A stretch of DNA of 64,000 nucleotides from an uncultured Erysipelotrichaceae bacterium (GTDB lineage: Bacteria > Bacillota_I > Bacilli_A > Erysipelotrichales > Erysipelotrichaceae): NCBI GenBank assembly GCA_947569705.1, contig CANOSP010000008.1, forward strand, positions 1 to 64,000, written 5' to 3'. A program made the translations under genes and the position numbers. Every line of letters begins with the position of its first letter. Positions within the stretch are counted from its first letter, which is position 1. This document shows positions 1 through 64,000 of the stretch, one piece after another. The notes under the pieces were generated by a model, which had not been told where the DNA came from, ran no database searches, and saw nothing but the letters and a program-made list of their open reading frames with translations.

Positions 1-1603
1 TTTCTATACTGCCTGATACATAAGTTGTCCCCTTATCATCTTGATCAAAGGTAATGGTAGGTTCTGTCTTCACTACCTCAAACGAAGTACAAACTCTTGT
101 ATCATTATCCAATGGATCAGGATCATTATTATCATCTTTAGCTATAATACAAAATTTGTATGACCCTGCTTTCAATCCACCATTCTTTAAATCAGGCGCA
201 TTGTTTTTTATTTTCACATCCAATGGTGTATTACCGGAAGCTTTGTTACTGTCTAAACCATCAATTTCAAAATTCAGATAAGAATTATCGCCGTCGCCGA
301 TTAAATTATAAACTAACGGAGTAACACCTAAAGGATTCGCTGTAACCTTACCTACAATTTCTCCTGCATCTACATTCTTACTGTATTCATAATCACCTAA
401 AGTAGCACCACTTTGCGGTGTCGTTGTATAAGTGATTTTGTGCTTTTCAACTATGCTTAACGGTAACATATTGGAAATCGGCGAACTATTAGCCGGACGG
501 TTGGTTCCGTCATATTCCTCATTGATAATCGCAACTCGATAATTACCCACTGGTATACCTTTCAGATCCATTGTCACAAAACCATCACTCGGTGAACTTA
601 ATTTACGATAATATTTTATACTTGATCCGGAGCTATCATAAAGAAGAACTGAGATTACATTTCCAGATCCTAAATTAGATTTAACCTTTAATTCCACAGA
701 TTTATCTTTCATCACTTTCGTAATAGGCTTGCCGATTCTAATTCTTCTGATTTCATCTAAATTCGCTGTCAAGGAAGATGATATTCTTAATTTTACCGGT
801 TTAAATTGGTTATTCTTATTTAAATTAGAAGTATCAATCTGATAATTATGCCAACCGCCATCTTGATATGTGGCATCTGCCGCAAAATTAATTTTCTCTT
901 TACTAACGGTCATAAACGGACGGAGTGATAATGCCATAATTGGTGAAGCTCTGTCAGACCACATAACCGCCATAATACTCCGTATTTTTTCATTTGGTGA
1001 TATTGCGGTATTTGTATTGATATCTATATCGCCGCTTATATCTACACCGTCTAATGGGGATTGCATAGCATTATAAACTGCATGAGGATAACTTGGTACA
1101 TGAACTGAATTCTTTATTTTTCCTGCTAACCAATATCCACAAGATGTTTGAAATGCACGATCAGCAACTGTTAACCCCAATGTACCGCCGTTTCTTACTT
1201 CATTCATTGATGGTAAAAACGCAGGTCTCGACAATATCATATTTTCTACGTTATTAAATAATATATTGTCAATTTCATTTTGTAACAACGTATCATCACA
1301 TGAAGGAGAATACCATTTCGTCCCTACGTTATCATGATATATGGTACAGTTAATAGAAGTGTCATAAATAGGTTGTAGATCAACAATGGGTTTAGATGAC
1401 ATTAGCACATAATCATTTCCGGAAGCATTACCAATATCCCATACTACATCATTACCCTGATAATTTCCTATTATAACCTTTTGCCCCTTTTGAAGCTGGA
1501 AAAAAGCAGCAGCTCTCATATTCTGATTATAAATATTTGCTACAATAGAAATTGAAAACACACCTGATAACACTATAACTGCTAATATTAATTTTTTCCA
1601 CAT
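1..1603 (-). CDS. Large surface protein, N-terminal part (runs off window)
   Basis: The 534 visible codons are the N-terminal part of a big exported protein; the C-terminus lies beyond position 1. It starts MWKK, followed by a hydrophobic signal or anchor segment (about residues 5-25). An N-terminal module (about 30-280) follows, with a weak resemblance to the DUF6273-type surface module. From about residue 385 there are Ig/cadherin-like segments. It is clearly paralogous to the 1768-residue protein at 54358-59664: the stretch including KNNAPDL, GGLKAG and KFC is shared nearly residue for residue and in the same order. The start at 1603 has an AAGGGA-type Shine-Dalgarno about 9 bases upstream. 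By analogy with its paralogue it probably ends in calcium-type Asp repeats and a wall anchor, but that part is not visible. Likely role is adhesion or cell-surface structure; ligand unknown. Confidence 0.8.
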   Translation of the reverse strand, partial: MWKKLILAVIVLSGVFSISIVANIYNQNMRAAAFFQLQKGQKVIIGNYQGNDVVWDIGNASGNDYVLMSSKPIVDLQPIYDTSINCTIYHDNVGTKWYSPSCDDTLLQNEIDNILFNNVENMILSRPAFLPSMNEVRNGGTLGLTVADRAFQTSCGYWLAGKIKNSVHVPSYPHAVYNAMQSPLDGVDISGDIDINTNTAISPNEKIRSIMAVMWSDRASPIMALSLRPFMTVSKEKINFAADATYQDGGWHNYQIDTSNLNKNNQFKPVKLRISSSLTANLDEIRRIRIGKPITKVMKDKSVELKVKSNLGSGNVISVLLYDSSGSSIKYYRKLSSPSDGFVTMDLKGIPVGNYRVAIINEEYDGTNRPANSSPISNMLPLSIVEKHKITYTTTPQSGATLGDYEYSKNVDAGEIVGKVTANPLGVTPLVYNLIGDGDNSYLNFEIDGLDSNKASGNTPLDVKIKNNAPDLKNGGLKAGSYKFCIIAKDDNNDPDPLDNDTRVCTSFEVVKTEPTITFDQDDKGTTYVSGSIE

Positions 1604-1977
1604 GATTCTATTTCCCTTCTTTCTTATCATCTATCTACAAAGGTAGACTTTAAGAAATAGCGGGAAATCAGTCAAAATCGTATGCTTTATAAACAAAAAA
1701 CATACATTTCTGATTAAGAAGTGTATGTCTATAATAGTCTGCTTTTAGAAATATAATGATATTTTTATGTATGTTTCTATCATTTTTATCCAAAACCGTA
1801 AAACTCATATTATAGAGTGTACTTGATTAGGATTTGTTCGTACCTGCTTCATTTTTTACGACCTTTTGTCCTATATATTCAATTACTTCCTATCAGTGTA
1901 TCATTTATAGAAAACTAATAAAAAGGCAAAAACCAAACAATTCTGATTTTTGCATTATCAATCCGCACTTATCTAAA
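1604..1977. other. Intergenic leader of the left surface-protein gene
   Basis: This 374-base stretch shows no convincing gene. Reading towards the surface gene on the minus strand, it contains a hairpin with a T-run at 1694-1728, then a candidate TTGACT / TAAAGT promoter (17-base spacer, about 1640-1670). A tiny TCTAC/GTAGA stem lies just upstream of the ribosome binding site. A 67-codon plus-strand frame at 1834-2037 has no ribosome binding site and overlaps the neighbouring gene antisense, so I do not call it. Confidence 0.4.
1694..1728 (-). terminator. Hairpin plus T-run
   Basis: A 12-base arm (1717-1728) pairs with 1700-1711 around a 5-base loop, with one G-T pair. On the minus strand it is followed by TTTTTT (1695-1700). 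It could end the transcript of the gene at 1978-2382, or act as an attenuator in the leader of the surface gene. The stem is AT-rich, so strength is uncertain. Confidence 0.5.
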
Positions 1978-2382
1978 CTAAAATCCGCACTGACTTACCG
2001 GAGTCAACGCTTCCTGAAGCTCCATATGCTTCCCTAATTCTTTAATCAGTTCCACATATTTCATAAAATGAATTTCATCGTTCTCTGAATATGCCGCAAA
2101 ATAAATATCCCGTGAATCATAAATAATATCATGAGGATGATTTTTTATTAACACACAAGGAACTTCAATTTTATATCTTGTCTTATTCCCGTTAATTACA
2201 CGATCTTCATACGCAAATTCGGTACTGATAAAAATATCATGATCATACCAAGATGCCGTATAACGACCTGTCTGCTTTCCTTTTAAATAAATATCCGAAG
2301 GCTCCAACAGCACTGCCTTATCAGGAAATTGCTGCTGAGCGGCTCTTAAAACAAGCTCCTCATTGAATGCTTTAATCTGCAT
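1978..2382 (-). CDS. Hypothetical protein, 134 aa
   Basis: No family is recognised. The product is a soluble, acidic-to-neutral 134-residue protein with no signal peptide or membrane segment. It is rich in aromatic and charged residues and looks like an alpha/beta domain: a helical N-terminus (about 1-20), several beta-rich stretches (about 25-95) and a C-terminal helix (about 100-120). The start is supported by AGGAGTG about 6 bases upstream of the ATG at 2382. It stands alone between hairpins, so it is probably a single-gene transcript. There is a well-formed reading frame with ordinary codon use, but function is unknown. Confidence 0.7.
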   Translation of the reverse strand: MQIKAFNEELVLRAAQQQFPDKAVLLEPSDIYLKGKQTGRYTASWYDHDIFISTEFAYEDRVINGNKTRYKIEVPCVLIKNHPHDIIYDSRDIYFAAYSENDEIHFMKYVELIKELGKHMELQEALTPVSQCGF

Positions 2383-2505
2383 AATATCACTCCTGTTATA
2401 ATTATATCACACTTACATAAAATATCGCTGTTTGATTATTCACAATCACATAATTATCCATATTAAATTGAAATTTTTTCCATAAGTAAAGGTTATACTA
2501 TAAAC

Positions 2506-2528
2506 AGGTAAGGAAAAAAACCTTACCT
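2506..2528. repeat. Perfect 8-bp inverted repeat with A7 loop
   Basis: AGGTAAGG and CCTTACCT are separated by seven A residues. Neither strand has a T-run directly after the arms, so this is not a standard terminator. It lies between two minus-strand genes, upstream of 1978-2382, and might be a protein-binding site or an RNA structure in that leader. Confidence 0.35.
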
Positions 2529-2590
2529 ATCTTTCTCCCTCTAAGTTTCAAACTTTCTATCCTTTTCTCATTTTAGGTATTCCCTAAATG

Positions 2591-2626
2591 AAAAAAAGAG
2601 TCTGTGAAAAAGCAGGCTCTTTTTTA
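2591..2626. terminator. Bidirectional-looking intrinsic terminator
   Basis: Arms 2597-2604 and 2613-2620 pair over 8 bp (one G-T pair) around an 8-base loop, flanked by A7 on the left and T6 on the right. Either strand would give a hairpin followed by U residues. On the minus strand it lies beyond the terminator at 2664-2695 and would back it up. Confidence 0.6.
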
Positions 2627-2663
2627 TAGTACGAACTTTTATTATATATTTTAGCTTTTAAAT

Positions 2664-2695
2664 AAAAAAACAATCGCAGCTCTTCCTACGATTGT
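2664..2695 (-). terminator. Intrinsic terminator after thioredoxin-like gene
   Basis: On the minus strand a 10-bp stem (2670-2679 with 2686-2695, one G-T pair) with a 6-base loop is followed by seven T residues. It begins 8 bases after the stop codon of the lipoprotein gene. Confidence 0.8.
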
Positions 2696-2703
2696 CATCA
2701 TAA

Positions 2704-3159
2704 TTATTCCTCAGTTGGCTTTGCTTCCGGCAAGAAACCGTACTTTTCAATTTTATCCTTAAAAGTATCATAAGAAACTGCACCGGTAAACATTCCCTTG
2801 ATTACCCCTTCTTTAATAAAGTAAACAGTAGGTGTACCGGCAACTACACCGATATACTGTTCCAATTCTTCATATTCAGGATAAGTCTTTTTATTTGTGC
2901 TTTCATCAACTACAGGCTCTTCATCATCCATAATAACCGTGGTAATACGAAGATCATAGTTCTTAACGATTTCATCCATAACCCCTTGGAATTCCTCACA
3001 AGCACTGCAGTCACTCTTTCCGACTACAAGAATAATATCATCTTTGCTTTCAAGTGCTGAAATAGCATCTTCGGCAGAAGAATGTACGACACCGCTTTTA
3101 GACGGGAAACAACCGGCTAAAACGCTCATACATAAAATTATCGCTATGATTTTTTTCAT
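2704..3159 (-). CDS. Thioredoxin-fold lipoprotein
   Basis: A 151-residue lipoprotein with a thioredoxin fold, expected to be tethered on the outer face of the membrane and to carry out thiol-disulfide chemistry. The N-terminus MKKIIAIILC leads into the lipobox LAGC (Cys at about 18). A CxxC active site, CSAC, sits near residue 51, and the cis-Pro signature GTPTVYF near 108. A short acidic insert lies between them. It resembles the small bacteriocin-accessory or TrxA-like thiol proteins of Firmicutes. I place the start at 3159, where AGGAG lies 11 bases upstream and a clean lipoprotein signal follows; an upstream in-frame start would add 21 residues without a signal. It has its own terminator. 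The substrate is unknown. Confidence 0.82.
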   Translation of the reverse strand: MKKIIAIILCMSVLAGCFPSKSGVVHSSAEDAISALESKDDIILVVGKSDCSACEEFQGVMDEIVKNYDLRITTVIMDDEEPVVDESTNKKTYPEYEELEQYIGVVAGTPTVYFIKEGVIKGMFTGAVSYDTFKDKIEKYGFLPEAKPTEE

Positions 3160-3286
3160 CTCTGAATTCACTCCTATCTGAAATTCTCTATTTATAATAC
3201 AACATTTCGCACAAGATTTCAAAGGTTACAGGTAAGAATTTAAAAAAAGTCCTTCCCACAGGCAAAATATTGCATGTCAGTGTATT

Positions 3287-3988
3287 TCACTGCGATGTTT
3301 TTTGTTCGGAAGATGATACATAAGGAGTGATATTAGGCACCTTTCCGTTCACAATTTGAACAACAACGGGAATCTCTGTGCTGGTTTCTGTTTCCGATGT
3401 TGAGAGAATAGTAATGATTTGTGTTTTAACACTGATCTTTATATAAACCTTTACTAAGGTATTATTAATTCCGTAAGGTGCCGAATCAACCTTAATTTCA
3501 CCCGTGACATCATTTAACAACTTTAAACGGATCGGTATTCTCGGACCCGAATTAGCCAAAAAAGGTATTTTGGTTAATAAACCGAGCGGACATTCATACA
3601 CAACACCGTTCTTGAAATATATTTCATCACCTTCTTGTCTGCCGGTTCCGTTTTCTTCTTGATCAAGACTTTCATCGATCGTATGAAGTGCGGTATATAA
3701 GATTTGATTTAAACGATAGGAATCGTAAGCGACAGCGGATATGGTACCGTCGGGAGCATTGGAAATCTGAATCAGTGAATCAGGATCATACTCCATATCG
3801 GCTAATACAGACTGCGTAATATTATTAATTGCGAAGATCACATTTTGCTTCGCAATCGCTTGTAAACGCGGCTCCACATATTCATTCAGCGAGCGAATCC
3901 ACATCGTAAAGAAAAGGATGAGCACGAAGCTGATCAATAAGATGCGATTTCTGAGCCAATGTCTGCCCTTTTTATAGTGCGCCTTCAC
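3287..3988 (-). CDS. yunB: Sporulation protein YunB family
   Basis: A 233-residue membrane-anchored protein. A basic N-terminus precedes one transmembrane helix (about 15-33), then an extracytoplasmic domain. The conserved C-terminal block reads APYGINN, LVKVYI, TEIPVVV and NGKVP, which matches the YunB family known from Bacillus sporulation. It overlaps the end of the DUF1805 gene by 17 bases, so the two are co-transcribed; yunB and yunC are also neighbours in Bacillus. Its presence suggests the lineage makes, or once made, endospores. The biochemical role of YunB is not established. Confidence 0.8.
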   Translation of the reverse strand: MKAHYKKGRHWLRNRILLISFVLILFFTMWIRSLNEYVEPRLQAIAKQNVIFAINNITQSVLADMEYDPDSLIQISNAPDGTISAVAYDSYRLNQILYTALHTIDESLDQEENGTGRQEGDEIYFKNGVVYECPLGLLTKIPFLANSGPRIPIRLKLLNDVTGEIKVDSAPYGINNTLVKVYIKISVKTQIITILSTSETETSTEIPVVVQIVNGKVPNITPYVSSSEQKTSQ

Positions 3989-4274
3989 AAAGCAGCAATG
4001 CCTCTTTTCCGTTCATTGTTAAAGTAACTCCGTGAGCCTTTGCGGCATCGTTGGCAGCGATCACTTTAGCATTCAGCATCGCCTCGAACCCATGCCGATA
4101 CTCAGTGATAATTACCGCTACTTGATTGGTTTTTTGAAAATAGCTAATATCAAAAAGATTCTGTGCCAAAATCGTTTTTGTGGATACGATCAAATAAGAA
4201 GGATAAGCGGGTAAATGCAGTCGAACACCGATAAATGATTTTTGCGCAATACAAATACTTTTCACTTCAACCAT
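3972..4274 (-). CDS. DUF1805 (YunC-like) small protein
   Basis: A 100-residue soluble protein whose C-terminal half (NAKVIAANDAAKAHGV, then a GKEAL block) fits the DUF1805/YunC family, which has no defined biochemical role. I choose the ATG at 4274 because GGAGGAG lies 8 bases upstream; a longer frame starting at 4346 has no ribosome binding site and would run through the upstream terminator. The 17-base overlap with yunB implies translational coupling. Position just below the ktrA terminator suggests the pair has its own promoter in about 50 bases of spacer; a TACAAT/TATACT-like -10 region is present there. Confidence 0.65.
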   Translation of the reverse strand: MVEVKSICIAQKSFIGVRLHLPAYPSYLIVSTKTILAQNLFDISYFQKTNQVAVIITEYRHGFEAMLNAKVIAANDAAKAHGVTLTMNGKEALLLCEGAL

Positions 4275-4325
4275 ACGATATACTCCTCCATAGTATATTG
4301 TATTAAGGAACGGCGCATTTGTGAC

Positions 4326-4348
4326 AAAAAAACTGTGCAAAAGCACAG
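4326..4348 (-). terminator. Terminator of the ktrBA operon
   Basis: CTGTGC and GCACAG (4333-4348) form a 6-bp GC-rich stem with a 4-base loop, followed on the minus strand by seven T residues. It lies 10 bases past the ktrA stop codon. Confidence 0.85.
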
Positions 4349-4358
4349 CTATATGATT

Positions 4359-5042
4359 TTAAATTTTGTTTAATTCATCCAATCGCGCAAATGTTTTTCC
4401 GTCAGCGATAATTACAAGATGATCACATGCATCAATAATATAGTCGGCGTCGGGAGCCAAAGAAAGCTTTTGATCCTGCGGGCGACGGATCCCCAATACA
4501 TTAATCCCGAAACGACGGCGTGCATCTAATTCACGAAGGCTGTTGCCTACCCATGAAAAAGGTGCTTCAATTTCGACCATACTGTATTCACTGTCAATAT
4601 CGATCATCTCTACGATATTATTGCTTAACAAGCTTTTTGCGACCTGCTTGCCCATTTCTTTTTCGGGACGAACAATTCGGTCGGCACCGACCGTCATAAA
4701 GATCTGCATATAACGCTTATTTTTCGCTTTGGCAACGATATAAGGAACACCCAGTTCTTTTAAATTGATGATGGCAAGAACCGTTTCTTCCAAATGATTT
4801 CCCATACCGACAATAGCGACATCACAATCAGCGACCCCGGTAGATCGCAGCTGATCTAAATCAGTAATATCACACTGCATTGCCTGTGTAACTAAATCCG
4901 CAATGCGGTTCACACATTTTATATCCACATCGAGTGCCAGTACCTCGCAGTCATAGAGACTTAATGTTTTAGCGACGGAAGAACCAAATACTCCCAATCC
5001 TAATACCGCATATTGTTTCTTTGTATTTTTTGATATTTTCAT
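4359..5042 (-). CDS. ktrA: Potassium uptake regulatory subunit KtrA (TrkA family)
   Basis: A 227-residue cytoplasmic RCK protein that gates the KtrB channel. The N-terminal Rossmann domain (about 1-135) has the glycine motif GLGVFG near residue 15 and an Asp at the end of the second strand, as expected for NAD(H)/ATP/ADP-binding RCK_N domains. The C-terminal RCK_C (TrkA-C) domain, about 140-225, is where c-di-AMP binds in KtrA/KtrC relatives. It lies 24 bases downstream of ktrB with a GAGAGG ribosome binding site, and a terminator follows, so the two form a simple ktrB-ktrA operon. Length is normal for the family. Confidence 0.92.
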   Translation of the reverse strand: MKISKNTKKQYAVLGLGVFGSSVAKTLSLYDCEVLALDVDIKCVNRIADLVTQAMQCDITDLDQLRSTGVADCDVAIVGMGNHLEETVLAIINLKELGVPYIVAKAKNKRYMQIFMTVGADRIVRPEKEMGKQVAKSLLSNNIVEMIDIDSEYSMVEIEAPFSWVGNSLRELDARRRFGINVLGIRRPQDQKLSLAPDADYIIDACDHLVIIADGKTFARLDELNKI

Positions 5043-5066
5043 ATAGAATACCTCTCTTTATTTGAA

Positions 5067-6461
5067 TTACCCGACAATAATACTGCCGTTCGGATACACG
5101 ACATTATTATTTTTCTGTTTGCCGTGATGCGAAAACAAAGACAGCACAAGCGTCATAATACCGATACGTCCGATAAACATTAATAAGATAATAATAATCT
5201 TTCCCCCAAGCGTTAAGCTTGAAGTAATACCTAAGGTCAAGCCGACCGTAGCCATTGCGCTGACGGCTTCAAATGCCAACTCAATAAAATCATGCTTTTC
5301 AAAAATACATAACAGAAATATTCCGACCAGCAATGTCATCAGATTAATAAAGAAGATGCCCATTGCCCGAACGATAATATCCATCGATATGGTACGGCGA
5401 AACAATACTGTATGAGTACGACCGCGTAAGTTAGAAATAATATATATGACTAATACCGCTAAAGTCGTCGTTTTAATACCGCCTGCAGTTCCGCCCGGAC
5501 TACCGCCGATAAACATAATAATAATCATTAAAAACTTAGAAGCCAAAGTTAAGGCGCCGTAGTTCACTCCGGCAAAGCCTGCCGTGCGCAGCGTTACCGA
5601 TTCAAACAGCGCATTCATGCCTTTTTCCCACCAGTTGAATGAAGCAAGTGTTCCCGGATTATCCCATTCTAATAGAAACAGCAATGCGGCAGTCACAAAG
5701 ATCAGCAGCAATGTCATATCCAAAACAATCCGTGTATGCAGACTGAGTGATTTTCGCAGCCTGTTTAATTTCAGTTGTCGGCGAAACAGCAGTTTCAGCT
5801 TATCTCGTAAATCAAACCATACCGCAAAACCCAAACCGCCAAGTACGATCAATGCCATAATCGTAAACATCACCAACGGATCATGCGCATACTCCATCAG
5901 ACTCACACTGCCTAATATATCAAAGCCGGCATTACAGAAAGCCGAAACAGCAAGAAACATTGCCTTAAACAGCCCGGAAAATAAGCCGAATTCAGGTATA
6001 AAGCGAAATGACAGCAAGATCATTCCACCGCCCTCAAATAACAGCGTATACTTCAGAATGTCAAGCAGAAAGCGATGCATATTAAATACTTGTTCTTGAT
6101 TCAGCATTTCTTTCATTGCAATTTTTTCATGCATCGATAAACGACTTTTCAATAACAAAATAAATACTGCCATTAATGTCATTAACCCTAAACCACCGAT
6201 TTGAATCAGCAACATAATAACAATTTGACCGAACAGCGTAAATTCGCTTGCCGTAACATCAACCACAAGTCCCGTTACACAGGTTGCACTCGTAGCCGTA
6301 AACAAAGAATCGATAAACGGATACGCTTGATGATTTTGATGCGCAATCGGCATCATTAACAGCACTGTTCCTATCAGTATGACCATTAAAAAACTTAAAG
6401 CTATTTTTTGTGCTGTTGAAAATCGCTTGAAATTCAACAGTGAATGGATATAATTAACCAT
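5067..6461 (-). CDS. ktrB: Potassium uptake channel subunit KtrB (TrkH family)
   Basis: A 464-residue integral membrane protein made of four M1-P-M2 repeats, the ion-conducting subunit of a Ktr potassium (often Na+-coupled) transporter. The four pore-loop glycines are visible in CVTG (about 61), CNAG (about 178), RTAG (about 295) and TVGL (about 405). The intramembrane gating-loop region rich in Gly (GGSPGGTAGG) lies near residue 320. The start has GAAGG about 7 bases upstream. The promoter at 6525-6552 gives a leader of roughly 60 bases. It works with the downstream KtrA. Confidence 0.93.
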   Translation of the reverse strand: MVNYIHSLLNFKRFSTAQKIALSFLMVILIGTVLLMMPIAHQNHQAYPFIDSLFTATSATCVTGLVVDVTASEFTLFGQIVIMLLIQIGGLGLMTLMAVFILLLKSRLSMHEKIAMKEMLNQEQVFNMHRFLLDILKYTLLFEGGGMILLSFRFIPEFGLFSGLFKAMFLAVSAFCNAGFDILGSVSLMEYAHDPLVMFTIMALIVLGGLGFAVWFDLRDKLKLLFRRQLKLNRLRKSLSLHTRIVLDMTLLLIFVTAALLFLLEWDNPGTLASFNWWEKGMNALFESVTLRTAGFAGVNYGALTLASKFLMIIIMFIGGSPGGTAGGIKTTTLAVLVIYIISNLRGRTHTVLFRRTISMDIIVRAMGIFFINLMTLLVGIFLLCIFEKHDFIELAFEAVSAMATVGLTLGITSSLTLGGKIIIILLMFIGRIGIMTLVLSLFSHHGKQKNNNVVYPNGSIIVG

Positions 6462-6524
6462 CTTTTACCTTCTTTTCTGTTTCTTATAACAATGCTTATT
6501 AATTAGCATTTTCCGGTTATCTCT

Positions 6525-6552
6525 ATTTTACACGTTTTATATAATTAATCAA
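6525..6552 (-). promoter_or_regulatory. Sigma-A promoter of ktrBA
   Basis: On the minus strand TTGATT and TAAAAT are separated by 16 bases. Downstream, before the ribosome binding site, an AATGCT/AGCATT inverted repeat (6491-6508) could be an operator or small hairpin. Confidence 0.55.
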
Positions 6553-6663
6553 TATAAATCCATAAATTCCATAAAAAAAGGACGCTGTTTTTTCGTCATT
6601 ACAAAGGATAGTAAGATGCCAAAATATCAGAATTTATATTTTATAAAATTTCCTTTTGTATAT

Positions 6664-6700
6664 CAAAAAAAGCATCTAAACCGTTTAAGGCTTAAATGCT
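6664..6700 (-). terminator. Terminator of the tRNA array
   Basis: A 12-bp stem (6671-6682 with 6689-6700, two G-T pairs) with a 6-base loop is followed by seven T residues on the minus strand. It begins 12 bases after the 3' end of tRNA-Phe. Confidence 0.9.
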
Positions 6701-6711
6701 TATTTTTTAAA

Positions 6712-6787
6712 TGGTGGTTCCTCCCGGAATTGAACCGGGGACACAAGGATTTTCAGTCCTTTGCTCTACCGACTGAGCTAAGGAACC
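6712..6787 (-). tRNA. tRNA-Phe (GAA)
   Basis: A 76-nt cloverleaf with encoded CCA. The anticodon loop CTGAAAA gives anticodon GAA. Acceptor, D, anticodon and T stems all pair fully. It is the last gene of the array. Confidence 0.97.
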
Positions 6788-6790
6788 ATT

Positions 6791-6867
<77 letters not shown>

Positions 6868-6895
6868 ATGTATAAATAATAATGTTTCTTGAAAA

Positions 6896-6986
6896 TGGCG
6901 GAGGAACTGGGATTCGAACCCAGGCGCCGGTTTCCCGACCTACCGGTTTTCAAGACCGGACCCTTCAACCACTTGGGTATTCCTCC
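6896..6986 (-). tRNA. tRNA-Ser (TGA)
   Basis: A 91-nt type II tRNA with a long variable arm and encoded CCA. Anticodon loop CTTGAAA gives TGA. All stems pair. Confidence 0.96.
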
Positions 6987-7005
6987 ATAAATAGGAATTT
7001 AATAA

Positions 7006-7082
7006 TGGTGGACCCTGTAGGACTCGAACCTACGACCCACCGGTTATGAGCCGGATGCTCTGACCAACTGAGCTAAGGGTCC
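7006..7082 (-). tRNA. tRNA with CAT anticodon, probably tRNA-Ile2 (lysidine type)
   Basis: A 77-nt cloverleaf with encoded CCA and loop CTCATAA. The body (GGACCCTTAGCTCAGTTGG) resembles Firmicutes tRNA-Ile2 rather than elongator Met, so the C34 is probably modified to lysidine by TilS; this is inferred. The end pair of the anticodon stem (27-43) is U-U. Confidence 0.85.
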
Positions 7083-7095
7083 TCATTAGCAAAGA

Positions 7096-7172
7096 TGGTG
7101 GCGGGGGTGGGACTTGAACCCACGACCTTCCGGGTATGAACCGGATGCTCTAGCCAGCTAAGCTACCCAGCC
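7096..7172 (-). tRNA. Elongator tRNA-Met (CAT)
   Basis: A 77-nt cloverleaf with encoded CCA and loop TTCATAC. The anticodon and T stems pair fully. The acceptor stem GGCTGGG against CCCCGCC leaves a U4-C69 mismatch. Confidence 0.92.
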
Positions 7173-7186
7173 ATTTTTGTTTTAAA

Positions 7187-7263
7187 TGGTCGGGATGACA
7201 GGATTTGAACCTGCGACCCCTTGATCCCAAATCAAGTGCACTACCAAGCTGTGCTACATCCCG
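7187..7263 (-). tRNA. tRNA-Pro (TGG)
   Basis: A 77-nt cloverleaf with encoded CCA; loop TTTGGGA gives anticodon TGG. All stems pair, with one G-U at the end of the T stem. Confidence 0.96.
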
Positions 7264-7270
7264 ATAAGAA

Positions 7271-7347
7271 TGGCGCGCCCAGTAGGAATCGAACCCGCAA
7301 CCTTTTGATCCGTAGTCAAACGCTCTATCCAGTTGAGCTATGGGCGC
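7271..7347 (-). tRNA. tRNA-Arg (ACG)
   Basis: A 77-nt cloverleaf with encoded CCA; loop CTACGGA gives anticodon ACG. The T stem GCGGG/CCTAC has a C50-A64 mismatch next to a G-U pair. It is the first gene of the array. Confidence 0.93.
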
Positions 7348-7376
7348 ACTTTATCACGCTTTATCAGCGCCTATTA

Positions 7377-7405
7377 ATAATATCAAATACTGTTCAATTA
7401 TGCAA
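7377..7405 (-). promoter_or_regulatory. Promoter of the tRNA array
   Basis: On the minus strand TTGCAT and TATTAT are separated by exactly 17 bases, about 30 bases before tRNA-Arg. The discriminator region is followed by GGCGC. Confidence 0.7.
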
Positions 7406-7585
7406 GCCTTTTTTTATTTTTTTATCATTTTTTATCTGAACCCATACCGATGAATCCTATTTTTATGCAATTCAAGTACCAACTAGCGACAATTTCATCA
7501 GTAAAAACTTCAAATTCTTATGTCTGATAAATCAATAAAGCCCCGTCATCTAAGGGTAATTCAATCCTACAACTTTTTGTCGTAC

Positions 7586-7612
7586 AAAAAAAGCGTCAGC
7601 TGTTGAGACGCT
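7586..7612 (-). terminator. Terminator of the V-ATPase operon
   Basis: AGCGTC (7592-7597) and GACGCT (7607-7612) form the stem, followed by T residues on the minus strand. The stem includes the last codons and part of the stop codon of ntpD, so the gene ends inside its own terminator. Confidence 0.85.
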
Positions 7613-8222
7613 CTTTATCCTTCTTCAATTTAATCACCTTTTGTCTTGAAAATTCTTCGCGTTCCTTTTCTTCAAGTGCATCGGCAATAAATTTAATATT
7701 ATATTCAAAATCAGGTATTACAATATTTTTCAAAGCATTTGCGCGCTTCTGAGCTTTCCGAATCGCATTTGCCAAACGATAGACCGCATTATCAATTTCC
7801 GCTAAAGTTACCGTCAACAGCTTCACTTCATAGAAACAGCGATAAGCATAGTCAAGCTTTGAATTTCCTCTTGCCAGCCCGTAAGTCAATTCAAAAGCAG
7901 TATGTTCATATTTCAGCTTAGGGATTTCTACACCCATTACGCTGCGATATGTGACATGAAGTCCTTGATCGATCGGTACTACTTCAACAATATCATTGAT
8001 CACTCCGAGACTCATATTAGCCTGCTGCAAGGCAAAATAGGCTCTTTGATAAGCAGTTGTAATTTCATCTCGCAATAAACGCACATCGTCCAACAGGCTC
8101 ATCATTTCACGTGTCAAAATATTACGTTTGCGATCCATCAGCTCATAACCGGTCTTTGCGAGATTATGAGACTTTTTCATCGCAATTAAATTTCCTTTTG
8201 TAGGAAAGACTTGCTTAGCCAT
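7596..8222 (-). CDS. ntpD: V-type ATPase subunit D (central stalk)
   Basis: The 208-residue long coiled-coil subunit of the rotating central stalk, which transmits torque between the A3B3 head and the membrane ring. The N-terminal helix contains PTKGNL and a Lys-rich segment, and the C-terminal helix is long and charged. Both are typical of NtpD/AtpD. The start lies 2 bases after the ntpB stop codon, with GAGG inside the end of ntpB, so the two are translationally coupled. It is the last gene of the operon. Confidence 0.95.
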   Translation of the reverse strand: MAKQVFPTKGNLIAMKKSHNLAKTGYELMDRKRNILTREMMSLLDDVRLLRDEITTAYQRAYFALQQANMSLGVINDIVEVVPIDQGLHVTYRSVMGVEIPKLKYEHTAFELTYGLARGNSKLDYAYRCFYEVKLLTVTLAEIDNAVYRLANAIRKAQKRANALKNIVIPDFEYNIKFIADALEEKEREEFSRQKVIKLKKDKERLNS

Positions 8223-8224
8223 AG

Positions 8225-9667
8225 CTATGCCTCATTTCCGGCAAGCTCTTTGATAATTTCCGGTTGCTTAACAGAAAAGCGTTTTACGGCTTTTTCATGA
8301 TTATAAAATTCATCCAGTACTTCATCATCGACACGATCTAATTCCTCACGCGGCAATACGGATAACAAATCCCAACCTAAATCTAAGGTTGTTTGAATAC
8401 TGCGATCCTCTTGGAACCCTTGATTCAGGAAATGTTCCTCAAATAATGCGCCGAATGACATATACTGTTTATCGGTGTCACTCAATTCATCTTCACCGAT
8501 AACCGATGCCAGCGATCGGGCATCCTGCACTTTCGCATATGCCGCAAACAGCTGATTGCTTAGGGCAGAATGATCCTTGCGGGTATAGCCTTCACCGATA
8601 CCGTCCTTCATTAAACGTGATAAGGAAGGCAGAATACCGACCGGCGGGTAAACACCCATTTGATTTAAGCTGCGATCTAATACAATCTGTCCTTCGGTAA
8701 TATATCCGGTCAAATCGGGAATCGGATGGGTAATATCATCATTGGGCATCGTTAAAATCGGGATCTGAGTCACACTTCCCTTTGCCCCCTGAATGATGCC
8801 GGCACGCTCATACAGTGATGCCAAGTCAGAGTAAAGATAACCCGGATAACCTTTACGACCCGGTATTTCTCCCTTACTGCTGGAAAACTCACGCAGTGCT
8901 TCGCAATAAGAGGTGATGTCGGTTAAGATGACTAATATATGCATATCATGTTCATAGGCTAAATATTCTGCCGCAGTCAATGCACAGCGCGGGGTCAAGG
9001 TTCGCTCAATGATCGGATCATTGCTTAAATTAATAAACATAACGACCTTATCCATAACGCCCGCTTCTTCAAAAGAACGGCGGAAGTAATCGGCAACGTC
9101 ATTTTTTACACCCATAGCCGCAAAGACAATACCGAAATTCTTACCGTCTCCTTCGGAAATCTTCGCTTGCTTAACAAGCTGTACCGCCAGTTCATTATGC
9201 GGCATACCGGAGCCGGAAAAAATCGGCAGCTTTTGTCCGCGAATCAAGGTTGTTAGTGCATCAATACTGGAAACACCGGTATTGATATAGTTACGCGGAT
9301 AAACACGGGAAACAGGATTCAGCGGACTGCCGTTAATATCCATGCTTTTTTCTGCATAGAGATCACCTAATCCGTCAATCGGCTGTCCGGAGCCGTTGAA
9401 TACACGTCCCAACAGTTCTTTTGATAAAGGCAGCTCCATCGCCTTGCCGGTAAACAGCGTTTTTACATTCGTTAATGAAATTCCGTTAGTTCCTTCAAAC
9501 ACCTGAATAACAGCGCGCTTACCTTCCAGCTGCACAACGCGTCCCAATCGCTTTTCTCCGTTATCTAAACGAAGTTCGACCATTTCCTCATAGTGTACAT
9601 CATCAACTTGATCCAAGAAAATAAGCGGGCCGCTGATTTCACTTAAACCTAAATATTGGATCCCCAT
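8225..9667 (-). CDS. ntpB: V-type ATPase subunit B
   Basis: The 480-residue non-catalytic nucleotide-site subunit that alternates with A in the A3B3 head. The region [10 protein letters not shown] (about 149) replaces a Walker A motif, as is usual for B subunits. The Arg-finger region and the conserved [10 protein letters not shown] segment (about 345) are present. Length is slightly above the roughly 460 usual for bacterial V-type B. AGGAGG stands 7 bases upstream of the ATG, 15 bases after the ntpA stop. Confidence 0.96.
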
Positions 9668-9682
9668 CCGTTTCCCTCCTTT

Positions 9683-11434
9683 CTATTCAATCTGTGCCAA
9701 TGCTTCATCGATCATCGGCATATAAGTTTCTAATAATTCCAATTGATTATTCGCTACATCATACTTCATTTTAATCACCTTATCAAAAATACCGGTTTTT
9801 AAAATCAAGCTCATCGGTTTTCCTTCCGACAGAACCTTTTTGCTTTGTTTATACAAATACAAAATCACGTCCATCATTTTCATCTGTTTCGCTAACGGAA
9901 CATAAGTATCTTCTGGATGGAATGCATTTTGTTGGAGATAGCCGACACGAATCACCTTACTGATTTCAATTACAAGCTTTTGATCATCGGGAAGCACATC
10001 GCTTCCGATCAATTTCACAATTTCCATCAGCTTTGTTTCTTCCGCTAACAGTGCAGTCAGCTGCTGGCGGCAATTCATAAAGCGGGCATCCACATTGCGC
10101 ATGTACCAGCGGCTCAAATCATTTACATATTCCGAATAGGATTCATTCCAGTTAATCGCAAAATAATGGCGTGCATATGCCAGCTGCTTATCCAATGCCC
10201 AAAAGCAGCGCACAAAACGCTTGGTGTTTTGCGTAACCGGTTCACTGAAATCCGCTCCCTGCGGAGATACGGCACCGATAATAGATACCGATCCCTCAGC
10301 ACCGTTCAAGGTTCTCATATAGCCTGCGCGTTCATAAAATTGTGAAATTCGTGAGGGCAGATAAGCAGGAAAGCCTTCTTCTGCCGGCATTTCCTCTAAA
10401 CGCCCGCTGATTTCACGAAGTGCTTCCGCCCAACGTGAAGTAGAATCCGCCATGATCGCTACATGATACCCCATATCACGATAATACTCCGCTAAGGTCA
10501 AACCGGTATAAATACTCGCTTCACGTGCCGCTACCGGCATATTGGAAGTATTCGCAATCAGCACCGTTCGATCCGTCAGCGGCTTTTGTGATTTCGGATC
10601 CACAAGTTCGGAGAATTCTTCTAAAACCTGCGTCATTTCATTACCGCGCTCGCCGCATCCGACATAAACGATAATATCCGCATCACACCATTTGGCAAGC
10701 TGATGCTGGGTCATTGTTTTACCGGTTCCGAAACCGCCCGGTATCGCTGCCGTTCCGCCTTTGGCGATCGGAAACAGTGTATCGAAAATTCGCTGACCGG
10801 TCACAAGCGGTATACTGATCGGCAAACGCTCCTTTACCGGTCGTGCTGTTTTAATCGGCCATTTCTGGCATAAGGTCAATGCCTGTACATCACCGTTGTC
10901 CAAGCGCAGCTTCACGACCTCATCATGAATGCGATAAGTTTTATTCTCGCCTACCCAAACAACCTCACCACTCATATGCGGCGGTACCATTAAACGATGC
11001 TCGATCAAATCGGTCTCAGGAACAGTCGCATAAATCTGTCCGCCGACCAGTTTGTCACCGATTTTCACCTTCATCGTAACTTGCCAAAGTGCTTCTTCAT
11101 CTAACGGCGCAACAGCGCTTCCGGTCTCGATAAACGCACCGCTTTCCTTTGCGATTGCTCGCAGCGGACGTTCAATACCGTCAAAAATATTGCGTAAGAT
11201 TCCCGGACCCAAGGTTACCTGGATCGGCTGATGGCTGGCATACACCGGTTCACCCGGCTGTAAACCGGTCGTTGATTCATAGACTTGAATCGTAGTTGCG
11301 TCCCTACTGATTGAAATTACTTCACCCATCAGCTTTTTATGCCCGACATAGACCATTTCCAACATCGAAAATTCCGATGCATTTTTTACGGTAACTACCG
11401 GTCCGTTAATCGAATATATTACATTTTCATTCAC
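9683..11434 (-). CDS. ntpA: V-type ATPase catalytic subunit A
   Basis: The catalytic ATP-hydrolysing subunit, 583 residues. The Walker A motif GGFGTGKT lies near residue 232. The conserved [18 protein letters not shown] block lies near 330, and the family-specific non-homologous insert lies between about 115 and 185. I choose the GTG at 11434 because GAGGTG lies 5 bases upstream; an ATG 24 bases earlier has no ribosome binding site. A 115-base untranslated gap precedes it, the only large gap in this operon. Confidence 0.94.
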
Positions 11435-11549
11435 ATTCTCACCTCGCTGGCATTTCAAGTTTCAAATAAAATACTTTGTTTACACGCTTCTTTTATGTGC
11501 GATCAAAAATAAGTTGCATAAAAGCTGTACACGCTTAAAACAGTTAAAA
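11435..11549 (-). other. 115-base gap inside the V-ATPase operon
   Basis: Between the stalk genes and ntpA. It contains the direct repeat TACACGCTT at 11481-11489 and 11528-11536 (plus strand). I see no strong hairpin with a T-run and no clear promoter, but the gap separates membrane/stalk genes from head genes and may allow differential expression or mRNA processing. Confidence 0.35.
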
Positions 11550-12137
11550 CTAATTAATCGTCAAAGCCGAATTTTTCAAGAATGCTTTTCGTGCCTCTGA
11601 TAAGGCCGAATCCAAGGTTTCATCAATCAGCTTATTCTGTTTGGTCAAAATCAAGCGAAAGCCGCCTAAATGAATATCATCGACAAGTTCACCCTGCGCA
11701 TTTTTTAAGATTGCCGCCAGTTCCTTTAACAACGCTTTATCCGTATTTCCCAGCTGCAGAATCATCGCTTCTTCCGTTTGTGCGTAAGCTGTTAATTTCT
11801 TACGAAGCAGTTCTTGATATTGCGGCTTTTGATGAAGCTGAAGCAGCTGTTGTTTTGCCTCATCGAACAGTGCTTCGACCATCTTTGCTCGCTCTGCCAT
11901 CAGACGTTTATGATTTTCATCGTTTAAATGACTCATCGCAACAGCGTGACTTGCCTCTAAATCTTCGGTTTCCTGTTCCAGCCAAAGCTGTGCCGCTGCC
12001 TGTGCATTTTCATATATTTCCTGTTGTGCACGATCCTGAATTTCCTGCATTTCACGTTGCGTTGCGGCTATTTCTGCTTCTGAAATCGCTGTGATTTCCG
12101 TTTGAAAACATTTCAAAAGTTCTTCTTTTGTCAACAT
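11550..12137 (-). CDS. ntpE: V-type ATPase subunit E (peripheral stalk)
   Basis: A 195-residue peripheral-stalk subunit. Residues about 1-100 are a highly charged, Ala/Glu/Gln-rich coiled coil, and the C-terminal part (about 105-190) is the globular head that binds the A3B3 top. The ATG at 12137 is preferred because GAGGTG lies 8 bases upstream; a GTG five codons earlier overlaps that ribosome binding site. The gene begins 11 bases after the subunit F stop codon. Confidence 0.9.
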   Translation of the reverse strand: MLTKEELLKCFQTEITAISEAEIAATQREMQEIQDRAQQEIYENAQAAAQLWLEQETEDLEASHAVAMSHLNDENHKRLMAERAKMVEALFDEAKQQLLQLHQKPQYQELLRKKLTAYAQTEEAMILQLGNTDKALLKELAAILKNAQGELVDDIHLGGFRLILTKQNKLIDETLDSALSEARKAFLKNSALTIN

Positions 12138-12148
12138 GCTTACACACC

Positions 12149-12457
12149 TCACAATTTCACTCCGATTGCTTCGCTGACATAGCGATCAATCGTCTCTCCG
12201 ACCTTAGCCGATCCGTGACGGTCGGGAATTTCCACAATTAACGGTTTCGGCTGTTTCAGCTTTAATTCCGATATGATTTCGGGACAAGTTTGGATCAGCT
12301 TTGTCGTCATCAAAATAACGGCAATATCCTCGCGGCTCATCGCCTGCTTCAACTCGCGCAATACCTCATCACGTTCATGGATCACAATACCGTCGATTCC
12401 GGCTAAGCGCATTCCCATTTGGGTATCGATATTGTCACTGAGCAGAAAAAATTTCAT
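12149..12457 (-). CDS. ntpG: V-type ATPase subunit F (central stalk)
   Basis: A 102-residue small Rossmann-like protein that binds subunit D in the central stalk. It begins MKFFLLSD, and PLIVEIPD near the C-terminus matches the conserved IPD-type strand of the family. It is named NtpG in Enterococcus nomenclature. It starts 8 bases after the ntpK stop codon. Confidence 0.9.
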   Translation of the reverse strand: MKFFLLSDNIDTQMGMRLAGIDGIVIHERDEVLRELKQAMSREDIAVILMTTKLIQTCPEIISELKLKQPKPLIVEIPDRHGSAKVGETIDRYVSEAIGVKL

Positions 12458-12465
12458 AGCCTTTC

Positions 12466-12915
12466 CTATAGCTTGATCATAATGATCAAGATTGAGATAA
12501 TCAAACCGTAGATCGCAACACCTTCACCCAACGCAACGAAAATCAGTGATTTACCGAAGTTCTTATCGTTTTCAGAGAATGCGCCGATCGCTGCCGGAGC
12601 TGCAGCCGCAACCGCGATACCGGCTCCCAGTGCTGACATTCCGGTTGCCAGTGCAGCGGCGATAAAGCCGAGACCCTGTGCGATTGAACCGCTCATCTGA
12701 TCAACTACTGCTTCACCCTCAGCCGCTAGTGCGGTGGCACCGTTGATATTATAAATCAAAGCACCTGCCAAAATGACAAAGAACAATGCGATATGCGTAA
12801 TGACGCGAAGCTTCGCACTCTTTGCGCTTGTTTTTCCGCGAAACACGCTCACTAGCGGTAAACTGATTAAAACGATTAATACCAACGGCAATAATAATTC
12901 AAATGTATTTAACAT
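12466..12915 (-). CDS. ntpK: V-type ATPase membrane rotor subunit K (c-ring)
   Basis: A 149-residue, four-helix proteolipid forming the ion-translocating ring. Helices lie at about 7-25, 40-60, 78-108 and 122-147. Only the second hairpin carries c-subunit signatures: a small-residue run (ALGAGIAVAAAAPAAIG) and an ion-binding Glu in LGEGVAIYG (about 130). The first hairpin lacks the glycine motif and the acidic residue and ends in a polar linker, so one ion site per four helices is expected. Ion specificity (H+ or Na+) cannot be settled by eye. AGGAGG lies 7-8 bases upstream of the ATG and overlaps the ntpI stop region. Confidence 0.92.
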   Translation of the reverse strand: MLNTFELLLPLVLIVLISLPLVSVFRGKTSAKSAKLRVITHIALFFVILAGALIYNINGATALAAEGEAVVDQMSGSIAQGLGFIAAALATGMSALGAGIAVAAAAPAAIGAFSENDKNFGKSLIFVALGEGVAIYGLIISILIIMIKL

Positions 12916-12927
12916 GATTCTTTCCTC

Positions 12928-14856
12928 CTACTCCATGTTTTTTAATGACTGAAATGCTGTTCCGTCACCGGTAAAGTAACGAGAGAACATCTCATAAAAT
13001 TCTAGTCGCAATACTTGAATACCGACGATCATTCCCTCTAAGCACATGACAAACAAGTTTCCGAAAATCGCAACCGCGATACTTCCGGCGCCGCTTACCA
13101 TTTCCATCAGCAGCGTTACTACAAGCATCATGCCGGCATGGGACAGGACGAAGCCGCCCACACGCAGATAAGAGATCGTATTGGTAATAAATGACAGACA
13201 CACTTCAAATAATTCAAAGAAGCTCTGTGTAAAGAAGCCGCCGAAACCATCAGGGAACATCGCTTTCCCTTTCAGCTTGTGTTCGATCGGTTCCTTTAAA
13301 AAGATCAACAGCAGCGGCAGGACAATCAAAGCGAGTATATAAAGCTTTGAGAACACCGCAATACCGAAGCCGAATTGTGCCGCAGCACCGCCCAAAAATG
13401 CCGTATAGAAGACAATTCCGGCAATGCCGTTTTGCGACAGCAGCAGCTCACTCCAGTTTTTATGCTTTATCTGTATATACATATTGATCGACATGCTGCA
13501 AAGAATCAGCACCGCTCCGATTGCGATAGCACAGATCAACAGCGGCATAATGAAGCTGCTTCCCATGACCTCAATCGGTTTTTCCTCTAAATGAAACAGC
13601 GATTGATACAGCGGATCCAGCATATGCTCATCACCGAACACCGAACCGTAAACAAATCCGAACAAGGTGGATGAAATACCGATTCTTACACCGATTTCAC
13701 CAAGCTTCATGCCCTTGAGCTTCGCTGCCAAATAACCGACAAGAATTAACACAAGTCCCTGTCCCACATCACCGAACATAATCCCGAATAACAGCGTATA
13801 AGTAAATGCCACAAACGGTGTCGGGTCAATATCCTCATAATTCGGCAAGCCGTACATCTCCACAAACATGGAAAACGGACGGGCAAACCAGTTGTTTTTC
13901 AGTTTTGTCGGCGGATTGAAGCGCTTATCGCTGTGCGCCGGACGTGCGGCGATTTCCACATCCGAAAGATCGGCAAACACTGCCTGTATTTTCGCAATAT
14001 CTTCGCTTGCCGCAAAGCCGGTAATTGTAAAACGTTCACCGAGTCCTACCACATATTTTCTGGCTTCAAAGGTGTTTTCCAAAAACAACAGCTTTCCTTT
14101 GATCTGTTGCAGGCGCTCTTTACAGCCGGTGATGAAAGCTTCCTTTTCCGCTTCCACCTCCGCAAGCTGACGATAGTCATTTTCAATTTCCGCTTTCAGA
14201 TTTTCCTTAGCTTTTTCGGGTGTATCGTGAACAAAATCGGGAATGCGAATTCGTTCAAAATACAACGAAGATAAAATGTTATCCACTTCTCGCTCATACT
14301 TCGGTGTCGACAGTACCATACACCAGCTGTAAGAACTGTCTTCTTTTAAAGAACGGTAAACAAACGGTCGATCACTGTAATACTGCAGTTTATCCACACT
14401 GTCAAGCGGTAAGCGGCCGAAACGCACATTTACATAGCGACAGGAGAATATATCATCTAAGGAAATATCAATTCCTTCAATGTTTTCTACCTGAGTGAGT
14501 GCATCTTGATTCGCTTGAATCACACCGTCTAATTCACTCTTTACACTGAGAATCTGTTCCCATTTGCTTTGAAGCTCATTCATATAAGCTTTCATTTCAT
14601 CGAGATCATCAGTCTGATCTTTGACAAATTCATTTTTTAGCGACAGTCCTAAATTCACTTCCAAATCCTTTAATTGCGTCAACAGCTCTGTATACGGATC
14701 TTCTTCCTGCAGGGTGGTAACCCCATGCACACTTTCGGCAATTTTCGCTGCCGGCTCGGGATGAAAGCAGTCAAGTTCAACAAAGCGCAGCAGCACTTCA
14801 TTCAATCGTGTTTGATCCGAAGTGATATTTACTAAATTCATTTTTGCGATTGCCAC
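12928..14856 (-). CDS. ntpI: V-type ATPase subunit I (a-type stator)
   Basis: The 642-residue stator subunit. The cytoplasmic N-terminal half (about 1-330) holds two coiled-coil arms that grip the peripheral stalks. The C-terminal half (about 340-630) has about seven membrane helices that form the ion half-channels; the region ISYLRVGGFVLSHA near 565 contains the essential Arg. The start is a GTG at 14856 with AGGAGG about 8 bases upstream, 13 bases after the ntpC stop. An overlapping ATG in another frame is not used. Confidence 0.94.
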   Translation of the reverse strand: MAIAKMNLVNITSDQTRLNEVLLRFVELDCFHPEPAAKIAESVHGVTTLQEEDPYTELLTQLKDLEVNLGLSLKNEFVKDQTDDLDEMKAYMNELQSKWEQILSVKSELDGVIQANQDALTQVENIEGIDISLDDIFSCRYVNVRFGRLPLDSVDKLQYYSDRPFVYRSLKEDSSYSWCMVLSTPKYEREVDNILSSLYFERIRIPDFVHDTPEKAKENLKAEIENDYRQLAEVEAEKEAFITGCKERLQQIKGKLLFLENTFEARKYVVGLGERFTITGFAASEDIAKIQAVFADLSDVEIAARPAHSDKRFNPPTKLKNNWFARPFSMFVEMYGLPNYEDIDPTPFVAFTYTLLFGIMFGDVGQGLVLILVGYLAAKLKGMKLGEIGVRIGISSTLFGFVYGSVFGDEHMLDPLYQSLFHLEEKPIEVMGSSFIMPLLICAIAIGAVLILCSMSINMYIQIKHKNWSELLLSQNGIAGIVFYTAFLGGAAAQFGFGIAVFSKLYILALIVLPLLLIFLKEPIEHKLKGKAMFPDGFGGFFTQSFFELFEVCLSFITNTISYLRVGGFVLSHAGMMLVVTLLMEMVSGAGSIAVAIFGNLFVMCLEGMIVGIQVLRLEFYEMFSRYFTGDGTAFQSLKNME

Positions 14857-14869
14857 TCATATCCCTCCT

Positions 14870-15910
14870 TTACTCGCGATCATAGATCAGCATCGTCATA
14901 ATTTCCTCACTCGCCACTTGATAGCGAACACCTTCAATAATATTAATCAGGTTTTCAATTTCCCGCTCTGCACTCAGCTGATATGCCGTATATACAATCG
15001 CCGGTGCATTGTCATAATGAAGATGACGCTTTGCCAAATGATATTTAATCTGATCTGCATAATATTCAATATATACAAAATCTTTATCATCGGTATGCAA
15101 ATGATAAGGACTTTGTGCCAACAGCTTTAACAAAGCTTCCCCATCGGCGCATTTTAACATTTCATTCAGCTTCGCCTTCGGTATACTTCCTTCACATTCC
15201 GTAAGCGATGCCTTGATAATATCTTCACTCACATGAAAAAATTTCTTAAAACGATAAATCTTTGTAATATTATCCAATTCAATTCGCGTTGACCACATTT
15301 GTTTCAGAATCTTTTGTGTCTTACCGCGAAAGCTTTGTTCAATAGCATTAAATACAACCTGTATATAATAGTTTTGTAAAACCGATTCACAACCGGTATA
15401 GTCAAATTCATCCGATTTATTCATATACGGCTTTAACAATTCCGCATACGGACTTCCTTTTAAACCGTCCATCAGCTCTTCAAAGCTTTGAACGGTAGCC
15501 AGCTGTGCGACATTCAGCTTTGTATAACGTGTCAATACAGTAGGAAAATCACTTAATGAATGAGTAAAATCCTTTGATAGTATCAAGCGTATTCTCGCTA
15601 ATATTTGCTCAATTTCAAATTCCTTCAATACGGCAAGATAATATGCCTTTTGCTTTCCGTCCACAAAGCGAACAAGCTTATCCAAACGACGATACAGATC
15701 CATTCGCAATAAATGCTCAAGCTGCCCGCGATGAATTGTCATCTCATGAATATCTTTTAAGGAATCTTTGAAGCCGGTCTCATTTTTCAATACTTGAGCA
15801 ATTTCACTGACGCTTCGTTTCCGTATCAATTCTTCATATTGTGCAGGTTTGATTCTCCTGCCGTACATCGCCTTTGCTTTCGCACTGATAGCCCCGGATG
15901 ATGAAAGCAT
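14870..15910 (-). CDS. ntpC: V-type ATPase subunit C (d-type, central stalk cap)
   Basis: A 346-residue, all-helical funnel-shaped subunit that couples the c-ring to subunits D and F. The N-terminal segment AKAKAMYGRRI and the three-fold helical repeat character fit the AtpC/d family. I set the start at the ATG at 15910, since the AAGGGAGG lies 6-8 bases upstream of it; the GTG seven codons earlier would place that site inside the gene. Confidence 0.9.
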   Translation of the reverse strand: MLSSSGAISAKAKAMYGRRIKPAQYEELIRKRSVSEIAQVLKNETGFKDSLKDIHEMTIHRGQLEHLLRMDLYRRLDKLVRFVDGKQKAYYLAVLKEFEIEQILARIRLILSKDFTHSLSDFPTVLTRYTKLNVAQLATVQSFEELMDGLKGSPYAELLKPYMNKSDEFDYTGCESVLQNYYIQVVFNAIEQSFRGKTQKILKQMWSTRIELDNITKIYRFKKFFHVSEDIIKASLTECEGSIPKAKLNEMLKCADGEALLKLLAQSPYHLHTDDKDFVYIEYYADQIKYHLAKRHLHYDNAPAIVYTAYQLSAEREIENLINIIEGVRYQVASEEIMTMLIYDRE

Positions 15911-15942
15911 AGATCCGCCTCCCTTCTTCACGATAAAAAACG

Positions 15943-16254
15943 CTATTCATGAATACAGCGTTCTATGATTTCTTTCAGCCAGACATCCTTTGAATTTTGA
16001 AATTTCTTTTGAAGCTCTGTCAATGTCTGTGTATAATTCGCATTGCTTGCTTGCTGAGCAGCTTTGATTTCCGCTTCATATTGCTGCTTTAGATCCGCAA
16101 GACGCTGTTTCGCATCCTGCATTGCCTTTGCTTCAATTTCAGCCTTAGACTGCTCCGCCTGTTTTTTTACATCACTGCGCGCCTGCTTAGCCTGTTCTAC
16201 TTTACTGCGCGCCGCCATGTCCATTGCGATAATTTTCTTCACCAACGGTTCCAT
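15943..16254 (-). CDS. ntpF: V-type ATPase small stalk subunit (G/H type)
   Basis: A 103-residue, almost entirely helical protein dominated by Ala, Lys, Gln and Glu in heptad-like spacing (about 15-80). This is characteristic of the peripheral-stalk partner of subunit E (NtpF/AtpH/G type). It is the first gene of the operon, about 160 bases below the promoter, with AAGGAGCG about 6 bases upstream of the ATG. Assignment rests on position and coiled-coil composition because such subunits diverge quickly. Confidence 0.8.
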   Translation of the reverse strand: MEPLVKKIIAMDMAARSKVEQAKQARSDVKKQAEQSKAEIEAKAMQDAKQRLADLKQQYEAEIKAAQQASNANYTQTLTELQKKFQNSKDVWLKEIIERCIHE

Positions 16255-16416
16255 GCTTCTCGCTCCTTATCCTTCTGATACAATCAAGTTCTGCCGTTTT
16301 ATACCCTATGCGGCAATATCTTTTTTACAAAAAAACGTTATTTTTCTTGTTCAAAAAATAAGAATTTTTCAATGCTTCAATCGTTTAAGATCGAATATCA
16401 TTTTTTTACCTCATTC

Positions 16417-16444
16417 ATTATACACCTTTCTCATATTTAAGCAA
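16417..16444 (-). promoter_or_regulatory. Sigma-A promoter of the V-ATPase operon
   Basis: On the minus strand TTGCTT and a perfect TATAAT are separated by 16 bases. The resulting untranslated leader is about 150 bases and contains a weak TGCCG/CGGCA pairing but no recognised riboswitch. Confidence 0.65.
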
Positions 16445-16480
16445 ATATTTTTGTTATTTCTTGCACAATTCAGAACTTAT

Positions 16481-16498
16481 AAATAATGATCATTATTT
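16481..16498. repeat. 18-bp perfect palindrome at a gene end
   Basis: AAATAATGATCATTATTT is self-complementary and overlaps the stop codon of the pseudouridine synthase gene. It may act as a weak AT-rich terminator, or be a binding site upstream of the V-ATPase promoter. Confidence 0.4.
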
Positions 16499-17446
16499 AC
16501 GCTGTTCCTTCACAAAGCGTTGCAGGCGACTGTTTGATAAAACAATTTCTTGATTTTTCAAATAATTCAAACATCCGGCATCTGTTTCAAATGCAAAACG
16601 CAGCTTATATGCACAAAGCGCCTGATGAGGAAATATTACAGAAGGTGCGGCTCCGTATTTGCGATCGCCCAGTATGGGATGCTGCAGTTTCGCTAAAGAT
16701 GCACGAATCTGATGGCTTTTGCCGGTAAACAACTGTACCTCTAACAAAGCATCAGCTCCGATTGTTTCCAAAGTGCGATAACGAGTATGCACCTGCTTGG
16801 CATTTTCCGACGGCTGCTCAAATAATTCCGCTCTGTTTTGATCTTCTGCTTTTTTATAATAGAAATACAAATCCGCTTCCCTATGTGTCGGAATCCCCTC
16901 TACCATTGCCAAATAATACTTCGCAATTTCATGCGTGCGCAGCTTTTCATTTAAGATACGCAGTGATTCCGCCGTTTTACCGGCAATCAAAAGTCCTTCG
17001 GTATTACGATCCAGACGATGTGCAAAAGCCGGCACAAAGCTTTGATCCGCTTTCGGATCATAAAGCTTTTTATTATAAAGATAATGTAATAAGCGATCAT
17101 TCAAATTATCCTGTATCTCATTACGATCCTTTTGTACCAACAGATTCATCGGCTTATACACAGCTAATATAAATTCATCTTCATAGACAATCTGTAAAGA
17201 TGAACTCACGGAAAGAAACTCATAGGATTTACGGGCATCAATGAAAAATTCCTCTTTCATATAACACTGAACTGTGTCATCGCACTGTAAGCGCTGTGAA
17301 TTGGTACAGCGTTTTTTATTCACCTTGATTTTTTTATTTCTGATATATTTATACAATAAACTGTTCGGCAATGAGGGACACATTTTAAGCATAAAGCGAT
17401 CTACTCGTTGATTCGCATCATTCTCATTGATTTTAAATTCACGCAT
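16493..17446 (-). CDS. RluA-family pseudouridine synthase
   Basis: A 317-residue enzyme that isomerises uridine to pseudouridine in rRNA (RluC/RluD class) or tRNA. An N-terminal S4 RNA-binding domain (about 13-60) precedes the catalytic domain. The signature HRLDRNTEG (about 145) carries the catalytic Asp, and the later QIRASLAKLQHPILGD block (about 247) is the second RluA signature. AAAGGA lies about 8 bases upstream of the ATG. It is transcribed divergently from the helicase gene. The exact RNA target cannot be told from sequence alone. Confidence 0.9.
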   Translation of the reverse strand: MREFKINENDANQRVDRFMLKMCPSLPNSLLYKYIRNKKIKVNKKRCTNSQRLQCDDTVQCYMKEEFFIDARKSYEFLSVSSSLQIVYEDEFILAVYKPMNLLVQKDRNEIQDNLNDRLLHYLYNKKLYDPKADQSFVPAFAHRLDRNTEGLLIAGKTAESLRILNEKLRTHEIAKYYLAMVEGIPTHREADLYFYYKKAEDQNRAELFEQPSENAKQVHTRYRTLETIGADALLEVQLFTGKSHQIRASLAKLQHPILGDRKYGAAPSVIFPHQALCAYKLRFAFETDAGCLNYLKNQEIVLSNSRLQRFVKEQRK

Positions 17447-17661
17447 TGTACAGATCCTTTCTGTTTAACTTCCTTTTAAGCATTTTTAAGATGCTTTCAT
17501 TATATCATATTCTCATCATCAAGCCTATTTTAATTGTTCCGGAATCATAAAGATAATCCCGTAAGACTTCCTTATTTTTATGATTCATTATATTTTTATA
17601 AAAAACAGGTTCATTCATCGACTGCTTATGGTAAACTATAGTTGCGAAATGAGGTGAAAAC

Positions 17662-19995
17662 GTGTATCAGATCAAAATGTCAGTAAAAGCACTCGCTGAA
17701 TTTCTGTATCAGCAGGGTGACTTGGGTGTCAGCTTTTTAAGTCCCGAAAGAGCAAATATCGGATCACGGATTCATCGCAAGCTGCAGAAGCAAGGCGGCG
17801 AGCATTATCAAAGCGAGGTGTTTTTGAAGGAAGAAACAATCATCGATGATCTATGCTTTATAATTGACGGCAGAGCAGACGGTATTATTGAAAGTGAAAC
17901 AGGAATCATTCTTGACGAGATTAAAAGTGTCAGCTGTAATTTTGAAGAAATTCATGAAGATATGAATCAGGCTCACTGGGCGCAGGCATACGGCTATGCA
18001 TATATTTACGCGAAACAACAGAATTTAGCTTCCGTTACGGTGCAGCTTACTTATTATCAAATTGATATTGATCAGATCAAACAATTTCATCATGAGATGA
18101 CATTTGCACAGCTTGAAGCCTTTTATATGGAAATGCTGAAAGCTTATACGGTATGGGCAAAGCGCTCACGTGATTTTCAACAGCTGCGAGATCAGAGCAT
18201 ACATGATTTATCATTTCCGTTTGCGAACTATCGCGAAGGACAGCGTGAGCTTGCCGTGGCAGTGTACAAAACCATTTTAGATGAAGATATTTTGTTCGCC
18301 CAAGCACCTACGGGTATCGGAAAAACCATCTCGACATTATTTCCTGCCGTAAAAGCAATCGGTGAACATAAAACCGAGCGCATTTTTTATCTTTGTGCCA
18401 AAAACATCACCGCAGCAGTCGCTCAGGACAGTATTCACCTCATGCATGAGCAAGGCCTGCATATCCGTTGTGTTTCGATTGTCGCAAAAGATAAGATGTG
18501 TATGCTGGAAGAGCGAAACTGTGATCCGAAGGTTTGCCCGTATGCAAAAGGATATTATAATAAGGTTAAAGATGCATTAGCGGATTTGTTGGATCATCAT
18601 GAAGCGATGAATCGTGAAATATTTCAACGCTATGCACAAGCCTATGAAGTCTGTCCGTTTGAACTGTCATTAGATGCTTCTCTTTACAGTGATATTATTA
18701 TTTGTGACTATAATTATGTATTTGATCCTCGTGTTTATTTAAAACGCTTTTTCACCGAAAAAAATGATTGTGTCTTTTTAATTGATGAAGCACACAATAT
18801 GGTAGAACGCGCACGCTCTATGTATTCCGCAGTACTGTCACAATCACTGTTTCAAAAGCTGTTGAAGCTGATTGATAAAGATGCCAAAAAGCTTAGAAAA
18901 ATAATTCGTGAAATCATTCGCTTTTTTAAGGACAAGGAAAGCCAGTTCGAGTTCTCTGCATTTACGGCTTCCAAGGAACCTTATGAAAGCTTGTCGGTAC
19001 TGTTAAATAAATTTCAAAACGAAGCAGATCGCTATTTACAAAAGGAACATGAAGACAGTGAAGAAGTGAAAACAATATATTTTGAAGTATTGGCTTATTT
19101 ACGCATCGCCGATTTTTATGATGATCATTTTATTACGTGGATGAGAAAAGAACCGCATGATCTGATCGTCAAGCAATTCTGCATGAATCCGAATCGCGTC
19201 ATAACGCAAATGTTAAAAATGGGAAAGGCAGCCGTATTCTTTTCGGCGACGCTGACACCGATTCGCTATTATACCGATTTATTATTGGATCAGGAATGTC
19301 AAAAAAAGCTGGCGTTGCCTTCCCCCTTTGATCCGAGAAAAGCTAAACTGCTCATTCATCGGGGAATTAATACCCGCTATAAAATGCGTGAAGCCGGGAT
19401 CGTTCCGATCTGCCGTGCCGTCGCTGCCGTCGCAGCCGCAAAGCAAGGCAACTATCTCGTCTATTTCCCCAGCTATACTTATTTAAAGCAAGTCGCAGAT
19501 CAATTTCAAAAGCTGTATCCTGATTTTCATGTCATATTACAGGAAAGCGATATGGATCGAGAAGCCCATCAAGCATTTTTGGCACACTTTCAAAAACAGA
19601 GTGATACGCTGATCGGTTTTTGTGTCCTCGGCGGTATGTTTGCGGAAGGAATAGATTTTAAAGGAGAACAATTGATCGGCGTAATTGTCGTTTCAGTCGG
19701 TTTACCGCAAATCAACGAGGAAACCGATTTGATAAAAACATATTTTGATGAGATCGATCAAAAAGGTTTTGCCTATGCGTATCAATATCCGGGAATGAAT
19801 AAAGTATTACAGGCTGCCGGACGATTGATTCGAGATGATGCGGACTGCGGTGTGATTGTCCTGCTTGATGAACGCTATGCCTCTGCCGCTTATCGCCCTT
19901 TATTTCCGGCACATATGCGTCATTATGAAATCATTCATCATGCGCATGAGCTGGAAACACACTTAAAACAGTTCTGGAAGGAGCGCTCGGAATGA
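17662..19995 (+). CDS. PD-(D/E)XK nuclease-XPD/DinG-like helicase fusion
   Basis: A 777-residue DNA helicase of the XPD/DinG type with a Cas4/RecB-like nuclease domain at the front. Nuclease residues: Asp near 69, the pair D85-E86 with K88 (LDEIKS), and a Q-to-Y helix (QAY near 108-110). Helicase residues: Walker A APTGIGKT (215-222), and DEAH near 373. Cysteines at about 280, 287, 292 and near 330 are spaced like the iron-sulfur cluster ligands of XPD. Translation starts at GTG 17662 with GAGGTG 5-6 bases upstream. The ATGA overlap with the next gene means co-translation. A DNA repair or recombination role is inferred from family. Confidence 0.9.
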   Translation: MYQIKMSVKALAEFLYQQGDLGVSFLSPERANIGSRIHRKLQKQGGEHYQSEVFLKEETIIDDLCFIIDGRADGIIESETGIILDEIKSVSCNFEEIHEDMNQAHWAQAYGYAYIYAKQQNLASVTVQLTYYQIDIDQIKQFHHEMTFAQLEAFYMEMLKAYTVWAKRSRDFQQLRDQSIHDLSFPFANYREGQRELAVAVYKTILDEDILFAQAPTGIGKTISTLFPAVKAIGEHKTERIFYLCAKNITAAVAQDSIHLMHEQGLHIRCVSIVAKDKMCMLEERNCDPKVCPYAKGYYNKVKDALADLLDHHEAMNREIFQRYAQAYEVCPFELSLDASLYSDIIICDYNYVFDPRVYLKRFFTEKNDCVFLIDEAHNMVERARSMYSAVLSQSLFQKLLKLIDKDAKKLRKIIREIIRFFKDKESQFEFSAFTASKEPYESLSVLLNKFQNEADRYLQKEHEDSEEVKTIYFEVLAYLRIADFYDDHFITWMRKEPHDLIVKQFCMNPNRVITQMLKMGKAAVFFSATLTPIRYYTDLLLDQECQKKLALPSPFDPRKAKLLIHRGINTRYKMREAGIVPICRAVAAVAAAKQGNYLVYFPSYTYLKQVADQFQKLYPDFHVILQESDMDREAHQAFLAHFQKQSDTLIGFCVLGGMFAEGIDFKGEQLIGVIVVSVGLPQINEETDLIKTYFDEIDQKGFAYAYQYPGMNKVLQAAGRLIRDDADCGVIVLLDERYASAAYRPLFPAHMRHYEIIHHAHELETHLKQFWKERSE

Positions 19996-20765
19996 AAAAG
20001 CCGTGGAAGTACAGTCATATCATCTTAATCGGTATCGCAATCACTGCGATTGCCTATTGGCAGCTTCTGTCGATGCGTTACGGTACACTTACCTTTTTAA
20101 ATCTCTTTTTATACGGCGGACTCTTATTAGGCACAGCTATTCTTCTGTTACATTATTTTCAAATAAATATTTCTGATTATATGCCTAAAAAGCTTCTGCA
20201 TCTGTTTCAAATAATCTGTATCTTGTTCATCAGTGTATTTATGCTTGTCGAAGTCAGTATTCTGTACAACGGATATTATGAAACAAGTGAACAGGGAGAC
20301 ACAGTACTGGTACTGGGTGCCGGCTTAGTTCACGGTAATCAGCTTTCCTTAAGCTTATTATATCGTTTACAGCGTGCTTATGCGGAATATCAAAAAAATC
20401 CGAATGTTATGATTGTTGTATCGGGCGGACAAGGAAGTGATGAAACGATTTCGGAAGCCGAAGCGATGAAACAATGGCTGATTGATCAAAATGTAAAAGA
20501 GTCGCATATTTTAGTAGAAAACCGCTCACGCAACACCTCTGAAAACTTCCGATATTCCATGGAAATAATGAACAAGCACGGAATTACATCGAAGCATATT
20601 TCGTTAGTCACCAATCGTTTTCATATGAAAAGAGCCGTTTATCTCGGTGAATTAAACGGCTTTACAATTTCTCCGAAACCGGCTGATGATTTAGCGTATG
20701 CACAGCTTTGCTTTTATACAAGAGAATTTTTCGGTCTTGTCAGAGCATATCTCTTTCATTATTAA
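19992..20765 (+). CDS. DUF218 (YdcF/SanA-type) membrane protein
   Basis: A 257-residue protein with three N-terminal membrane helices (about 8-28, 35-55, 68-90), then a DUF218 domain. The domain shows VLGAGL (about 109), VVSGGQG (about 142), SEAEAM and NRSRNTSEN (about 178), the usual conserved blocks of the YdcF/SanA family. These proteins are linked to envelope maintenance, but the reaction is unknown. It overlaps the helicase stop by 4 bases. Its own stop overlaps the stop codon of the convergent HAD gene, leaving no room for a separate terminator. Confidence 0.85.
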   Translation: MKKPWKYSHIILIGIAITAIAYWQLLSMRYGTLTFLNLFLYGGLLLGTAILLLHYFQINISDYMPKKLLHLFQIICILFISVFMLVEVSILYNGYYETSEQGDTVLVLGAGLVHGNQLSLSLLYRLQRAYAEYQKNPNVMIVVSGGQGSDETISEAEAMKQWLIDQNVKESHILVENRSRNTSENFRYSMEIMNKHGITSKHISLVTNRFHMKRAVYLGELNGFTISPKPADDLAYAQLCFYTREFFGLVRAYLFHY

Positions 20766-21406
20766 GTAATCATATTTTTTACTTCACCAATGTGATCAAC
20801 AACGATCGCATTGGTTTTTTGTAAGCGTTCTTTGTGTTCATGACCGTTCGCAATTAAAATGCACGATGCATTTACGGCTTGTGCAACCTCATAATCATGT
20901 ACACTGTCGCCGATAAATATGAAATCCTTTGATGAAGCAGCGTGCTTTTTCATATAGTTTAACGCCAATTCTGCCTTAGAGTACGCATGAATATTATCCA
21001 ACGCTAAGATTTGTTCAAACATATCACAAATAGAAAACTGCTTCAGTTGATTCATCAAATAAGCTTCCTTAGAGGCTGATAATAAAATTTGCCGAACCCC
21101 CTTATCATGAAAGTATTGCAGAGATTCCTGTGCATGTTCATATAAGGAACATGCCAAGCTTCTAGGCTGATAGTATTCCATATATTCTATTGCCAACTCA
21201 TCAAATGAGCATTTGGTAAAGTCAAAGCCGATGGCTTGATAATAATCTATAATCGGAAAACGAAATACCTTTTGATAAGCTTCTTTATTTGACAGTCGAG
21301 GTAAATGCTGCAGCGTTAATAAATAATTAATGCTTTCTACACATAAATCTACATCATTAAATAAGGTTCCGTTCCAATCCCATACAATTTGTTTATTCAT
21401 TTTCAT
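20762..21406 (-). CDS. HAD-superfamily phosphatase (Gph-like)
   Basis: A 214-residue HAD hydrolase of the phosphoglycolate-phosphatase/pyrophosphatase type. Motif I is WDWNGTL, in which the nucleophile Asp precedes W-N; motif II is LLSASK (about 108), Lys of motif III is near 138-142, and motif IV is FIGDSVHD (about 163). The helical cap lies between about 20 and 85. The ATG at 21406 follows an AAGAGAG sequence; an upstream TTG is possible. It converges on the DUF218 gene with a 4-base overlap at the stop codons. Substrate unknown. Confidence 0.88.
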   Translation of the reverse strand: MKMNKQIVWDWNGTLFNDVDLCVESINYLLTLQHLPRLSNKEAYQKVFRFPIIDYYQAIGFDFTKCSFDELAIEYMEYYQPRSLACSLYEHAQESLQYFHDKGVRQILLSASKEAYLMNQLKQFSICDMFEQILALDNIHAYSKAELALNYMKKHAASSKDFIFIGDSVHDYEVAQAVNASCILIANGHEHKERLQKTNAIVVDHIGEVKNMIT

Positions 21407-21460
21407 CAACTCTCTTGAGTTGATTATAACATAGAATTAAATTCTTATGAATTATTTTTA

Positions 21461-21493
21461 AAAGAAAAGAGGCTCGGCATTTGCCTTACCTCT
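21461..21493 (-). terminator. Terminator of the GH20 gene
   Basis: AGAGG...GGCA arms pair around a small internal loop (21468-21479 with 21482-21493) and are followed by a T-rich run on the minus strand, 13 bases past the stop codon. Confidence 0.65.
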
Positions 21494-21506
21494 ATCTTAC
21501 AAATAC

Positions 21507-24500
21507 TTATTTTGTTTCTTGTGTACGCTTCTTATAAGCGACTAATGCAACAATTCCTGCACAAACTGTAATCCATGCATAACCTGCAAACATTGTATTG
21601 TCACCTGTATTCGGTGTTCCTGCCGGTTTTTCAACCGGTTTTAATGTTTGTGTATTGTCCGAAGGCTGATTCGGTTGAATCGGCTTATTCGGATAAATCG
21701 GATTAATCGGCTTGATCGGTTTACTTGGATCTGTTGGCTTATTAGGCTGATCCGGTTTGTTTGGATTATCGATTGTATCATTGTATTGTACTAATGCATA
21801 AACACTTAAATGATCAGTATAGAATATAATCGCATTTCCGTTTGTTCCAAACGCCATTTTATTCATTGTTCCGTCATCACTAATGTGATATAAAGCTAAC
21901 TTCTTCACATCATAACCATCCGGAATATTCATATAAATGGTAATTGTACCGTTTGGCTGTACAACCTTACCGTTTAACAACAGCTTAATATCGAATGCCG
22001 TATAGATACCGTCGATTGCATTCAATGTATTTTTGATCGCTTCACTGATGTTCTTAGCTTCTTCTACCTCTACAACCTGTAAAACGGTATTTGGATCAAG
22101 TACACCGGCAGGAGCAGTCACGCTTACACCCTTTTCAGGTGCTTCCAAGACAACATCATCTTTTACCGGCGGCTGAGCAGCTTCTTTTAAGTCAGCAATT
22201 GCTTGTTTTAAGTTCTTAACAGCCTCATCCACTTGTTTTTGAGTCGCTTTGTTGTTTTTCAATACAGCCTCTGCAGCCGCAATTTGATTTTTCAGATTTT
22301 TCACTGACGCAGCTGTATATTTGCTTGTATCGATTGCTTTTGCGCTGTTCAACAATGTTGTTAATTCTTTTTTATCTACTTGCACTTCTGAAACTTTTAC
22401 TAAGCCATCCACTGCTTCCTGCAGTTTTTCAACGATAATATCAACTGTTTCCTGAAGCGCTCCGTCATCAGCGTTGATGTCATTTGCTTCATTTAACAAA
22501 TCGTTCAATATCGCCCAAGATTCTGCTGTATAATCCATTTCCTTTAAGGATTGGATTTTATCAAGAATATCATTTAAGGCAGATTTATTTGCCGGATATT
22601 CCAATGAAGTAATCGCTTTTGTAAGTTCGCGCTTCATAACCTCAACATCATTCGCAACCGGCTTTGCTTGTCCGGCCAATGCTTTCGCTTCGGCAATTTT
22701 ATCTTGAAGTGCTTGCCAAGAGCTTGTACTGAAGCCATTATCGGTAATCGCTTCTGCCTTTTGAATCAATGCATTGAGTCCGGCAATATCAGCTTCTGCA
22801 TCCGCATTATATAACATAATTTCAGCCGCAGAACCATTACCGTTTACGCCTCTTTTAATTACAAAGCGTACATGCTTCGTATTCACCTTTTCAAATTCGA
22901 TTTCTTTCTGATCGCTGTTTTGAGGTAAAGTTCCGGTTTTTACGGTACGATAATTTTGACCGTCATCACTGACTTGAATCTCATATTGTAACGGCATACC
23001 GTTAACACCGGTAGAACGCGGTACATAGCTTAAGCCGTCTACATTTGCTTTTGTCGCTAATTCAAAATTAATCCAATGATCACCTGTAGTAATACCCCAA
23101 TCAGTATGCCACATTGTATTCGGATCACCGTCAATCGCTTTTTCAGGTGCTGAACTTCCATCCTGATGAGAAGAAGCGGTTGCTCTCAATGTAGAGGAAT
23201 CAATATAGTTTGCATTTTTGAATTCCTTCAACTCTAAATTCTTTAAAGCCAGCTGCAATAATCTTGCATAGTTGTCAACTGTTGCCTGCATAGAAACCGG
23301 CAGATCTTCACGAATGCTGTCTACAACCGTTTCAAGATTTAATACAGATGCTTCGGTAAAGATAGAAGTATCCTCAGGAATTAATGCAAGATATTTATTC
23401 ACTTCTGTATAATCAGCTTTTTCATAGTCTAATGAAGCTAATTTTTCTTTAATAGCTGTTGCTAAATTTTCAATTGCTGCTGCATCCGGTGCATATTCCT
23501 TCAACAATGTGTTTGCCTGCTCGATTAACTGCTGCAGATCAGCATCATCACTGTCGATCGCACTTGCATCAGCCAATACAAGATCCAAGCTTATCGTTGA
23601 ATTAAAGCTGTCATTGGAGCCGATGCGTACATCATCTATATAACCGACAAAAGCATGTTCTTTACTTCCGATTCTTGCCATCGGGAACATAGCGGTTGCC
23701 AATAACGGTCTTCCTTCAGTTTTCTCACCGTCTCCGATTGTATCCATTTTAGTACCGTTCACAAATAAGTCAATTTGATTATGACGATTCTTAAATTCTA
23801 ATTCTACCCATTCATTTACCGGTAATTTGTAATTAAATGAATAATCTCTGTTTTCTCTTGTGAAACCAACCTTACCGGTTTCTTTCTGTACTGCTTTGAA
23901 AGTACCGTAGTCACTTTCAAACAGAATTTGCTCATCATTGCTTACTTTGGTACGTTTTACTTTCACACGTAAGTCATTGTTCAAGCCGACTGTTGTAAGC
24001 GGCGTATTCACATAGCTTTCGTTACCGTTCAGTTTCAATGCGCTTCTTCCGTCAACTTCTTCAATATCCGCATTTACACCTGCAGTTAAATCATAAGCAT
24101 TTCCGGAAACATCGCTCATATCATCCATCGGATAATGTGCAATTGCATCCTGCTTTGTTTCTGTTTCGTAACCGAAGTTTGTATTAGGACCGTCTCCGAG
24201 CTGACCGGCTGTTGATTTAGCCTGTGCTAAAGTTTTATCGCCCTTGCCCCAAAGTTTTGCGCCGAACAGTGCTGTTGCCGTATTAATACGATCATAAACA
24301 TCATATTCGGAAATACCGTTTTCTAAGTAATCGGTCATATCATTCCATACCGCGAACGCACCGCCGATCATTTTTTCATCACCGGCAGGAATATAATTAC
24401 CGCCGATTTGGTTGATTTTCTTGTCATACAGTGTAGTTTCATTCAAATAATCGTAGTAGTATCCGGCATTTGGAACAATATAGTAATCACCGTCATTACA

Positions 24501-27290
24501 GTTAATCAAATCGAAGCCGAGATCATACATTTCCTTCATATCGGCCCATCCGCCGTTCCAAAGATTCATCTCTACGCCTTCACCGCGTACTTCAACATCG
24601 CCTTTGATAGAAGTTAAGCTTCCCCAAATACGTGCTTGACGCCCGCTGTCAGAAACGAATTTTAACATATCATTCGCAAAACGACGATATGCGTTACTGT
24701 TTGCCGTATACTCATCAGCTCCGACTTGAATTGTTGTCTCGCTGTCAAATACAGGATTGCTTCCGTCCATATACTCGCTGAAGATACTTTGTACAAATTC
24801 TAAGCTTTCTGCATATTTTGTAGTTAAATTCAAATGGTCATTTTCTCTGCCATTTAAACCATGACGTAAATCAGGTCTAACTTTTGTTAATGCCAAAGAA
24901 TGCGCCGGAGTATCAATTTCCGGAACGATATTTACACCGTAAATACGTGATTCTTTAATTAAATTACGGAATTCATCCTTTGTATAGAATACATCGGTAC
25001 TTGTTAAATCAGCTTTATTCAAACCGTTGTTTCCGCCTGCTTTGATATTGGATTCCAAACGGAACGCAGAATAAGCCTTCATAATCTTATCCTCTGTCTT
25101 CAGGTTTTCCAAAGGAATTAGATTATCATTCAAGTGAATCTGGAAATCGTTCATCTTATACCAAGACATCATTTGTACAACTTGTTCTAAATAATCCATT
25201 GTAAATGTCTTTCTTCCGACATCAAGAATAAAACCGCGCACTTTATATAACGGATAATCTCTTGTAATACCGCAAGGGATATTACCGGTTTGTTTGATGC
25301 TTTGCAGAATTGTTCTTGTTGCCCAGAAAGCACCGGTTGTTGTTTCAGCTTCAACCGTAACCTTATCACTAATATCCATTAAATAGCCTTCATCTTGTAA
25401 ACCCTTGGATTTATCTGCAGTTAAGGAAAGCAGGATCTCACCGGCATTTGCGTTGCTGCCCTTCGCAACACTCATCGTTTTTCCGGTAATTTCTTTATAA
25501 TCATTAGCTAATGCCTCTGCCGTTGCCTTTAACGCATCGTTCGTATAAACAACCTTTGCGTTTGCCGCAACAGTGAAGAAACCGCTCTTTCCTTTCCACT
25601 CCTGAAGCTCAGGAAGGATATTCGGAGCTGCATTATCTGAAGCACCTACGGAATTAGTACCCGGAATTGTAACCGCGATTTCTTTAAAGATATATTCACC
25701 GGTTTCATCATTTATGACTTTAAATGATGCAGTAACTTCCTTATCGACAAGCGGCTTATAAATATTCAGTTCACTGTCTACGATCTGTTCTAAATCAGTA
25801 CCATTGTATGTAACTGTAAATCCGTTTTCATTCGGTAAATTAACAGATAATTTTTTATCACCTGCTGCCGGTGTATCAATTGTAATCGCATTGGCAACAT
25901 CATCGATACCGGCTTTGATTTCGCCGCCGTAAATTTCAATTTCATAAAGTGAAACTGTGCCGTAATTAATTTCAGAGTCAGGATCCTGACTGTCAAATGA
26001 CTCAATATACAAACGTACATAACGAGCTTGCTTAACTGTATCTAAAATGATTTTTTCAGTTTTATTGACCGGTCGTTTGTCAAATGTTTTTACTGTTGTC
26101 CAATCACTGTCAGCAACCGGAGTACTTAACGTATCGGCAATCTGAAGCTGATATTTTGTAGCTTTACGATTTTCCCAAAACAGCTTGATTGTCTTTACAT
26201 CCTGCACTTTGCCTAAATCAACATAGATCCATGGCGTAGCATCACCCAGATTGCTTCCCCAGCGGGAGCCGTGACTAGAAGTATCACCGTCAACTGCTAA
26301 TTCCGGTCTTACGCTTGCTGCTTCTTGAGAGCTTGCAGCGACATCTTGATTCAACGCGATATTTTCCATCGGATCCTGTGGTAAATCGATTTCATTAAAA
26401 ATTTTGAATTCATTACAGGAAACATTCGGATAAGCTGAAACTGCCGTAACCTCCAGTTTTACATACCGCCCTGTTACATCCTCAACCTTAACGATCGAGC
26501 GTTGTTTGGTATTTCCTGTAATCTCTGCTACCGGATCGCCCCATGTATCTTTACTGTCGGATACATAAATTTTATAATCCTTTGCGTATTCCGTAGTATT
26601 TTGCCACAGCATCTCGAATTTATTCATTGTCTTGCTTTCGCCGAGATCAACATAAATCCATTGCGGAACATCACCCTCTGCCGACCATCTGGTAGTTTCA
26701 TCACCATCTGTTATGTGAGATGCAGGCATTGTAGAGTAGTCTTTGCTTGCAGTAGCTGTTTTACCTAGCGCAAGATTTTCCTTTGATGAAATCTTAGGAT
26801 CATTGAAAATCTTGAATTCATAACAAGAAACACTGTCATAGCCATACATCTTCGTAACTTCTAATTTGACGTAACGTCCGCTGACACTTGCTTCCGTTGC
26901 CGCAGTCACAGTTTGACCGCTGCTGTCAGTTACCGCAACAACCGGGGTTCCCCAGTCACTTGTATCATCACTGACATAAATGTTGTATGAGGAAGCATAA
27001 ACCGAACCGCTTTCCCATTTCATTTCAAACTTATTCATTGTCTTGCTTTCGCCGAGATCAACATAAGCCCATTGAGTAGGTCCCATTTCCGAAGACCAAC
27101 GAGTTTCTTCATTGCCGTCCGTTAAATTGGATGCAGGCATAGTAGAATACTGGTTGCTCGCGGTAACGGGTTTACCCTCTGCAAGATTGTCCGTCGCAGC
27201 TTTTACATTTGCTTGAAATCCGTTAAATACGCCGGTAAAGCATAATGCAAAGGCTAACAGACTTTTACTGAATCTTTGCCAACCCTTCAT
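21507..27290 (-). CDS. Giant cell-wall GH20 beta-N-acetylhexosaminidase
   Basis: A 1927-residue secreted, probably wall-anchored enzyme acting on terminal GlcNAc/GalNAc-type residues. Order: signal peptide (1-31); three F5/8C (CBM32-like) modules (about 35-163, 172-298, 305-455); a linker beta domain (460-545); GH20b domain (555-680); GH20 barrel (680-1015) with catalytic pair D859-E860 in VGADEY; a LamG-like module (1048-1235); FIVAR segment (1240-1390); a fourth F5/8C module (1395-1535); further FIVAR repeats (1535-1760); a beta domain; a Pro/Lys/Asn-rich linker; sorting motif TPNTGD (1892-1897), membrane helix, basic tail. AAGGAGG lies 7-8 bases upstream of the ATG. Its anchor and promoter region match those of the GH84 gene. 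Substrate could be mucin or host glycans; lacto-N-biosidase activity is possible because GH20 includes it. Confidence 0.9.
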   Translation of the reverse strand: MKGWQRFSKSLLAFALCFTGVFNGFQANVKAATDNLAEGKPVTASNQYSTMPASNLTDGNEETRWSSEMGPTQWAYVDLGESKTMNKFEMKWESGSVYASSYNIYVSDDTSDWGTPVVAVTDSSGQTVTAATEASVSGRYVKLEVTKMYGYDSVSCYEFKIFNDPKISSKENLALGKTATASKDYSTMPASHITDGDETTRWSAEGDVPQWIYVDLGESKTMNKFEMLWQNTTEYAKDYKIYVSDSKDTWGDPVAEITGNTKQRSIVKVEDVTGRYVKLEVTAVSAYPNVSCNEFKIFNEIDLPQDPMENIALNQDVAASSQEAASVRPELAVDGDTSSHGSRWGSNLGDATPWIYVDLGKVQDVKTIKLFWENRKATKYQLQIADTLSTPVADSDWTTVKTFDKRPVNKTEKIILDTVKQARYVRLYIESFDSQDPDSEINYGTVSLYEIEIYGGEIKAGIDDVANAITIDTPAAGDKKLSVNLPNENGFTVTYNGTDLEQIVDSELNIYKPLVDKEVTASFKVINDETGEYIFKEIAVTIPGTNSVGASDNAAPNILPELQEWKGKSGFFTVAANAKVVYTNDALKATAEALANDYKEITGKTMSVAKGSNANAGEILLSLTADKSKGLQDEGYLMDISDKVTVEAETTTGAFWATRTILQSIKQTGNIPCGITRDYPLYKVRGFILDVGRKTFTMDYLEQVVQMMSWYKMNDFQIHLNDNLIPLENLKTEDKIMKAYSAFRLESNIKAGGNNGLNKADLTSTDVFYTKDEFRNLIKESRIYGVNIVPEIDTPAHSLALTKVRPDLRHGLNGRENDHLNLTTKYAESLEFVQSIFSEYMDGSNPVFDSETTIQVGADEYTANSNAYRRFANDMLKFVSDSGRQARIWGSLTSIKGDVEVRGEGVEMNLWNGGWADMKEMYDLGFDLINCNDGDYYIVPNAGYYYDYLNETTLYDKKINQIGGNYIPAGDEKMIGGAFAVWNDMTDYLENGISEYDVYDRINTATALFGAKLWGKGDKTLAQAKSTAGQLGDGPNTNFGYETETKQDAIAHYPMDDMSDVSGNAYDLTAGVNADIEEVDGRSALKLNGNESYVNTPLTTVGLNNDLRVKVKRTKVSNDEQILFESDYGTFKAVQKETGKVGFTRENRDYSFNYKLPVNEWVELEFKNRHNQIDLFVNGTKMDTIGDGEKTEGRPLLATAMFPMARIGSKEHAFVGYIDDVRIGSNDSFNSTISLDLVLADASAIDSDDADLQQLIEQANTLLKEYAPDAAAIENLATAIKEKLASLDYEKADYTEVNKYLALIPEDTSIFTEASVLNLETVVDSIREDLPVSMQATVDNYARLLQLALKNLELKEFKNANYIDSSTLRATASSHQDGSSAPEKAIDGDPNTMWHTDWGITTGDHWINFELATKANVDGLSYVPRSTGVNGMPLQYEIQVSDDGQNYRTVKTGTLPQNSDQKEIEFEKVNTKHVRFVIKRGVNGNGSAAEIMLYNADAEADIAGLNALIQKAEAITDNGFSTSSWQALQDKIAEAKALAGQAKPVANDVEVMKRELTKAITSLEYPANKSALNDILDKIQSLKEMDYTAESWAILNDLLNEANDINADDGALQETVDIIVEKLQEAVDGLVKVSEVQVDKKELTTLLNSAKAIDTSKYTAASVKNLKNQIAAAEAVLKNNKATQKQVDEAVKNLKQAIADLKEAAQPPVKDDVVLEAPEKGVSVTAPAGVLDPNTVLQVVEVEEAKNISEAIKNTLNAIDGIYTAFDIKLLLNGKVVQPNGTITIYMNIPDGYDVKKLALYHISDDGTMNKMAFGTNGNAIIFYTDHLSVYALVQYNDTIDNPNKPDQPNKPTDPSKPIKPINPIYPNKPIQPNQPSDNTQTLKPVEKPAGTPNTGDNTMFAGYAWITVCAGIVALVAYKKRTQETK

Positions 27291-27333
27291 ATCTTATCCT
27301 CCTTATATTCTATTTAATTATATATCAATTTAG

Positions 27334-27351
27334 TTATAACAATTTTGCACT
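27334..27351 (-). promoter_or_regulatory. Promoter-proximal motif shared with GH84 gene
   Basis: On the minus strand AGTGCAAAATTGTTATAA lies 40-60 bases before the GH20 start. TTTACA stands 16 bases before the TATAAC -10. The same AGTGCAA...GTTATAA arrangement precedes the GH84 gene (37941-37960). Confidence 0.5.
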
Positions 27352-27440
27352 TTTTGTAAAATTATTGCCCTTCGAAATAAGGTTATACTTGGAAGAAAAC
27401 GATTGATCGCAAAGATTATGAAAACAGCTTTTATAAATGT

Positions 27441-27463
27441 AAAAAAAGCCGGCTTATGCCGAC
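27441..27463 (-). terminator. Terminator of the rubrerythrin operon
   Basis: GCCGGC and GCCGAC (27448-27463, one G-T pair) form a 6-bp stem with a 4-base loop, followed by seven T residues on the minus strand. Confidence 0.85.
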
Positions 27464-27492
27464 TTTTACTAAAAGATTCAATAAAGTGCTGA

Positions 27493-28029
27493 TTAATAAT
27501 TCTCTTCCTGAATCGCAAAATAGCTTTGTGCATGATCACAAACAGGACATACCTCAGGTGCTTCTTTTCCGGTATGCAAATGACCGCAGTTTAAGCATTC
27601 CCAAACGGTTTCTTCAGCTTTCTCAAAAACAGAGCCGTCTTCGATATTTGATAATAAAGCCGCATAACGCTTTTCATGTGCTGCTTCAATCTTCGCAACG
27701 CCTTCCATAGTTTCGGCAATATCATCGAAGCCTTCTTCTCTTGCTTCCTTCGCCATGCGTGCATACATATCGGTCCATTCAAAGTTTTCACCGGCTGCCG
27801 CATCCTTTAAATTTTCTACTGTTGTAGGAACTCCGTCATGCAGAAGCTTGAACCATAATTTCGCATGCTCTTTTTCATTATCGGCAGTCTTTTGGAAAAT
27901 ATCCGCAATCTGCACATATCCTTCTTTTTTAGCTTTTGAAGCATAAAACGTATACTTGTTTCTTGCCTGAGATTCGCCGGCAAAAGCTTCCATTAAATTT
28001 TTTTCAGTCTTTGTTCCTTTTAAATTCAT
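27493..28029 (-). CDS. rbr: Rubrerythrin
   Basis: A 178-residue diiron peroxidase that reduces hydrogen peroxide in anaerobes. The N-terminal ferritin-like four-helix domain (about 1-135) has the ligand motifs ESQARNKY (about 19), EKEH (about 52) and EAAHEKRY (about 114). The C-terminal rubredoxin-like domain has two Cys pairs, CLNC (about 144) and CPVC (about 161). It starts 12 bases after the upstream rubredoxin-like gene, so electrons may come from that partner. A GGAGGA ribosome binding site is present. Normal family length. Confidence 0.95.
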   Translation of the reverse strand: MNLKGTKTEKNLMEAFAGESQARNKYTFYASKAKKEGYVQIADIFQKTADNEKEHAKLWFKLLHDGVPTTVENLKDAAAGENFEWTDMYARMAKEAREEGFDDIAETMEGVAKIEAAHEKRYAALLSNIEDGSVFEKAEETVWECLNCGHLHTGKEAPEVCPVCDHAQSYFAIQEENY

Positions 28030-28041
28030 GATGTTCTCCTC

Positions 28042-28374
28042 CTAGTATTTTCCTTTTGCGATATGACCTGCTAATTCAGCTTTTGCCATCTGTTTGATTT
28101 CCCAAGCATATTGCTTAGCTAATTCAAACACATGAACACAGCCGGGGTCTAAATTGTCTTCAATTCCCGCACATGCAACTCCGTCCAGCTTCATAGCCAA
28201 ATGAATCAGCTGCATATGCAGATCATTGGTTTTATCACTGCGATAAATTTTCTCGGCCGTTGCTTCATCAATCAAGCTGAAGCGATCAGCTGACACACCG
28301 CATTTCGGACATTTTTCCGGTGCTTCTGCACCCTCTGCGACATAGCCGCATACTTCACATTTCCATAAACTCAT
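28042..28374 (-). CDS. Rubredoxin-like domain protein
   Basis: A 110-residue protein. The first 35 residues are a rubredoxin-like zinc/iron site with CEVC (about 6-9) and CPKC (about 22-25). The remaining helical domain (about 38-110) contains two more isolated Cys and is not a family I can name. It is the first gene of the operon with rubrerythrin, which suggests electron transfer to rubrerythrin or a related oxidative-stress role. The ribosome binding site GAGGTAATCAAC precedes the ATG. Confidence 0.8.
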   Translation of the reverse strand: MSLWKCEVCGYVAEGAEAPEKCPKCGVSADRFSLIDEATAEKIYRSDKTNDLHMQLIHLAMKLDGVACAGIEDNLDPGCVHVFELAKQYAWEIKQMAKAELAGHIAKGKY

Positions 28375-28620
28375 GTTGATTACCTCACTTTCGCTTACTA
28401 TTTATATTGTATACCACAAACGCATAAAATGCACGTTTTTTTCTCACAAATTTTGGGAATTTTGATTGTATTGTTTTTTTAATGTTGCAGTTAAAATTAA
28501 AAAAATTTCAGCCATTTCACATACAAAAACGACTTTTAACTTTTAAAATCAATTTTAAATACGGTTTCTATATACTTTTTTTGGATAATGAAGTAAAATA
28601 TTAATAATCGGAGGTAACAT

Positions 28621-30714
28621 ATGACAGCTAAACACCCGTTTGATGATTTCGGAATCAATTTATTTGATGAACATGTAATGAAAGAAAGACTTCCCCATCC
28701 TGTATATACAAAATGGGAGACTGCGACAAGAAAAGAAGATGCCTTGGATCGACCTACGGCAGATGCGATTGCACATGCGATGAAAACATGGGCGATGGAA
28801 AAAGGTGCCACGCATTTTACCCACTGGTTTCAGCCGATGACAGGTTCTACCGCAGAAAAGCACGACAGCTTTGTGGAACCGGGAGAATACGGACAACCGA
28901 TCTCACGATTCAGCGGTAAAAGTCTGATTAAAGGAGAAGGAGATGCATCAAGCTTCCCCAGTGGCGGTTTAAGAGCGACATTTGAAGCACGCGGATACAC
29001 CTACTGGGATTGTACATCACCTGCTTTTATCAGAGACAATGTCCTTTGTATTCCGACGATCTTTGTCTCTTATAACGGAGAAACACTTGATAAAAAGGCC
29101 CCGCTTCTAAAATCGATTGAAGCAGTATCCAAGCAGGCAACTCGAATCGTAAATGCGTTTAAAGATAAAGATGTAAAACGCGTCATGCCGATGGTTGGTT
29201 TAGAACAAGAATACTTTTTGATCGATAAAGAGTTATATCGTAATCGCATGGATTTGATGCATGCCGGGAGAACTCTGTTCGGAGCGATGTCACCGAAAGG
29301 CGAAGGAATTTCAAAGCATTACTTCGGAGCGATTCCGACTAAGGTAGATGCATTTATGCAGGAAGTCGATCAGGAATTATGGAAGCTCGGTATTTATGCC
29401 AAAACGGAACATAATGAAGCGGCTCCCTGTCAATTTGAAATCGCACCGTTATATGCCGATGCGAATATTGCCGTGGATCAAAATCAGATTATTATGGATA
29501 TGTTAAAACGAATTGCCGATAAACATGGCTTCGCATGTCTGTTAAATGAAAAGCCGTTTGATCATGTAAACGGCAGCGGAAAGCATAACAACTGGTCCTT
29601 GGTCTGCGATGACGGACAGAATTTGCTGGAGCCGGGAGATCGCCCGCATGAAAATATCCGTTTCCTACTGTTTGTTTGCGCCGTAATACAGGCAGTCGAT
29701 ACTTATCCCGAATTGCTGCGCATGGCAAGCTCATGCTACGGCAATGATTATCGCTTAGGTGCCGATGAAGCCCCCCCTGCCATTATCAGTATCTGTATGG
29801 GAAGCTACTTAGAGGAAATCTTAAAGCGCTTGGAAAAAGGCGATGATCAGCTGGATATCGAGGTCAATACCACACCGTTTGAAATCGGCAATCTCGCTTA
29901 TGTTCCGAAGGATACAAGTGATCGCAACCGCACCTCACCGTTTGCTTTTACCGGTAATAAATTTGAATTTCGTATGGTCGGCTCATCACGTTCAGCCGCC
30001 ACAACCAATATTGTATTGAATACGATCGTTGCTGATGTATTATGCAAGATCGCCGATGAATTGGCACCATTAAAATACATCGAAGATATTCGCAATCACT
30101 CTTTGGCAATTTGTAAACGCATCTTGCGTAAGCATAACCGCATTTTGTTTTCAAAAGACGGCTACAGCGAAGAATGGATCCAAGAAGCACAAGAACGCGG
30201 ATTACCGAATATCAGCACCTATGTACATTCAATTGATGCTTTGATTGATGAAAAAGCAGTTGCTATGTTTGAGCGAAACAATGTATATAATTTCAATGAA
30301 TTAACAGCTCGTACGAATATTTTATATGATGAAGTCATTAAGGATATTAAAATTGAAGCAATGGTACTGTTAGATTTATCAAAAAAAGTATTACTTCCTG
30401 CTTTAATAAAAGAAATTAAATTTTACAGCGACGGCCTTAACTCACTCGGCAAAGCAAATGCTTTCTATGAGCGTAAAATTGATCGTTTAACATCATTACT
30501 GGATCAATTTGATGTTCAATATCATAAATTAAAAGATGCGTTTTTCAATCGTAAGACTTATGATGATATTAAAGAAAAAGCATTTTTTATGAATGATCAT
30601 GTTGTAAAACTGATGCAGGAATTACGTATTGTTATTGATGCGATTGAAGAAAGCATCAGTGCTGAAAATTATCCTGTTCCTACCTATGAACAGTTGTTTA
30701 CTTCAGTAAATTAA
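28621..30714 (+). CDS. glnN: Glutamine synthetase type III
   Basis: A 697-residue GSIII that makes glutamine from glutamate, ammonia and ATP in the cytoplasm. It has the family-specific N-terminal FRF-like segment and the GSIII block around GEGDASSFPSGG (about 102-113). Catalytic motifs include GLEQEYFL (about 193), the NGSGKHNNWS block (about 318) and the EFRMVGSSRSAATTN region (about 440). The C-terminal extension (about 550-690) is the long helical segment that distinguishes GSIII from GSI. GGAGGT lies 7-8 bases upstream of the ATG. It is monocistronic with a strong terminator; no leader riboswitch was recognised. Confidence 0.96.
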   Translation: MTAKHPFDDFGINLFDEHVMKERLPHPVYTKWETATRKEDALDRPTADAIAHAMKTWAMEKGATHFTHWFQPMTGSTAEKHDSFVEPGEYGQPISRFSGKSLIKGEGDASSFPSGGLRATFEARGYTYWDCTSPAFIRDNVLCIPTIFVSYNGETLDKKAPLLKSIEAVSKQATRIVNAFKDKDVKRVMPMVGLEQEYFLIDKELYRNRMDLMHAGRTLFGAMSPKGEGISKHYFGAIPTKVDAFMQEVDQELWKLGIYAKTEHNEAAPCQFEIAPLYADANIAVDQNQIIMDMLKRIADKHGFACLLNEKPFDHVNGSGKHNNWSLVCDDGQNLLEPGDRPHENIRFLLFVCAVIQAVDTYPELLRMASSCYGNDYRLGADEAPPAIISICMGSYLEEILKRLEKGDDQLDIEVNTTPFEIGNLAYVPKDTSDRNRTSPFAFTGNKFEFRMVGSSRSAATTNIVLNTIVADVLCKIADELAPLKYIEDIRNHSLAICKRILRKHNRILFSKDGYSEEWIQEAQERGLPNISTYVHSIDALIDEKAVAMFERNNVYNFNELTARTNILYDEVIKDIKIEAMVLLDLSKKVLLPALIKEIKFYSDGLNSLGKANAFYERKIDRLTSLLDQFDVQYHKLKDAFFNRKTYDDIKEKAFFMNDHVVKLMQELRIVIDAIEESISAENYPVPTYEQLFTSVN

Positions 30715-30732
30715 TTTCAATAAAAAACAAAA

Positions 30733-30771
30733 AGTGCTGTATGCTGTATATGTATGCAGTACTCTTTTTTT
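30733..30771 (+). terminator. Terminator of glnN
   Basis: A 10-bp stem (30733-30742 with 30754-30763, two G-T pairs) with an 11-base loop is followed by seven T residues, 18 bases after the stop codon. Confidence 0.85.
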
Positions 30772-30866
30772 GTCCGTTAAAGCTTCGACATGATTGTTCT
30801 TTCCTACTATTTCATTCTTTAACAACTGCTAAATTATTTCAATTATACTTGTTTCTTTCATTATAC

Positions 30867-30906
30867 TAAAAAAAGCAGACAGTCGCTTTCACGATTCTGT
30901 CTGCTT
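30867..30906 (-). terminator. Terminator of the GH84 gene
   Basis: AAGCAGACAG pairs perfectly with CTGTCTGCTT (30873-30882 with 30897-30906), with an extra inner TCG/CGA pairing, and is followed by seven T residues on the minus strand. It converges with the glnN terminator. Confidence 0.92.
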
Positions 30907-30935
30907 AAGATACAAATACTTATAACCGATTACAA

Positions 30936-33900
30936 TTATTTCGCTTTACTTTGACGTTTCTTATAGGCTGCGATTACAATAATACCTGCGCAAAGCGTAA
31001 TCCATGCATAGCCTGTGAACATCGTCGTATCACCGGTATTCGGTGTTAAGCCGACGCCCGGTTTTACTGTTTGATTTTGATCAGAAACAATCGGTTGATT
31101 TGGCTGGATCGGTTTAGAAGGTTTAATCGGCTGTTCCGGTTTTGGATCTGCCGGTTTTGACGGATCTGTCGGTTTAGACGGTTGATCAGGATCTTCAGGG
31201 TCGGTAGGTTTAGACGGTTTATCCGGATTTTCAGGCTGATCCGGATCAGTCGGCGGATTTGTATCATCCGCTTTTTCTTTAAGACCCGCTATGGCATTCT
31301 GTAACGCTTCCAAAGCACTGTTGATTTCTTTCAAGGTCGCATGATCATCTGCCAATACTCTTTCAACCTCCGCAATAGCCTTTCCTAATTCAGCTGCAGT
31401 TTCTTCGGTATACTTGCTCATATCAATTGCTTTTGCCTCTTTCAACGCTGCTTCAAGATTATCCTTATGATCTGCAGTAGGCACTAAATTATCAACTGCT
31501 TGATTAATTTCAGCCATCATCGCAGCGATTTCTTCTGTTGTACCATTTTCTTTCAGCGCCTTAGCCTGTTCCAACAGTTCTGATAACGCCAGATAAGATT
31601 CCTCGGTATACAAACTTGCGTCGATATTCATATTCAATAATTTATTCAATTCAGAAATATCGATTAATCCCAAGATCGCATCATCTGCTGCTTCATTAAG
31701 CTCAATAAACTCTTCTTTCAGCCAAGTATCCTTAGAATTAGCTTGAGTCAATACTTCGCTAATCTTTTGATAACTTTCGGTTGTGTAATCATCCGCTTTC
31801 ACAGCTTCCAGACGCTCAATCAACGCTGCCACTTCTTTCGGTGTTGCGACTTCAACAAGCGCTGATCTCGCCGCTGACAAATCGGAAGCAGCTTTATCGA
31901 CTTCTTCTTGAGTACCGCTCTCTTTCAGTTTGTCAATATCCAATCCTTTATAAACTGCTTCATAAGCTGCATAACTATCCGCTGTATAACGCTGCGGATC
32001 AAGCTTATCAAATGCTTTTAATTCGGCATTCAGCACCTTAACGCTTACTAAACCGGCATATCGATTCATCATTTCCTTCAGCTTCGCTTGCAACTCGGTC
32101 TTATCAACATCAACATCACCTAAATCTTTTTTCACTTCTTTGACGATTACTTCAAACGGATTAATAGAATCCGTCGTATAATCAGTTTTCTTACCGAGTA
32201 TATCTGTTTCAAATTTATTCAGCTGAGTCGTTATGGAATTCAGCTCAAATACCAGATTCTCATAAGCTTCCTCTAATGCTTCTAATGCTTCCTGTATAGC
32301 TTCACTGTCTGTAGGTGTCTTTAACAATTCCTTCGCAGCCGCTAATTTTTCAGCGAATGCCGCATAGGTTGACTCTGTAAAAGAATCTGCCGTAATCACA
32401 TCATACTTATCAATGCTTGCCTTTAAATCTTTTGCATAATCGGCTAATTGATAAGCCTCTGTTAACACTTTATTTTGTTTAGCATATTCTAACGGAGTTG
32501 CAGTTGAAGCATTGACCATATCTTGCGCATTTTTCAGCTCATCCTTCAGCTGCTGCAATATTTCAGCAGGGTAAAGTGTTTCATCAAACAAACTCAATTC
32601 ATAGCTTATTTCTTCAATCGCAGAAATAAGGTTTTCCTTAGGAATTGCGCTGAATACTAATTGTGCACGCGCATTTTCCAAGGATTCAACAAGCATGTCA
32701 ACATCAGCTTCACTGATATTATCGGCTTCCTCGATTTCATTCTCTGCATATTGAATTGCATTCTGCAGTTTCATAAAGGTTGATTTAACATAAACACTGT
32801 CATCATTTTTAACTGCCTTTAATTCGTTCAATAATGTACGAACAGCACTTAAATCACCCTTTAGTTCCGGCTGATTCAAAGCCTTATCAAGCTTGCTTAT
32901 CGCTGAATTTACAACTGATTCGGAAACAAAGTCATTTGCGTAGGTTGCTTCCGCATATTCTAATACAGTCCTTAAATTTTCTTTACTGTCAGTTGTCCAT
33001 GTATCTGTAGCGGCTGCCTTGGCAGAGCGGATCAAATCATTCAGGCGTGTTTTATCCACATTCGCATAAGCAACCTTATTAATTAAGATTTCTTGGATCG
33101 CAACCTCTTGATCTGCAGTCCATTCAATTTTTACAGCCAGTAAATGCTTCACTGATTCAGGCAAAGTATATTCACACAAGGTTGTATTTAAGCTTCCAAG
33201 CTCCATCCACTGTGAAACGGCTCTTGTGCTTCCGACTACTTCGGCATATATCTTCGCGCCTGATACGGAGGAGGGAGACTGTAAAACAGTGATTTTATTT
33301 CTGTTTGTAGTGTCAGTTACTTTATATAACAATGAACCGGCTCTATTTGCAATCGGCTTAAACGCTGTTGCCGTATTACCGTCTGCTACGTTCAAAGCAT
33401 TGTATCCATCCTGAGCAGTCACTGTAGCCGTCACTGTCGGATCGGTCGTAGTAGCCAATGTTTGATTATTATTCAACTCAAATTCGGTGAATCTTACCCA
33501 TTTATCGGCTCCGACCTTCGTCTTTGTAATTTCAAACTTGATATAACGAGCTTTCACATTTAAATTTACTGCTTCCTTCGCATTATATGAGATTTCATGC
33601 AGCGGCAATACATCTTGAATCGTATCTGTGTTTTCCGCTTCACCCGGATTCGCTGTTCCGTCCTGATTACCGATAGTCATGATTTGCTTCCATGCGGTGC
33701 CGTCTTCTGATACGGAAATTTTCGCATGACGAGGGAAATCCGTATTACTGTCTCTGGAAACTACTTTAAAGGTATTTAAATCGATTACTTGACCGAGATC
33801 ATACGTTACAAATCTTCCTGCAGTTTGACTGCCTTGGAATACCGTTTCAGAAGTGCGATTCTTGTCAAACAGGTTTTTATCGCCTGAAACAGTAAAGCCG

Positions 33901-36900
33901 CTTGCTTCACTTAACTTTAATTCATAAATTTCATTTGAATTCACGATAAACTTCGTTAAATTAAATGTAACATCACTTGAACCGTTATTGATTAAACGAA
34001 TATAGCGGGCATTATCCACATGATTTTGATCTGTCACCGCTGTCCATATAACGCCGTTCTCAGAAATCTGTAAGGTTAAGCCTGATGCAACATCGACATC
34101 CAGTGTGGTTAAATCCTTTAAGCGCTCCAGCTTCACTCCGATGTATTCACCTGTCGCTAAAGTAATATCGGAATACGGCAACAGTGTCATCTGTTCCATG
34201 GTATGAGTACCCTGTAATGAATTTAAAGCAGTTACATTTGTATATGTGTATTTATTGGTCGGAACACTTGTATTTTCCTCTACGTTAATTTCACCGATTT
34301 TCAGCCAACTGCCTTTTTCTTGTTTATTTACCAAGCGTACATAACGAGCGCGTATTCCCGTTAAATCTTCATCAATGATATCCTGTCCGCTTGATACGCC
34401 GTTATAAGATTTAAAGGTTGCCCAATTGACATTATCCTCGGAATATTCCAAGTCATATTTTTCCCATTTATCGCCGCCGTCAATACCGACTGCCGCGTGG
34501 AATGATTTTAAATGTGCAACTCTGCCTAAATCCAAACCGATAAAGTCACCGACCAGCGCCTTATTACCGCTTAACTGATACCAAACACCGGTAGAATCAT
34601 TACCATCCAACAATTCAGACTCATTACCGCTCCAAATTCCGAATGTAGATGTTTTAATAATGGTTTTTGTAATCGGTACGGAATCATCAATTTCACCGTC
34701 AAATCTATCTACAGTGATTTCATTGAATTGCCACCATCCGTTTAGCTTCTCGGTATTGCGTATACGAACCGCATCAGCGTTTGTTCCGTTCAAATTTACA
34801 TCCAATTCAAACGGAATACTGTCCAGTGTTTGGAATGTTTTCCATTCCCCGTTAATTCGATATTCAATTACGCCTTTATTAATCTTATCCTTACTGCCGT
34901 TACCGTGAGAAATATGGACATTACCAACCTCAATCGTATCATCAAATTCTACTCCGACCCAAGTATCCGCTAATGTGTTATCCTTATCCGGATCTGAGCT
35001 GTCGGCAGAATTTGCAAAGCTGGCATTCGTAGATGTACTGCCGTCAATAATTTTATCGAGAGAACCGCTTCTGATTACCATTTTATCAGAACTGAACATA
35101 GGTGTTACACTAAATGCTCCGACATATTCCTCTGCTTTGATTTCATTGATATGCCACCATTTATTTGTATTTTCATCAAGATTTCTGATGCGAACGGCAT
35201 CTGCCTGAGTGCCTTTAAGGTTTACAACCACTTCTGCCCCCATGTTTGACATCTCTTTAAAGGTTTTCCATGTCCCGTCAACACGATATTCAATCGCTGC
35301 GTTAGTTACCTTATCACCGCTCGCCTGATATAGCTTTAACAGACCCAGCGGCTGTGCGGAATCGAATTCTAAACCGACTGCAGCGTCTTTATGAATTTCA
35401 TCAACATTGCTCGGAGTCTTTGAATCAAGAAAATCTAAACCGGTCGTAGTGTTGCCGTCCACCAGTGCATCTAAATTATCACCGGAATACAAAACCATGT
35501 TTTCAATGAACGGAGTACCCTTGATAATCGGGGTTCCTTCATCTAAACCGTTGATCACGATATCTCTGCAGCCGAGCCACATATTGGTCTTATCGGCCGT
35601 AGCGATAATTCTCACACCCTTTGCCTTTAAATTCAAGCCTTCTAATTGTACCAAAGCTCTTGTATCCGAATATTCACTGCCGGCAATATCTGTCCATGTC
35701 TTACCGTCCGCAGTGTACTGCAGCTTTGCCGATTCAAACGTATCACGAAGATTGCCTCCGTGCGCCATCTTAAAGACAATATCATGGATATCGATAACTT
35801 GATTATACATTACACCGATATAAGTTCCCGTTTCAGCACTGTTTGGATTTTTCCAGATAACCTCGGTACTCTCATTATTATCTAAAAGATTATCTAAACT
35901 GCCCGAAGGGGTATCGGTACGATTTGTAATTACCTTAGCACTTACCTTGCTCGGATCAAGGATACTACCGACGGAAAGAGACAGCTCGCTGTTTAAATAT
36001 TCGGCGAACGGAATGATGCGCTTCGCGCCTGCTTCCGCAACATCGATCTCATCGTGTATTTTATAACGAATATGATTTTTAGACGCCTCAATTTTCGCTA
36101 CACCTGATGTATAGTGACTGACTGCTTCATCATTTTGATTATTTTCCAAAGCAATTGCACTTTGTATCAATTCAATGTTTGCTTCACTGATTTCCTTTAA
36201 TGATAAACGCCATGAATTGATTTCTTCCTTAAAGGCTTCATTTTTAGATAGTTTATCAAAATCATCGCATGCCTTAATAATCTTTTCAAACTCACCGATT
36301 AAAGCATTGCCCTTTTCAATCACTGAATCACCGTTATCAAAGGCAGTTCTGAAATCATCTAAGAATGGCTTTAATTCCTCAGATTCAGCTAAGTTTAAGC
36401 CATGCCCGTTAGGCGCAGGATCACTGAGATGTTTTGCCATCTCATATAATGCTTCATCCGCATCACCGTCAATATATTTAAAAGAATCCTTCCAACTTTT
36501 ATCATCATTAAATGCCTTTACATTCCATGCATAGTCAGCGATCGCAAATAACGCTACTTTGCTTGCTTCCGCTTCCTGCATCGGGTTGGTAACAACGCCC
36601 TCTAAATCTTCAACATTCACGTCAGTATGAAGTAAAGAACCTTTTCCCATCATCAAACGCTTCATATTAATATCATTTACCGGCCAATTCAACCAAAACA
36701 GCGGGCTTCTGCGCGGATTTGCGCCGGCAGGCAGATCTTTTGTTTTAAAGTTATCCAAAGTTCTTTGCTCAATCGGCTGACAAACAGCTTCACCGGTCCA
36801 GAAAATCTGAATATCCTCATGGAAGCCTTGGTCATAATCGTCTAATTCGCCCTCTTTCCACCAAGCGTTGTTATAACCGGCAGGACAGAACACTAAATTA

Positions 36901-37874
36901 TGTACATCGCCTTTTGAATCTACCCACTCTTGTAAGCGTTCCATTACACGGATAACGACTGAACGAGGCAAATCTCCGGAATCATCTCCTAATACACCGA
37001 ATTGACGAACACCGATTCCGTAAAGCTGTTCAAACTTTGTGATGATCTTTGCAATATCGGCTTCAAAGGTACTTTCCGTGATACCGTTGCTCATAAACGG
37101 ATGGATTGTCCATACAAAACGACATTTGCTGTCAATCCCGGCATCGACCATTTTCTTCATTTCCGCAAGTCGCTCCGCCGGATACGGGTCACGCCATCTG
37201 CCGCTGTGATAAGCATCGTCCTTCGGCGCAAAGATATAAGCATTCATCTTAAATTCACCGCCGAATTGCATCAAGGAGATACGATCCTCATCACTCCAAG
37301 GAATACCGTAGTATCCTTCGATAAAGCCTCTCGTTTTTGTAGAGGCAAAATCATCAATTCTTAAATTGCGAATGGTTCTGCCCTCAATCTGATTTAAAAT
37401 ATGCTTTAATGAGGTCAAACCGTAAAACGATGCATCGGTATTTTTACCGAGAATCGCAATCGTCTTATTGTCTATTGAAACTATATGAGAATCCATTTTA
37501 TCAAAAAATGCTTCATCATGTGTAATATTTTCATCGAAATAATGATCTACATAACCGTCGGAACCGTTTGTTCCCACTAAAACATTGGTTACATTTGCCT
37601 TTACCTCATCTGATACACTCATTGTGATGCCTTTTGCATCCACAATCTCCGTTAATCGATTTTTGGTAACATCATCGATTGTATCATCATATACCACATT
37701 GATCTCTTTGGAAATCACGAAATCGCCGCCGGAATATGTAATGGCCTGCGGAAGCGGATAGATTTCATACTCAGCTTCACTTGCCAAAGCATTCAACGCG
37801 CTTAATTCCCATGTCGTAATAAACATAGATAACGACAACACCGATAATAATACCTTTTTTAGTTTTTCGCCCAT
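30936..37874 (-). CDS. Giant cell-wall GH84 beta-N-acetylglucosaminidase (NagH/NagJ-like)
   Basis: A 2312-residue secreted enzyme. Residue order from the start chosen: signal peptide (1-32), N-terminal alpha/beta domain (about 35-175), and GH84 barrel (about 180-480) with RGFIEGYYGIPW at its start and the catalytic Asp pair D297-D298 in GDDSGD. Next come a helical domain (about 485-635), then about seven F5/8C/CBM32-like modules (about 640-1560), then about eight or nine three-helix FIVAR-type repeats (about 1560-2190). A D/K/P-rich linker, the sorting motif TPNTGD, a membrane helix and a basic tail end the protein. The ATG at 37874 has AAGGAG 8 bases upstream; an ATG 27 bases earlier lacks one. 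The family includes the clostridial hyaluronidase-like NagH and O-GlcNAcases, so host glycoproteins or mucin are likely substrates. Confidence 0.9.
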   Translation of the reverse strand: MGEKLKKVLLSVLSLSMFITTWELSALNALASEAEYEIYPLPQAITYSGGDFVISKEINVVYDDTIDDVTKNRLTEIVDAKGITMSVSDEVKANVTNVLVGTNGSDGYVDHYFDENITHDEAFFDKMDSHIVSIDNKTIAILGKNTDASFYGLTSLKHILNQIEGRTIRNLRIDDFASTKTRGFIEGYYGIPWSDEDRISLMQFGGEFKMNAYIFAPKDDAYHSGRWRDPYPAERLAEMKKMVDAGIDSKCRFVWTIHPFMSNGITESTFEADIAKIITKFEQLYGIGVRQFGVLGDDSGDLPRSVVIRVMERLQEWVDSKGDVHNLVFCPAGYNNAWWKEGELDDYDQGFHEDIQIFWTGEAVCQPIEQRTLDNFKTKDLPAGANPRRSPLFWLNWPVNDINMKRLMMGKGSLLHTDVNVEDLEGVVTNPMQEAEASKVALFAIADYAWNVKAFNDDKSWKDSFKYIDGDADEALYEMAKHLSDPAPNGHGLNLAESEELKPFLDDFRTAFDNGDSVIEKGNALIGEFEKIIKACDDFDKLSKNEAFKEEINSWRLSLKEISEANIELIQSAIALENNQNDEAVSHYTSGVAKIEASKNHIRYKIHDEIDVAEAGAKRIIPFAEYLNSELSLSVGSILDPSKVSAKVITNRTDTPSGSLDNLLDNNESTEVIWKNPNSAETGTYIGVMYNQVIDIHDIVFKMAHGGNLRDTFESAKLQYTADGKTWTDIAGSEYSDTRALVQLEGLNLKAKGVRIIATADKTNMWLGCRDIVINGLDEGTPIIKGTPFIENMVLYSGDNLDALVDGNTTTGLDFLDSKTPSNVDEIHKDAAVGLEFDSAQPLGLLKLYQASGDKVTNAAIEYRVDGTWKTFKEMSNMGAEVVVNLKGTQADAVRIRNLDENTNKWWHINEIKAEEYVGAFSVTPMFSSDKMVIRSGSLDKIIDGSTSTNASFANSADSSDPDKDNTLADTWVGVEFDDTIEVGNVHISHGNGSKDKINKGVIEYRINGEWKTFQTLDSIPFELDVNLNGTNADAVRIRNTEKLNGWWQFNEITVDRFDGEIDDSVPITKTIIKTSTFGIWSGNESELLDGNDSTGVWYQLSGNKALVGDFIGLDLGRVAHLKSFHAAVGIDGGDKWEKYDLEYSEDNVNWATFKSYNGVSSGQDIIDEDLTGIRARYVRLVNKQEKGSWLKIGEINVEENTSVPTNKYTYTNVTALNSLQGTHTMEQMTLLPYSDITLATGEYIGVKLERLKDLTTLDVDVASGLTLQISENGVIWTAVTDQNHVDNARYIRLINNGSSDVTFNLTKFIVNSNEIYELKLSEASGFTVSGDKNLFDKNRTSETVFQGSQTAGRFVTYDLGQVIDLNTFKVVSRDSNTDFPRHAKISVSEDGTAWKQIMTIGNQDGTANPGEAENTDTIQDVLPLHEISYNAKEAVNLNVKARYIKFEITKTKVGADKWVRFTEFELNNNQTLATTTDPTVTATVTAQDGYNALNVADGNTATAFKPIANRAGSLLYKVTDTTNRNKITVLQSPSSVSGAKIYAEVVGSTRAVSQWMELGSLNTTLCEYTLPESVKHLLAVKIEWTADQEVAIQEILINKVAYANVDKTRLNDLIRSAKAAATDTWTTDSKENLRTVLEYAEATYANDFVSESVVNSAISKLDKALNQPELKGDLSAVRTLLNELKAVKNDDSVYVKSTFMKLQNAIQYAENEIEEADNISEADVDMLVESLENARAQLVFSAIPKENLISAIEEISYELSLFDETLYPAEILQQLKDELKNAQDMVNASTATPLEYAKQNKVLTEAYQLADYAKDLKASIDKYDVITADSFTESTYAAFAEKLAAAKELLKTPTDSEAIQEALEALEEAYENLVFELNSITTQLNKFETDILGKKTDYTTDSINPFEVIVKEVKKDLGDVDVDKTELQAKLKEMMNRYAGLVSVKVLNAELKAFDKLDPQRYTADSYAAYEAVYKGLDIDKLKESGTQEEVDKAASDLSAARSALVEVATPKEVAALIERLEAVKADDYTTESYQKISEVLTQANSKDTWLKEEFIELNEAADDAILGLIDISELNKLLNMNIDASLYTEESYLALSELLEQAKALKENGTTEEIAAMMAEINQAVDNLVPTADHKDNLEAALKEAKAIDMSKYTEETAAELGKAIAEVERVLADDHATLKEINSALEALQNAIAGLKEKADDTNPPTDPDQPENPDKPSKPTDPEDPDQPSKPTDPSKPADPKPEQPIKPSKPIQPNQPIVSDQNQTVKPGVGLTPNTGDTTMFTGYAWITLCAGIIVIAAYKKRQSKAK

Positions 37875-37940
37875 CTGCTTTCTCCTTCTCTTTTTATTCA
37901 TATTTATTATAATAAGAAAATACTATAAAATTATTGGTAA

Positions 37941-37960
37941 TTATAACAGAATATTGCACT
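37941..37960 (-). promoter_or_regulatory. Promoter-proximal motif shared with GH20 gene
   Basis: On the minus strand AGTGCAATATTCTGTTATAA contains an extended -10 (TGTTATAAT overlaps it) and half of the 13-base palindrome ATTGCACTGCAAT (37953-37965). Apart from a two-base insertion it matches the motif before the GH20 gene. Confidence 0.5.
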
Positions 37961-37973
37961 GCAATGTTTTGAC

Positions 37974-38010
37974 AAAAAAATCGTTTTAACATCATAAGAC
38001 ATTAAAACGA
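37974..38010 (-). terminator. Terminator after the MATE operon
   Basis: TCGTTTTAA and TTAAAACGA (37981-37989, 38002-38010) form a perfect 9-bp stem with a 12-base loop, followed by seven T residues on the minus strand. The 180 bases between this and the small gene at 38193 show nothing else. Confidence 0.8.
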
Positions 38011-38192
38011 CTTTATATTGAGCAATAATTTTTATATCTAATTTCTGATTATCGAAATAAACGCTATGCTTTAGAACATTTAAAGTATAGTAAAACACTC
38101 TAAACACGATTAAATGCATTTTGATATGATTTAAAGTCAGCAGGGGAGATAATACAAAATATCTGTGTATCTCTCGTGCTCATTCAATACGA

Positions 38193-38411
38193 TTACATCA
38201 CTCTGACTTCAAATTTCAAAATTTCATTCATCATTTCTGTATGAATTTGACCTTTTAATTCTTCATATAGCGTTTCATTTTGCATTCTACACCGGCATAG
38301 ATAAAAAATTTCGAAGGATCCATATAATATATAATCATAACAACGTCCGATGATACATGATGATTTTGCTGCTAATTCCAAACTCTCTTTAATAGTTATA
38401 AATTTATACAT
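38193..38411 (-). CDS. Small protein coupled to MATE gene, 72 aa
   Basis: A 72-residue frame whose ATG overlaps the end of the exporter gene (8 bases), with GAGAAAG about 9 bases upstream. The arrangement suggests translational coupling. The product has four Cys (about residues 19, 24, 39 and 41), no membrane segment and a charged C-terminal helix (about 45-70). No family recognised. It could be a truncated regulator or a small partner of the exporter. Real expression is plausible but not proven. Confidence 0.45.
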   Translation of the reverse strand: MYKFITIKESLELAAKSSCIIGRCYDYILYGSFEIFYLCRCRMQNETLYEELKGQIHTEMMNEILKFEVRVM

Positions 38412-39747
38412 GGATATATTCTTTCTCTACGGGTAATCTTTTTGTGTATCGAATCATAGTAACAACAGCAAAAATCGCAACTAACACTTCTGTAAAAGGC
38501 ATTGTAAGCCATAGATTGTTGTCATTTGTTAATGGCAGTATGAAAATCAAAATACCACTTATCACTAATCCTCTGGATACCGAAACAATAAATGACGCTT
38601 TCGGCTTTAATAATGCCTGAAAATAATAAGTAGAAAATATATTTATCGGCAACAAAAGAAATGAAAGCCCATAGCACCTTATTATTGCCGGAGCTATTTT
38701 CAAAATATCTTTCGTCGGTGTCATAAATATTCGTACAAACATATTCGGAACTAACAGTGATAACAACGTCCACAAAAGGCTAAAAAACATTACTGAATAG
38801 ATTGAATATTTCAATGTTTCTTTTATTCTGTTGCCAAATTTCGCACCATAATTAACAGATATAATAGGTTGCGAAGCCTGCCCTACACTATAAGCACAAC
38901 ATTGAACGAAAGTACTGACATTTACAATAATCCCATAAACAGAAAGGGCATTTGTACCAAGGTATTTCATGATCTGTCTGTTGAATAAAATTGTTAAAAT
39001 CCCCATGGCAACATCAATAAAGAATGTTGAAAAACCTGTGATGGATATTTCTATTAATTTATGAAATACTTTGGTTGGCTTTACCAAAGCTAAGGAATTT
39101 CTTTTCGTTCCAAAATGTATTAGCATAACAATACATGATATGATTGAACCGATAGCAGTTGCTAAGCCGGCCCCGAAAATTCCCATATCAAGAACGAAAA
39201 CAAAAATATAGTCGCCAAATATATTAAATATTCCGCCAAATAAAACACCAACAGTTGCAAGTGTCGGGTTTTTGTCATTTCTCAAAAAAGCAGCCAACAT
39301 TTGAACGAACAAAAAGCATGGAACTACAAATTTTATTGGAATAATATAAGTTTCAGCCAGAGATAATAACCTTTCTTCTGCACCGAAAAATATCAGTAAT
39401 TCTCTATCAAAACATACAATGACTATCCATGTAATGATAGATAAGATAATTGCACCCATTACCGCAGCCGAAAAATATTCATTCTCGTTTTCAGTTTTTT
39501 TATCTGCTTTTCCCTTTAATGTACTGAAAATAACAGAACCGCCAATTCCCATAAGCAGACCTAAACTAAATATGATATTCCAAATAGGTGCTACAACCGC
39601 AAGTGCTGCTGTTCCGTCCGGACCATGATATTTCCCTACCATAGCCATATCTACGATAGAATAAACAGAAGTAATTAACGCACTTCCAAATGCAGCAGCC
39701 AAATACTTAAAATAGAGTGGTCGGATTTCTCCATGTAAGAAATTCAT
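38404..39747 (-). CDS. MATE-family multidrug exporter (MepA-like)
   Basis: A 447-residue membrane protein with about twelve helices in two related halves. The N-terminal block IVDMAMVGKYHG (about 30) and the equivalent VYGIIVNVSTF segment in the second half (about 270) are typical of MATE exporters, which remove drugs or metabolites using Na+ or H+ gradients. I choose the ATG at 39747, which has AAAAGGAGAG 7-8 bases upstream; a longer in-frame start would lie in the leader hairpin. Expression is probably set by attenuation: a near-consensus promoter (39862-39889) and a strong terminator (39766-39819) both precede the start. A Tn916-type integrase relic lies next door, so the gene may have arrived with a mobile element. 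Confidence 0.9.
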   Translation of the reverse strand: MNFLHGEIRPLYFKYLAAAFGSALITSVYSIVDMAMVGKYHGPDGTAALAVVAPIWNIIFSLGLLMGIGGSVIFSTLKGKADKKTENENEYFSAAVMGAIILSIITWIVIVCFDRELLIFFGAEERLLSLAETYIIPIKFVVPCFLFVQMLAAFLRNDKNPTLATVGVLFGGIFNIFGDYIFVFVLDMGIFGAGLATAIGSIISCIVMLIHFGTKRNSLALVKPTKVFHKLIEISITGFSTFFIDVAMGILTILFNRQIMKYLGTNALSVYGIIVNVSTFVQCCAYSVGQASQPIISVNYGAKFGNRIKETLKYSIYSVMFFSLLWTLLSLLVPNMFVRIFMTPTKDILKIAPAIIRCYGLSFLLLPINIFSTYYFQALLKPKASFIVSVSRGLVISGILIFILPLTNDNNLWLTMPFTEVLVAIFAVVTMIRYTKRLPVEKEYIHV

Positions 39748-39765
39748 ATTGCTTCTCTCCTTTTC

Positions 39766-39819
39766 CAAAAAAATAGCTGGACAAGAAACAGATATTTCAA
39801 TCTGTCGCCTTGTCCAGCT
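39766..39819 (-). promoter_or_regulatory. Leader attenuator (intrinsic terminator) before MATE gene
   Basis: On the minus strand AGCTGGACAAG (39809-39819) pairs perfectly with CTTGTCCAGCT (39775-39785). A second 6-bp stem (ACAGAT/ATCTGT) lies inside, then a 6-base loop. ATTTTTTT follows directly, and the ribosome binding site comes right after. An upstream ATCATT...AATGAT pairing in the leader could compete. It would stop most transcripts about 85 bases after the promoter unless antitermination occurs. Confidence 0.8.
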
Positions 39820-39861
39820 CATCATTTCTTATATGAATGATTTGCCCTCCGTGCAGTTCTT

Positions 39862-39889
39862 ATTATAACAAAGTAGTATTGAATGTCAA
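39862..39889 (-). promoter_or_regulatory. Near-consensus sigma-A promoter of the MATE operon
   Basis: Perfect TTGACA and perfect TATAAT are separated by 16 bases on the minus strand. The leader is about 110 bases and includes a GGAGGG with no ordinary start codon close by, followed by the attenuator. Confidence 0.85.
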
Positions 39890-40117
39890 GATTAAATATA
39901 CTTTTTTAAAACATTTTGTGCTCTCTATATACAGTTGTCCTTATTATCTTAGCAGTATCTACTCACAAGAGGAAAAAGGCTGCTCGTTCTCATCATTTCT
40001 CGTAACAATTGAATAAGCACATTAGAATGAAATACAAAAGCATTCAAAAGGTAAATTCTACCTGATTAAACTTATAGATATTAATATCTTTTGAAATGGT
40101 GCTTGTTAAAAGACAAA

Positions 40118-40167
40118 GCATCATAGAACTGCCGGCACACCTGCGAGTCTTGTGTGTGCTATGATGA
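40118..40167. repeat. Imperfect stem-loop near integrase relic
   Basis: GCATCATAG...CTATGATG (outer, 40119-40126 with 40159-40166) and GGCACAC/GTGTGTGC (inner) can fold into a two-part stem. It lies about 50 bases before the integrase relic start, and may be a leftover regulatory leader of the mobile element. Confidence 0.35.
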
Positions 40168-40213
40168 TCAAAAATCATATCAAGGCTTTTCAACAAGGAA
40201 AGGAGCAGACATC

Positions 40214-40840
40214 ATGAAAGAAAAAAGACAGAAAATCTTTATTTAAATATGTGGACACATTTGAAAACGTCAAATATGGGTGTGCTTAGATTGACATCTA
40301 CCGGAAAACGAGAAAAAAACTTTTGATTTCAAATTGAATGATATCATAGAAAATGAAACCAAAGAAAAAGTCGCATTGACAGAGGATCAGGAGCAAGCCT
40401 TACTGTCATTCATCAAAATGGATGACGTATTTCACGTATTATGATGATCTACTGATACGGTTAAAGTCAGAACTTCTATCTCCGCCCTGTTCGGACTGAC
40501 AGTAGCCGATATTGATTTCAAGAATGAAGCTATGATTATTGACCACCAGTTAAAAAAGTACAGGTAACAGAATACAATCGGCAATCCTAAAATTGCGATT
40601 GATTATGGCACTTTATTTTTTAGTACTGTACTACAACAAGAGCCATAAGGACAATCGCTTGCCACATAACACGCCACACACGCAGCGCCAGACATCCTGC
40701 ACAAGGGCGGCAAGTAAGCTTAAGGAAGCCGGAAAAGATTCAGTATATCATTGGATATTAAATATTAGTATCACAATGATTCAGACGCTCATGCGTTCAT
40801 AGATGCCACAAAATCAGAGGTTCAACATCTTATTGTGTAA
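40214..40840 (+). pseudogene. Decayed Tn916-type integrase (tyrosine recombinase)
   Basis: Remains of an Int-Tn tyrosine recombinase, readable only by switching frames several times. After ATG 40214 (AAGGAG upstream), recognisable blocks are MKEKRQ, KYVDTF, DFKLNDIIENETKEKVALTE, LFGLTVADIDF, IIDHQL, then LPHNTPHTQRQTSCT and DAHAFIDATKSEV near the end. These align in order with the Tn916 integrase, including the RLPH-TPH-RHT active-site region, here changed to TQRQT. Several stops (TAA 40244, TAG and TGA later), frameshifts and deletions remove function; total length is about half the normal 405 codons. No excisionase or other conjugative genes were found nearby, so it is an old remnant. Confidence 0.8.
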
Positions 40841-40980
40841 TTGCATTTACACAATTGATAGGAGAAAAATAAGAAAACAGGTCCGACAGTGAGGCTTTCC
40901 GCAAATATAAAGTACCCGTAAATCCGATAAAATAAGGCTTTGTGAAGATATAAAAAGATATTTAAAAAGACATATATGAT

Positions 40981-43900
40981 TTAAAACAAATCACCGAATA
41001 AACTCATTTGATTTTCATCCTGCATTCCCTTTAAAACATTCATGGAATCAAGTTTTTTCACAAGCGTTTGACTGAGTGCCGTACGCATTTGTAAATCTTC
41101 TTTGGATAAAAATGCGCCGTTTTTACGTGCTTCACTGATCGTGACCGCAACCGATTCACCCAAGCCGTCAATACTGGTAAAGGGCGGAATCAACACATTT
41201 TTATCGTTTTCATCGGGAATGAAATCCGTCGCATGGGAACGCATTATATCAATATTGGCAAAGCGATAGCCGCGCAGCACCATCTCTAAAGCAAGCTCTA
41301 AAGTATTGTAAATATCTCGATCTTTCTTGGTCACATCATTTTTTAACTGCGGATCGTTGATGCGGCGATTGATGTCATTCATCTTTTCTCTGATTGCCGC
41401 TTCCCCTCGAATCATTGTTTCAATATCATACGCATCACAGCGAATCGAGAAAAACATCGCATAATAATAAATCGGATGATGTACCTTAAACCATGCGATG
41501 CGAATTGCCATCATCACATAAGCAACCGCATGTGCTTTTGGGAACATATACTTGATTTTCTTACAGGATTCGATATACCAATCCTCAACACCGTTCTCCT
41601 TCATTTCCGGAATCCATTCTTCCTTTAATCCTTTTCCTTTACGAACGGATTCCATAATCGTAAAGGCAAGCTTCGGCTTTAATCCCTTATGAAGCAGATA
41701 GACCATAATATCATCACGACAACCGATTACGCTTTTCAAGGTACAGATGCCCTCATCAATCAAATCTTTCGCATTGCCGAGCCATACATCGGTACCGTGA
41801 CTCAATCCGGAAATTTTCAGTAATTCATCAAAGGTAGTCGGATGCGTCAGCTTCAAAATTCCGCGCACAAACGGTGTGCCGAATTCCGGTAAGCCGGCCG
41901 CTCCGGTTTCTTCGGTATTTTTCGTGGTATCGATCATTAATGCGTCAACACCGGAGAAGATACTCATCGTAGCCGGATCGTTCATCGGAATTGTTGTCAC
42001 ATCAATACCGCTTAAATGCTCCAACATTTTCATCGCGGTCGGATCGACATGACCCAAGATATCAAACTTCAATACATTATCATGAATCTGATGGAAGTCA
42101 AAGTGTGTGGTTTTCCATTCCGCGAAGGGGTTGTTGGCAGGATATTGAACCGGCGTAAAATCATGCACGTCCAAATCCAGCGGAACGACGATAATGCCGC
42201 CCGGATGCTGACCGGTCGTACGTTTAACACCCTCGCAGCCCTTCGCCAAACGCAGTTCCTGCGCTCTTCTTACCGTGCCTTCTAAGCCCATTTCTTCTTC
42301 AAAGCCTTTAACATATCCGAAGGCGGTTTCCTTCGCTACGGTACCGATCGTACCGGCACGAAACACATGATCCTCACCGAATACCTCTTTGGTGTAGGCG
42401 TGCGCATTCGGCTGATAATCACCGGAGAAGTTCAAGTCAATATCAGGGACCTTGTCGCCCTCAAATCCGAGAAAGGTTTCAAACGGAATATCATGTCCGT
42501 CACCGCGGATGATCTCCCCGCAGTTCGGGCATTTTTTATCCGGTAAATCAAAGCCGTTAGGGACACTGCCGTCCGTAAAGAATTCCACATAATGACATTT
42601 CGGACACACATAATGCGGTGCCAGCGGATTTACCTCGGTAATACCGGACATCGTTGCGACAAAGGAAGAACCGACCGAACCACGGGAACCGACCAAATAA
42701 CCGTCATCGTTGCTTTTCTTTACTAAGAGATGCGAAATATAATAAACGACATAAAAGCCGTGACCGATAATGGAAGCCAATTCCTTTTCCAATCGCTGTT
42801 CAACGATTTCCGGAAGCTTTTCACCGTATTTCTCATGTGCCGTTTCATAACAAATATCACGCAGTTTTTGATCGGAGCCTTCCATATCCGGCGGATACAG
42901 ACGATCCTTAACCGGCAAAACCAAGCCGATCTGATCCTTGATTTTATTTGTATTTTCAATAACGAATTCATGCGCGCGATCCGTCCATTCGAATGCCGCA
43001 AGCATTTCTTCCGTCGTATAAAAATGCTGATCGGGTGCTTGAAAGCGACGACGTTTTTCACTGTTATAAATATACAGCGGATGACGGACACCGCCGATTG
43101 CCTGTGAATTAATATAAATATCACGAATCTGTTTCTGCTTCGGATGTACATAATGACAATCACCGGTTGCGACAATTACTTTACCCAAACGATCGGCTGC
43201 CGTAATGATTGCCGATAAGATTTCCTTTAAGCGCTCTTGACTGCCGATAGAATCACGCTCGACCAAATGACGATAATTCTCCAACGGCTGAATCTCAATA
43301 TAATCATAGAAACGCATCACTTCTAACAGTTGTTCCTCACCGCGCGTATGCGCCATATCGAAAACCTCGCCGTTAAGACTTCCCGAACCGATCAATAAAT
43401 TGCCGTTCAAGCGGCGCTTTTCTATTTCCTGACGCAAAATACGCGGTTCCGCAACGACATTATTCGTATTCTTCGCATTATAGGACAAATATTTTGTATG
43501 CGACAGCGTCACAAGCTCAAACAGTTCCTTTAAGCCTGCCATGTTCTTTGCCATAACCACGACACTTTTTTTACGCACTTTTTTGAAACAGGAAGAATCC
43601 TGCATATTCTGAAGATCATACAAGGTTTCAATATGCTTTAAATCATTTAACATATTTAAAAAGGTAAGTGCCAATACCTCCGCATCATAGTCGGCACGAT
43701 GGGCAACCTCTTCATCATAGCGAATTCCGTAGCTTCGAGCAATTTGACCGAGACGATAGCCCTTACGATCACTTTGCAGTGAGCGTGCCAAATCTAATGT
43801 ATCGATCACCGGGTTGCTTAACGGTTCACGATTTGCACGTATTAAGCTGTCATTTAAAAAGTTATAGTCAAAGTCCGCATTATGTGCAACTAAAATACTG

Positions 43901-45360
43901 TCACCGATAAAATCAAGCAGTTCATCCACACACTCGGCAAACGGTTTGGCATCCTTTACATGCTCATTGGTAATCCCGGTCAGCTCCGTGGTAAACGCAC
44001 TCAACTCCACCGGCGGTTTAATAAACATCTGCAATGATTTCACACAGGAGCGATCCTTGACAATTTGCGCACCAAATTCAATAATATGATCAAAACGTGA
44101 GGATAAACCGGTCGTTTCCAAGTCGAATACACAATAGGTTCCTTTTTCTAAAATCGTATCATTCGCATTGCGAACAATATGCAGATAAGGATCCACCATA
44201 TTAAACTCAACACCGTAAATCATTTTAAACGGATGATCGGGATCTCGCTTCTTATTGATTGCCGCCACCGCTGCCTGTGCCTTAGGAAAAGCCTGCGCAA
44301 CCATATGATCACTGATCGCAATCGCATCCATTCCCCAGCTGTTCGCTGTTTCGATAAATTCCTCAATATCACAGACACCGTCCATTTCGGATAATTTCGT
44401 ATGAACATGCAGCTCAACACGCTTTTCCTCGGCATGATCCTGACGTTTCACCTCGGCGATTTCTTCGGTATGATGGGGTTCAAATACATATTCACGCGCA
44501 TATGTATCATAAACGACATCCCCATATGCAATAAGCATTTCTCCCTTATGAATACCGGGCAGTGTCTCTGCTTGTTTTTGGCTTAAAAAGCGCTTCATAA
44601 TCATCGCATCGTCATCATCACAGATCCAATAATTTTGTATGATATATTGCTTATCGGGATTTTTCTTAGAGCGAACTTCACGTTCCTCCGCATCAAAGAT
44701 TTTTCCGCAAATACTGACAGAAGTCATTTCACTTTGAATTTGACTGATAGAAACACGCTGATATTGATCCAACGGTTTTAATTTCTTATTGACTGACGCT
44801 CGTTTTTTAGGTCTTTGTACATCCGGCACAGCTTCTTCATTTGCTTTTTTTACAGAAATTGTCTTTACTGCCGGAACACTTGTTTCCTTTACGGTCGGCT
44901 TCGCTTCCTTCACCAAAATATTCAGCTGAAATCCGCATTCGCGTAAAAATGCCACTAACAAATGCTTGTTTTGAATCGCCTGATCGCGCTGTGCTTCTTC
45001 AAAGATCCGATAGACAATATAAGTATCCTCTAATGACGGCATTATATCGGTAAAAACAGCGCTGTTTGAATGCAGTGAGACATAGTGCTTAATATAATCA
45101 AATACCTCAAAGATATTGGTATCCGTATGCTCACAGATAATTTGACACTGCACTTCACAGCGAACAAACTTTTTAAAACGCATAAGAAAACGATCCCATA
45201 TCTCATAGGGCAGCACTCTCAACAAACGCACGGAAAGCTCCAGCACATTGCTGGCCTTGCGATAGTGCGGGGTCACGGTAAAGGCGGCACCCTCAAAATA
45301 AGCGCGTTCCGCTTCATCCGTTCCGATCTTTTCCAATACCTCTGTCAGCTTTAGTTCCAT
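40981..45360 (-). CDS. polC: DNA polymerase III alpha subunit, PolC type
   Basis: The 1459-residue replicative polymerase of low-GC Gram-positives. Order: N-terminal domain, OB fold (about 200-310), PHP domain first part (ELHVHTKLSEMDG near 320), inserted DEDD proofreading exonuclease (FDLETTGL near 405; HRADYDAE near 545), PHP second part, zinc-finger CPKC...CPNC (about 940-975), polymerase active-site region DIDLNFSGDYQPN (about 990), and the C-terminal DNA- and clamp-binding region ending in the clamp motif QMSLFGDLF. Length is close to the family's about 1440. GAGGT precedes the ATG 8 bases upstream. It is bordered downstream by the integrase relic. Confidence 0.97.
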   Translation of the reverse strand: MELKLTEVLEKIGTDEAERAYFEGAAFTVTPHYRKASNVLELSVRLLRVLPYEIWDRFLMRFKKFVRCEVQCQIICEHTDTNIFEVFDYIKHYVSLHSNSAVFTDIMPSLEDTYIVYRIFEEAQRDQAIQNKHLLVAFLRECGFQLNILVKEAKPTVKETSVPAVKTISVKKANEEAVPDVQRPKKRASVNKKLKPLDQYQRVSISQIQSEMTSVSICGKIFDAEEREVRSKKNPDKQYIIQNYWICDDDDAMIMKRFLSQKQAETLPGIHKGEMLIAYGDVVYDTYAREYVFEPHHTEEIAEVKRQDHAEEKRVELHVHTKLSEMDGVCDIEEFIETANSWGMDAIAISDHMVAQAFPKAQAAVAAINKKRDPDHPFKMIYGVEFNMVDPYLHIVRNANDTILEKGTYCVFDLETTGLSSRFDHIIEFGAQIVKDRSCVKSLQMFIKPPVELSAFTTELTGITNEHVKDAKPFAECVDELLDFIGDSILVAHNADFDYNFLNDSLIRANREPLSNPVIDTLDLARSLQSDRKGYRLGQIARSYGIRYDEEVAHRADYDAEVLALTFLNMLNDLKHIETLYDLQNMQDSSCFKKVRKKSVVVMAKNMAGLKELFELVTLSHTKYLSYNAKNTNNVVAEPRILRQEIEKRRLNGNLLIGSGSLNGEVFDMAHTRGEEQLLEVMRFYDYIEIQPLENYRHLVERDSIGSQERLKEILSAIITAADRLGKVIVATGDCHYVHPKQKQIRDIYINSQAIGGVRHPLYIYNSEKRRRFQAPDQHFYTTEEMLAAFEWTDRAHEFVIENTNKIKDQIGLVLPVKDRLYPPDMEGSDQKLRDICYETAHEKYGEKLPEIVEQRLEKELASIIGHGFYVVYYISHLLVKKSNDDGYLVGSRGSVGSSFVATMSGITEVNPLAPHYVCPKCHYVEFFTDGSVPNGFDLPDKKCPNCGEIIRGDGHDIPFETFLGFEGDKVPDIDLNFSGDYQPNAHAYTKEVFGEDHVFRAGTIGTVAKETAFGYVKGFEEEMGLEGTVRRAQELRLAKGCEGVKRTTGQHPGGIIVVPLDLDVHDFTPVQYPANNPFAEWKTTHFDFHQIHDNVLKFDILGHVDPTAMKMLEHLSGIDVTTIPMNDPATMSIFSGVDALMIDTTKNTEETGAAGLPEFGTPFVRGILKLTHPTTFDELLKISGLSHGTDVWLGNAKDLIDEGICTLKSVIGCRDDIMVYLLHKGLKPKLAFTIMESVRKGKGLKEEWIPEMKENGVEDWYIESCKKIKYMFPKAHAVAYVMMAIRIAWFKVHHPIYYYAMFFSIRCDAYDIETMIRGEAAIREKMNDINRRINDPQLKNDVTKKDRDIYNTLELALEMVLRGYRFANIDIMRSHATDFIPDENDKNVLIPPFTSIDGLGESVAVTISEARKNGAFLSKEDLQMRTALSQTLVKKLDSMNVLKGMQDENQMSLFGDLF

Positions 45361-45410
45361 AGCGCTACCTCGTTTCTTGTCTACGCATCATTTTACCATA
45401 ATTTTACCCT

Positions 45411-45450
45411 TAAAAAAAGAAAGAAGCTTGATTTTAAGCAAGTTCTTTCT
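45411..45450 (-). terminator. Terminator of the ceramidase-like/SIS operon
   Basis: AGAAAGAAGCTTG and CAAGTTCTTTCT pair with one bulge around an 8-base loop, followed by seven T residues on the minus strand. It lies 33 bases past the SIS gene stop and about 50 bases before polC. Confidence 0.75.
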
Positions 45451-45483
45451 CAATGATTAATCGGATGTTTAATCGTTATATAA

Positions 45484-46215
45484 TTATTTCCAATAGCCGT
45501 AATATTTATCATATAAAGCTTCGTTATATTCATCGGCACCGTCGACATTGGAGCTTTTAAAAATCGGCGGATTTTCACCTGCTTCTACCAGTTGGTGAAT
45601 CACCTGTGTAATTAAAGCTTGGGCGAGGGCGATTCCGATACAGTCGCTGGTTGCGCCGATCGGTGTATCCAGTCCGTCGATCGTATAGCCGGCATCGCCT
45701 TTGGGTGAGCCGTTATCCAATACCACATCGGCAAGTTCAAATAACCGCTTACCGCAGGAATGACGGGAAGCCGTTGCGCTTGAATGCGCCAAAGAGGTCA
45801 TCGCAATCACACGGCAACCGACTTTTTTGGCTTCTAATGCCATCTCAACCGGCACCGGATTGCGCCCCGAATTACTGATAATTAAAATCGTATCTTTTGC
45901 CTCGATCTTATACAGCTTGACCATCGCTGCCGCATAGCCTTCCAAACGCTCCAGCATCGTACTTTTATTCGTCATTTCATGAAGCATCAGCTCAGGGGGC
46001 AGAATTGCCTTCACATAAGCCAAGCCGCCGGCACGCACATAAAGCTCTTCCGCAATCATATGGGAATGACCCGAACCGAACACATAGAAGCGTCCGCCTG
46101 CCTTACAGCTTTCACTGACGAAATCAGCTGCCTGCATCAGTGCCTGTTCCTGTGATTCACTGACTTCTTTCAGTTTATTTTGTACAAAGTTCAAATAATC
46201 TTTTACTACATTCAT
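45484..46215 (-). CDS. SIS-domain phosphosugar-binding protein (UPF0309-like)
   Basis: A 243-residue cytoplasmic protein with a single SIS fold, related to UPF0309 and to MurQ-type etherases and sugar-phosphate isomerases. Ser/Thr-rich binding loops are visible: FGSGHSH (about 47) and ISNSGRNPVP (about 113). A Gly-rich insert near 170 (DNGSPKGDAGYT) is typical of UPF0309. The start at 46215 lies one base after the TGA of the ceramidase-like gene, with GGAGAG 6 bases upstream, so the two are co-translated. The likely substrate is a phosphorylated amino sugar, by family. Confidence 0.85.
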   Translation of the reverse strand: MNVVKDYLNFVQNKLKEVSESQEQALMQAADFVSESCKAGGRFYVFGSGHSHMIAEELYVRAGGLAYVKAILPPELMLHEMTNKSTMLERLEGYAAAMVKLYKIEAKDTILIISNSGRNPVPVEMALEAKKVGCRVIAMTSLAHSSATASRHSCGKRLFELADVVLDNGSPKGDAGYTIDGLDTPIGATSDCIGIALAQALITQVIHQLVEAGENPPIFKSSNVDGADEYNEALYDKYYGYWK

Positions 46216-46216
46216 T

Positions 46217-47482
46217 TCACTCTCTCCATTTCTTAATTTGTCGATCAATCAGCTTCATCAGCTTCTCGCTCTCCGCTTTCGCAAACGGACTGCTGAAAGC
46301 CTCGTAAAACTGCTGTTCATAAGCATGTGTATTCGCAAAATACATTTGATAGCCGTTCACATAGCTGATAAAATGAGTATGTTCATTCTCATAAGGATTG
46401 CTTAATTCACTGAACAGCTCTCCGGGGATACCGATAAAAATCTCTTCCCCGATCTTCATCATCTCAACAGTAATTTCATAAGCCTGTGTACCGTCATAAT
46501 GAAGTGCATACAAATAATCTGCCGTTGCCCCTTCCACACCGTTTTCAATCAAGCGCAATTCACTGACAGAAAGTGACTGCGTTTTTGCGATCTGAAACTG
46601 CTGTCGGCGCTGTTTCAAAAGCACTTTCGCTTCATCGACGCTCTTGGCTTGTTTGGCTGTCAATAAAGCAGTAATCGGCGCATAGGAAATTGAATTTCCT
46701 TGCCACGGTTTTGCCTGTTTAAGCAGCGATACGCTTGATAACGCAAGCAGATCGCCCATGCGTCTGACCTCTTGAAAATCACTGCCGACTCTTGTAAAGC
46801 GCGAAGAAATATCGCCGCAGCTGCCGTTCAAAAAGAGACACATCGCATATCCCTTTGCTTTCATTGCCTGTGCATAGGCTCCGCAAAAATCAGCACTTAC
46901 AGCGAGATTATCGGCACCTAAAACAGTCGGATGACAGGCAAAATTCACAATAAGTGCGTTCCCTGCATCGCTGCATATCTCCGCAAGCCATAACGATGTA
47001 TTTCCCGCAAGCTTTTGATCATTGCGATTAGAACCGATTCCCTCACAGCTTCCGTATGCAATTTTAATACTTCCCGCTTGAAGCTTAAGAATGGCTTGCC
47101 TGAGTGCCTCAACACTCTGCGCTGTCACATAATTTAAATATTCATCATCCGCTTCACCGAACAAACTTTTCGCACCGCATAAAAAGCCGTGTTCACTGTC
47201 CAATATACCGCCTGGTCCGGAATGCGTATGAATCGCAGAAAAAAACATATGATCGATCTTCACTTCCCCCGCGCATTTTGCCTTGACCGCATCCATAATC
47301 AAATGATCTACTGCCAATAAATCATAAGCCAATAACGCATAATACTGCTCGTCCTGTTCAAATACCATTACCTTAACATACAGCTCATCATGAACAGTTT
47401 CGGCAGTTCTTTGTTTTGCATAACCTGCCAACATACACGGCACTTTCGGCGTAATCACCTTTTGCTCAAAACCGATTCGCAT
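46217..47482 (-). CDS. Neutral/alkaline ceramidase-like hydrolase
   Basis: A 421-residue protein matching the N-terminal catalytic domain of neutral/alkaline non-lysosomal ceramidases. The zinc-site segment AIHTHSGPGG (about 89) and NFACHPTVLG (about 182) are the family signatures; a further GDISSR block lies near 223. It has no signal peptide, unlike secreted ceramidases, and lacks their C-terminal domain, so a cytoplasmic amidase role on another substrate (for example an amino-sugar derivative) is more likely. It begins the operon with the SIS gene, faces a GntR/HutC gene, and has a palindromic operator across its promoter. Confidence 0.8.
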   Translation of the reverse strand: MRIGFEQKVITPKVPCMLAGYAKQRTAETVHDELYVKVMVFEQDEQYYALLAYDLLAVDHLIMDAVKAKCAGEVKIDHMFFSAIHTHSGPGGILDSEHGFLCGAKSLFGEADDEYLNYVTAQSVEALRQAILKLQAGSIKIAYGSCEGIGSNRNDQKLAGNTSLWLAEICSDAGNALIVNFACHPTVLGADNLAVSADFCGAYAQAMKAKGYAMCLFLNGSCGDISSRFTRVGSDFQEVRRMGDLLALSSVSLLKQAKPWQGNSISYAPITALLTAKQAKSVDEAKVLLKQRRQQFQIAKTQSLSVSELRLIENGVEGATADYLYALHYDGTQAYEITVEMMKIGEEIFIGIPGELFSELSNPYENEHTHFISYVNGYQMYFANTHAYEQQFYEAFSSPFAKAESEKLMKLIDRQIKKWRE

Positions 47483-47511
47483 AGCCTCACCCTTTCTGTT
47501 TCCAGTATATC

Positions 47512-47527
47512 ACATGTATATACATGT
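47512..47527. promoter_or_regulatory. Palindromic operator, GntR/HutC type
   Basis: ACATGTATATACATGT is a perfect 16-bp palindrome containing the TGTATATACA core typical of many HutC-family sites. On the minus strand it sits between TTTACA and TATACT (18-base spacer), so a bound repressor would block the ceramidase-like/SIS promoter. Confidence 0.7.
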
Positions 47528-47598
47528 TGTAAATACTAATCACGATAAATGCTATACATTACAAATAAAAATTGATATAATACACTCGGAGGCAACAC

Positions 47599-48324
47599 AT
47601 GACAAATAAAAAAGATTCTATTATTGAATACATTTTAACCCGAATTCAAAATAAACTTTATTCTCCCGGACAAATGATCGCATCGGAAGCTGAATTCTGC
47701 CGCATGTTTCAAGTATCCAGAATGACTGTCAGAAAAGCATTTGATGAATTGGTCGCGGAAGGTACCTTATATAAAGAAAAAGGCAGAGGAACCTTTGTTT
47801 CTCAAAAACCGCGCTACAGTGAATTTCAATGCGGCTTCGGCTTTAAGCAGGAAGCACTGCGCCGCGGCTTTATCCCTTCTACTAAGAATGCCGAAATCAC
47901 TTTGATAAAGGCGAATCAAAATTTGGCCGAAAAACTGCAGATCAAAGAAGATGATTTCCTGTGAGAAGTAAAACGGATTCGCTGCATCAATGACAAGCCA
48001 GTCATTTATGTCCATGAATATTATATACATGCCCAATGTGATGATCTTACGATTGCGATTGCCAATGAATCCATCTATGATCATTTAGCGGAAAAAGGCA
48101 TCAGCTTTGCCTTCGGTGATCAGCGTATGGAAGCTGTGCTTTGTCCCGATAATATTGCGGCTGCCCTGCACATATCGCCGAAACATCCGGTCATTTTAAT
48201 GTCAGTACTCGCGTATATGAAAAACGGAACCCCGTTTAATTACGGCTTGGAATACTATGTCAGCGATCAGCTGCCGCTGATTCAATCTGTTTATAATAAA
48301 AATAATCACTCACTGACGGATTAA
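47599..48324 (+). pseudogene. GntR/HutC-family regulator interrupted by one TGA
   Basis: A 241-codon regulator: winged-helix DNA-binding domain (about 1-70; SRMTVRKAFDELVAEG is the recognition helix region) and UTRA ligand-binding domain (about 90-240). Codon 122 is TGA (47962-47964). Both sides are in the same frame and otherwise intact: ...KEDDFL, stop, EVKRIRCINDKPV. HutC relatives often have Trp or Tyr here, so a single TGG-to-TGA change would explain it. GGAGG stands 6-7 bases upstream of the ATG. Divergent from the ceramidase-like operon, it is the probable regulator of that operon. A 121-residue DNA-binding fragment may still be made. Confidence 0.85.
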
Positions 48325-48344
48325 CAATAAGGAGTGATTTTTTA
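48304..48344 (+). terminator. Terminator of the GntR/HutC gene
   Basis: AATCACTC and GAGTGATT (48304-48311, 48332-48339) form an 8-bp stem with a 20-base loop, followed by T residues. The left arm lies inside the last codons of the gene. Confidence 0.65.
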
Positions 48345-48352
48345 TGTACATT

Positions 48353-49309
48353 TTACATAGATAAGACGATACTTAATACATAAGACGCCAAAATCAAAAT
48401 ACAGCACGGCAAAACGATCCAACGGCTTTTCTTAAAGCGAATGATCAAGTATGCCATAAGTGAGGAAGCAGCACCGAAGTATAACAGATTCAATGCCTGC
48501 GGTTCTGAGATAAAAATACTGCCTTTGTTGTAAACGAGATCGGCAAAGCATAAAATCGTAAAGTTAAACAAATTACTGCCGACAATATTGCCGAATGACG
48601 CATTGTAATTTTTCATGCGAACCAAATTGATCGATGCGCTCAATTCCGGCAGTGATGTCGCCACCCCTAAGAAAATTGCCCCGGCAACCGTAGCGCCGAG
48701 TCCAAGCTCTTCGGCAACGCGATCGGTCACATGCGTCAACAGGATACTGACACATACCAATGCCGCACTGTACAGAACAAAACGAACAATGACCTGTCCG
48801 ACGCTCAATCGACAGTTGTCTTCATTTTCATTTTCCGCACTTTCATCGTTTTTCATAAACAGCACATTAATGCCGTAAACCGCAAGAATCAATATACTCA
48901 TAAGATTGACATTACAGAGACCGAGTGAGATCTCAATCGGCTTTAACATTGCCATAAAAGCCAATGCGTACATGATTAAACCGTAAATGATGGTGGATTT
49001 ATGTGTTTTGCTTAAGCTTGATCGTCGATAGCTCTGATAGGTGAATAATATCAATGCACCGATCACGCATAGATTAAATACATTACTGCCGAATATATCA
49101 CCTTGTACCAGCTGCGGACGATCCAGTGCCAGCACTGCCGTTAAGGCTGTGAATAATTCCGGCAATGAAGTGACCGCCGCCAACATCACCCCGCCGATAA
49201 AGGCACCTGATAAATTGGTTTTGCGATCTAACACATCCACATAGTAGGATAAACGAATTGCCAGTAATACAACAGATATTGCTAAAACAAAGTAAACAAG
49301 ATAGATCAT
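48353..49309 (-). CDS. CaCA-family cation exchanger, Mn2+-riboswitch controlled
   Basis: A 318-residue membrane exchanger with about ten helices. Both alpha-repeats are visible: AAVTSLPEL with GDIFGSNVFN (about 44-79), and GVATSLPEL with GNIVGSNLFN (about 215-253). The acidic loop between halves (about 150-165, NDESAENENEDN) is cytoplasmic. It belongs to the YrbG-like branch that swaps Ca2+ for Na+ or H+. Because its leader is a yybP-ykoY riboswitch, which senses Mn2+ in other bacteria, Mn2+ export is a reasonable inference. GAAGGAG lies 8 bases upstream of the ATG. Confidence 0.9.
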   Translation of the reverse strand: MIYLVYFVLAISVVLLAIRLSYYVDVLDRKTNLSGAFIGGVMLAAVTSLPELFTALTAVLALDRPQLVQGDIFGSNVFNLCVIGALILFTYQSYRRSSLSKTHKSTIIYGLIMYALAFMAMLKPIEISLGLCNVNLMSILILAVYGINVLFMKNDESAENENEDNCRLSVGQVIVRFVLYSAALVCVSILLTHVTDRVAEELGLGATVAGAIFLGVATSLPELSASINLVRMKNYNASFGNIVGSNLFNFTILCFADLVYNKGSIFISEPQALNLLYFGAASSLMAYLIIRFKKSRWIVLPCCILILASYVLSIVLSM

Positions 49310-49323
49310 AGTATCACTCCTTC

Positions 49324-49443
49324 AAAAAAAATAGACTCATGCCTAGTATGGCATAAGTCTTGTTTATTAAGGCTAAAACCAGAAATTTTTTCGGTTGTTG
49401 GCTTAACCACGCAGTGACCTGCGCAAACTACTCCCTTAGCTTC
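49324..49443 (-). ncRNA. yybP-ykoY-type (Mn2+) riboswitch with terminator
   Basis: On the minus strand the leader carries the conserved AAGGGAGTAG (49430-49439) near its start and CAAGACTT (49355-49362) at its end, the two most conserved strands of yybP-ykoY aptamers, with paired stems between. The 3' strand also forms an 11-bp terminator stem (49333-49343 with 49350-49360, one G-T pair) followed by T8. Aptamer and terminator thus compete for AAGACTT, which is the usual ON-switch design of this class. Confidence 0.82.
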
Positions 49444-49446
49444 TAT

Positions 49447-49474
49447 ATCATAACACGGATTGTGTCAGTGTCAA
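49447..49474 (-). promoter_or_regulatory. Sigma-A promoter of the riboswitch transcript
   Basis: Perfect TTGACA and TATGAT are separated by 16 bases on the minus strand. The -35 begins 7 bases after the dut stop codon. Confidence 0.75.
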
Positions 49475-49481
49475 GCTTTTT

Positions 49482-49991
49482 TTACTTTCCGCTGCTTCCC
49501 AGTTTTCCATCCATGCGCTCAGAACGAATTTCCAGTAAATCCTCATAGCTGATTTCTTCACTCACAAGCGCCGGTACTTCTAAGATCAAAGCCTGACAGA
49601 TCGCTTTTTCATAAGGGATCATGCGATAAGGAAGCTGTGCTTTCGGCAGCTGTGCTTCACTTATGTGTTCCTTGGCGATCACAAGAATATGGTCCGCATT
49701 CAAATTAGATACGGGACACATATACTCTCCGCGATATCCGCTGTCAATCACGCCGCTGCGCTGAGCGATATTCTTTGTTCCGGTACTGCCGCGTTCCTTT
49801 AACAGCACCACATAGCGCTTGGAAAACGCCGATGCGATTCCCAACGGGATCATTTTGACTTGATGCGGTTCTATCATGATATAATCCTCGTCAAAACACG
49901 GATATAAATCATAACCTGCGTCTTCATCACGCTTACTCGGAATTACTGCCTGCGGCTTTACTTTAGCCCAATAAATTAAATGTTCTTTCAT
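49482..49991 (-). CDS. dut: dUTPase family protein
   Basis: A 169-residue trimeric-type dUTP diphosphatase, which hydrolyses dUTP to dUMP and keeps uracil out of DNA. Motifs in order: EDAGYDLYP (about 23), KERGSTGTK (about 65), GVIDSGYRGEY (about 80), ICQALILEVP (about 131), and the C-terminal RMDGKLGSSGK (about 158), which resembles the motif 5 arm. Motif 3 keeps the Asp-Ser/Gly-Tyr core. An extra acidic segment lies before motif 5. It overlaps dacA by 4 bases (ATGA). No terminator follows, so reading into the riboswitch gene is possible. Confidence 0.85.
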   Translation of the reverse strand: MKEHLIYWAKVKPQAVIPSKRDEDAGYDLYPCFDEDYIMIEPHQVKMIPLGIASAFSKRYVVLLKERGSTGTKNIAQRSGVIDSGYRGEYMCPVSNLNADHILVIAKEHISEAQLPKAQLPYRMIPYEKAICQALILEVPALVSEEISYEDLLEIRSERMDGKLGSSGK

Positions 49992-51271
49992 CTTCTCACC
50001 TTCCTTTGTCTTTTTCTTAATCTGCGTCGTTTGATTCTGCGATAGGTTCTTACAATTCGCGGCTTACCGATAAAAAAGATCAGCGTCAAAACGGAGAACA
50101 CAATCACAAAGGTGTAGAACCACCATGCATGAAGCGTGTAATCAATCCAGTTGCGTTTTACCGGCTGCTTTGCATATAAAGGATATACATGCTTTGCCTT
50201 AATGCTCGGCGAGGAAATCTGCAGCTGCGCAATCGCTTCCTCAGTATCAATCGGCGCAATAATTGTATCCATAAGAATTGTTTCTTCCAATTCTTCGCCT
50301 TTGCGCACCAGCATGGTAATATCATCATGCAGAACACTTTGTACATCATCAGCTTTCCCATACGTTACCGGTAAGATACGAACCGGATCATTTGCTTGAT
50401 ACACCGTTTTTGTTTCAAACTGTTCATGAATAAAGCTATGTATCGTATTGGCATCCTTATAATGCTGCATCGTTGAAAAATCATTGCCTGCATAACCGGT
50501 GATCGCAATATATTCCGCGCCGTCTACCTTCATTAACGATGCCAAGCACAAGCCGCCCTCTAATGTATAACCGGTTTTAGAGCCGATTAACAACTGAGGA
50601 TCATATTGGAGAATTTCCATAATGCTTCGCTTCGTATGATCGAAATGCATCGCCCCGTCGGCACTTGTATATTCATCGGCCGTAAATATTTCATAAAAGG
50701 TCTTATTTTTTAATGCTGTTTCTAATATTTTTGCCATATCGGCTGTGGTGGAATAATGGTTGTCGTGATGAAGACCGGTCGTATTCATAAAATGCGTATG
50801 TTCCAGCTTTAATTCCGCCGCTTTTTCATTCATCAGCTTCACAAAGCCTTCCTCGCTGCCCGCCACATGCTTTGCCACCGCTCGTGCCGCATCGGCGCCG
50901 CTCGGCAACATCGTACCGTATAGTAAATCAATCAGCTGTGCTTTATCATCGATATTATATCCGGCAACACTCGCACCTTCCTTTTCCAACCCCTCAAAAA
51001 TATCCTTGCCTAACACTACCTCTTTATGCAGATCATCGATATGCTCCAAGGCAACTAAGGTTGTCATGATTTTAGTCAAAGAAGCCGGATACATCTGTTC
51101 ATGCGCTTTCTGTTCATAGATTGCACTGTGTTCATTTAAACTGTATATTGTCACATATTTGCTTTCAACCTGTAATTCTTCCTCTTTTGCCGAAGTCTGC
51201 GGCAGTATCGTTTGGATCAATAATAAGGTCAAAAAACAAATGCTGATGATTATCTTATGAAACTTTTTCAT
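49988..51271 (-). CDS. dacA: D-alanyl-D-alanine carboxypeptidase (PBP5/DacA family)
   Basis: A 427-residue low-molecular-mass penicillin-binding protein that trims peptidoglycan pentapeptides. Signal or anchor helix at about 7-25; SxxK motif SLTK near 65; second motif PSGAD near 122; KTG motif GSKTGYT near 232; a beta-rich C-terminal domain (about 260-370), then a membrane helix (about 387-407) and a very basic tail. The second motif reads S-G-A rather than S-x-N. The C-terminal hydrophobic anchor is unusual only in being a full helix with a long Arg/Lys tail. The start ATG is preceded by a weak GGAGTG. Confidence 0.9.
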   Translation of the reverse strand: MKKFHKIIISICFLTLLLIQTILPQTSAKEEELQVESKYVTIYSLNEHSAIYEQKAHEQMYPASLTKIMTTLVALEHIDDLHKEVVLGKDIFEGLEKEGASVAGYNIDDKAQLIDLLYGTMLPSGADAARAVAKHVAGSEEGFVKLMNEKAAELKLEHTHFMNTTGLHHDNHYSTTADMAKILETALKNKTFYEIFTADEYTSADGAMHFDHTKRSIMEILQYDPQLLIGSKTGYTLEGGLCLASLMKVDGAEYIAITGYAGNDFSTMQHYKDANTIHSFIHEQFETKTVYQANDPVRILPVTYGKADDVQSVLHDDITMLVRKGEELEETILMDTIIAPIDTEEAIAQLQISSPSIKAKHVYPLYAKQPVKRNWIDYTLHAWWFYTFVIVFSVLTLIFFIGKPRIVRTYRRIKRRRLRKRQRKVRR

Positions 51272-51423
51272 TCCATCACTCCATAGTTATTATTATACCA
51301 TAGCTTACCATTTTATTGATTCTTTTTTTAAAAATTACCATATTTTCACATTGTCTGACGGTACTGTTACCAACGCTTAAGAAAAAAAACAATTTTCAAT
51401 TTCAAACAATGGATAATTTCACA

Positions 51424-51451
51424 TAAAAAATTGCAGGCGGTAAAACCTGCA
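51424..51451 (-). terminator. Terminator of the recG-rnc operon
   Basis: TGCAGG and CCTGCA (51432-51437, 51446-51451) form a stem with an 8-base loop followed by six T residues on the minus strand. Confidence 0.8.
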
Positions 51452-51458
51452 TACTTTT

Positions 51459-52142
51459 CTATTTAACCATTTTTTCAAATGCCGCTTTCGCCGCTGCCTG
51501 TTCGGCGCGCTTTTTGCTTGTACCGATCCCTGTTCCGAGCACTATGTCTTCCAACAGCACATTCATTTCAAATTCCGGACAGTTACTCGGCCCTTCCATA
51601 CGAACAAGTTCATAATGTACGGTTTGTCTTGTGTCCGCCTGTACATATTCCTGAAGCTTGGTCTTATAGTCAATCAGTGCTTCACTTTTAGGAGAGGTGA
51701 TGGCGGGTGTCAATACTTGTTCTAAGATAATATCAACCGCATACATCCCTTGATCAATAAACAATGCGCCTAACAATGCTTCAAACATATCCGCTAACAG
51801 CGAATCACGATTTCGACCGCCGTTTCGCTCTTCTCCCGCGCCTAACAATAAATATTTTCCCAAGCCGAGCTTACGATTATAATCAGCCAGTGCTTCTTCG
51901 CATACAAGCTGGGAGCGCAAAGTCGTCATTTGTCCTTCGCTTAATAAAGGACGAATGGAGAACAGTTTTTTGGATGACCACAGCTGCAGCACCGCATCGC
52001 CCATAAACTCTAAGCGCTCATTGTCTCGTTTGACCCAGCGATGCTCGTTTGCGTAGGACGAATGCGTTAATGCTTCCTTGATCATTTGTTTATTATTATA
52101 CTCGATTGACTGTGATTCCAGCCATTCAAAAATTGTGTCCAT
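51459..52142 (-). CDS. rnc: Ribonuclease III
   Basis: A 227-residue double-stranded-RNA endonuclease that processes rRNA and other transcripts. The catalytic signature ERLEFMGDAVLQL lies near residue 37, and the second acidic site near 110 (DMFEALLGALF). The C-terminal dsRBD (about 155-225) ends with the KKRAEQAAAKAAFE helix. I choose the ATG at 52142 with GAGAGGAAG about 9 bases upstream; earlier in-frame starts lack good sites. It lies 31 bases after recG, same operon. Confidence 0.93.
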   Translation of the reverse strand: MDTIFEWLESQSIEYNNKQMIKEALTHSSYANEHRWVKRDNERLEFMGDAVLQLWSSKKLFSIRPLLSEGQMTTLRSQLVCEEALADYNRKLGLGKYLLLGAGEERNGGRNRDSLLADMFEALLGALFIDQGMYAVDIILEQVLTPAITSPKSEALIDYKTKLQEYVQADTRQTVHYELVRMEGPSNCPEFEMNVLLEDIVLGTGIGTSKKRAEQAAAKAAFEKMVK

Positions 52143-52173
52143 GGTATTCTTCCTCTCTTTCATCAAGCGTATA

Positions 52174-54177
52174 TCAATCGACATAAGCGCCTGATTTTAA
52201 TTGTTCATTAATATATTTTTGTACTTGCGGATACTGCTCCAAATGTTTCCACAACTCGTATGCATCATCACGTGCCACCTCTAAAATATTCGCATCTTGA
52301 ATCACATCGCCTAAAATAAATCCCGGCACACCGCTTTGCCGCGTACCCAATATATCACCCGGTCCGCGCAGCGCAAGATCATAGCGAGCAATTTCAAAAC
52401 CGTCACATGTCTGTTCCAGCACTTTTAACCGCCGCAGACTGTCCGGCTCCTTTGTCGCACTTAACAGAAAGCATGTTCCTTGTTGATCCCCTCTGCCGAC
52501 TCTGCCGCGCAGCTGATGAATCTGTGACAAGCCGAAACGATGCGCATCATAAATGACCATAATGTTAGCACTCGGCACATCGACACCGACCTCAATCACC
52601 GTAGTCGATACAAGAATCTGTATGTTCTGTGCTTTAAACTCACGCATAACATCATCTTTTTCCTGTGCGCTCATTTTACCGTGGAGCAGCGCAATCGTAT
52701 ACTTTTTACCGAGTGATGACTTCATACCTTCATAGATTTCCGTGACATTTTTCACATTTGTTTCTTCATTTTTTTCAATCGCAGGACATACGACGTAGCA
52801 CTGATTGCCTTCATCGATCAGGCGCAAAATCTTCGGCAGCACCGGACCCATGGATGAGGATGAAACAAGCTCGGTCGTAATCGGCATCCTGCCCTTCGGC
52901 AGCTCCTGTATCGTCGATACATCCATATCACCGTATAAAGACAGAGCCAAAGTTCTCGGAATCGGGGTGGCACTCATCAGTAAAAAATCTACCTTATCAC
53001 CTTTTTCAATCAGCTTACGGCGCTGTCCGACACCGAAGCGGTGCTGCTCATCAGCGACCACCATGCCCAGATCATAGAACTTCACATCCTCTTGAAACAA
53101 CGCATGAGTACCGACAAGAATATCAACTTCATTCTCTGCCAATCGCTTACGCAGTGCTGTTTTTTCTGATGCTTTTAACGAGGAGTATAGTACCTCTACC
53201 TGAACATCAAAATCCTGAAACAATTTACGCAGGCTGTTCGCATGTTGCTTTGCCAAAATTTCTGTCGGCGCCATTAAAGCAGCCTGTTTGTGTGCCAATA
53301 TACATGCATACATTCCGAACGCAGCCACGAGTGTTTTACCGCATCCGACATCTCCCTGCAACATCCGATACATGACTTTTTCACTCATTAAATCAGTCAA
53401 TATGTCTTCAATTGCAGTCTGTTGATCCTTGGTGAGCTGAAAGGACAGGCTGTTCTTTAATTCCCATACATCCGCTGATTGAAACTGTTTCGCATGTCCT
53501 TTCACAACATGTGCTTCCTGTTCCTTCATCGCCTGCATAATCAGCTGAAAACGCAAAAACTCTTCATATTTTAAATGACGCAGTGCCTGTTTGACACTTT
53601 CATGATCACTTGGATGATGGATAAAATAGATCGCTTCTTTACGTGAAATTAAACGATATTTGCGGCGATAGTCCTCAGGTACAAAATCAGTGATTTCACC
53701 ACCAACAGCTTTCCATGCTTTTTCAATATAGCTTCTGATGTCACGCTGCGTAATACCTTCTTTTACATTATAAACAGGTGTCATGCCAAGCTGTTCTTTC
53801 AGCGGCTTAAAATTATATTGCAAGGCTGTAATACGATTTTTTCCTTCATATTTACCGATAATCGTAATTGATTCGTTTAGTTTAAATTGTGATACCCACG
53901 GCCGATTAAACAATGAAATATCAAATTCACCGTCTTTATTTAACAGCTTAAATTTCGTCATTGAGCGCTTTCCGCCTAATCGAATTACTCTCGCTCTTGT
54001 AATGATCAAACCGGATAAAGCTACTTTATCATCTTTTTGCCATTGTTCATAAGGAAGTGCTTCAATAGTTTCATAACGGAACGGATAGTAGGTCAAAAGA
54101 TCTTGAACATGATAAATATTCAATGTCGCCAACAGCGCTTGTTTTTTATCTGAAATTCGTAATGTTGAAAGTTCCAT
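52174..54177 (-). CDS. recG: ATP-dependent DNA helicase RecG
   Basis: A 667-residue branch-migration helicase that rescues stalled forks. The N-terminal wedge OB domain lies at about 50-140. Helicase motifs: GDVGCGKT (about 280), DEQHRFG (about 381), SATPIPRT (about 410) and QLRGRVGRGDQ (about 565). The C-terminal RecG signature GPGDILGTRQSG is near 617. I start at 54177, where AAAGGACGGG precedes the ATG; an in-frame start 75 bases earlier lacks a site. Length is normal. Confidence 0.94.
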   Translation of the reverse strand: MELSTLRISDKKQALLATLNIYHVQDLLTYYPFRYETIEALPYEQWQKDDKVALSGLIITRARVIRLGGKRSMTKFKLLNKDGEFDISLFNRPWVSQFKLNESITIIGKYEGKNRITALQYNFKPLKEQLGMTPVYNVKEGITQRDIRSYIEKAWKAVGGEITDFVPEDYRRKYRLISRKEAIYFIHHPSDHESVKQALRHLKYEEFLRFQLIMQAMKEQEAHVVKGHAKQFQSADVWELKNSLSFQLTKDQQTAIEDILTDLMSEKVMYRMLQGDVGCGKTLVAAFGMYACILAHKQAALMAPTEILAKQHANSLRKLFQDFDVQVEVLYSSLKASEKTALRKRLAENEVDILVGTHALFQEDVKFYDLGMVVADEQHRFGVGQRRKLIEKGDKVDFLLMSATPIPRTLALSLYGDMDVSTIQELPKGRMPITTELVSSSSMGPVLPKILRLIDEGNQCYVVCPAIEKNEETNVKNVTEIYEGMKSSLGKKYTIALLHGKMSAQEKDDVMREFKAQNIQILVSTTVIEVGVDVPSANIMVIYDAHRFGLSQIHQLRGRVGRGDQQGTCFLLSATKEPDSLRRLKVLEQTCDGFEIARYDLALRGPGDILGTRQSGVPGFILGDVIQDANILEVARDDAYELWKHLEQYPQVQKYINEQLKSGAYVD

Positions 54178-54307
54178 CTGTTCCCGTCCTTTTATCCGTT
54201 CTGTATGTATTTCTGTTATCGTTATTGTATCACAGCCGGCTGAGTTTCTCAATCATTCTACTGCGATCGATATGCAATTTATCCGTATAAAAGCAAGCAA
54301 TAAATGA

Positions 54308-54343
54308 AAAGAACCAAAAAAGCAAATTGTTTTTTGATTCTTT
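54308..54343 (-). terminator. AT-rich terminator of the right surface-protein gene
   Basis: AAAGAACCAAAAAA and TTTTTTGATTCTTT form a 14-bp stem (one G-T pair) with an 8-base loop. The T-run is within the stem rather than after it. Confidence 0.55.
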
Positions 54344-54357
54344 ATTAGTTTTATAAG

Positions 54358-57300
54358 TTATTGTTTCAGAGAATGAGAATATTTGATCAGACAATACAGT
54401 ACACATAATATCATTCCTACATATAAGTTAATATCTGTTTCATCCCCCGTATTTGCCCCGCCGATACTTGTAATCGGGTTATAATAACCTTTTACCGATG
54501 TGTATGGTTCATCAGGATTCTTCGGTGTTGTATCATCTTTAGCAGGTTCTTCAGGCTTTTCAGGTTCTTTGGTGTTACCGAATATCATGGTATCAAATGG
54601 GAATTCGCCGTCTATATTCTTTTCCGGTTTCCATTCGGTTATTTCTTTGAGATTTGCGTCAGGCTTACCATCATCATTCGTGTCTACATTCACATCCGGT
54701 TTGCCGTCTCCGTCACCGTCGATATTCATATCAGGAATGCCATCCCCATCAATATCTACATTTAAATCAGGGACTCCGTCATTATCGAGATCAAGATTAA
54801 GATCAGGGTATCCGTCTCCGTCTGAATCTACATTTAATTCAGGTTTGATGTCTTCCTTATTAATACTGTCGTAAGTAAATGTACCTGAAGAATAATTCTT
54901 ATTCGGTTTCCAGTCATGAATCACAGCGATATTAACGATTGGATTCTTTCCGTCTTTTGAGATATTGATATGTGGTTTGAAATCGCCTTTATTATCAATG
55001 TTGATGTTTGGAATACCATCTCCATCTGTATCAATATTGATTACTGCTTTGACACTTGTTCCTGTACAATATTCTTCCAAAATATTGTTATCAGAATCTG
55101 CTTTGACACACTTCGTTGGCTTCCAATCTGTTTTCTTTAGAATCACTAAATTCAGATCAGGCTTTCCATCATTGTCTGTATCGATATTTAAGTCAGGTTT
55201 TCCATCACCGTCACTATCAATGTTTAAGTCGGGGATACCATCATAATCTCTGTCTCCGTTAATTACGATCCATTTACTTTCATCATTCCGATCTTTCCAT
55301 TTAATGTTTAAATCAGGACATCCATCTCCGTCCGGATCATTGAAGTCAGGTTTCCCATCTCCGTCCACATCGACATCAATTTTCTTCAATTCTACTTCAT
55401 GACAGCTTTCGGTATTTGTATTACCGGCGTTGTCTGTCGGTATCACACATACTTTATACTTTCCGACTGTTTCACTGATCGTAATACTTGCTTTTTCTTT
55501 TGTGACAATCAATTTCCCCTCTTTCATCAGTTCTTCACCTGATCGAGCAAGTGTATCTAACTTATATACCTTATAGCTGATTTCCTTAGTTCCGCTGACT
55601 TTTAAGTCATCTTTCGCATCACTTGTTGTGACTTCAAATGAGGTTCCCGGTTTAAAGAAGATGCCGCCGCTGATTTTATTGATAATATCTTGGAGCTTAT
55701 TGTTTGTATCTTTGGCTTTTATCGTTTTGACCTTTGGTGCAGTTTTATCAATCTTAATGATTTCTTGTTTTTCCTTTGTGATTGCGCCACTGTCCTTTTT
55801 CATCCAAAAGCTTTGGTTTATTTCGCCTTCTTTTGTGACTGTGACTTGGTTTGGTTTCCATGTGCTTTGATCAAGAGACAAGTTGATATATTCATTGTGA
55901 TCACTGATGATATTAACTGCTTGATTCGTCCACTTGCCTTCATATGCAGTGTTATTTCCGTCATTGATTTCTAAATGATACCAGTCATCTTCAATGTTTT
56001 CTTCCTTAATGGTGAGTGTTCCCTCTTTAAACTTAAAACTATAATTCGGATAAGTCTTGTTTAAAGTATTCGCATCTCCCTTGATCAGATAGTTCCCTGC
56101 ATTACTGTTGGTTTTCGCTGTCGTGCTTAGCTTAATATCATTGGCTTGGATTACATCCTGTACTCCGTTCCATGTGACTAATTGATTCTTAAAATCTTGA
56201 TAGGTTAATGGTGGATTTTGTTCTCCTTTAAGTTTCTCTTTGTCATCAATCGTTATTGTGATGCTTTTCGGCAATACTGTGACTTGCACTTTTTTACTTA
56301 ACGGTGATTCTCCGTCTGCCGTTCTTGTCACTGTGATTGTCGTTTTCGTTGTGCCGCTGTATTTCAATGCATCAAACTCAGCGATATTACCGTTTACCGT
56401 CGGATTTGATACATATGTTGTATCATCAATCTCAAAGGTGTATTGCACATTCGTACTGTCCGCATCGAATTGTGTACTCTTGATTGTAAAGTGATCGCCA
56501 TACATGATCTTACCCGGACTTGTGATTGCCAGTACATTCTCATCAGGTCCCATGATATGAATCGTTCCGTCAGCTTCCGCTACTTTGTAGTTTCGATCCA
56601 TTGGCTTCGTCGCATGGATCTTTATGTCTTTCGGACTTGATTCTGTATAATCATATTCGATTGTTTTATTGTCATTCGTCCATGCGATAGAGCCATCTTC
56701 GTTACTGTCTACCTCAATTAATATATCCCCTGATGTATCGACAACGCCGTCTACTTCAACCACCGGTGCGACACTTCCGCTCCCGTTCACTACATAGATC
56801 GGATCATCTGCGAATGTAATTACTCTTGTGCCTTTATCAATATTGATTGGTAATTCGATTATCTTATCTGCATAATTTCCTGTAGGATCATGACTCGTTG
56901 CCTGTACGATTACCTTTCCCATTTGGCTGTTTTGACTCGCATTCAGAATCGTCACTAAACCGCTTGCATCTACCGAGATCACATCAGTGGGACTTCCTGC
57001 TTTCAGTTGATAGCTTACTGTGCTTCCGGTTGGGTTTCCTGCCGTATATAATTGGAACGTCTTGTTTGGATCATAAACTTCTTTTTTGGCACTGTAATTA
57101 CTTCCCGATTTCGGAAGTTCATTTCCGGCATTGTCCGTATAAATGAAGTTTTGCGCTCCTGCCGTTACTGTAAAAGTTAGTTCTGCATAAGCATCTGCTT
57201 GTCCTGCGGCTCCTTGTTTCTCTGCCACAATCGTTACTGTTCCGACTCCGTGGATTGTGACTGCTCCACTGTTTTCATTGATTTCTATTACATTCGTTGA

Positions 57301-59664
57301 TCCATCTTTAATTTTGTATTTCACCGGATTCGTATTCGTACTACCCTTTACACATGCAAATACTGCGACATTTGTATCCGTTACCTTGACACTTTTTGAA
57401 ATGATCATATTGATTGCCGCACTTGTTTCATAAAACTGCAGATTTTCAGCTCCCGCTACTCCGACATTCACTGTCACCGCTATATCCTTACTGCTCCATT
57501 TGTCAGATACCTTTATCACAAAATGATAGCTTCCTACTCCTAATTGAGAGCCTGCCTTTACCTTGATCGTTCCGACATTCCCGCTTGTCGTTATCTGAAA
57601 CATTCCCGAATCCTGTCCATTCACAAGCTCATAGCTGTAGGTCGTGGTTGATCCGCCGATCATATCCGGTGTTCCTTCATTTCCCGTAATCGTTCCGATG
57701 ACTCCGTTTTCCATTACATTCGTTTGACTTGCGGTAAAGGTCGGAACACTTGTGTCGCTTGAAGCACTATCAGGTGTCAGTGTCGCATTCACTCCGCGAT
57801 AGATAACTATTTCCTTTTCTACATAAGCCGGATTATAATTATCTAATCCTGTACTCGGATCATCATCCGCCGTTGCCCGTATCGTCACCTTATTAAACGC
57901 ATTGTTTCCGTTATACGTGATTTCTCCTGTATCGGGATCTATTTCTATTAACGCTGAATAACCGCCTGATTTTGAATACGTTATCTTTGTCCCTGTACTT
58001 GGATTCGCTGTCGCTGTTTCACTCCAAGCTGTTGCCGCATCTGTCATTGATTTCTTTGTCTGTGCCGGATCATTGAATGCGACAGATAAATCTGTTTTTT
58101 CTACCATAAACGATGTACAAACCTTAGTATCAGCTGTAGTTGTTGCAGGATCACCGTTTGCATCCTTAGCACTTACACAAAATTTATAAGTTCCTGCTTT
58201 TAATCCACCGTTCAATAAATCAGGCGCATTATTTTTTATCTTTACTTTCAGTGTAGTGCTGCTTGAAGCACTACTGCTGTTTAATCCGTCAATTTCAAAG
58301 TTTTGATAAGAATTATCTCCGTTTGATTCCATTGCATAAGTTAATGGCATAACCCCTTGAGGATTCACTGAAATGTTTCCTATTATCTGTCCCGCATTCA
58401 CATTCTTACTAAACTCATAATCTTTTCCGCTGCTCGCTCCGCTTTGCGGCTGTTTTGTATAGCTGATTTTATGTTTGGTAATTTCAAACGGTATCGCATT
58501 TGAAAGCGGGGAAGAATAAACCGGTGCAGCATCGGTGGTATACTCCTCGTTCACCAAGTATGCTTGGTATTTTCCGATGGGAATATTACCGGTATCAAAA
58601 CTAATAATACCTGAACTAGCAGCTGATTCTAATGGTTCATAGTATTTTAATTCACTCCCCGATGTATCTGATAATAACAATGATATAGTATTGGTATTCC
58701 CTACGGTTGCGTTATCATAATGTATTTTAACTACAGAACCTTTCATGACTTTTTGGACAGAATCATTGTTGGCATTCTTAATATCATTAAAATCAACGTT
58801 CATAGCATCAGGATTCAACAATCTTATTTTCATCGGATCACCGGCTGTATTCCAAATATTTGTTGTATTGGCAACCGGATTCGTAATACTGGCTGTATAA
58901 TTACTGCCTGTGCCGGTGGATAAAGCAAAAACTACATCACCTAAATTCAACTTGGCACTCGCTCTCAATGCTAATTGTTTCGTTTGTACATTTTGTATGG
59001 CTGCAGCACCTGTTGCACCAATAAAAGAAATCCAATTAGGTTTTGAAACAGAACCGTTTCCTGCCCAATAATCACGATCATATTTTAACAAAAACACTTC
59101 TTGACTGTTAATCAGCTGATAGCTCATACCATCAGCATTAAATTGTGTTTCCGGCATGGTTAAACACCAAAAGCGATTCTCTGCCATATAAGGCTGTAGG
59201 TAGTCCAGAGCAATGACATTTGAATTTTGTTCTAATGTTGTATAAGGAGTACGCTCTACAATCATGGCTTCATCTTTACTACCTGAAACAATATTATTAT
59301 TTAATGTCGCATAATAATTTTTTAACAAACTTTTAGAATAGTTATGTGTAAAATTAGTCCATTCTGAATCATTATACGTATACGGAGTCACAGCATTCTC
59401 AAAATGCTTGCTCATTGTAAGCCACACATTGTTTCCATCGCTGTTAGGATTTGATTTCAATAACTGCATTTCTAAGTTAATACCGTTATATTTTGTTCCC
59501 ATATAAATTCGATCACCTTGTTTTAAATGACCGATTCTGCCGGTTGAATTTGATGAAACTGCATACGATCCGGCAGCATTCATTTGATAAAAACTATAAC
59601 CATATGCAGATGTTATAGCTATAATGATTAAAGCAAATACAGATATTGCCGCTTTTTTCCACAT
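54358..59664 (-). CDS. Giant surface protein with Ig-like and calcium-type repeats
   Basis: A 1768-residue exported protein. N-terminal hydrophobic segment (about 5-27); N-terminal module (about 30-280); a large series of beta-rich Ig/cadherin-like and MBG-like modules (about 385-1220); a further beta region (1220-1425); a tract of Asp-rich DxDGDGxPDxN units (about 1428-1675); then GGANTGDE (about 1735-1742), a membrane helix and a short tail SLKQ. The Cys-containing motif KFCVSAKDANGDP (about 495) and the first 500 residues are shared with the gene at the left edge. AAAGGA lies about 12 bases before the ATG. Possible roles are adhesion or surface layer; calcium is likely needed for folding. 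The nearby sigma factor at 60052 may control it. Confidence 0.85.
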   Translation of the reverse strand: MWKKAAISVFALIIIAITSAYGYSFYQMNAAGSYAVSSNSTGRIGHLKQGDRIYMGTKYNGINLEMQLLKSNPNSDGNNVWLTMSKHFENAVTPYTYNDSEWTNFTHNYSKSLLKNYYATLNNNIVSGSKDEAMIVERTPYTTLEQNSNVIALDYLQPYMAENRFWCLTMPETQFNADGMSYQLINSQEVFLLKYDRDYWAGNGSVSKPNWISFIGATGAAAIQNVQTKQLALRASAKLNLGDVVFALSTGTGSNYTASITNPVANTTNIWNTAGDPMKIRLLNPDAMNVDFNDIKNANNDSVQKVMKGSVVKIHYDNATVGNTNTISLLLSDTSGSELKYYEPLESAASSGIISFDTGNIPIGKYQAYLVNEEYTTDAAPVYSSPLSNAIPFEITKHKISYTKQPQSGASSGKDYEFSKNVNAGQIIGNISVNPQGVMPLTYAMESNGDNSYQNFEIDGLNSSSASSSTTLKVKIKNNAPDLLNGGLKAGTYKFCVSAKDANGDPATTTADTKVCTSFMVEKTDLSVAFNDPAQTKKSMTDAATAWSETATANPSTGTKITYSKSGGYSALIEIDPDTGEITYNGNNAFNKVTIRATADDDPSTGLDNYNPAYVEKEIVIYRGVNATLTPDSASSDTSVPTFTASQTNVMENGVIGTITGNEGTPDMIGGSTTTYSYELVNGQDSGMFQITTSGNVGTIKVKAGSQLGVGSYHFVIKVSDKWSSKDIAVTVNVGVAGAENLQFYETSAAINMIISKSVKVTDTNVAVFACVKGSTNTNPVKYKIKDGSTNVIEINENSGAVTIHGVGTVTIVAEKQGAAGQADAYAELTFTVTAGAQNFIYTDNAGNELPKSGSNYSAKKEVYDPNKTFQLYTAGNPTGSTVSYQLKAGSPTDVISVDASGLVTILNASQNSQMGKVIVQATSHDPTGNYADKIIELPINIDKGTRVITFADDPIYVVNGSGSVAPVVEVDGVVDTSGDILIEVDSNEDGSIAWTNDNKTIEYDYTESSPKDIKIHATKPMDRNYKVAEADGTIHIMGPDENVLAITSPGKIMYGDHFTIKSTQFDADSTNVQYTFEIDDTTYVSNPTVNGNIAEFDALKYSGTTKTTITVTRTADGESPLSKKVQVTVLPKSITITIDDKEKLKGEQNPPLTYQDFKNQLVTWNGVQDVIQANDIKLSTTAKTNSNAGNYLIKGDANTLNKTYPNYSFKFKEGTLTIKEENIEDDWYHLEINDGNNTAYEGKWTNQAVNIISDHNEYINLSLDQSTWKPNQVTVTKEGEINQSFWMKKDSGAITKEKQEIIKIDKTAPKVKTIKAKDTNNKLQDIINKISGGIFFKPGTSFEVTTSDAKDDLKVSGTKEISYKVYKLDTLARSGEELMKEGKLIVTKEKASITISETVGKYKVCVIPTDNAGNTNTESCHEVELKKIDVDVDGDGKPDFNDPDGDGCPDLNIKWKDRNDESKWIVINGDRDYDGIPDLNIDSDGDGKPDLNIDTDNDGKPDLNLVILKKTDWKPTKCVKADSDNNILEEYCTGTSVKAVINIDTDGDGIPNINIDNKGDFKPHINISKDGKNPIVNIAVIHDWKPNKNYSSGTFTYDSINKEDIKPELNVDSDGDGYPDLNLDLDNDGVPDLNVDIDGDGIPDMNIDGDGDGKPDVNVDTNDDGKPDANLKEITEWKPEKNIDGEFPFDTMIFGNTKEPEKPEEPAKDDTTPKNPDEPYTSVKGYYNPITSIGGANTGDETDINLYVGMILCVLYCLIKYSHSLKQ
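54640..55385 (-). repeat. Asp-rich calcium-type tandem repeats (coding)
   Basis: About fourteen units of the form D-x-D-G-D-G-x-P-D-x-N, separated in places by WKP-containing spacers. They resemble thrombospondin type 3 or dockerin-like calcium loops. At DNA level the units are similar (GATGGAGACGG-type cores), so expansion or contraction by recombination is possible. Confidence 0.8.
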
Positions 59665-59745
59665 CTTTCATCGTTCCTTTCTCTTTTATGTCTATAATAC
59701 CTGTCAACACCGAACAAAATCTTAGAGACATAGTACATGTTTTGT

Positions 59746-60007
59746 TCAAATGCCGTCGCAGTAAGCATTTTTAATCACTTTGAGTGTTTCATCTTCGCTA
59801 AAGAAAGCTTTTAAGTCATCAGCGATATATAAACAATACTTCTATGATACTAAAAGCCTATTATGAAAGCATAACAGAAGTATTTTAAGCATACCGGCAA
59901 TAAAAATCTCATCGACTGCACTGTTAAACTGACTGTTCGATTTGTATGCTTTTATAACGCAAATACAGTATTCCATCAGTCAAAGATTCATCAATGAGAT
60001 ACACCAT
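59746..60007 (-). other. Possible gene remnant between surface protein and sigma factor
   Basis: This lies in the 387-base gap 59665-60051. Minus-strand reading gives coding-like stretches: MVYLIDESLTDGILYLRYKS, then after a frame change NSAVDEIFIAGMLK, and after an in-frame stop YIADDLKAFF with KVIKNAYCDGI before a TGA. No single open frame joins them and no ribosome binding site is visible. It may be a decayed gene; family not recognised. Confidence 0.3.
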
Positions 60008-60051
60008 ACCCGAAAAAGGGTCAAAATTTATTGAAAAAAATTTAAAAGTAA

Positions 60052-61041
60052 TTAAAAAGCCTGATTCCAATAATGCTCTAAAAGCACATAATATAAATTT
60101 CCTTGTTGTTTCAACTGCTCATATAAAGGTCTCATTGCCGCCTTTTCCGTTTCACTTTTTTCACTTAATTCCTCTTCACAATGAGCCCATTGCTTTAAAA
60201 CCCGATAAGCATCCTTAGCGTCAAAAGCCGCATCTTTTTCATAAGTTTGATAATCGGAGTTAAAGAAATGATCGCGTACAATCACCGAGCCAAACACTAA
60301 GCTTGCCGCAAGGCTGACGGTGATCCCTGCCTTTAAAAAGAGCGTTGTATTAAGAACCGGAAAATGACTGAATAAAGAAGAAAATGTCTCTATACCCTTC
60401 TTTTTATCACACATTACCCACGCAGCACATATAGTTCCCAACTGATTGATACGGAAGTTCAATTTAACATCATTGCGGCGACAGTATTCTTCCACATCGG
60501 CACGCAACAGCTTTTTGGCATTTGCCAAACGACTTTTTACGGTTCCGTTAGGTACATTTAAAAGCTGTGCAATCTCATCAATCGACATCTGCGCAAAATA
60601 TTTCAAAGAGATCACTTCACGCTGTTCATCACTCAGCCGCAACATACAGGCTTGTAAAACCTCCATATCACTGCGATAATGCATATTCGCTTCAGGCAGA
60701 AATTCTCGCCGTTTTTCTGTTTGAACATTTAATTGATCCAGCTTTGCATCATCCATTGCCTTATCTTTGTTTGAACGAAACAAACGTTTGCACTCATTAT
60801 GGGTAATTGAAACCAACCAATATTTAAAACGACTGCTGTCCTTAATATCAATCGCATAGCGAAGCACCTTTAAAAAGACCTCTTGCTTGATTTCTTCCGC
60901 ATCGGCTTCACATTTTGTGATCTGATATGCGATATAATACACAAGCTTATGGTATCGGTCATACAATTCATTAAAGGCTGATTCATCCTGCATTCTCAAT
61001 AATCTGATTAATTCAGCGTCATTTCGTTTTTTTGTGTTCAC
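60052..61041 (-). CDS. ECF sigma factor fused to a membrane and extracytoplasmic domain
   Basis: A 329-residue protein. Residues about 10-90 are sigma region 2 (FNELYDRYHKLVYYIAYQ; later EEIKQEVFLKV) and about 125-185 are region 4, with the helix-turn-helix SIDEIAQLLNVPNGTVKSRL. Then comes a linker (about 190-230), one membrane helix (about 230-255, TLFLKAGITVSLAASLVFGS) and about 70 residues outside the membrane. Typical ECF factors end after region 4 (about 170-190), so this is a fusion that may sense signals directly. GAGGTG lies 6 bases before the GTG start at 61041; an in-frame GTG nine bases earlier overlaps that site. No separate anti-sigma gene is adjacent. Confidence 0.88.
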   Translation of the reverse strand: MNTKKRNDAELIRLLRMQDESAFNELYDRYHKLVYYIAYQITKCEADAEEIKQEVFLKVLRYAIDIKDSSRFKYWLVSITHNECKRLFRSNKDKAMDDAKLDQLNVQTEKRREFLPEANMHYRSDMEVLQACMLRLSDEQREVISLKYFAQMSIDEIAQLLNVPNGTVKSRLANAKKLLRADVEEYCRRNDVKLNFRINQLGTICAAWVMCDKKKGIETFSSLFSHFPVLNTTLFLKAGITVSLAASLVFGSVIVRDHFFNSDYQTYEKDAAFDAKDAYRVLKQWAHCEEELSEKSETEKAAMRPLYEQLKQQGNLYYVLLEHYWNQAF

Positions 61042-61061
61042 GGCTTCCACCTCTTTTTTTA

Positions 61062-61090
61062 ATATTATTCAATATTTTTACATATGTCAA
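61062..61090 (-). promoter_or_regulatory. Sigma-A promoter of the sigma factor gene
   Basis: Perfect TTGACA and TAATAT with a 17-base spacer on the minus strand, only about 20 bases before the start codon. The rest of the 305-base gap (61042-61346) is AT-rich with no gene. Confidence 0.7.
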
Positions 61091-61302
61091 TATCATATTG
61101 TAAAATAAATTTATTTTTTCAGTCCTTCATATTTTAAATATGCTGATTTTTTGATAAACAAAAAGGTAAAAAACCCTTATAAACAGATGTTATTTAATCA
61201 TTTTATCAATTTATGCATTAAGCAATACAGAAAACCTGCGATAAGCTAAAAAAATTATTTTAATTCAAAATTTTCCAATAATTTGACATTTATTTATATA
61301 AC

Positions 61303-61333
61303 AAAAAAAGAGTGATTCATTGAAGAACCACTC
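61303..61333 (-). terminator. Terminator after small HMA-like gene
   Basis: GAGTGATTC and GAACCACTC (61310-61318, 61325-61333) form a 9-bp stem (one G-T pair) with a 6-base loop and seven T residues on the minus strand. Confidence 0.85.
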
Positions 61334-61346
61334 AAAAGCATCTGAC

Positions 61347-61538
61347 TTAAATCACCTCAAAGCCATGTTCGGAAATCATCTGTTTGGCTTTTCTGATCAC
61401 ATCATTATCGCCGTCCACAAGCACAACGCTTTGTGATAAACGAATTTCATGACGGATACCGGCATTGTCCAGTACATATGCCAAAGTCTTTACTCTTTCT
61501 TCATTTAACAAATCCTTTACCATGATTATACTAGTCAT
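61347..61538 (-). CDS. Small ferredoxin-fold (HMA-like) protein, 63 aa
   Basis: A 63-residue protein with a beta-alpha-beta-beta-alpha-beta pattern, as in heavy-metal-associated (HMA) domains or small ACT-like domains: strand near 2-8, helix 12-27, strands near 29-44, helix 47-58, end strand. It has no CxxC, so metal binding like CopZ is not expected. GTGAGGA lies 8 bases upstream of the ATG. It stands alone with its own terminator. The function is unknown; it could be a regulatory ligand-binding domain. Confidence 0.65.
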   Translation of the reverse strand: MTSIIMVKDLLNEERVKTLAYVLDNAGIRHEIRLSQSVVLVDGDNDVIRKAKQMISEHGFEVI

Positions 61539-61776
61539 TGTTATTCCTCACATTCCATCTTTATTATAGTCAAAAAGCAGTCATTTTACAATGGTAAATG
61601 TTGGTTTCTATGCAAAAGATAAGAGGAAATATTTAGGTAAAATCCCTATATAACCTGAATACCACAGTATTTTTGTAATTAAGACTCACAACTTATGTGC
61701 GGTTTTTTCACAACACAGTGTATCGGTCATGAAAATATTTGATCAAACACTTTGTTTATCGTTAAAATACACTGTT

Positions 61777-61796
61777 AAAAAAGCCCGCTTGCGGGC
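61777..61796 (-). terminator. Terminator of the aspartokinase operon
   Basis: GCCCG and CGGGC (61783-61796) with a 4-base loop, followed by six T residues on the minus strand, 9 bases after the stop codon. Confidence 0.85.
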
Positions 61797-61804
61797 GTAT
61801 TCGT

Positions 61805-62812
61805 TTACTCTTTTTCAATAAAATTATGAATTACATAAAAAGCTGTTTTCACCGCAATACCACAGCGCAGTGCGAGATCATCGCATACTGCCCACATCGC
61901 AAAGGTATGCGGATCACTGCGGCGCATTCTGCCGATATAAATACGATAATCATGAATGACATCGGCACAAATCGGATACATATTGTGAGTAATATCATCA
62001 AAACAGATCATATTGGGATCTTGACTGAATACATCTGTTAAAGCCTCAGGATCCACTTCCTCATCACATAAAAAGGCTAGGCTCATCGATAATCCGCGAA
62101 GTCCGGCTACCCGTACACAGGTTGCGCATATATCGCAATCCGTATCAAACAGCTGTTTAAGATACGTCTGTAAGCGCAATTCCTCTTGACTGCTTCCGCC
62201 GTCACAGAAATCAGAGGTCTGCGGGATTGTTTGGAACAACAACGGTAAATGCTGATAAGCATCTTTCAGCGGAAATAATTCCGATTCCGGCTCCTGCCCC
62301 GCAACATAAGCTTTCAGTTGCTCCATCAGATCCTTACAGCCCTCATCGCCGACTTCCGCTACACTGTGAAGTGAAGTCAATACGCCCTTGCGCAGTGTAT
62401 GTTTTTGTTTCAGTGCCGCAAAGATCATCACTGCCATCGCAAACGCTGCCGTCGGGATACGCAAATTGTGATCCTTTATCGTAAGCTGATCCAAATTCAC
62501 GGAAGGAAGCACCAGTTTACCGACTTTCTCACAGCCGCATAAGCGGATAATCCACATTTGTTCCTGCTTCTCTTGCGGAATCAGCTGATCCGCTTTGCCG
62601 ATACAGTCAAACAGAACCGTACACGTGAAAAGTCGCTCATCATTCAAACGATGAACCGGATAATATTGATCTTGATATTCAAAAGTCCTGCCGCATTCTT
62701 CATTCTCATCAAATAATACGATATTATATGGAAAACGCCATTTTTTCAGCCACTTTGCCAATTCTCTCGCCAACCATGTAGAAGCCCCGATTATACCGGC
62801 TTGATTATTCAT
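61805..62812 (-). CDS. Aspartate-semialdehyde dehydrogenase-like pseudoenzyme
   Basis: A 335-residue homologue of Asd, the enzyme that reduces aspartyl phosphate to the semialdehyde. The fold is recognisable from blocks such as KLVLPSVN (about 99), TCVRVAGLRGLS (about 232), NMYPI and YIGRMRRSDP with MWAVCDDL in the C-terminal part. But the catalytic NCST motif is replaced: the position of Cys aligns with Ala-122 in RIPTAAF. The active-site His of the usual GHS becomes Leu (GLS). The N-terminal nucleotide loop GATGAVG is GASTWLA. It is therefore probably catalytically dead, perhaps a regulator or scaffold. It starts 4 bases after the aspartokinase gene. AAGGGTG is the ribosome binding site. 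Confidence 0.75.
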   Translation of the reverse strand: MNNQAGIIGASTWLARELAKWLKKWRFPYNIVLFDENEECGRTFEYQDQYYPVHRLNDERLFTCTVLFDCIGKADQLIPQEKQEQMWIIRLCGCEKVGKLVLPSVNLDQLTIKDHNLRIPTAAFAMAVMIFAALKQKHTLRKGVLTSLHSVAEVGDEGCKDLMEQLKAYVAGQEPESELFPLKDAYQHLPLLFQTIPQTSDFCDGGSSQEELRLQTYLKQLFDTDCDICATCVRVAGLRGLSMSLAFLCDEEVDPEALTDVFSQDPNMICFDDITHNMYPICADVIHDYRIYIGRMRRSDPHTFAMWAVCDDLALRCGIAVKTAFYVIHNFIEKE

Positions 62813-62816
62813 ACTT

Positions 62817-63539
62817 TCACCCTTCTATTACCGTACCTGAATGATTGGAAAATGTACCCTTTAGATAAATTTTAATTCCATGCTTCTTCGCAAAAATCAC
62901 ACTGCGATCATGTAATACACGACTTTTCATATTCAACATTTCATCGTATGTCAGACGATCATAGCGAACTGCATATTCATTCAGTTTCGGATCGCGATCA
63001 TATACGCCGTCGACATCGGTATAAATATCCACTTCCTTTAATTTCAGCATATGAGCAAATAAAACAGCACTGTAATCACTGCCCCCTCTGCCCAAAGTGG
63101 TTACCTTATGCTCATAGGAAGTTCCGATAAAACCGCCGACTACAATAACATCATATTCATTTAATTTCATTTTTATTTCTTTATTATCCAGTTTTATCAC
63201 TTTTGCATATTCATAATTATTATCGGTTCTGATTCCGCTGTCTATAAAATTTAAGGAAAATGCACGAACCCCTTGATCCAAAAGCTCGCTGCATACTTTA
63301 ATTGCGGAAAGCTGTTCTCCGATCGAAACAAGCTTTGCCCTCTCTTCCTTGCTTAAAAATTCACTTCCCATAGCCAGCAGTGTATCGGTCGCATAAGCAT
63401 CCGGATATCGTCCCATAGCCGATACTACTACCACAACCTTTGAAGTCTGTGCAGCTTCCATGATATGGCGATACGCATATTTTCGTGTTGCCTCGCTGCG
63501 CAGGGAAGTTCCGCCGAATTTCATGACTTTGATATCCAT
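62817..63539 (-). CDS. lysC: Aspartokinase, catalytic domain only (no ACT)
   Basis: A 240-residue aspartate kinase that makes aspartyl phosphate, first step to lysine, threonine and methionine. The amino-acid kinase motifs are intact: KFGGTS (about 7), SIGEQLSA (about 88), TTLGRGGSDYSA (about 152) and YTDVDGVYDRDP (about 177). The protein ends just after the catalytic domain (LKGTFSNHSGT), where normal aspartokinases continue with about 150 residues of ACT domains for feedback control. No frameshift remnant of ACT is visible before the next gene. The ATG at 63539 has GGAGG 7 bases upstream. It forms an operon with the Asd-like gene. Confidence 0.88.
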   Translation of the reverse strand: MDIKVMKFGGTSLRSEATRKYAYRHIMEAAQTSKVVVVVSAMGRYPDAYATDTLLAMGSEFLSKEERAKLVSIGEQLSAIKVCSELLDQGVRAFSLNFIDSGIRTDNNYEYAKVIKLDNKEIKMKLNEYDVIVVGGFIGTSYEHKVTTLGRGGSDYSAVLFAHMLKLKEVDIYTDVDGVYDRDPKLNEYAVRYDRLTYDEMLNMKSRVLHDRSVIFAKKHGIKIYLKGTFSNHSGTVIEG

Positions 63540-63596
63540 GATCATACCTCCACATTCTCCATAACGTATGCAAAAAAGGTAAAAACGTGTAGGCAC

Positions 63597-63672
63597 TGAA
63601 AACGGACTTTGCTGTCCCGTCTTAAAGAACTCCCGGACGCTTTACCTCGATACGCATTCAATTATTATTGTA
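63597..63672 (-). other. Leader between YitT gene and aspartokinase
   Basis: It contains an ACGG(G)AC/GTCCGT hairpin (63602-63620) followed by four T residues, too weak to be a sure terminator. It also contains a 12-codon frame (MRIEVKRPGVL) with no ribosome binding site. No lysine riboswitch or T-box feature was recognised. Confidence 0.35.
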
Positions 63673-64000
63673 TTATAAACGCTTTTCAAAATTACCGCTG
63701 ATGCTCATACCCTCTTGGAAAATCACAAAGGCTTTCGGGTCAATCTTATGGATAATCCGCTTTAATGTAGCTACCTCGTACTTGGAAATCGCTGTTACAA
63801 GCACATAAGTATCCTCTTGCGTATAAGCACCGGCCCCCTTCCAATATGTCACACCGCGACGCATTTCTTCATTAATCTGTTTGGAGATTCCGTCCTTTTT
63901 CGTAAAGATCATCACCGTCATATTGATATTTTGGTAATGTACCTTATCCATCGCCTGTGCCATAATGACAGAATACAGAATGGAATAGATCGCTACCGGT
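63673..64000 (-). CDS. YitT-family membrane protein, C-terminal part
   Basis: The frame is open to the right edge (N-terminus missing). The visible end is a membrane-helix stretch (PVAIYSILYSVIM) followed by the cytoplasmic DUF2179 domain (about 80 residues) with KKDGISKQINEEM and VTAISKYEVATLKRII blocks, typical of the YitT/DUF161 family. An internal ATG at 63963 is not the true start. These membrane proteins have no firmly known transport function. It lies upstream of aspartokinase in the same direction. Confidence 0.85.
   Translation of the reverse strand, partial: PVAIYSILYSVIMAQAMDKVHYQNINMTVMIFTKKDGISKQINEEMRRGVTYWKGAGAYTQEDTYVLVTAISKYEVATLKRIIHKIDPKAFVIFQEGMSISGNFEKRL

Follow-up and report, generated by a model that had tools for sequence, protein, structure and literature searches.

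The window, by which we mean the whole stretch of 64,000 nucleotides analysed here, derives from an uncultured Erysipelotrichaceae bacterium and carries a compact two-gene unit on its reverse strand (Table 1). The first gene encodes an aspartokinase (AK) that lacks an ACT domain. The second, which follows the AK stop codon after a gap of 4 nt, exactly as a preliminary description of this DNA had proposed, encodes a protein of the Asd family in which key catalytic residues have been replaced.

Table 1. Elements of the two-gene unit and genes downstream of it, with positions in the window
Feature	Position	Strand	Length	Remarks
Putative mother-cell-sigma-like promoter, AC-N16-CATACGTTA	63562..63588	(-)		22 nt upstream of the AK start
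Predicted ACT-less aspartokinase	62817..63539	(-)	240 aa	ATG at 63539; KFGGTS, GE.LS, GRGGSD and TDVDGVYDRDP intact
Junction, GAAGGGTGA-nnnn-(ATG)	62813..62825	(-)		last AK codons double as Shine-Dalgarno sequence of the Asd-like gene; 7 of 7 genomes
Asd-like protein, probable pseudoenzyme	61805..62812	(-)	335 aa	Cys replaced by Ala122, His by Leu241; altered Rossmann loop
Intrinsic terminator	61783..61796	(-)		just past the Asd-like stop codon; closes the two-gene unit
HMA-like (ferredoxin-fold family) protein	61347-61538	(-)	63 aa	downstream of the Asd-like gene
ECF sigma factor	60052-61050	(-)	332 aa	
Surface-type repeat protein	54358-59664	(-)	1768 aa	

Aspartokinase is a textbook example of an ACT-regulated enzyme. 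The protein encoded in the window stops at residue 240, where the catalytic domain ends, and Pfam recognises AA_kinase as its sole domain (E=9e-39) and detects no ACT domain, in agreement with the initial claim that the kinase terminates directly after its catalytic portion. Among whole-family models, the DapG-like PRK08210 fits best; the match spans model positions 1-246 of 405, and thus the part missing from the protein is exactly the ACT region. For the same reason, the matches to both PRK08210 and TIGR00656 score under the whole-protein cut-offs. The catalytic motifs align with those of solved aspartokinases and are invariant among relatives, 33 of which share this length class without ACT. 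Given the AA_kinase domain and these motifs, we count the protein as an aspartokinase that is predicted to phosphorylate aspartate. A search upstream of the gene for a lysine riboswitch found none.

Pfam assigns the Asd-like protein to PF02774 (E=1.4e-14), while its N-terminal NAD-binding domain (PF01118) yields a marginal match (E=0.1) that is not over the cut-off. A profile comparison with 25 canonical Asd sequences from this order leaves no doubt about the relationship (E 4e-44). Six sequences were used to build an AF2 model, which reaches moderate confidence (pLDDT 74, pTM 0.77), has low-confidence stretches at residues 151-203 and 274-285, and adopts an Asd fold along its whole length (Foldseek E 8e-22; Z 30 to 2qz9). 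On the basis of PF02774 and the comparison of this model with Asd structures, the protein is predicted to belong to the Asd superfamily fold, with its Rossmann and dimerisation architecture. It therefore resembles bacterial Asd in overall fold, including the C-terminal dimerisation domain, but differs from it in having lost the catalytic Cys and His, a conserved Arg and the Rossmann glycines.

The alignment with the 25 canonical sequences locates these losses. The catalytic Cys (NPNC(S/T)T) corresponds to Ala122 and the active-site His to Leu241, the active-site Gln has become His149, the NADP loop GATGAVG reads GASTWLA, and the DNSSAYR motif has lost its conserved Arg. The protein retains 31 of the 79 positions that are nearly invariant in Asd, mostly in the C-terminal half. 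An altered nucleotide-binding loop had been noted from the start and is borne out here, whereas the accompanying statement that both Cys and His are lost needs to be narrowed. Both are indeed gone in the window, and the Cys is absent throughout its genus, but the most distant homologue, which is 34% identical and belongs to a different genus (G033), still has the Cys (IPECST) while lacking the His. The loss of His is thus the universal change, with Leu at this position in all seven Asd-like proteins. Some residues, such as E153, Q187, H276, H287 and D312, occur in every Asd-like protein but not in canonical Asd, and they indicate that the protein is subject to a constraint of its own. An intact canonical Asd is also encoded in the window genome, and one was found in every pair-bearing genome of the genus except G001, which is 66% complete. 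The Asd-like protein is probably an old paralogue without Asd chemistry. USG-1 likewise is an Asd-fold paralogue that shares its genome with a true Asd, and homologues of this type (2hjs) are comparable in that respect. We know of no link between them and aspartokinase, whereas the protein described here has one, and the likeness is one of fold rather than of demonstrated close sequence relation.

The AK and Asd-like genes are paired in seven genomes, namely G033 and all but one of the seven that represent the window genus, with the same junction in each and with the Asd-like reading frame open and full-length throughout. Between close species, dN/dS is 0.05-0.14 for the Asd-like gene and 0.02-0.05 for the kinase gene. 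Given these values and the open frames, the Asd-like gene is neither a chance ORF nor a decaying pseudogene; it is under purifying selection, though evolving faster than the kinase. The suggestion that the two genes form a conserved operon pair, retained by related genomes, is therefore well founded. We infer that the Asd-like protein is translationally coupled with AK and has been kept in one sub-lineage as a structural partner.

In a phylogenetic tree, the Asd-like sequences branch outside the canonical Asds of both the family and its sister family, on a very long branch whose placement is unsure. Because the branch stands apart from the two canonical groups, the idea that the gene arose by recent duplication of the Asd of its genus was considered but found unsupported. 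The branching fits descent from an old AK-asd operon like the intact AK(ACT)-asd operon present in order-mates from the sister family. That operon (L015-L027) shares the gene order and tight spacing of the unit described here, and the kinases are 41-45% identical. However, the kinase there has ACT and the Asd there has both Cys and His.

A survey of 272 genomes of the family, whose members are gut bacteria, revealed ACT-less AKs in 34 genomes from 17 genera, and these form one clade (support 90/91). Amedibacillus dolichus and Longicatena caecimuris are among the species that have such a kinase. An Asd-like neighbour accompanies seven of the 34, and the remaining 27 are without a recognisable one. 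Other genomes with an ACT-less AK share the same synteny, yet the Asd-like gene is not there. Since the ACT-less kinases constitute a single clade and most lack the partner, the Asd-like protein cannot be a general substitute for ACT control, and the original proposal to this effect is not upheld. As a reading of the paired genes themselves, it seems unlikely that the Asd-like protein acts as a regulatory subunit, binding the kinase and taking over feedback control from ACT. The strict operon pairing with coupled translation in seven genomes, the dead catalytic residues and the strong purifying selection would all suit such a subunit. However, ACT loss is common to the whole clade and independent of the pair, ACT-less AKs with 66-73% identity exist without a recognisable Asd-like partner, and conservation is far stronger in the kinase than in its would-be regulator.

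Other genes are found directly after the ACT-less AK in some genera. In genus g62 (L060, L061, L063 and L065), a gene for a protein of ~275-285 aa overlaps the end of the AK gene; its similarity to Asd is register-consistent but weak (E=0.019), with no Pfam match where tested, and it may be a further degraded Asd. In genus g20 (L066, L067 and L171), a different small protein (~91-96 aa) adjoins or overlaps the AK end. Among the papers searched, none gave a direct account of ACT-less aspartokinases or of a pseudo-Asd.

The genomic context of these kinases points to dipicolinate. Among the 34 genomes, which are related and thus not independent, 33 have a match to dpaB (dipicolinate synthase), although these matches score below the NCBIfam cut-off; the exception is a genome that is 66% complete. 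In the loci checked, dpaB adjoins dapA, and in most loci read it sits behind a dpaA-like gene. Eleven genomes have no AK other than the ACT-less one. Homoserine dehydrogenase (Hom) is absent from all 11 but is present in 24 of 24 genomes with an ACT-bearing AK, and DapB is found in two of the 11 and absent in nine. In contrast, dapA and dpaB matches are present in all 11 and a canonical Asd in 10. With Hom and DapB gone, dipicolinate is the known product left; the clearest case is G065, which is assembled as one contig. Five family-mates without a detected ACT-less AK were also inspected, and dpaB is absent in three (G007, G013 and G017) but present in two (G003 and G016), so the reverse association is not proven. 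In the sister family, dpaA-dpaB-AK-dapA operons occur at L167 (G304) and L169 (G313). Pfam finds no ACT in the C-terminal region of their AKs (354-365 aa), which adds a second instance in which ACT loss goes together with dipicolinate genes.

Chance alone would be expected to yield about two matches of the AC-N16-CATACGTTA type in a window, and therefore the weight of the promoter evidence rests on conservation, here among related genomes. In 24 of the 33 ACT-less AK genes, the sequence CATAnnnTA stands at a constant upstream position; dinucleotide shuffles predict 0.8 such cases, and among control genes the box is seen in 28 of 371 (7.5%). A relaxed CATAnnnTR box precedes 29 of the 33, and it is kept in 24 of 28 once near-identical genomes are removed. 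The dinucleotide AC lies 15-17 nt before the CATAnnnTR box in 12 of 24 genes (null mean 3.9, with none of 2000 shuffles as high), and in the same 24 genes ATA at the -35 spacing shows no enrichment over shuffles. In C. difficile, sigma-E and sigma-K promoters have the same -10 box and differ at -35 (ATA versus AC, with AC for sigma-K), and dapG belongs to the sigma-E regulon while dpaAB are under sigma-K (PMC3789822). The dpaA gene in the dipicolinate operon of the window genome is preceded by AC-N16-CATAGTATG. Judged from these patterns, the ACT-less AK genes carry a conserved, putative mother-cell-type promoter of the form AC-N16-CATAnnnTR.

The DapG-type AK of Bacillus subtilis sporulation is encoded in the spoVF operon. 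The AK of the window is like it in its catalytic domain, which is closest to DapG-like PRK08210, and in the ties of ACT-less AKs to dipicolinate genes and a putative mother-cell-type promoter. It is unlike it in having no ACT, in lying outside the dpaAB operon and in being paired with an apparently dead Asd.

On balance, we lean towards the view that the unit is a sporulation operon, in which a feedback-free AK serves dipicolinate synthesis and the Asd-like protein is a retained structural partner. The kinase, judging by its phylogeny and context, would make beta-aspartyl phosphate in the mother cell, and the route would proceed from Asp through Asp-P, the semialdehyde and the DapA product to DpaAB and DPA, with a canonical Asd encoded elsewhere carrying out the reduction step. 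Because the ACT domains have been lost, lysine and threonine would be unable to stop this AK via the usual ACT route. The Asd-like protein would descend from an old Asd that lost its Cys, His and NADP chemistry and was kept as a coupled partner in one sub-lineage, where its most probable role would be to dock the kinase and/or the true Asd, or else to bind the labile acyl phosphate. ACT loss is better explained by dedication to spore dipicolinate than by the Asd-like partner, because of the association with dpaB and dapA, the missing Hom and DapB, and the putative mother-cell-type promoter. On the other side, the kinase of the window genus could feed other products, given that the window genome encodes Hom and DapB as well as a second, ACT-bearing AK and that genus-mates also have Hom and DapB, and the docking role must be set against the persistence of the kinase without an Asd-like protein in most genera. 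A more ambitious version, in which the pseudo-Asd is a non-catalytic subunit that unites the feedback-free AK with the true Asd during sporulation and channels aspartyl phosphate to dipicolinate, is offered tentatively, and we regard it as doubtful.

If the sporulation reading is correct, the ACT-less clade would exemplify a pathway that escapes feedback when its product must accumulate. The clade also offers ready-made unregulated AKs for testing, and a conserved dead Asd beside AK is a clean test case for pathway pseudoenzymes as scaffolds.

It is quite unlikely, in our judgement, that the Asd-like protein has instead diverged while remaining an active dehydrogenase, namely a spore-branch Asd whose chemistry is supplied by other residues or operates only in some lineages. 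There is pathway logic in an AK-Asd operon, and Bacillus subtilis has asd-dapG in spoVF. Moreover, the Cys-retaining protein of G033 is the only PF02774 protein found in that genome and adjoins its only AK, although this genome is 83% complete. The window genus, however, has lost the Cys, the His, the conserved Arg and the Rossmann glycines, and its pair-bearing genomes have a canonical Asd, with the single incomplete exception given above. Residual Asd catalysis in G033 is the remaining alternative.

The ACT-less kinase might also be an ordinary second AK for lysine or threonine supply, its spore link being a coincidence of shared ancestry. The Hom, DapB and ACT-bearing AK of the window genome would accommodate such a role, but we find it rather improbable given that the kinase is kept as the sole AK where Hom and DapB are lacking and dpaB is present, and that its promoter is, by sequence, of mother-cell type. 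The proposal that the Asd-like gene is a decaying, functionless remnant of an AK-asd operon, in line with the intact AK(ACT)-asd operon of order-mates, the absence of the partner from most genera and the perhaps even more degraded g62 gene, is very improbable, since it is already disfavoured by the selection test on full-length frames and by the clade-specific invariant residues that Asd-like proteins share at 34% identity.

The sporulation operon that we favour is followed downstream by the HMA-like gene, which we treat as a syntenic neighbour of the unit. Its product is found in 78 of the 272 family genomes, many of them without an ACT-less AK, and in most genera the gene and the ACT-less AK are found in synteny. 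The metal-binding CxxC is absent in the window and kept in some relatives (for example L045, L052 and L054). We considered whether this protein could be a detached ACT substitute and rejected the idea because the gene lies behind the terminator, has its own promoter-like site and has many carriers without an ACT-less AK. Farther downstream, the ECF sigma factor has an unusually long C-terminal extension with a hydrophobic segment, and the surface-type repeat protein combines repeats rich in Asp (DxDxDG) with a hydrophobic segment in its C-terminal part.
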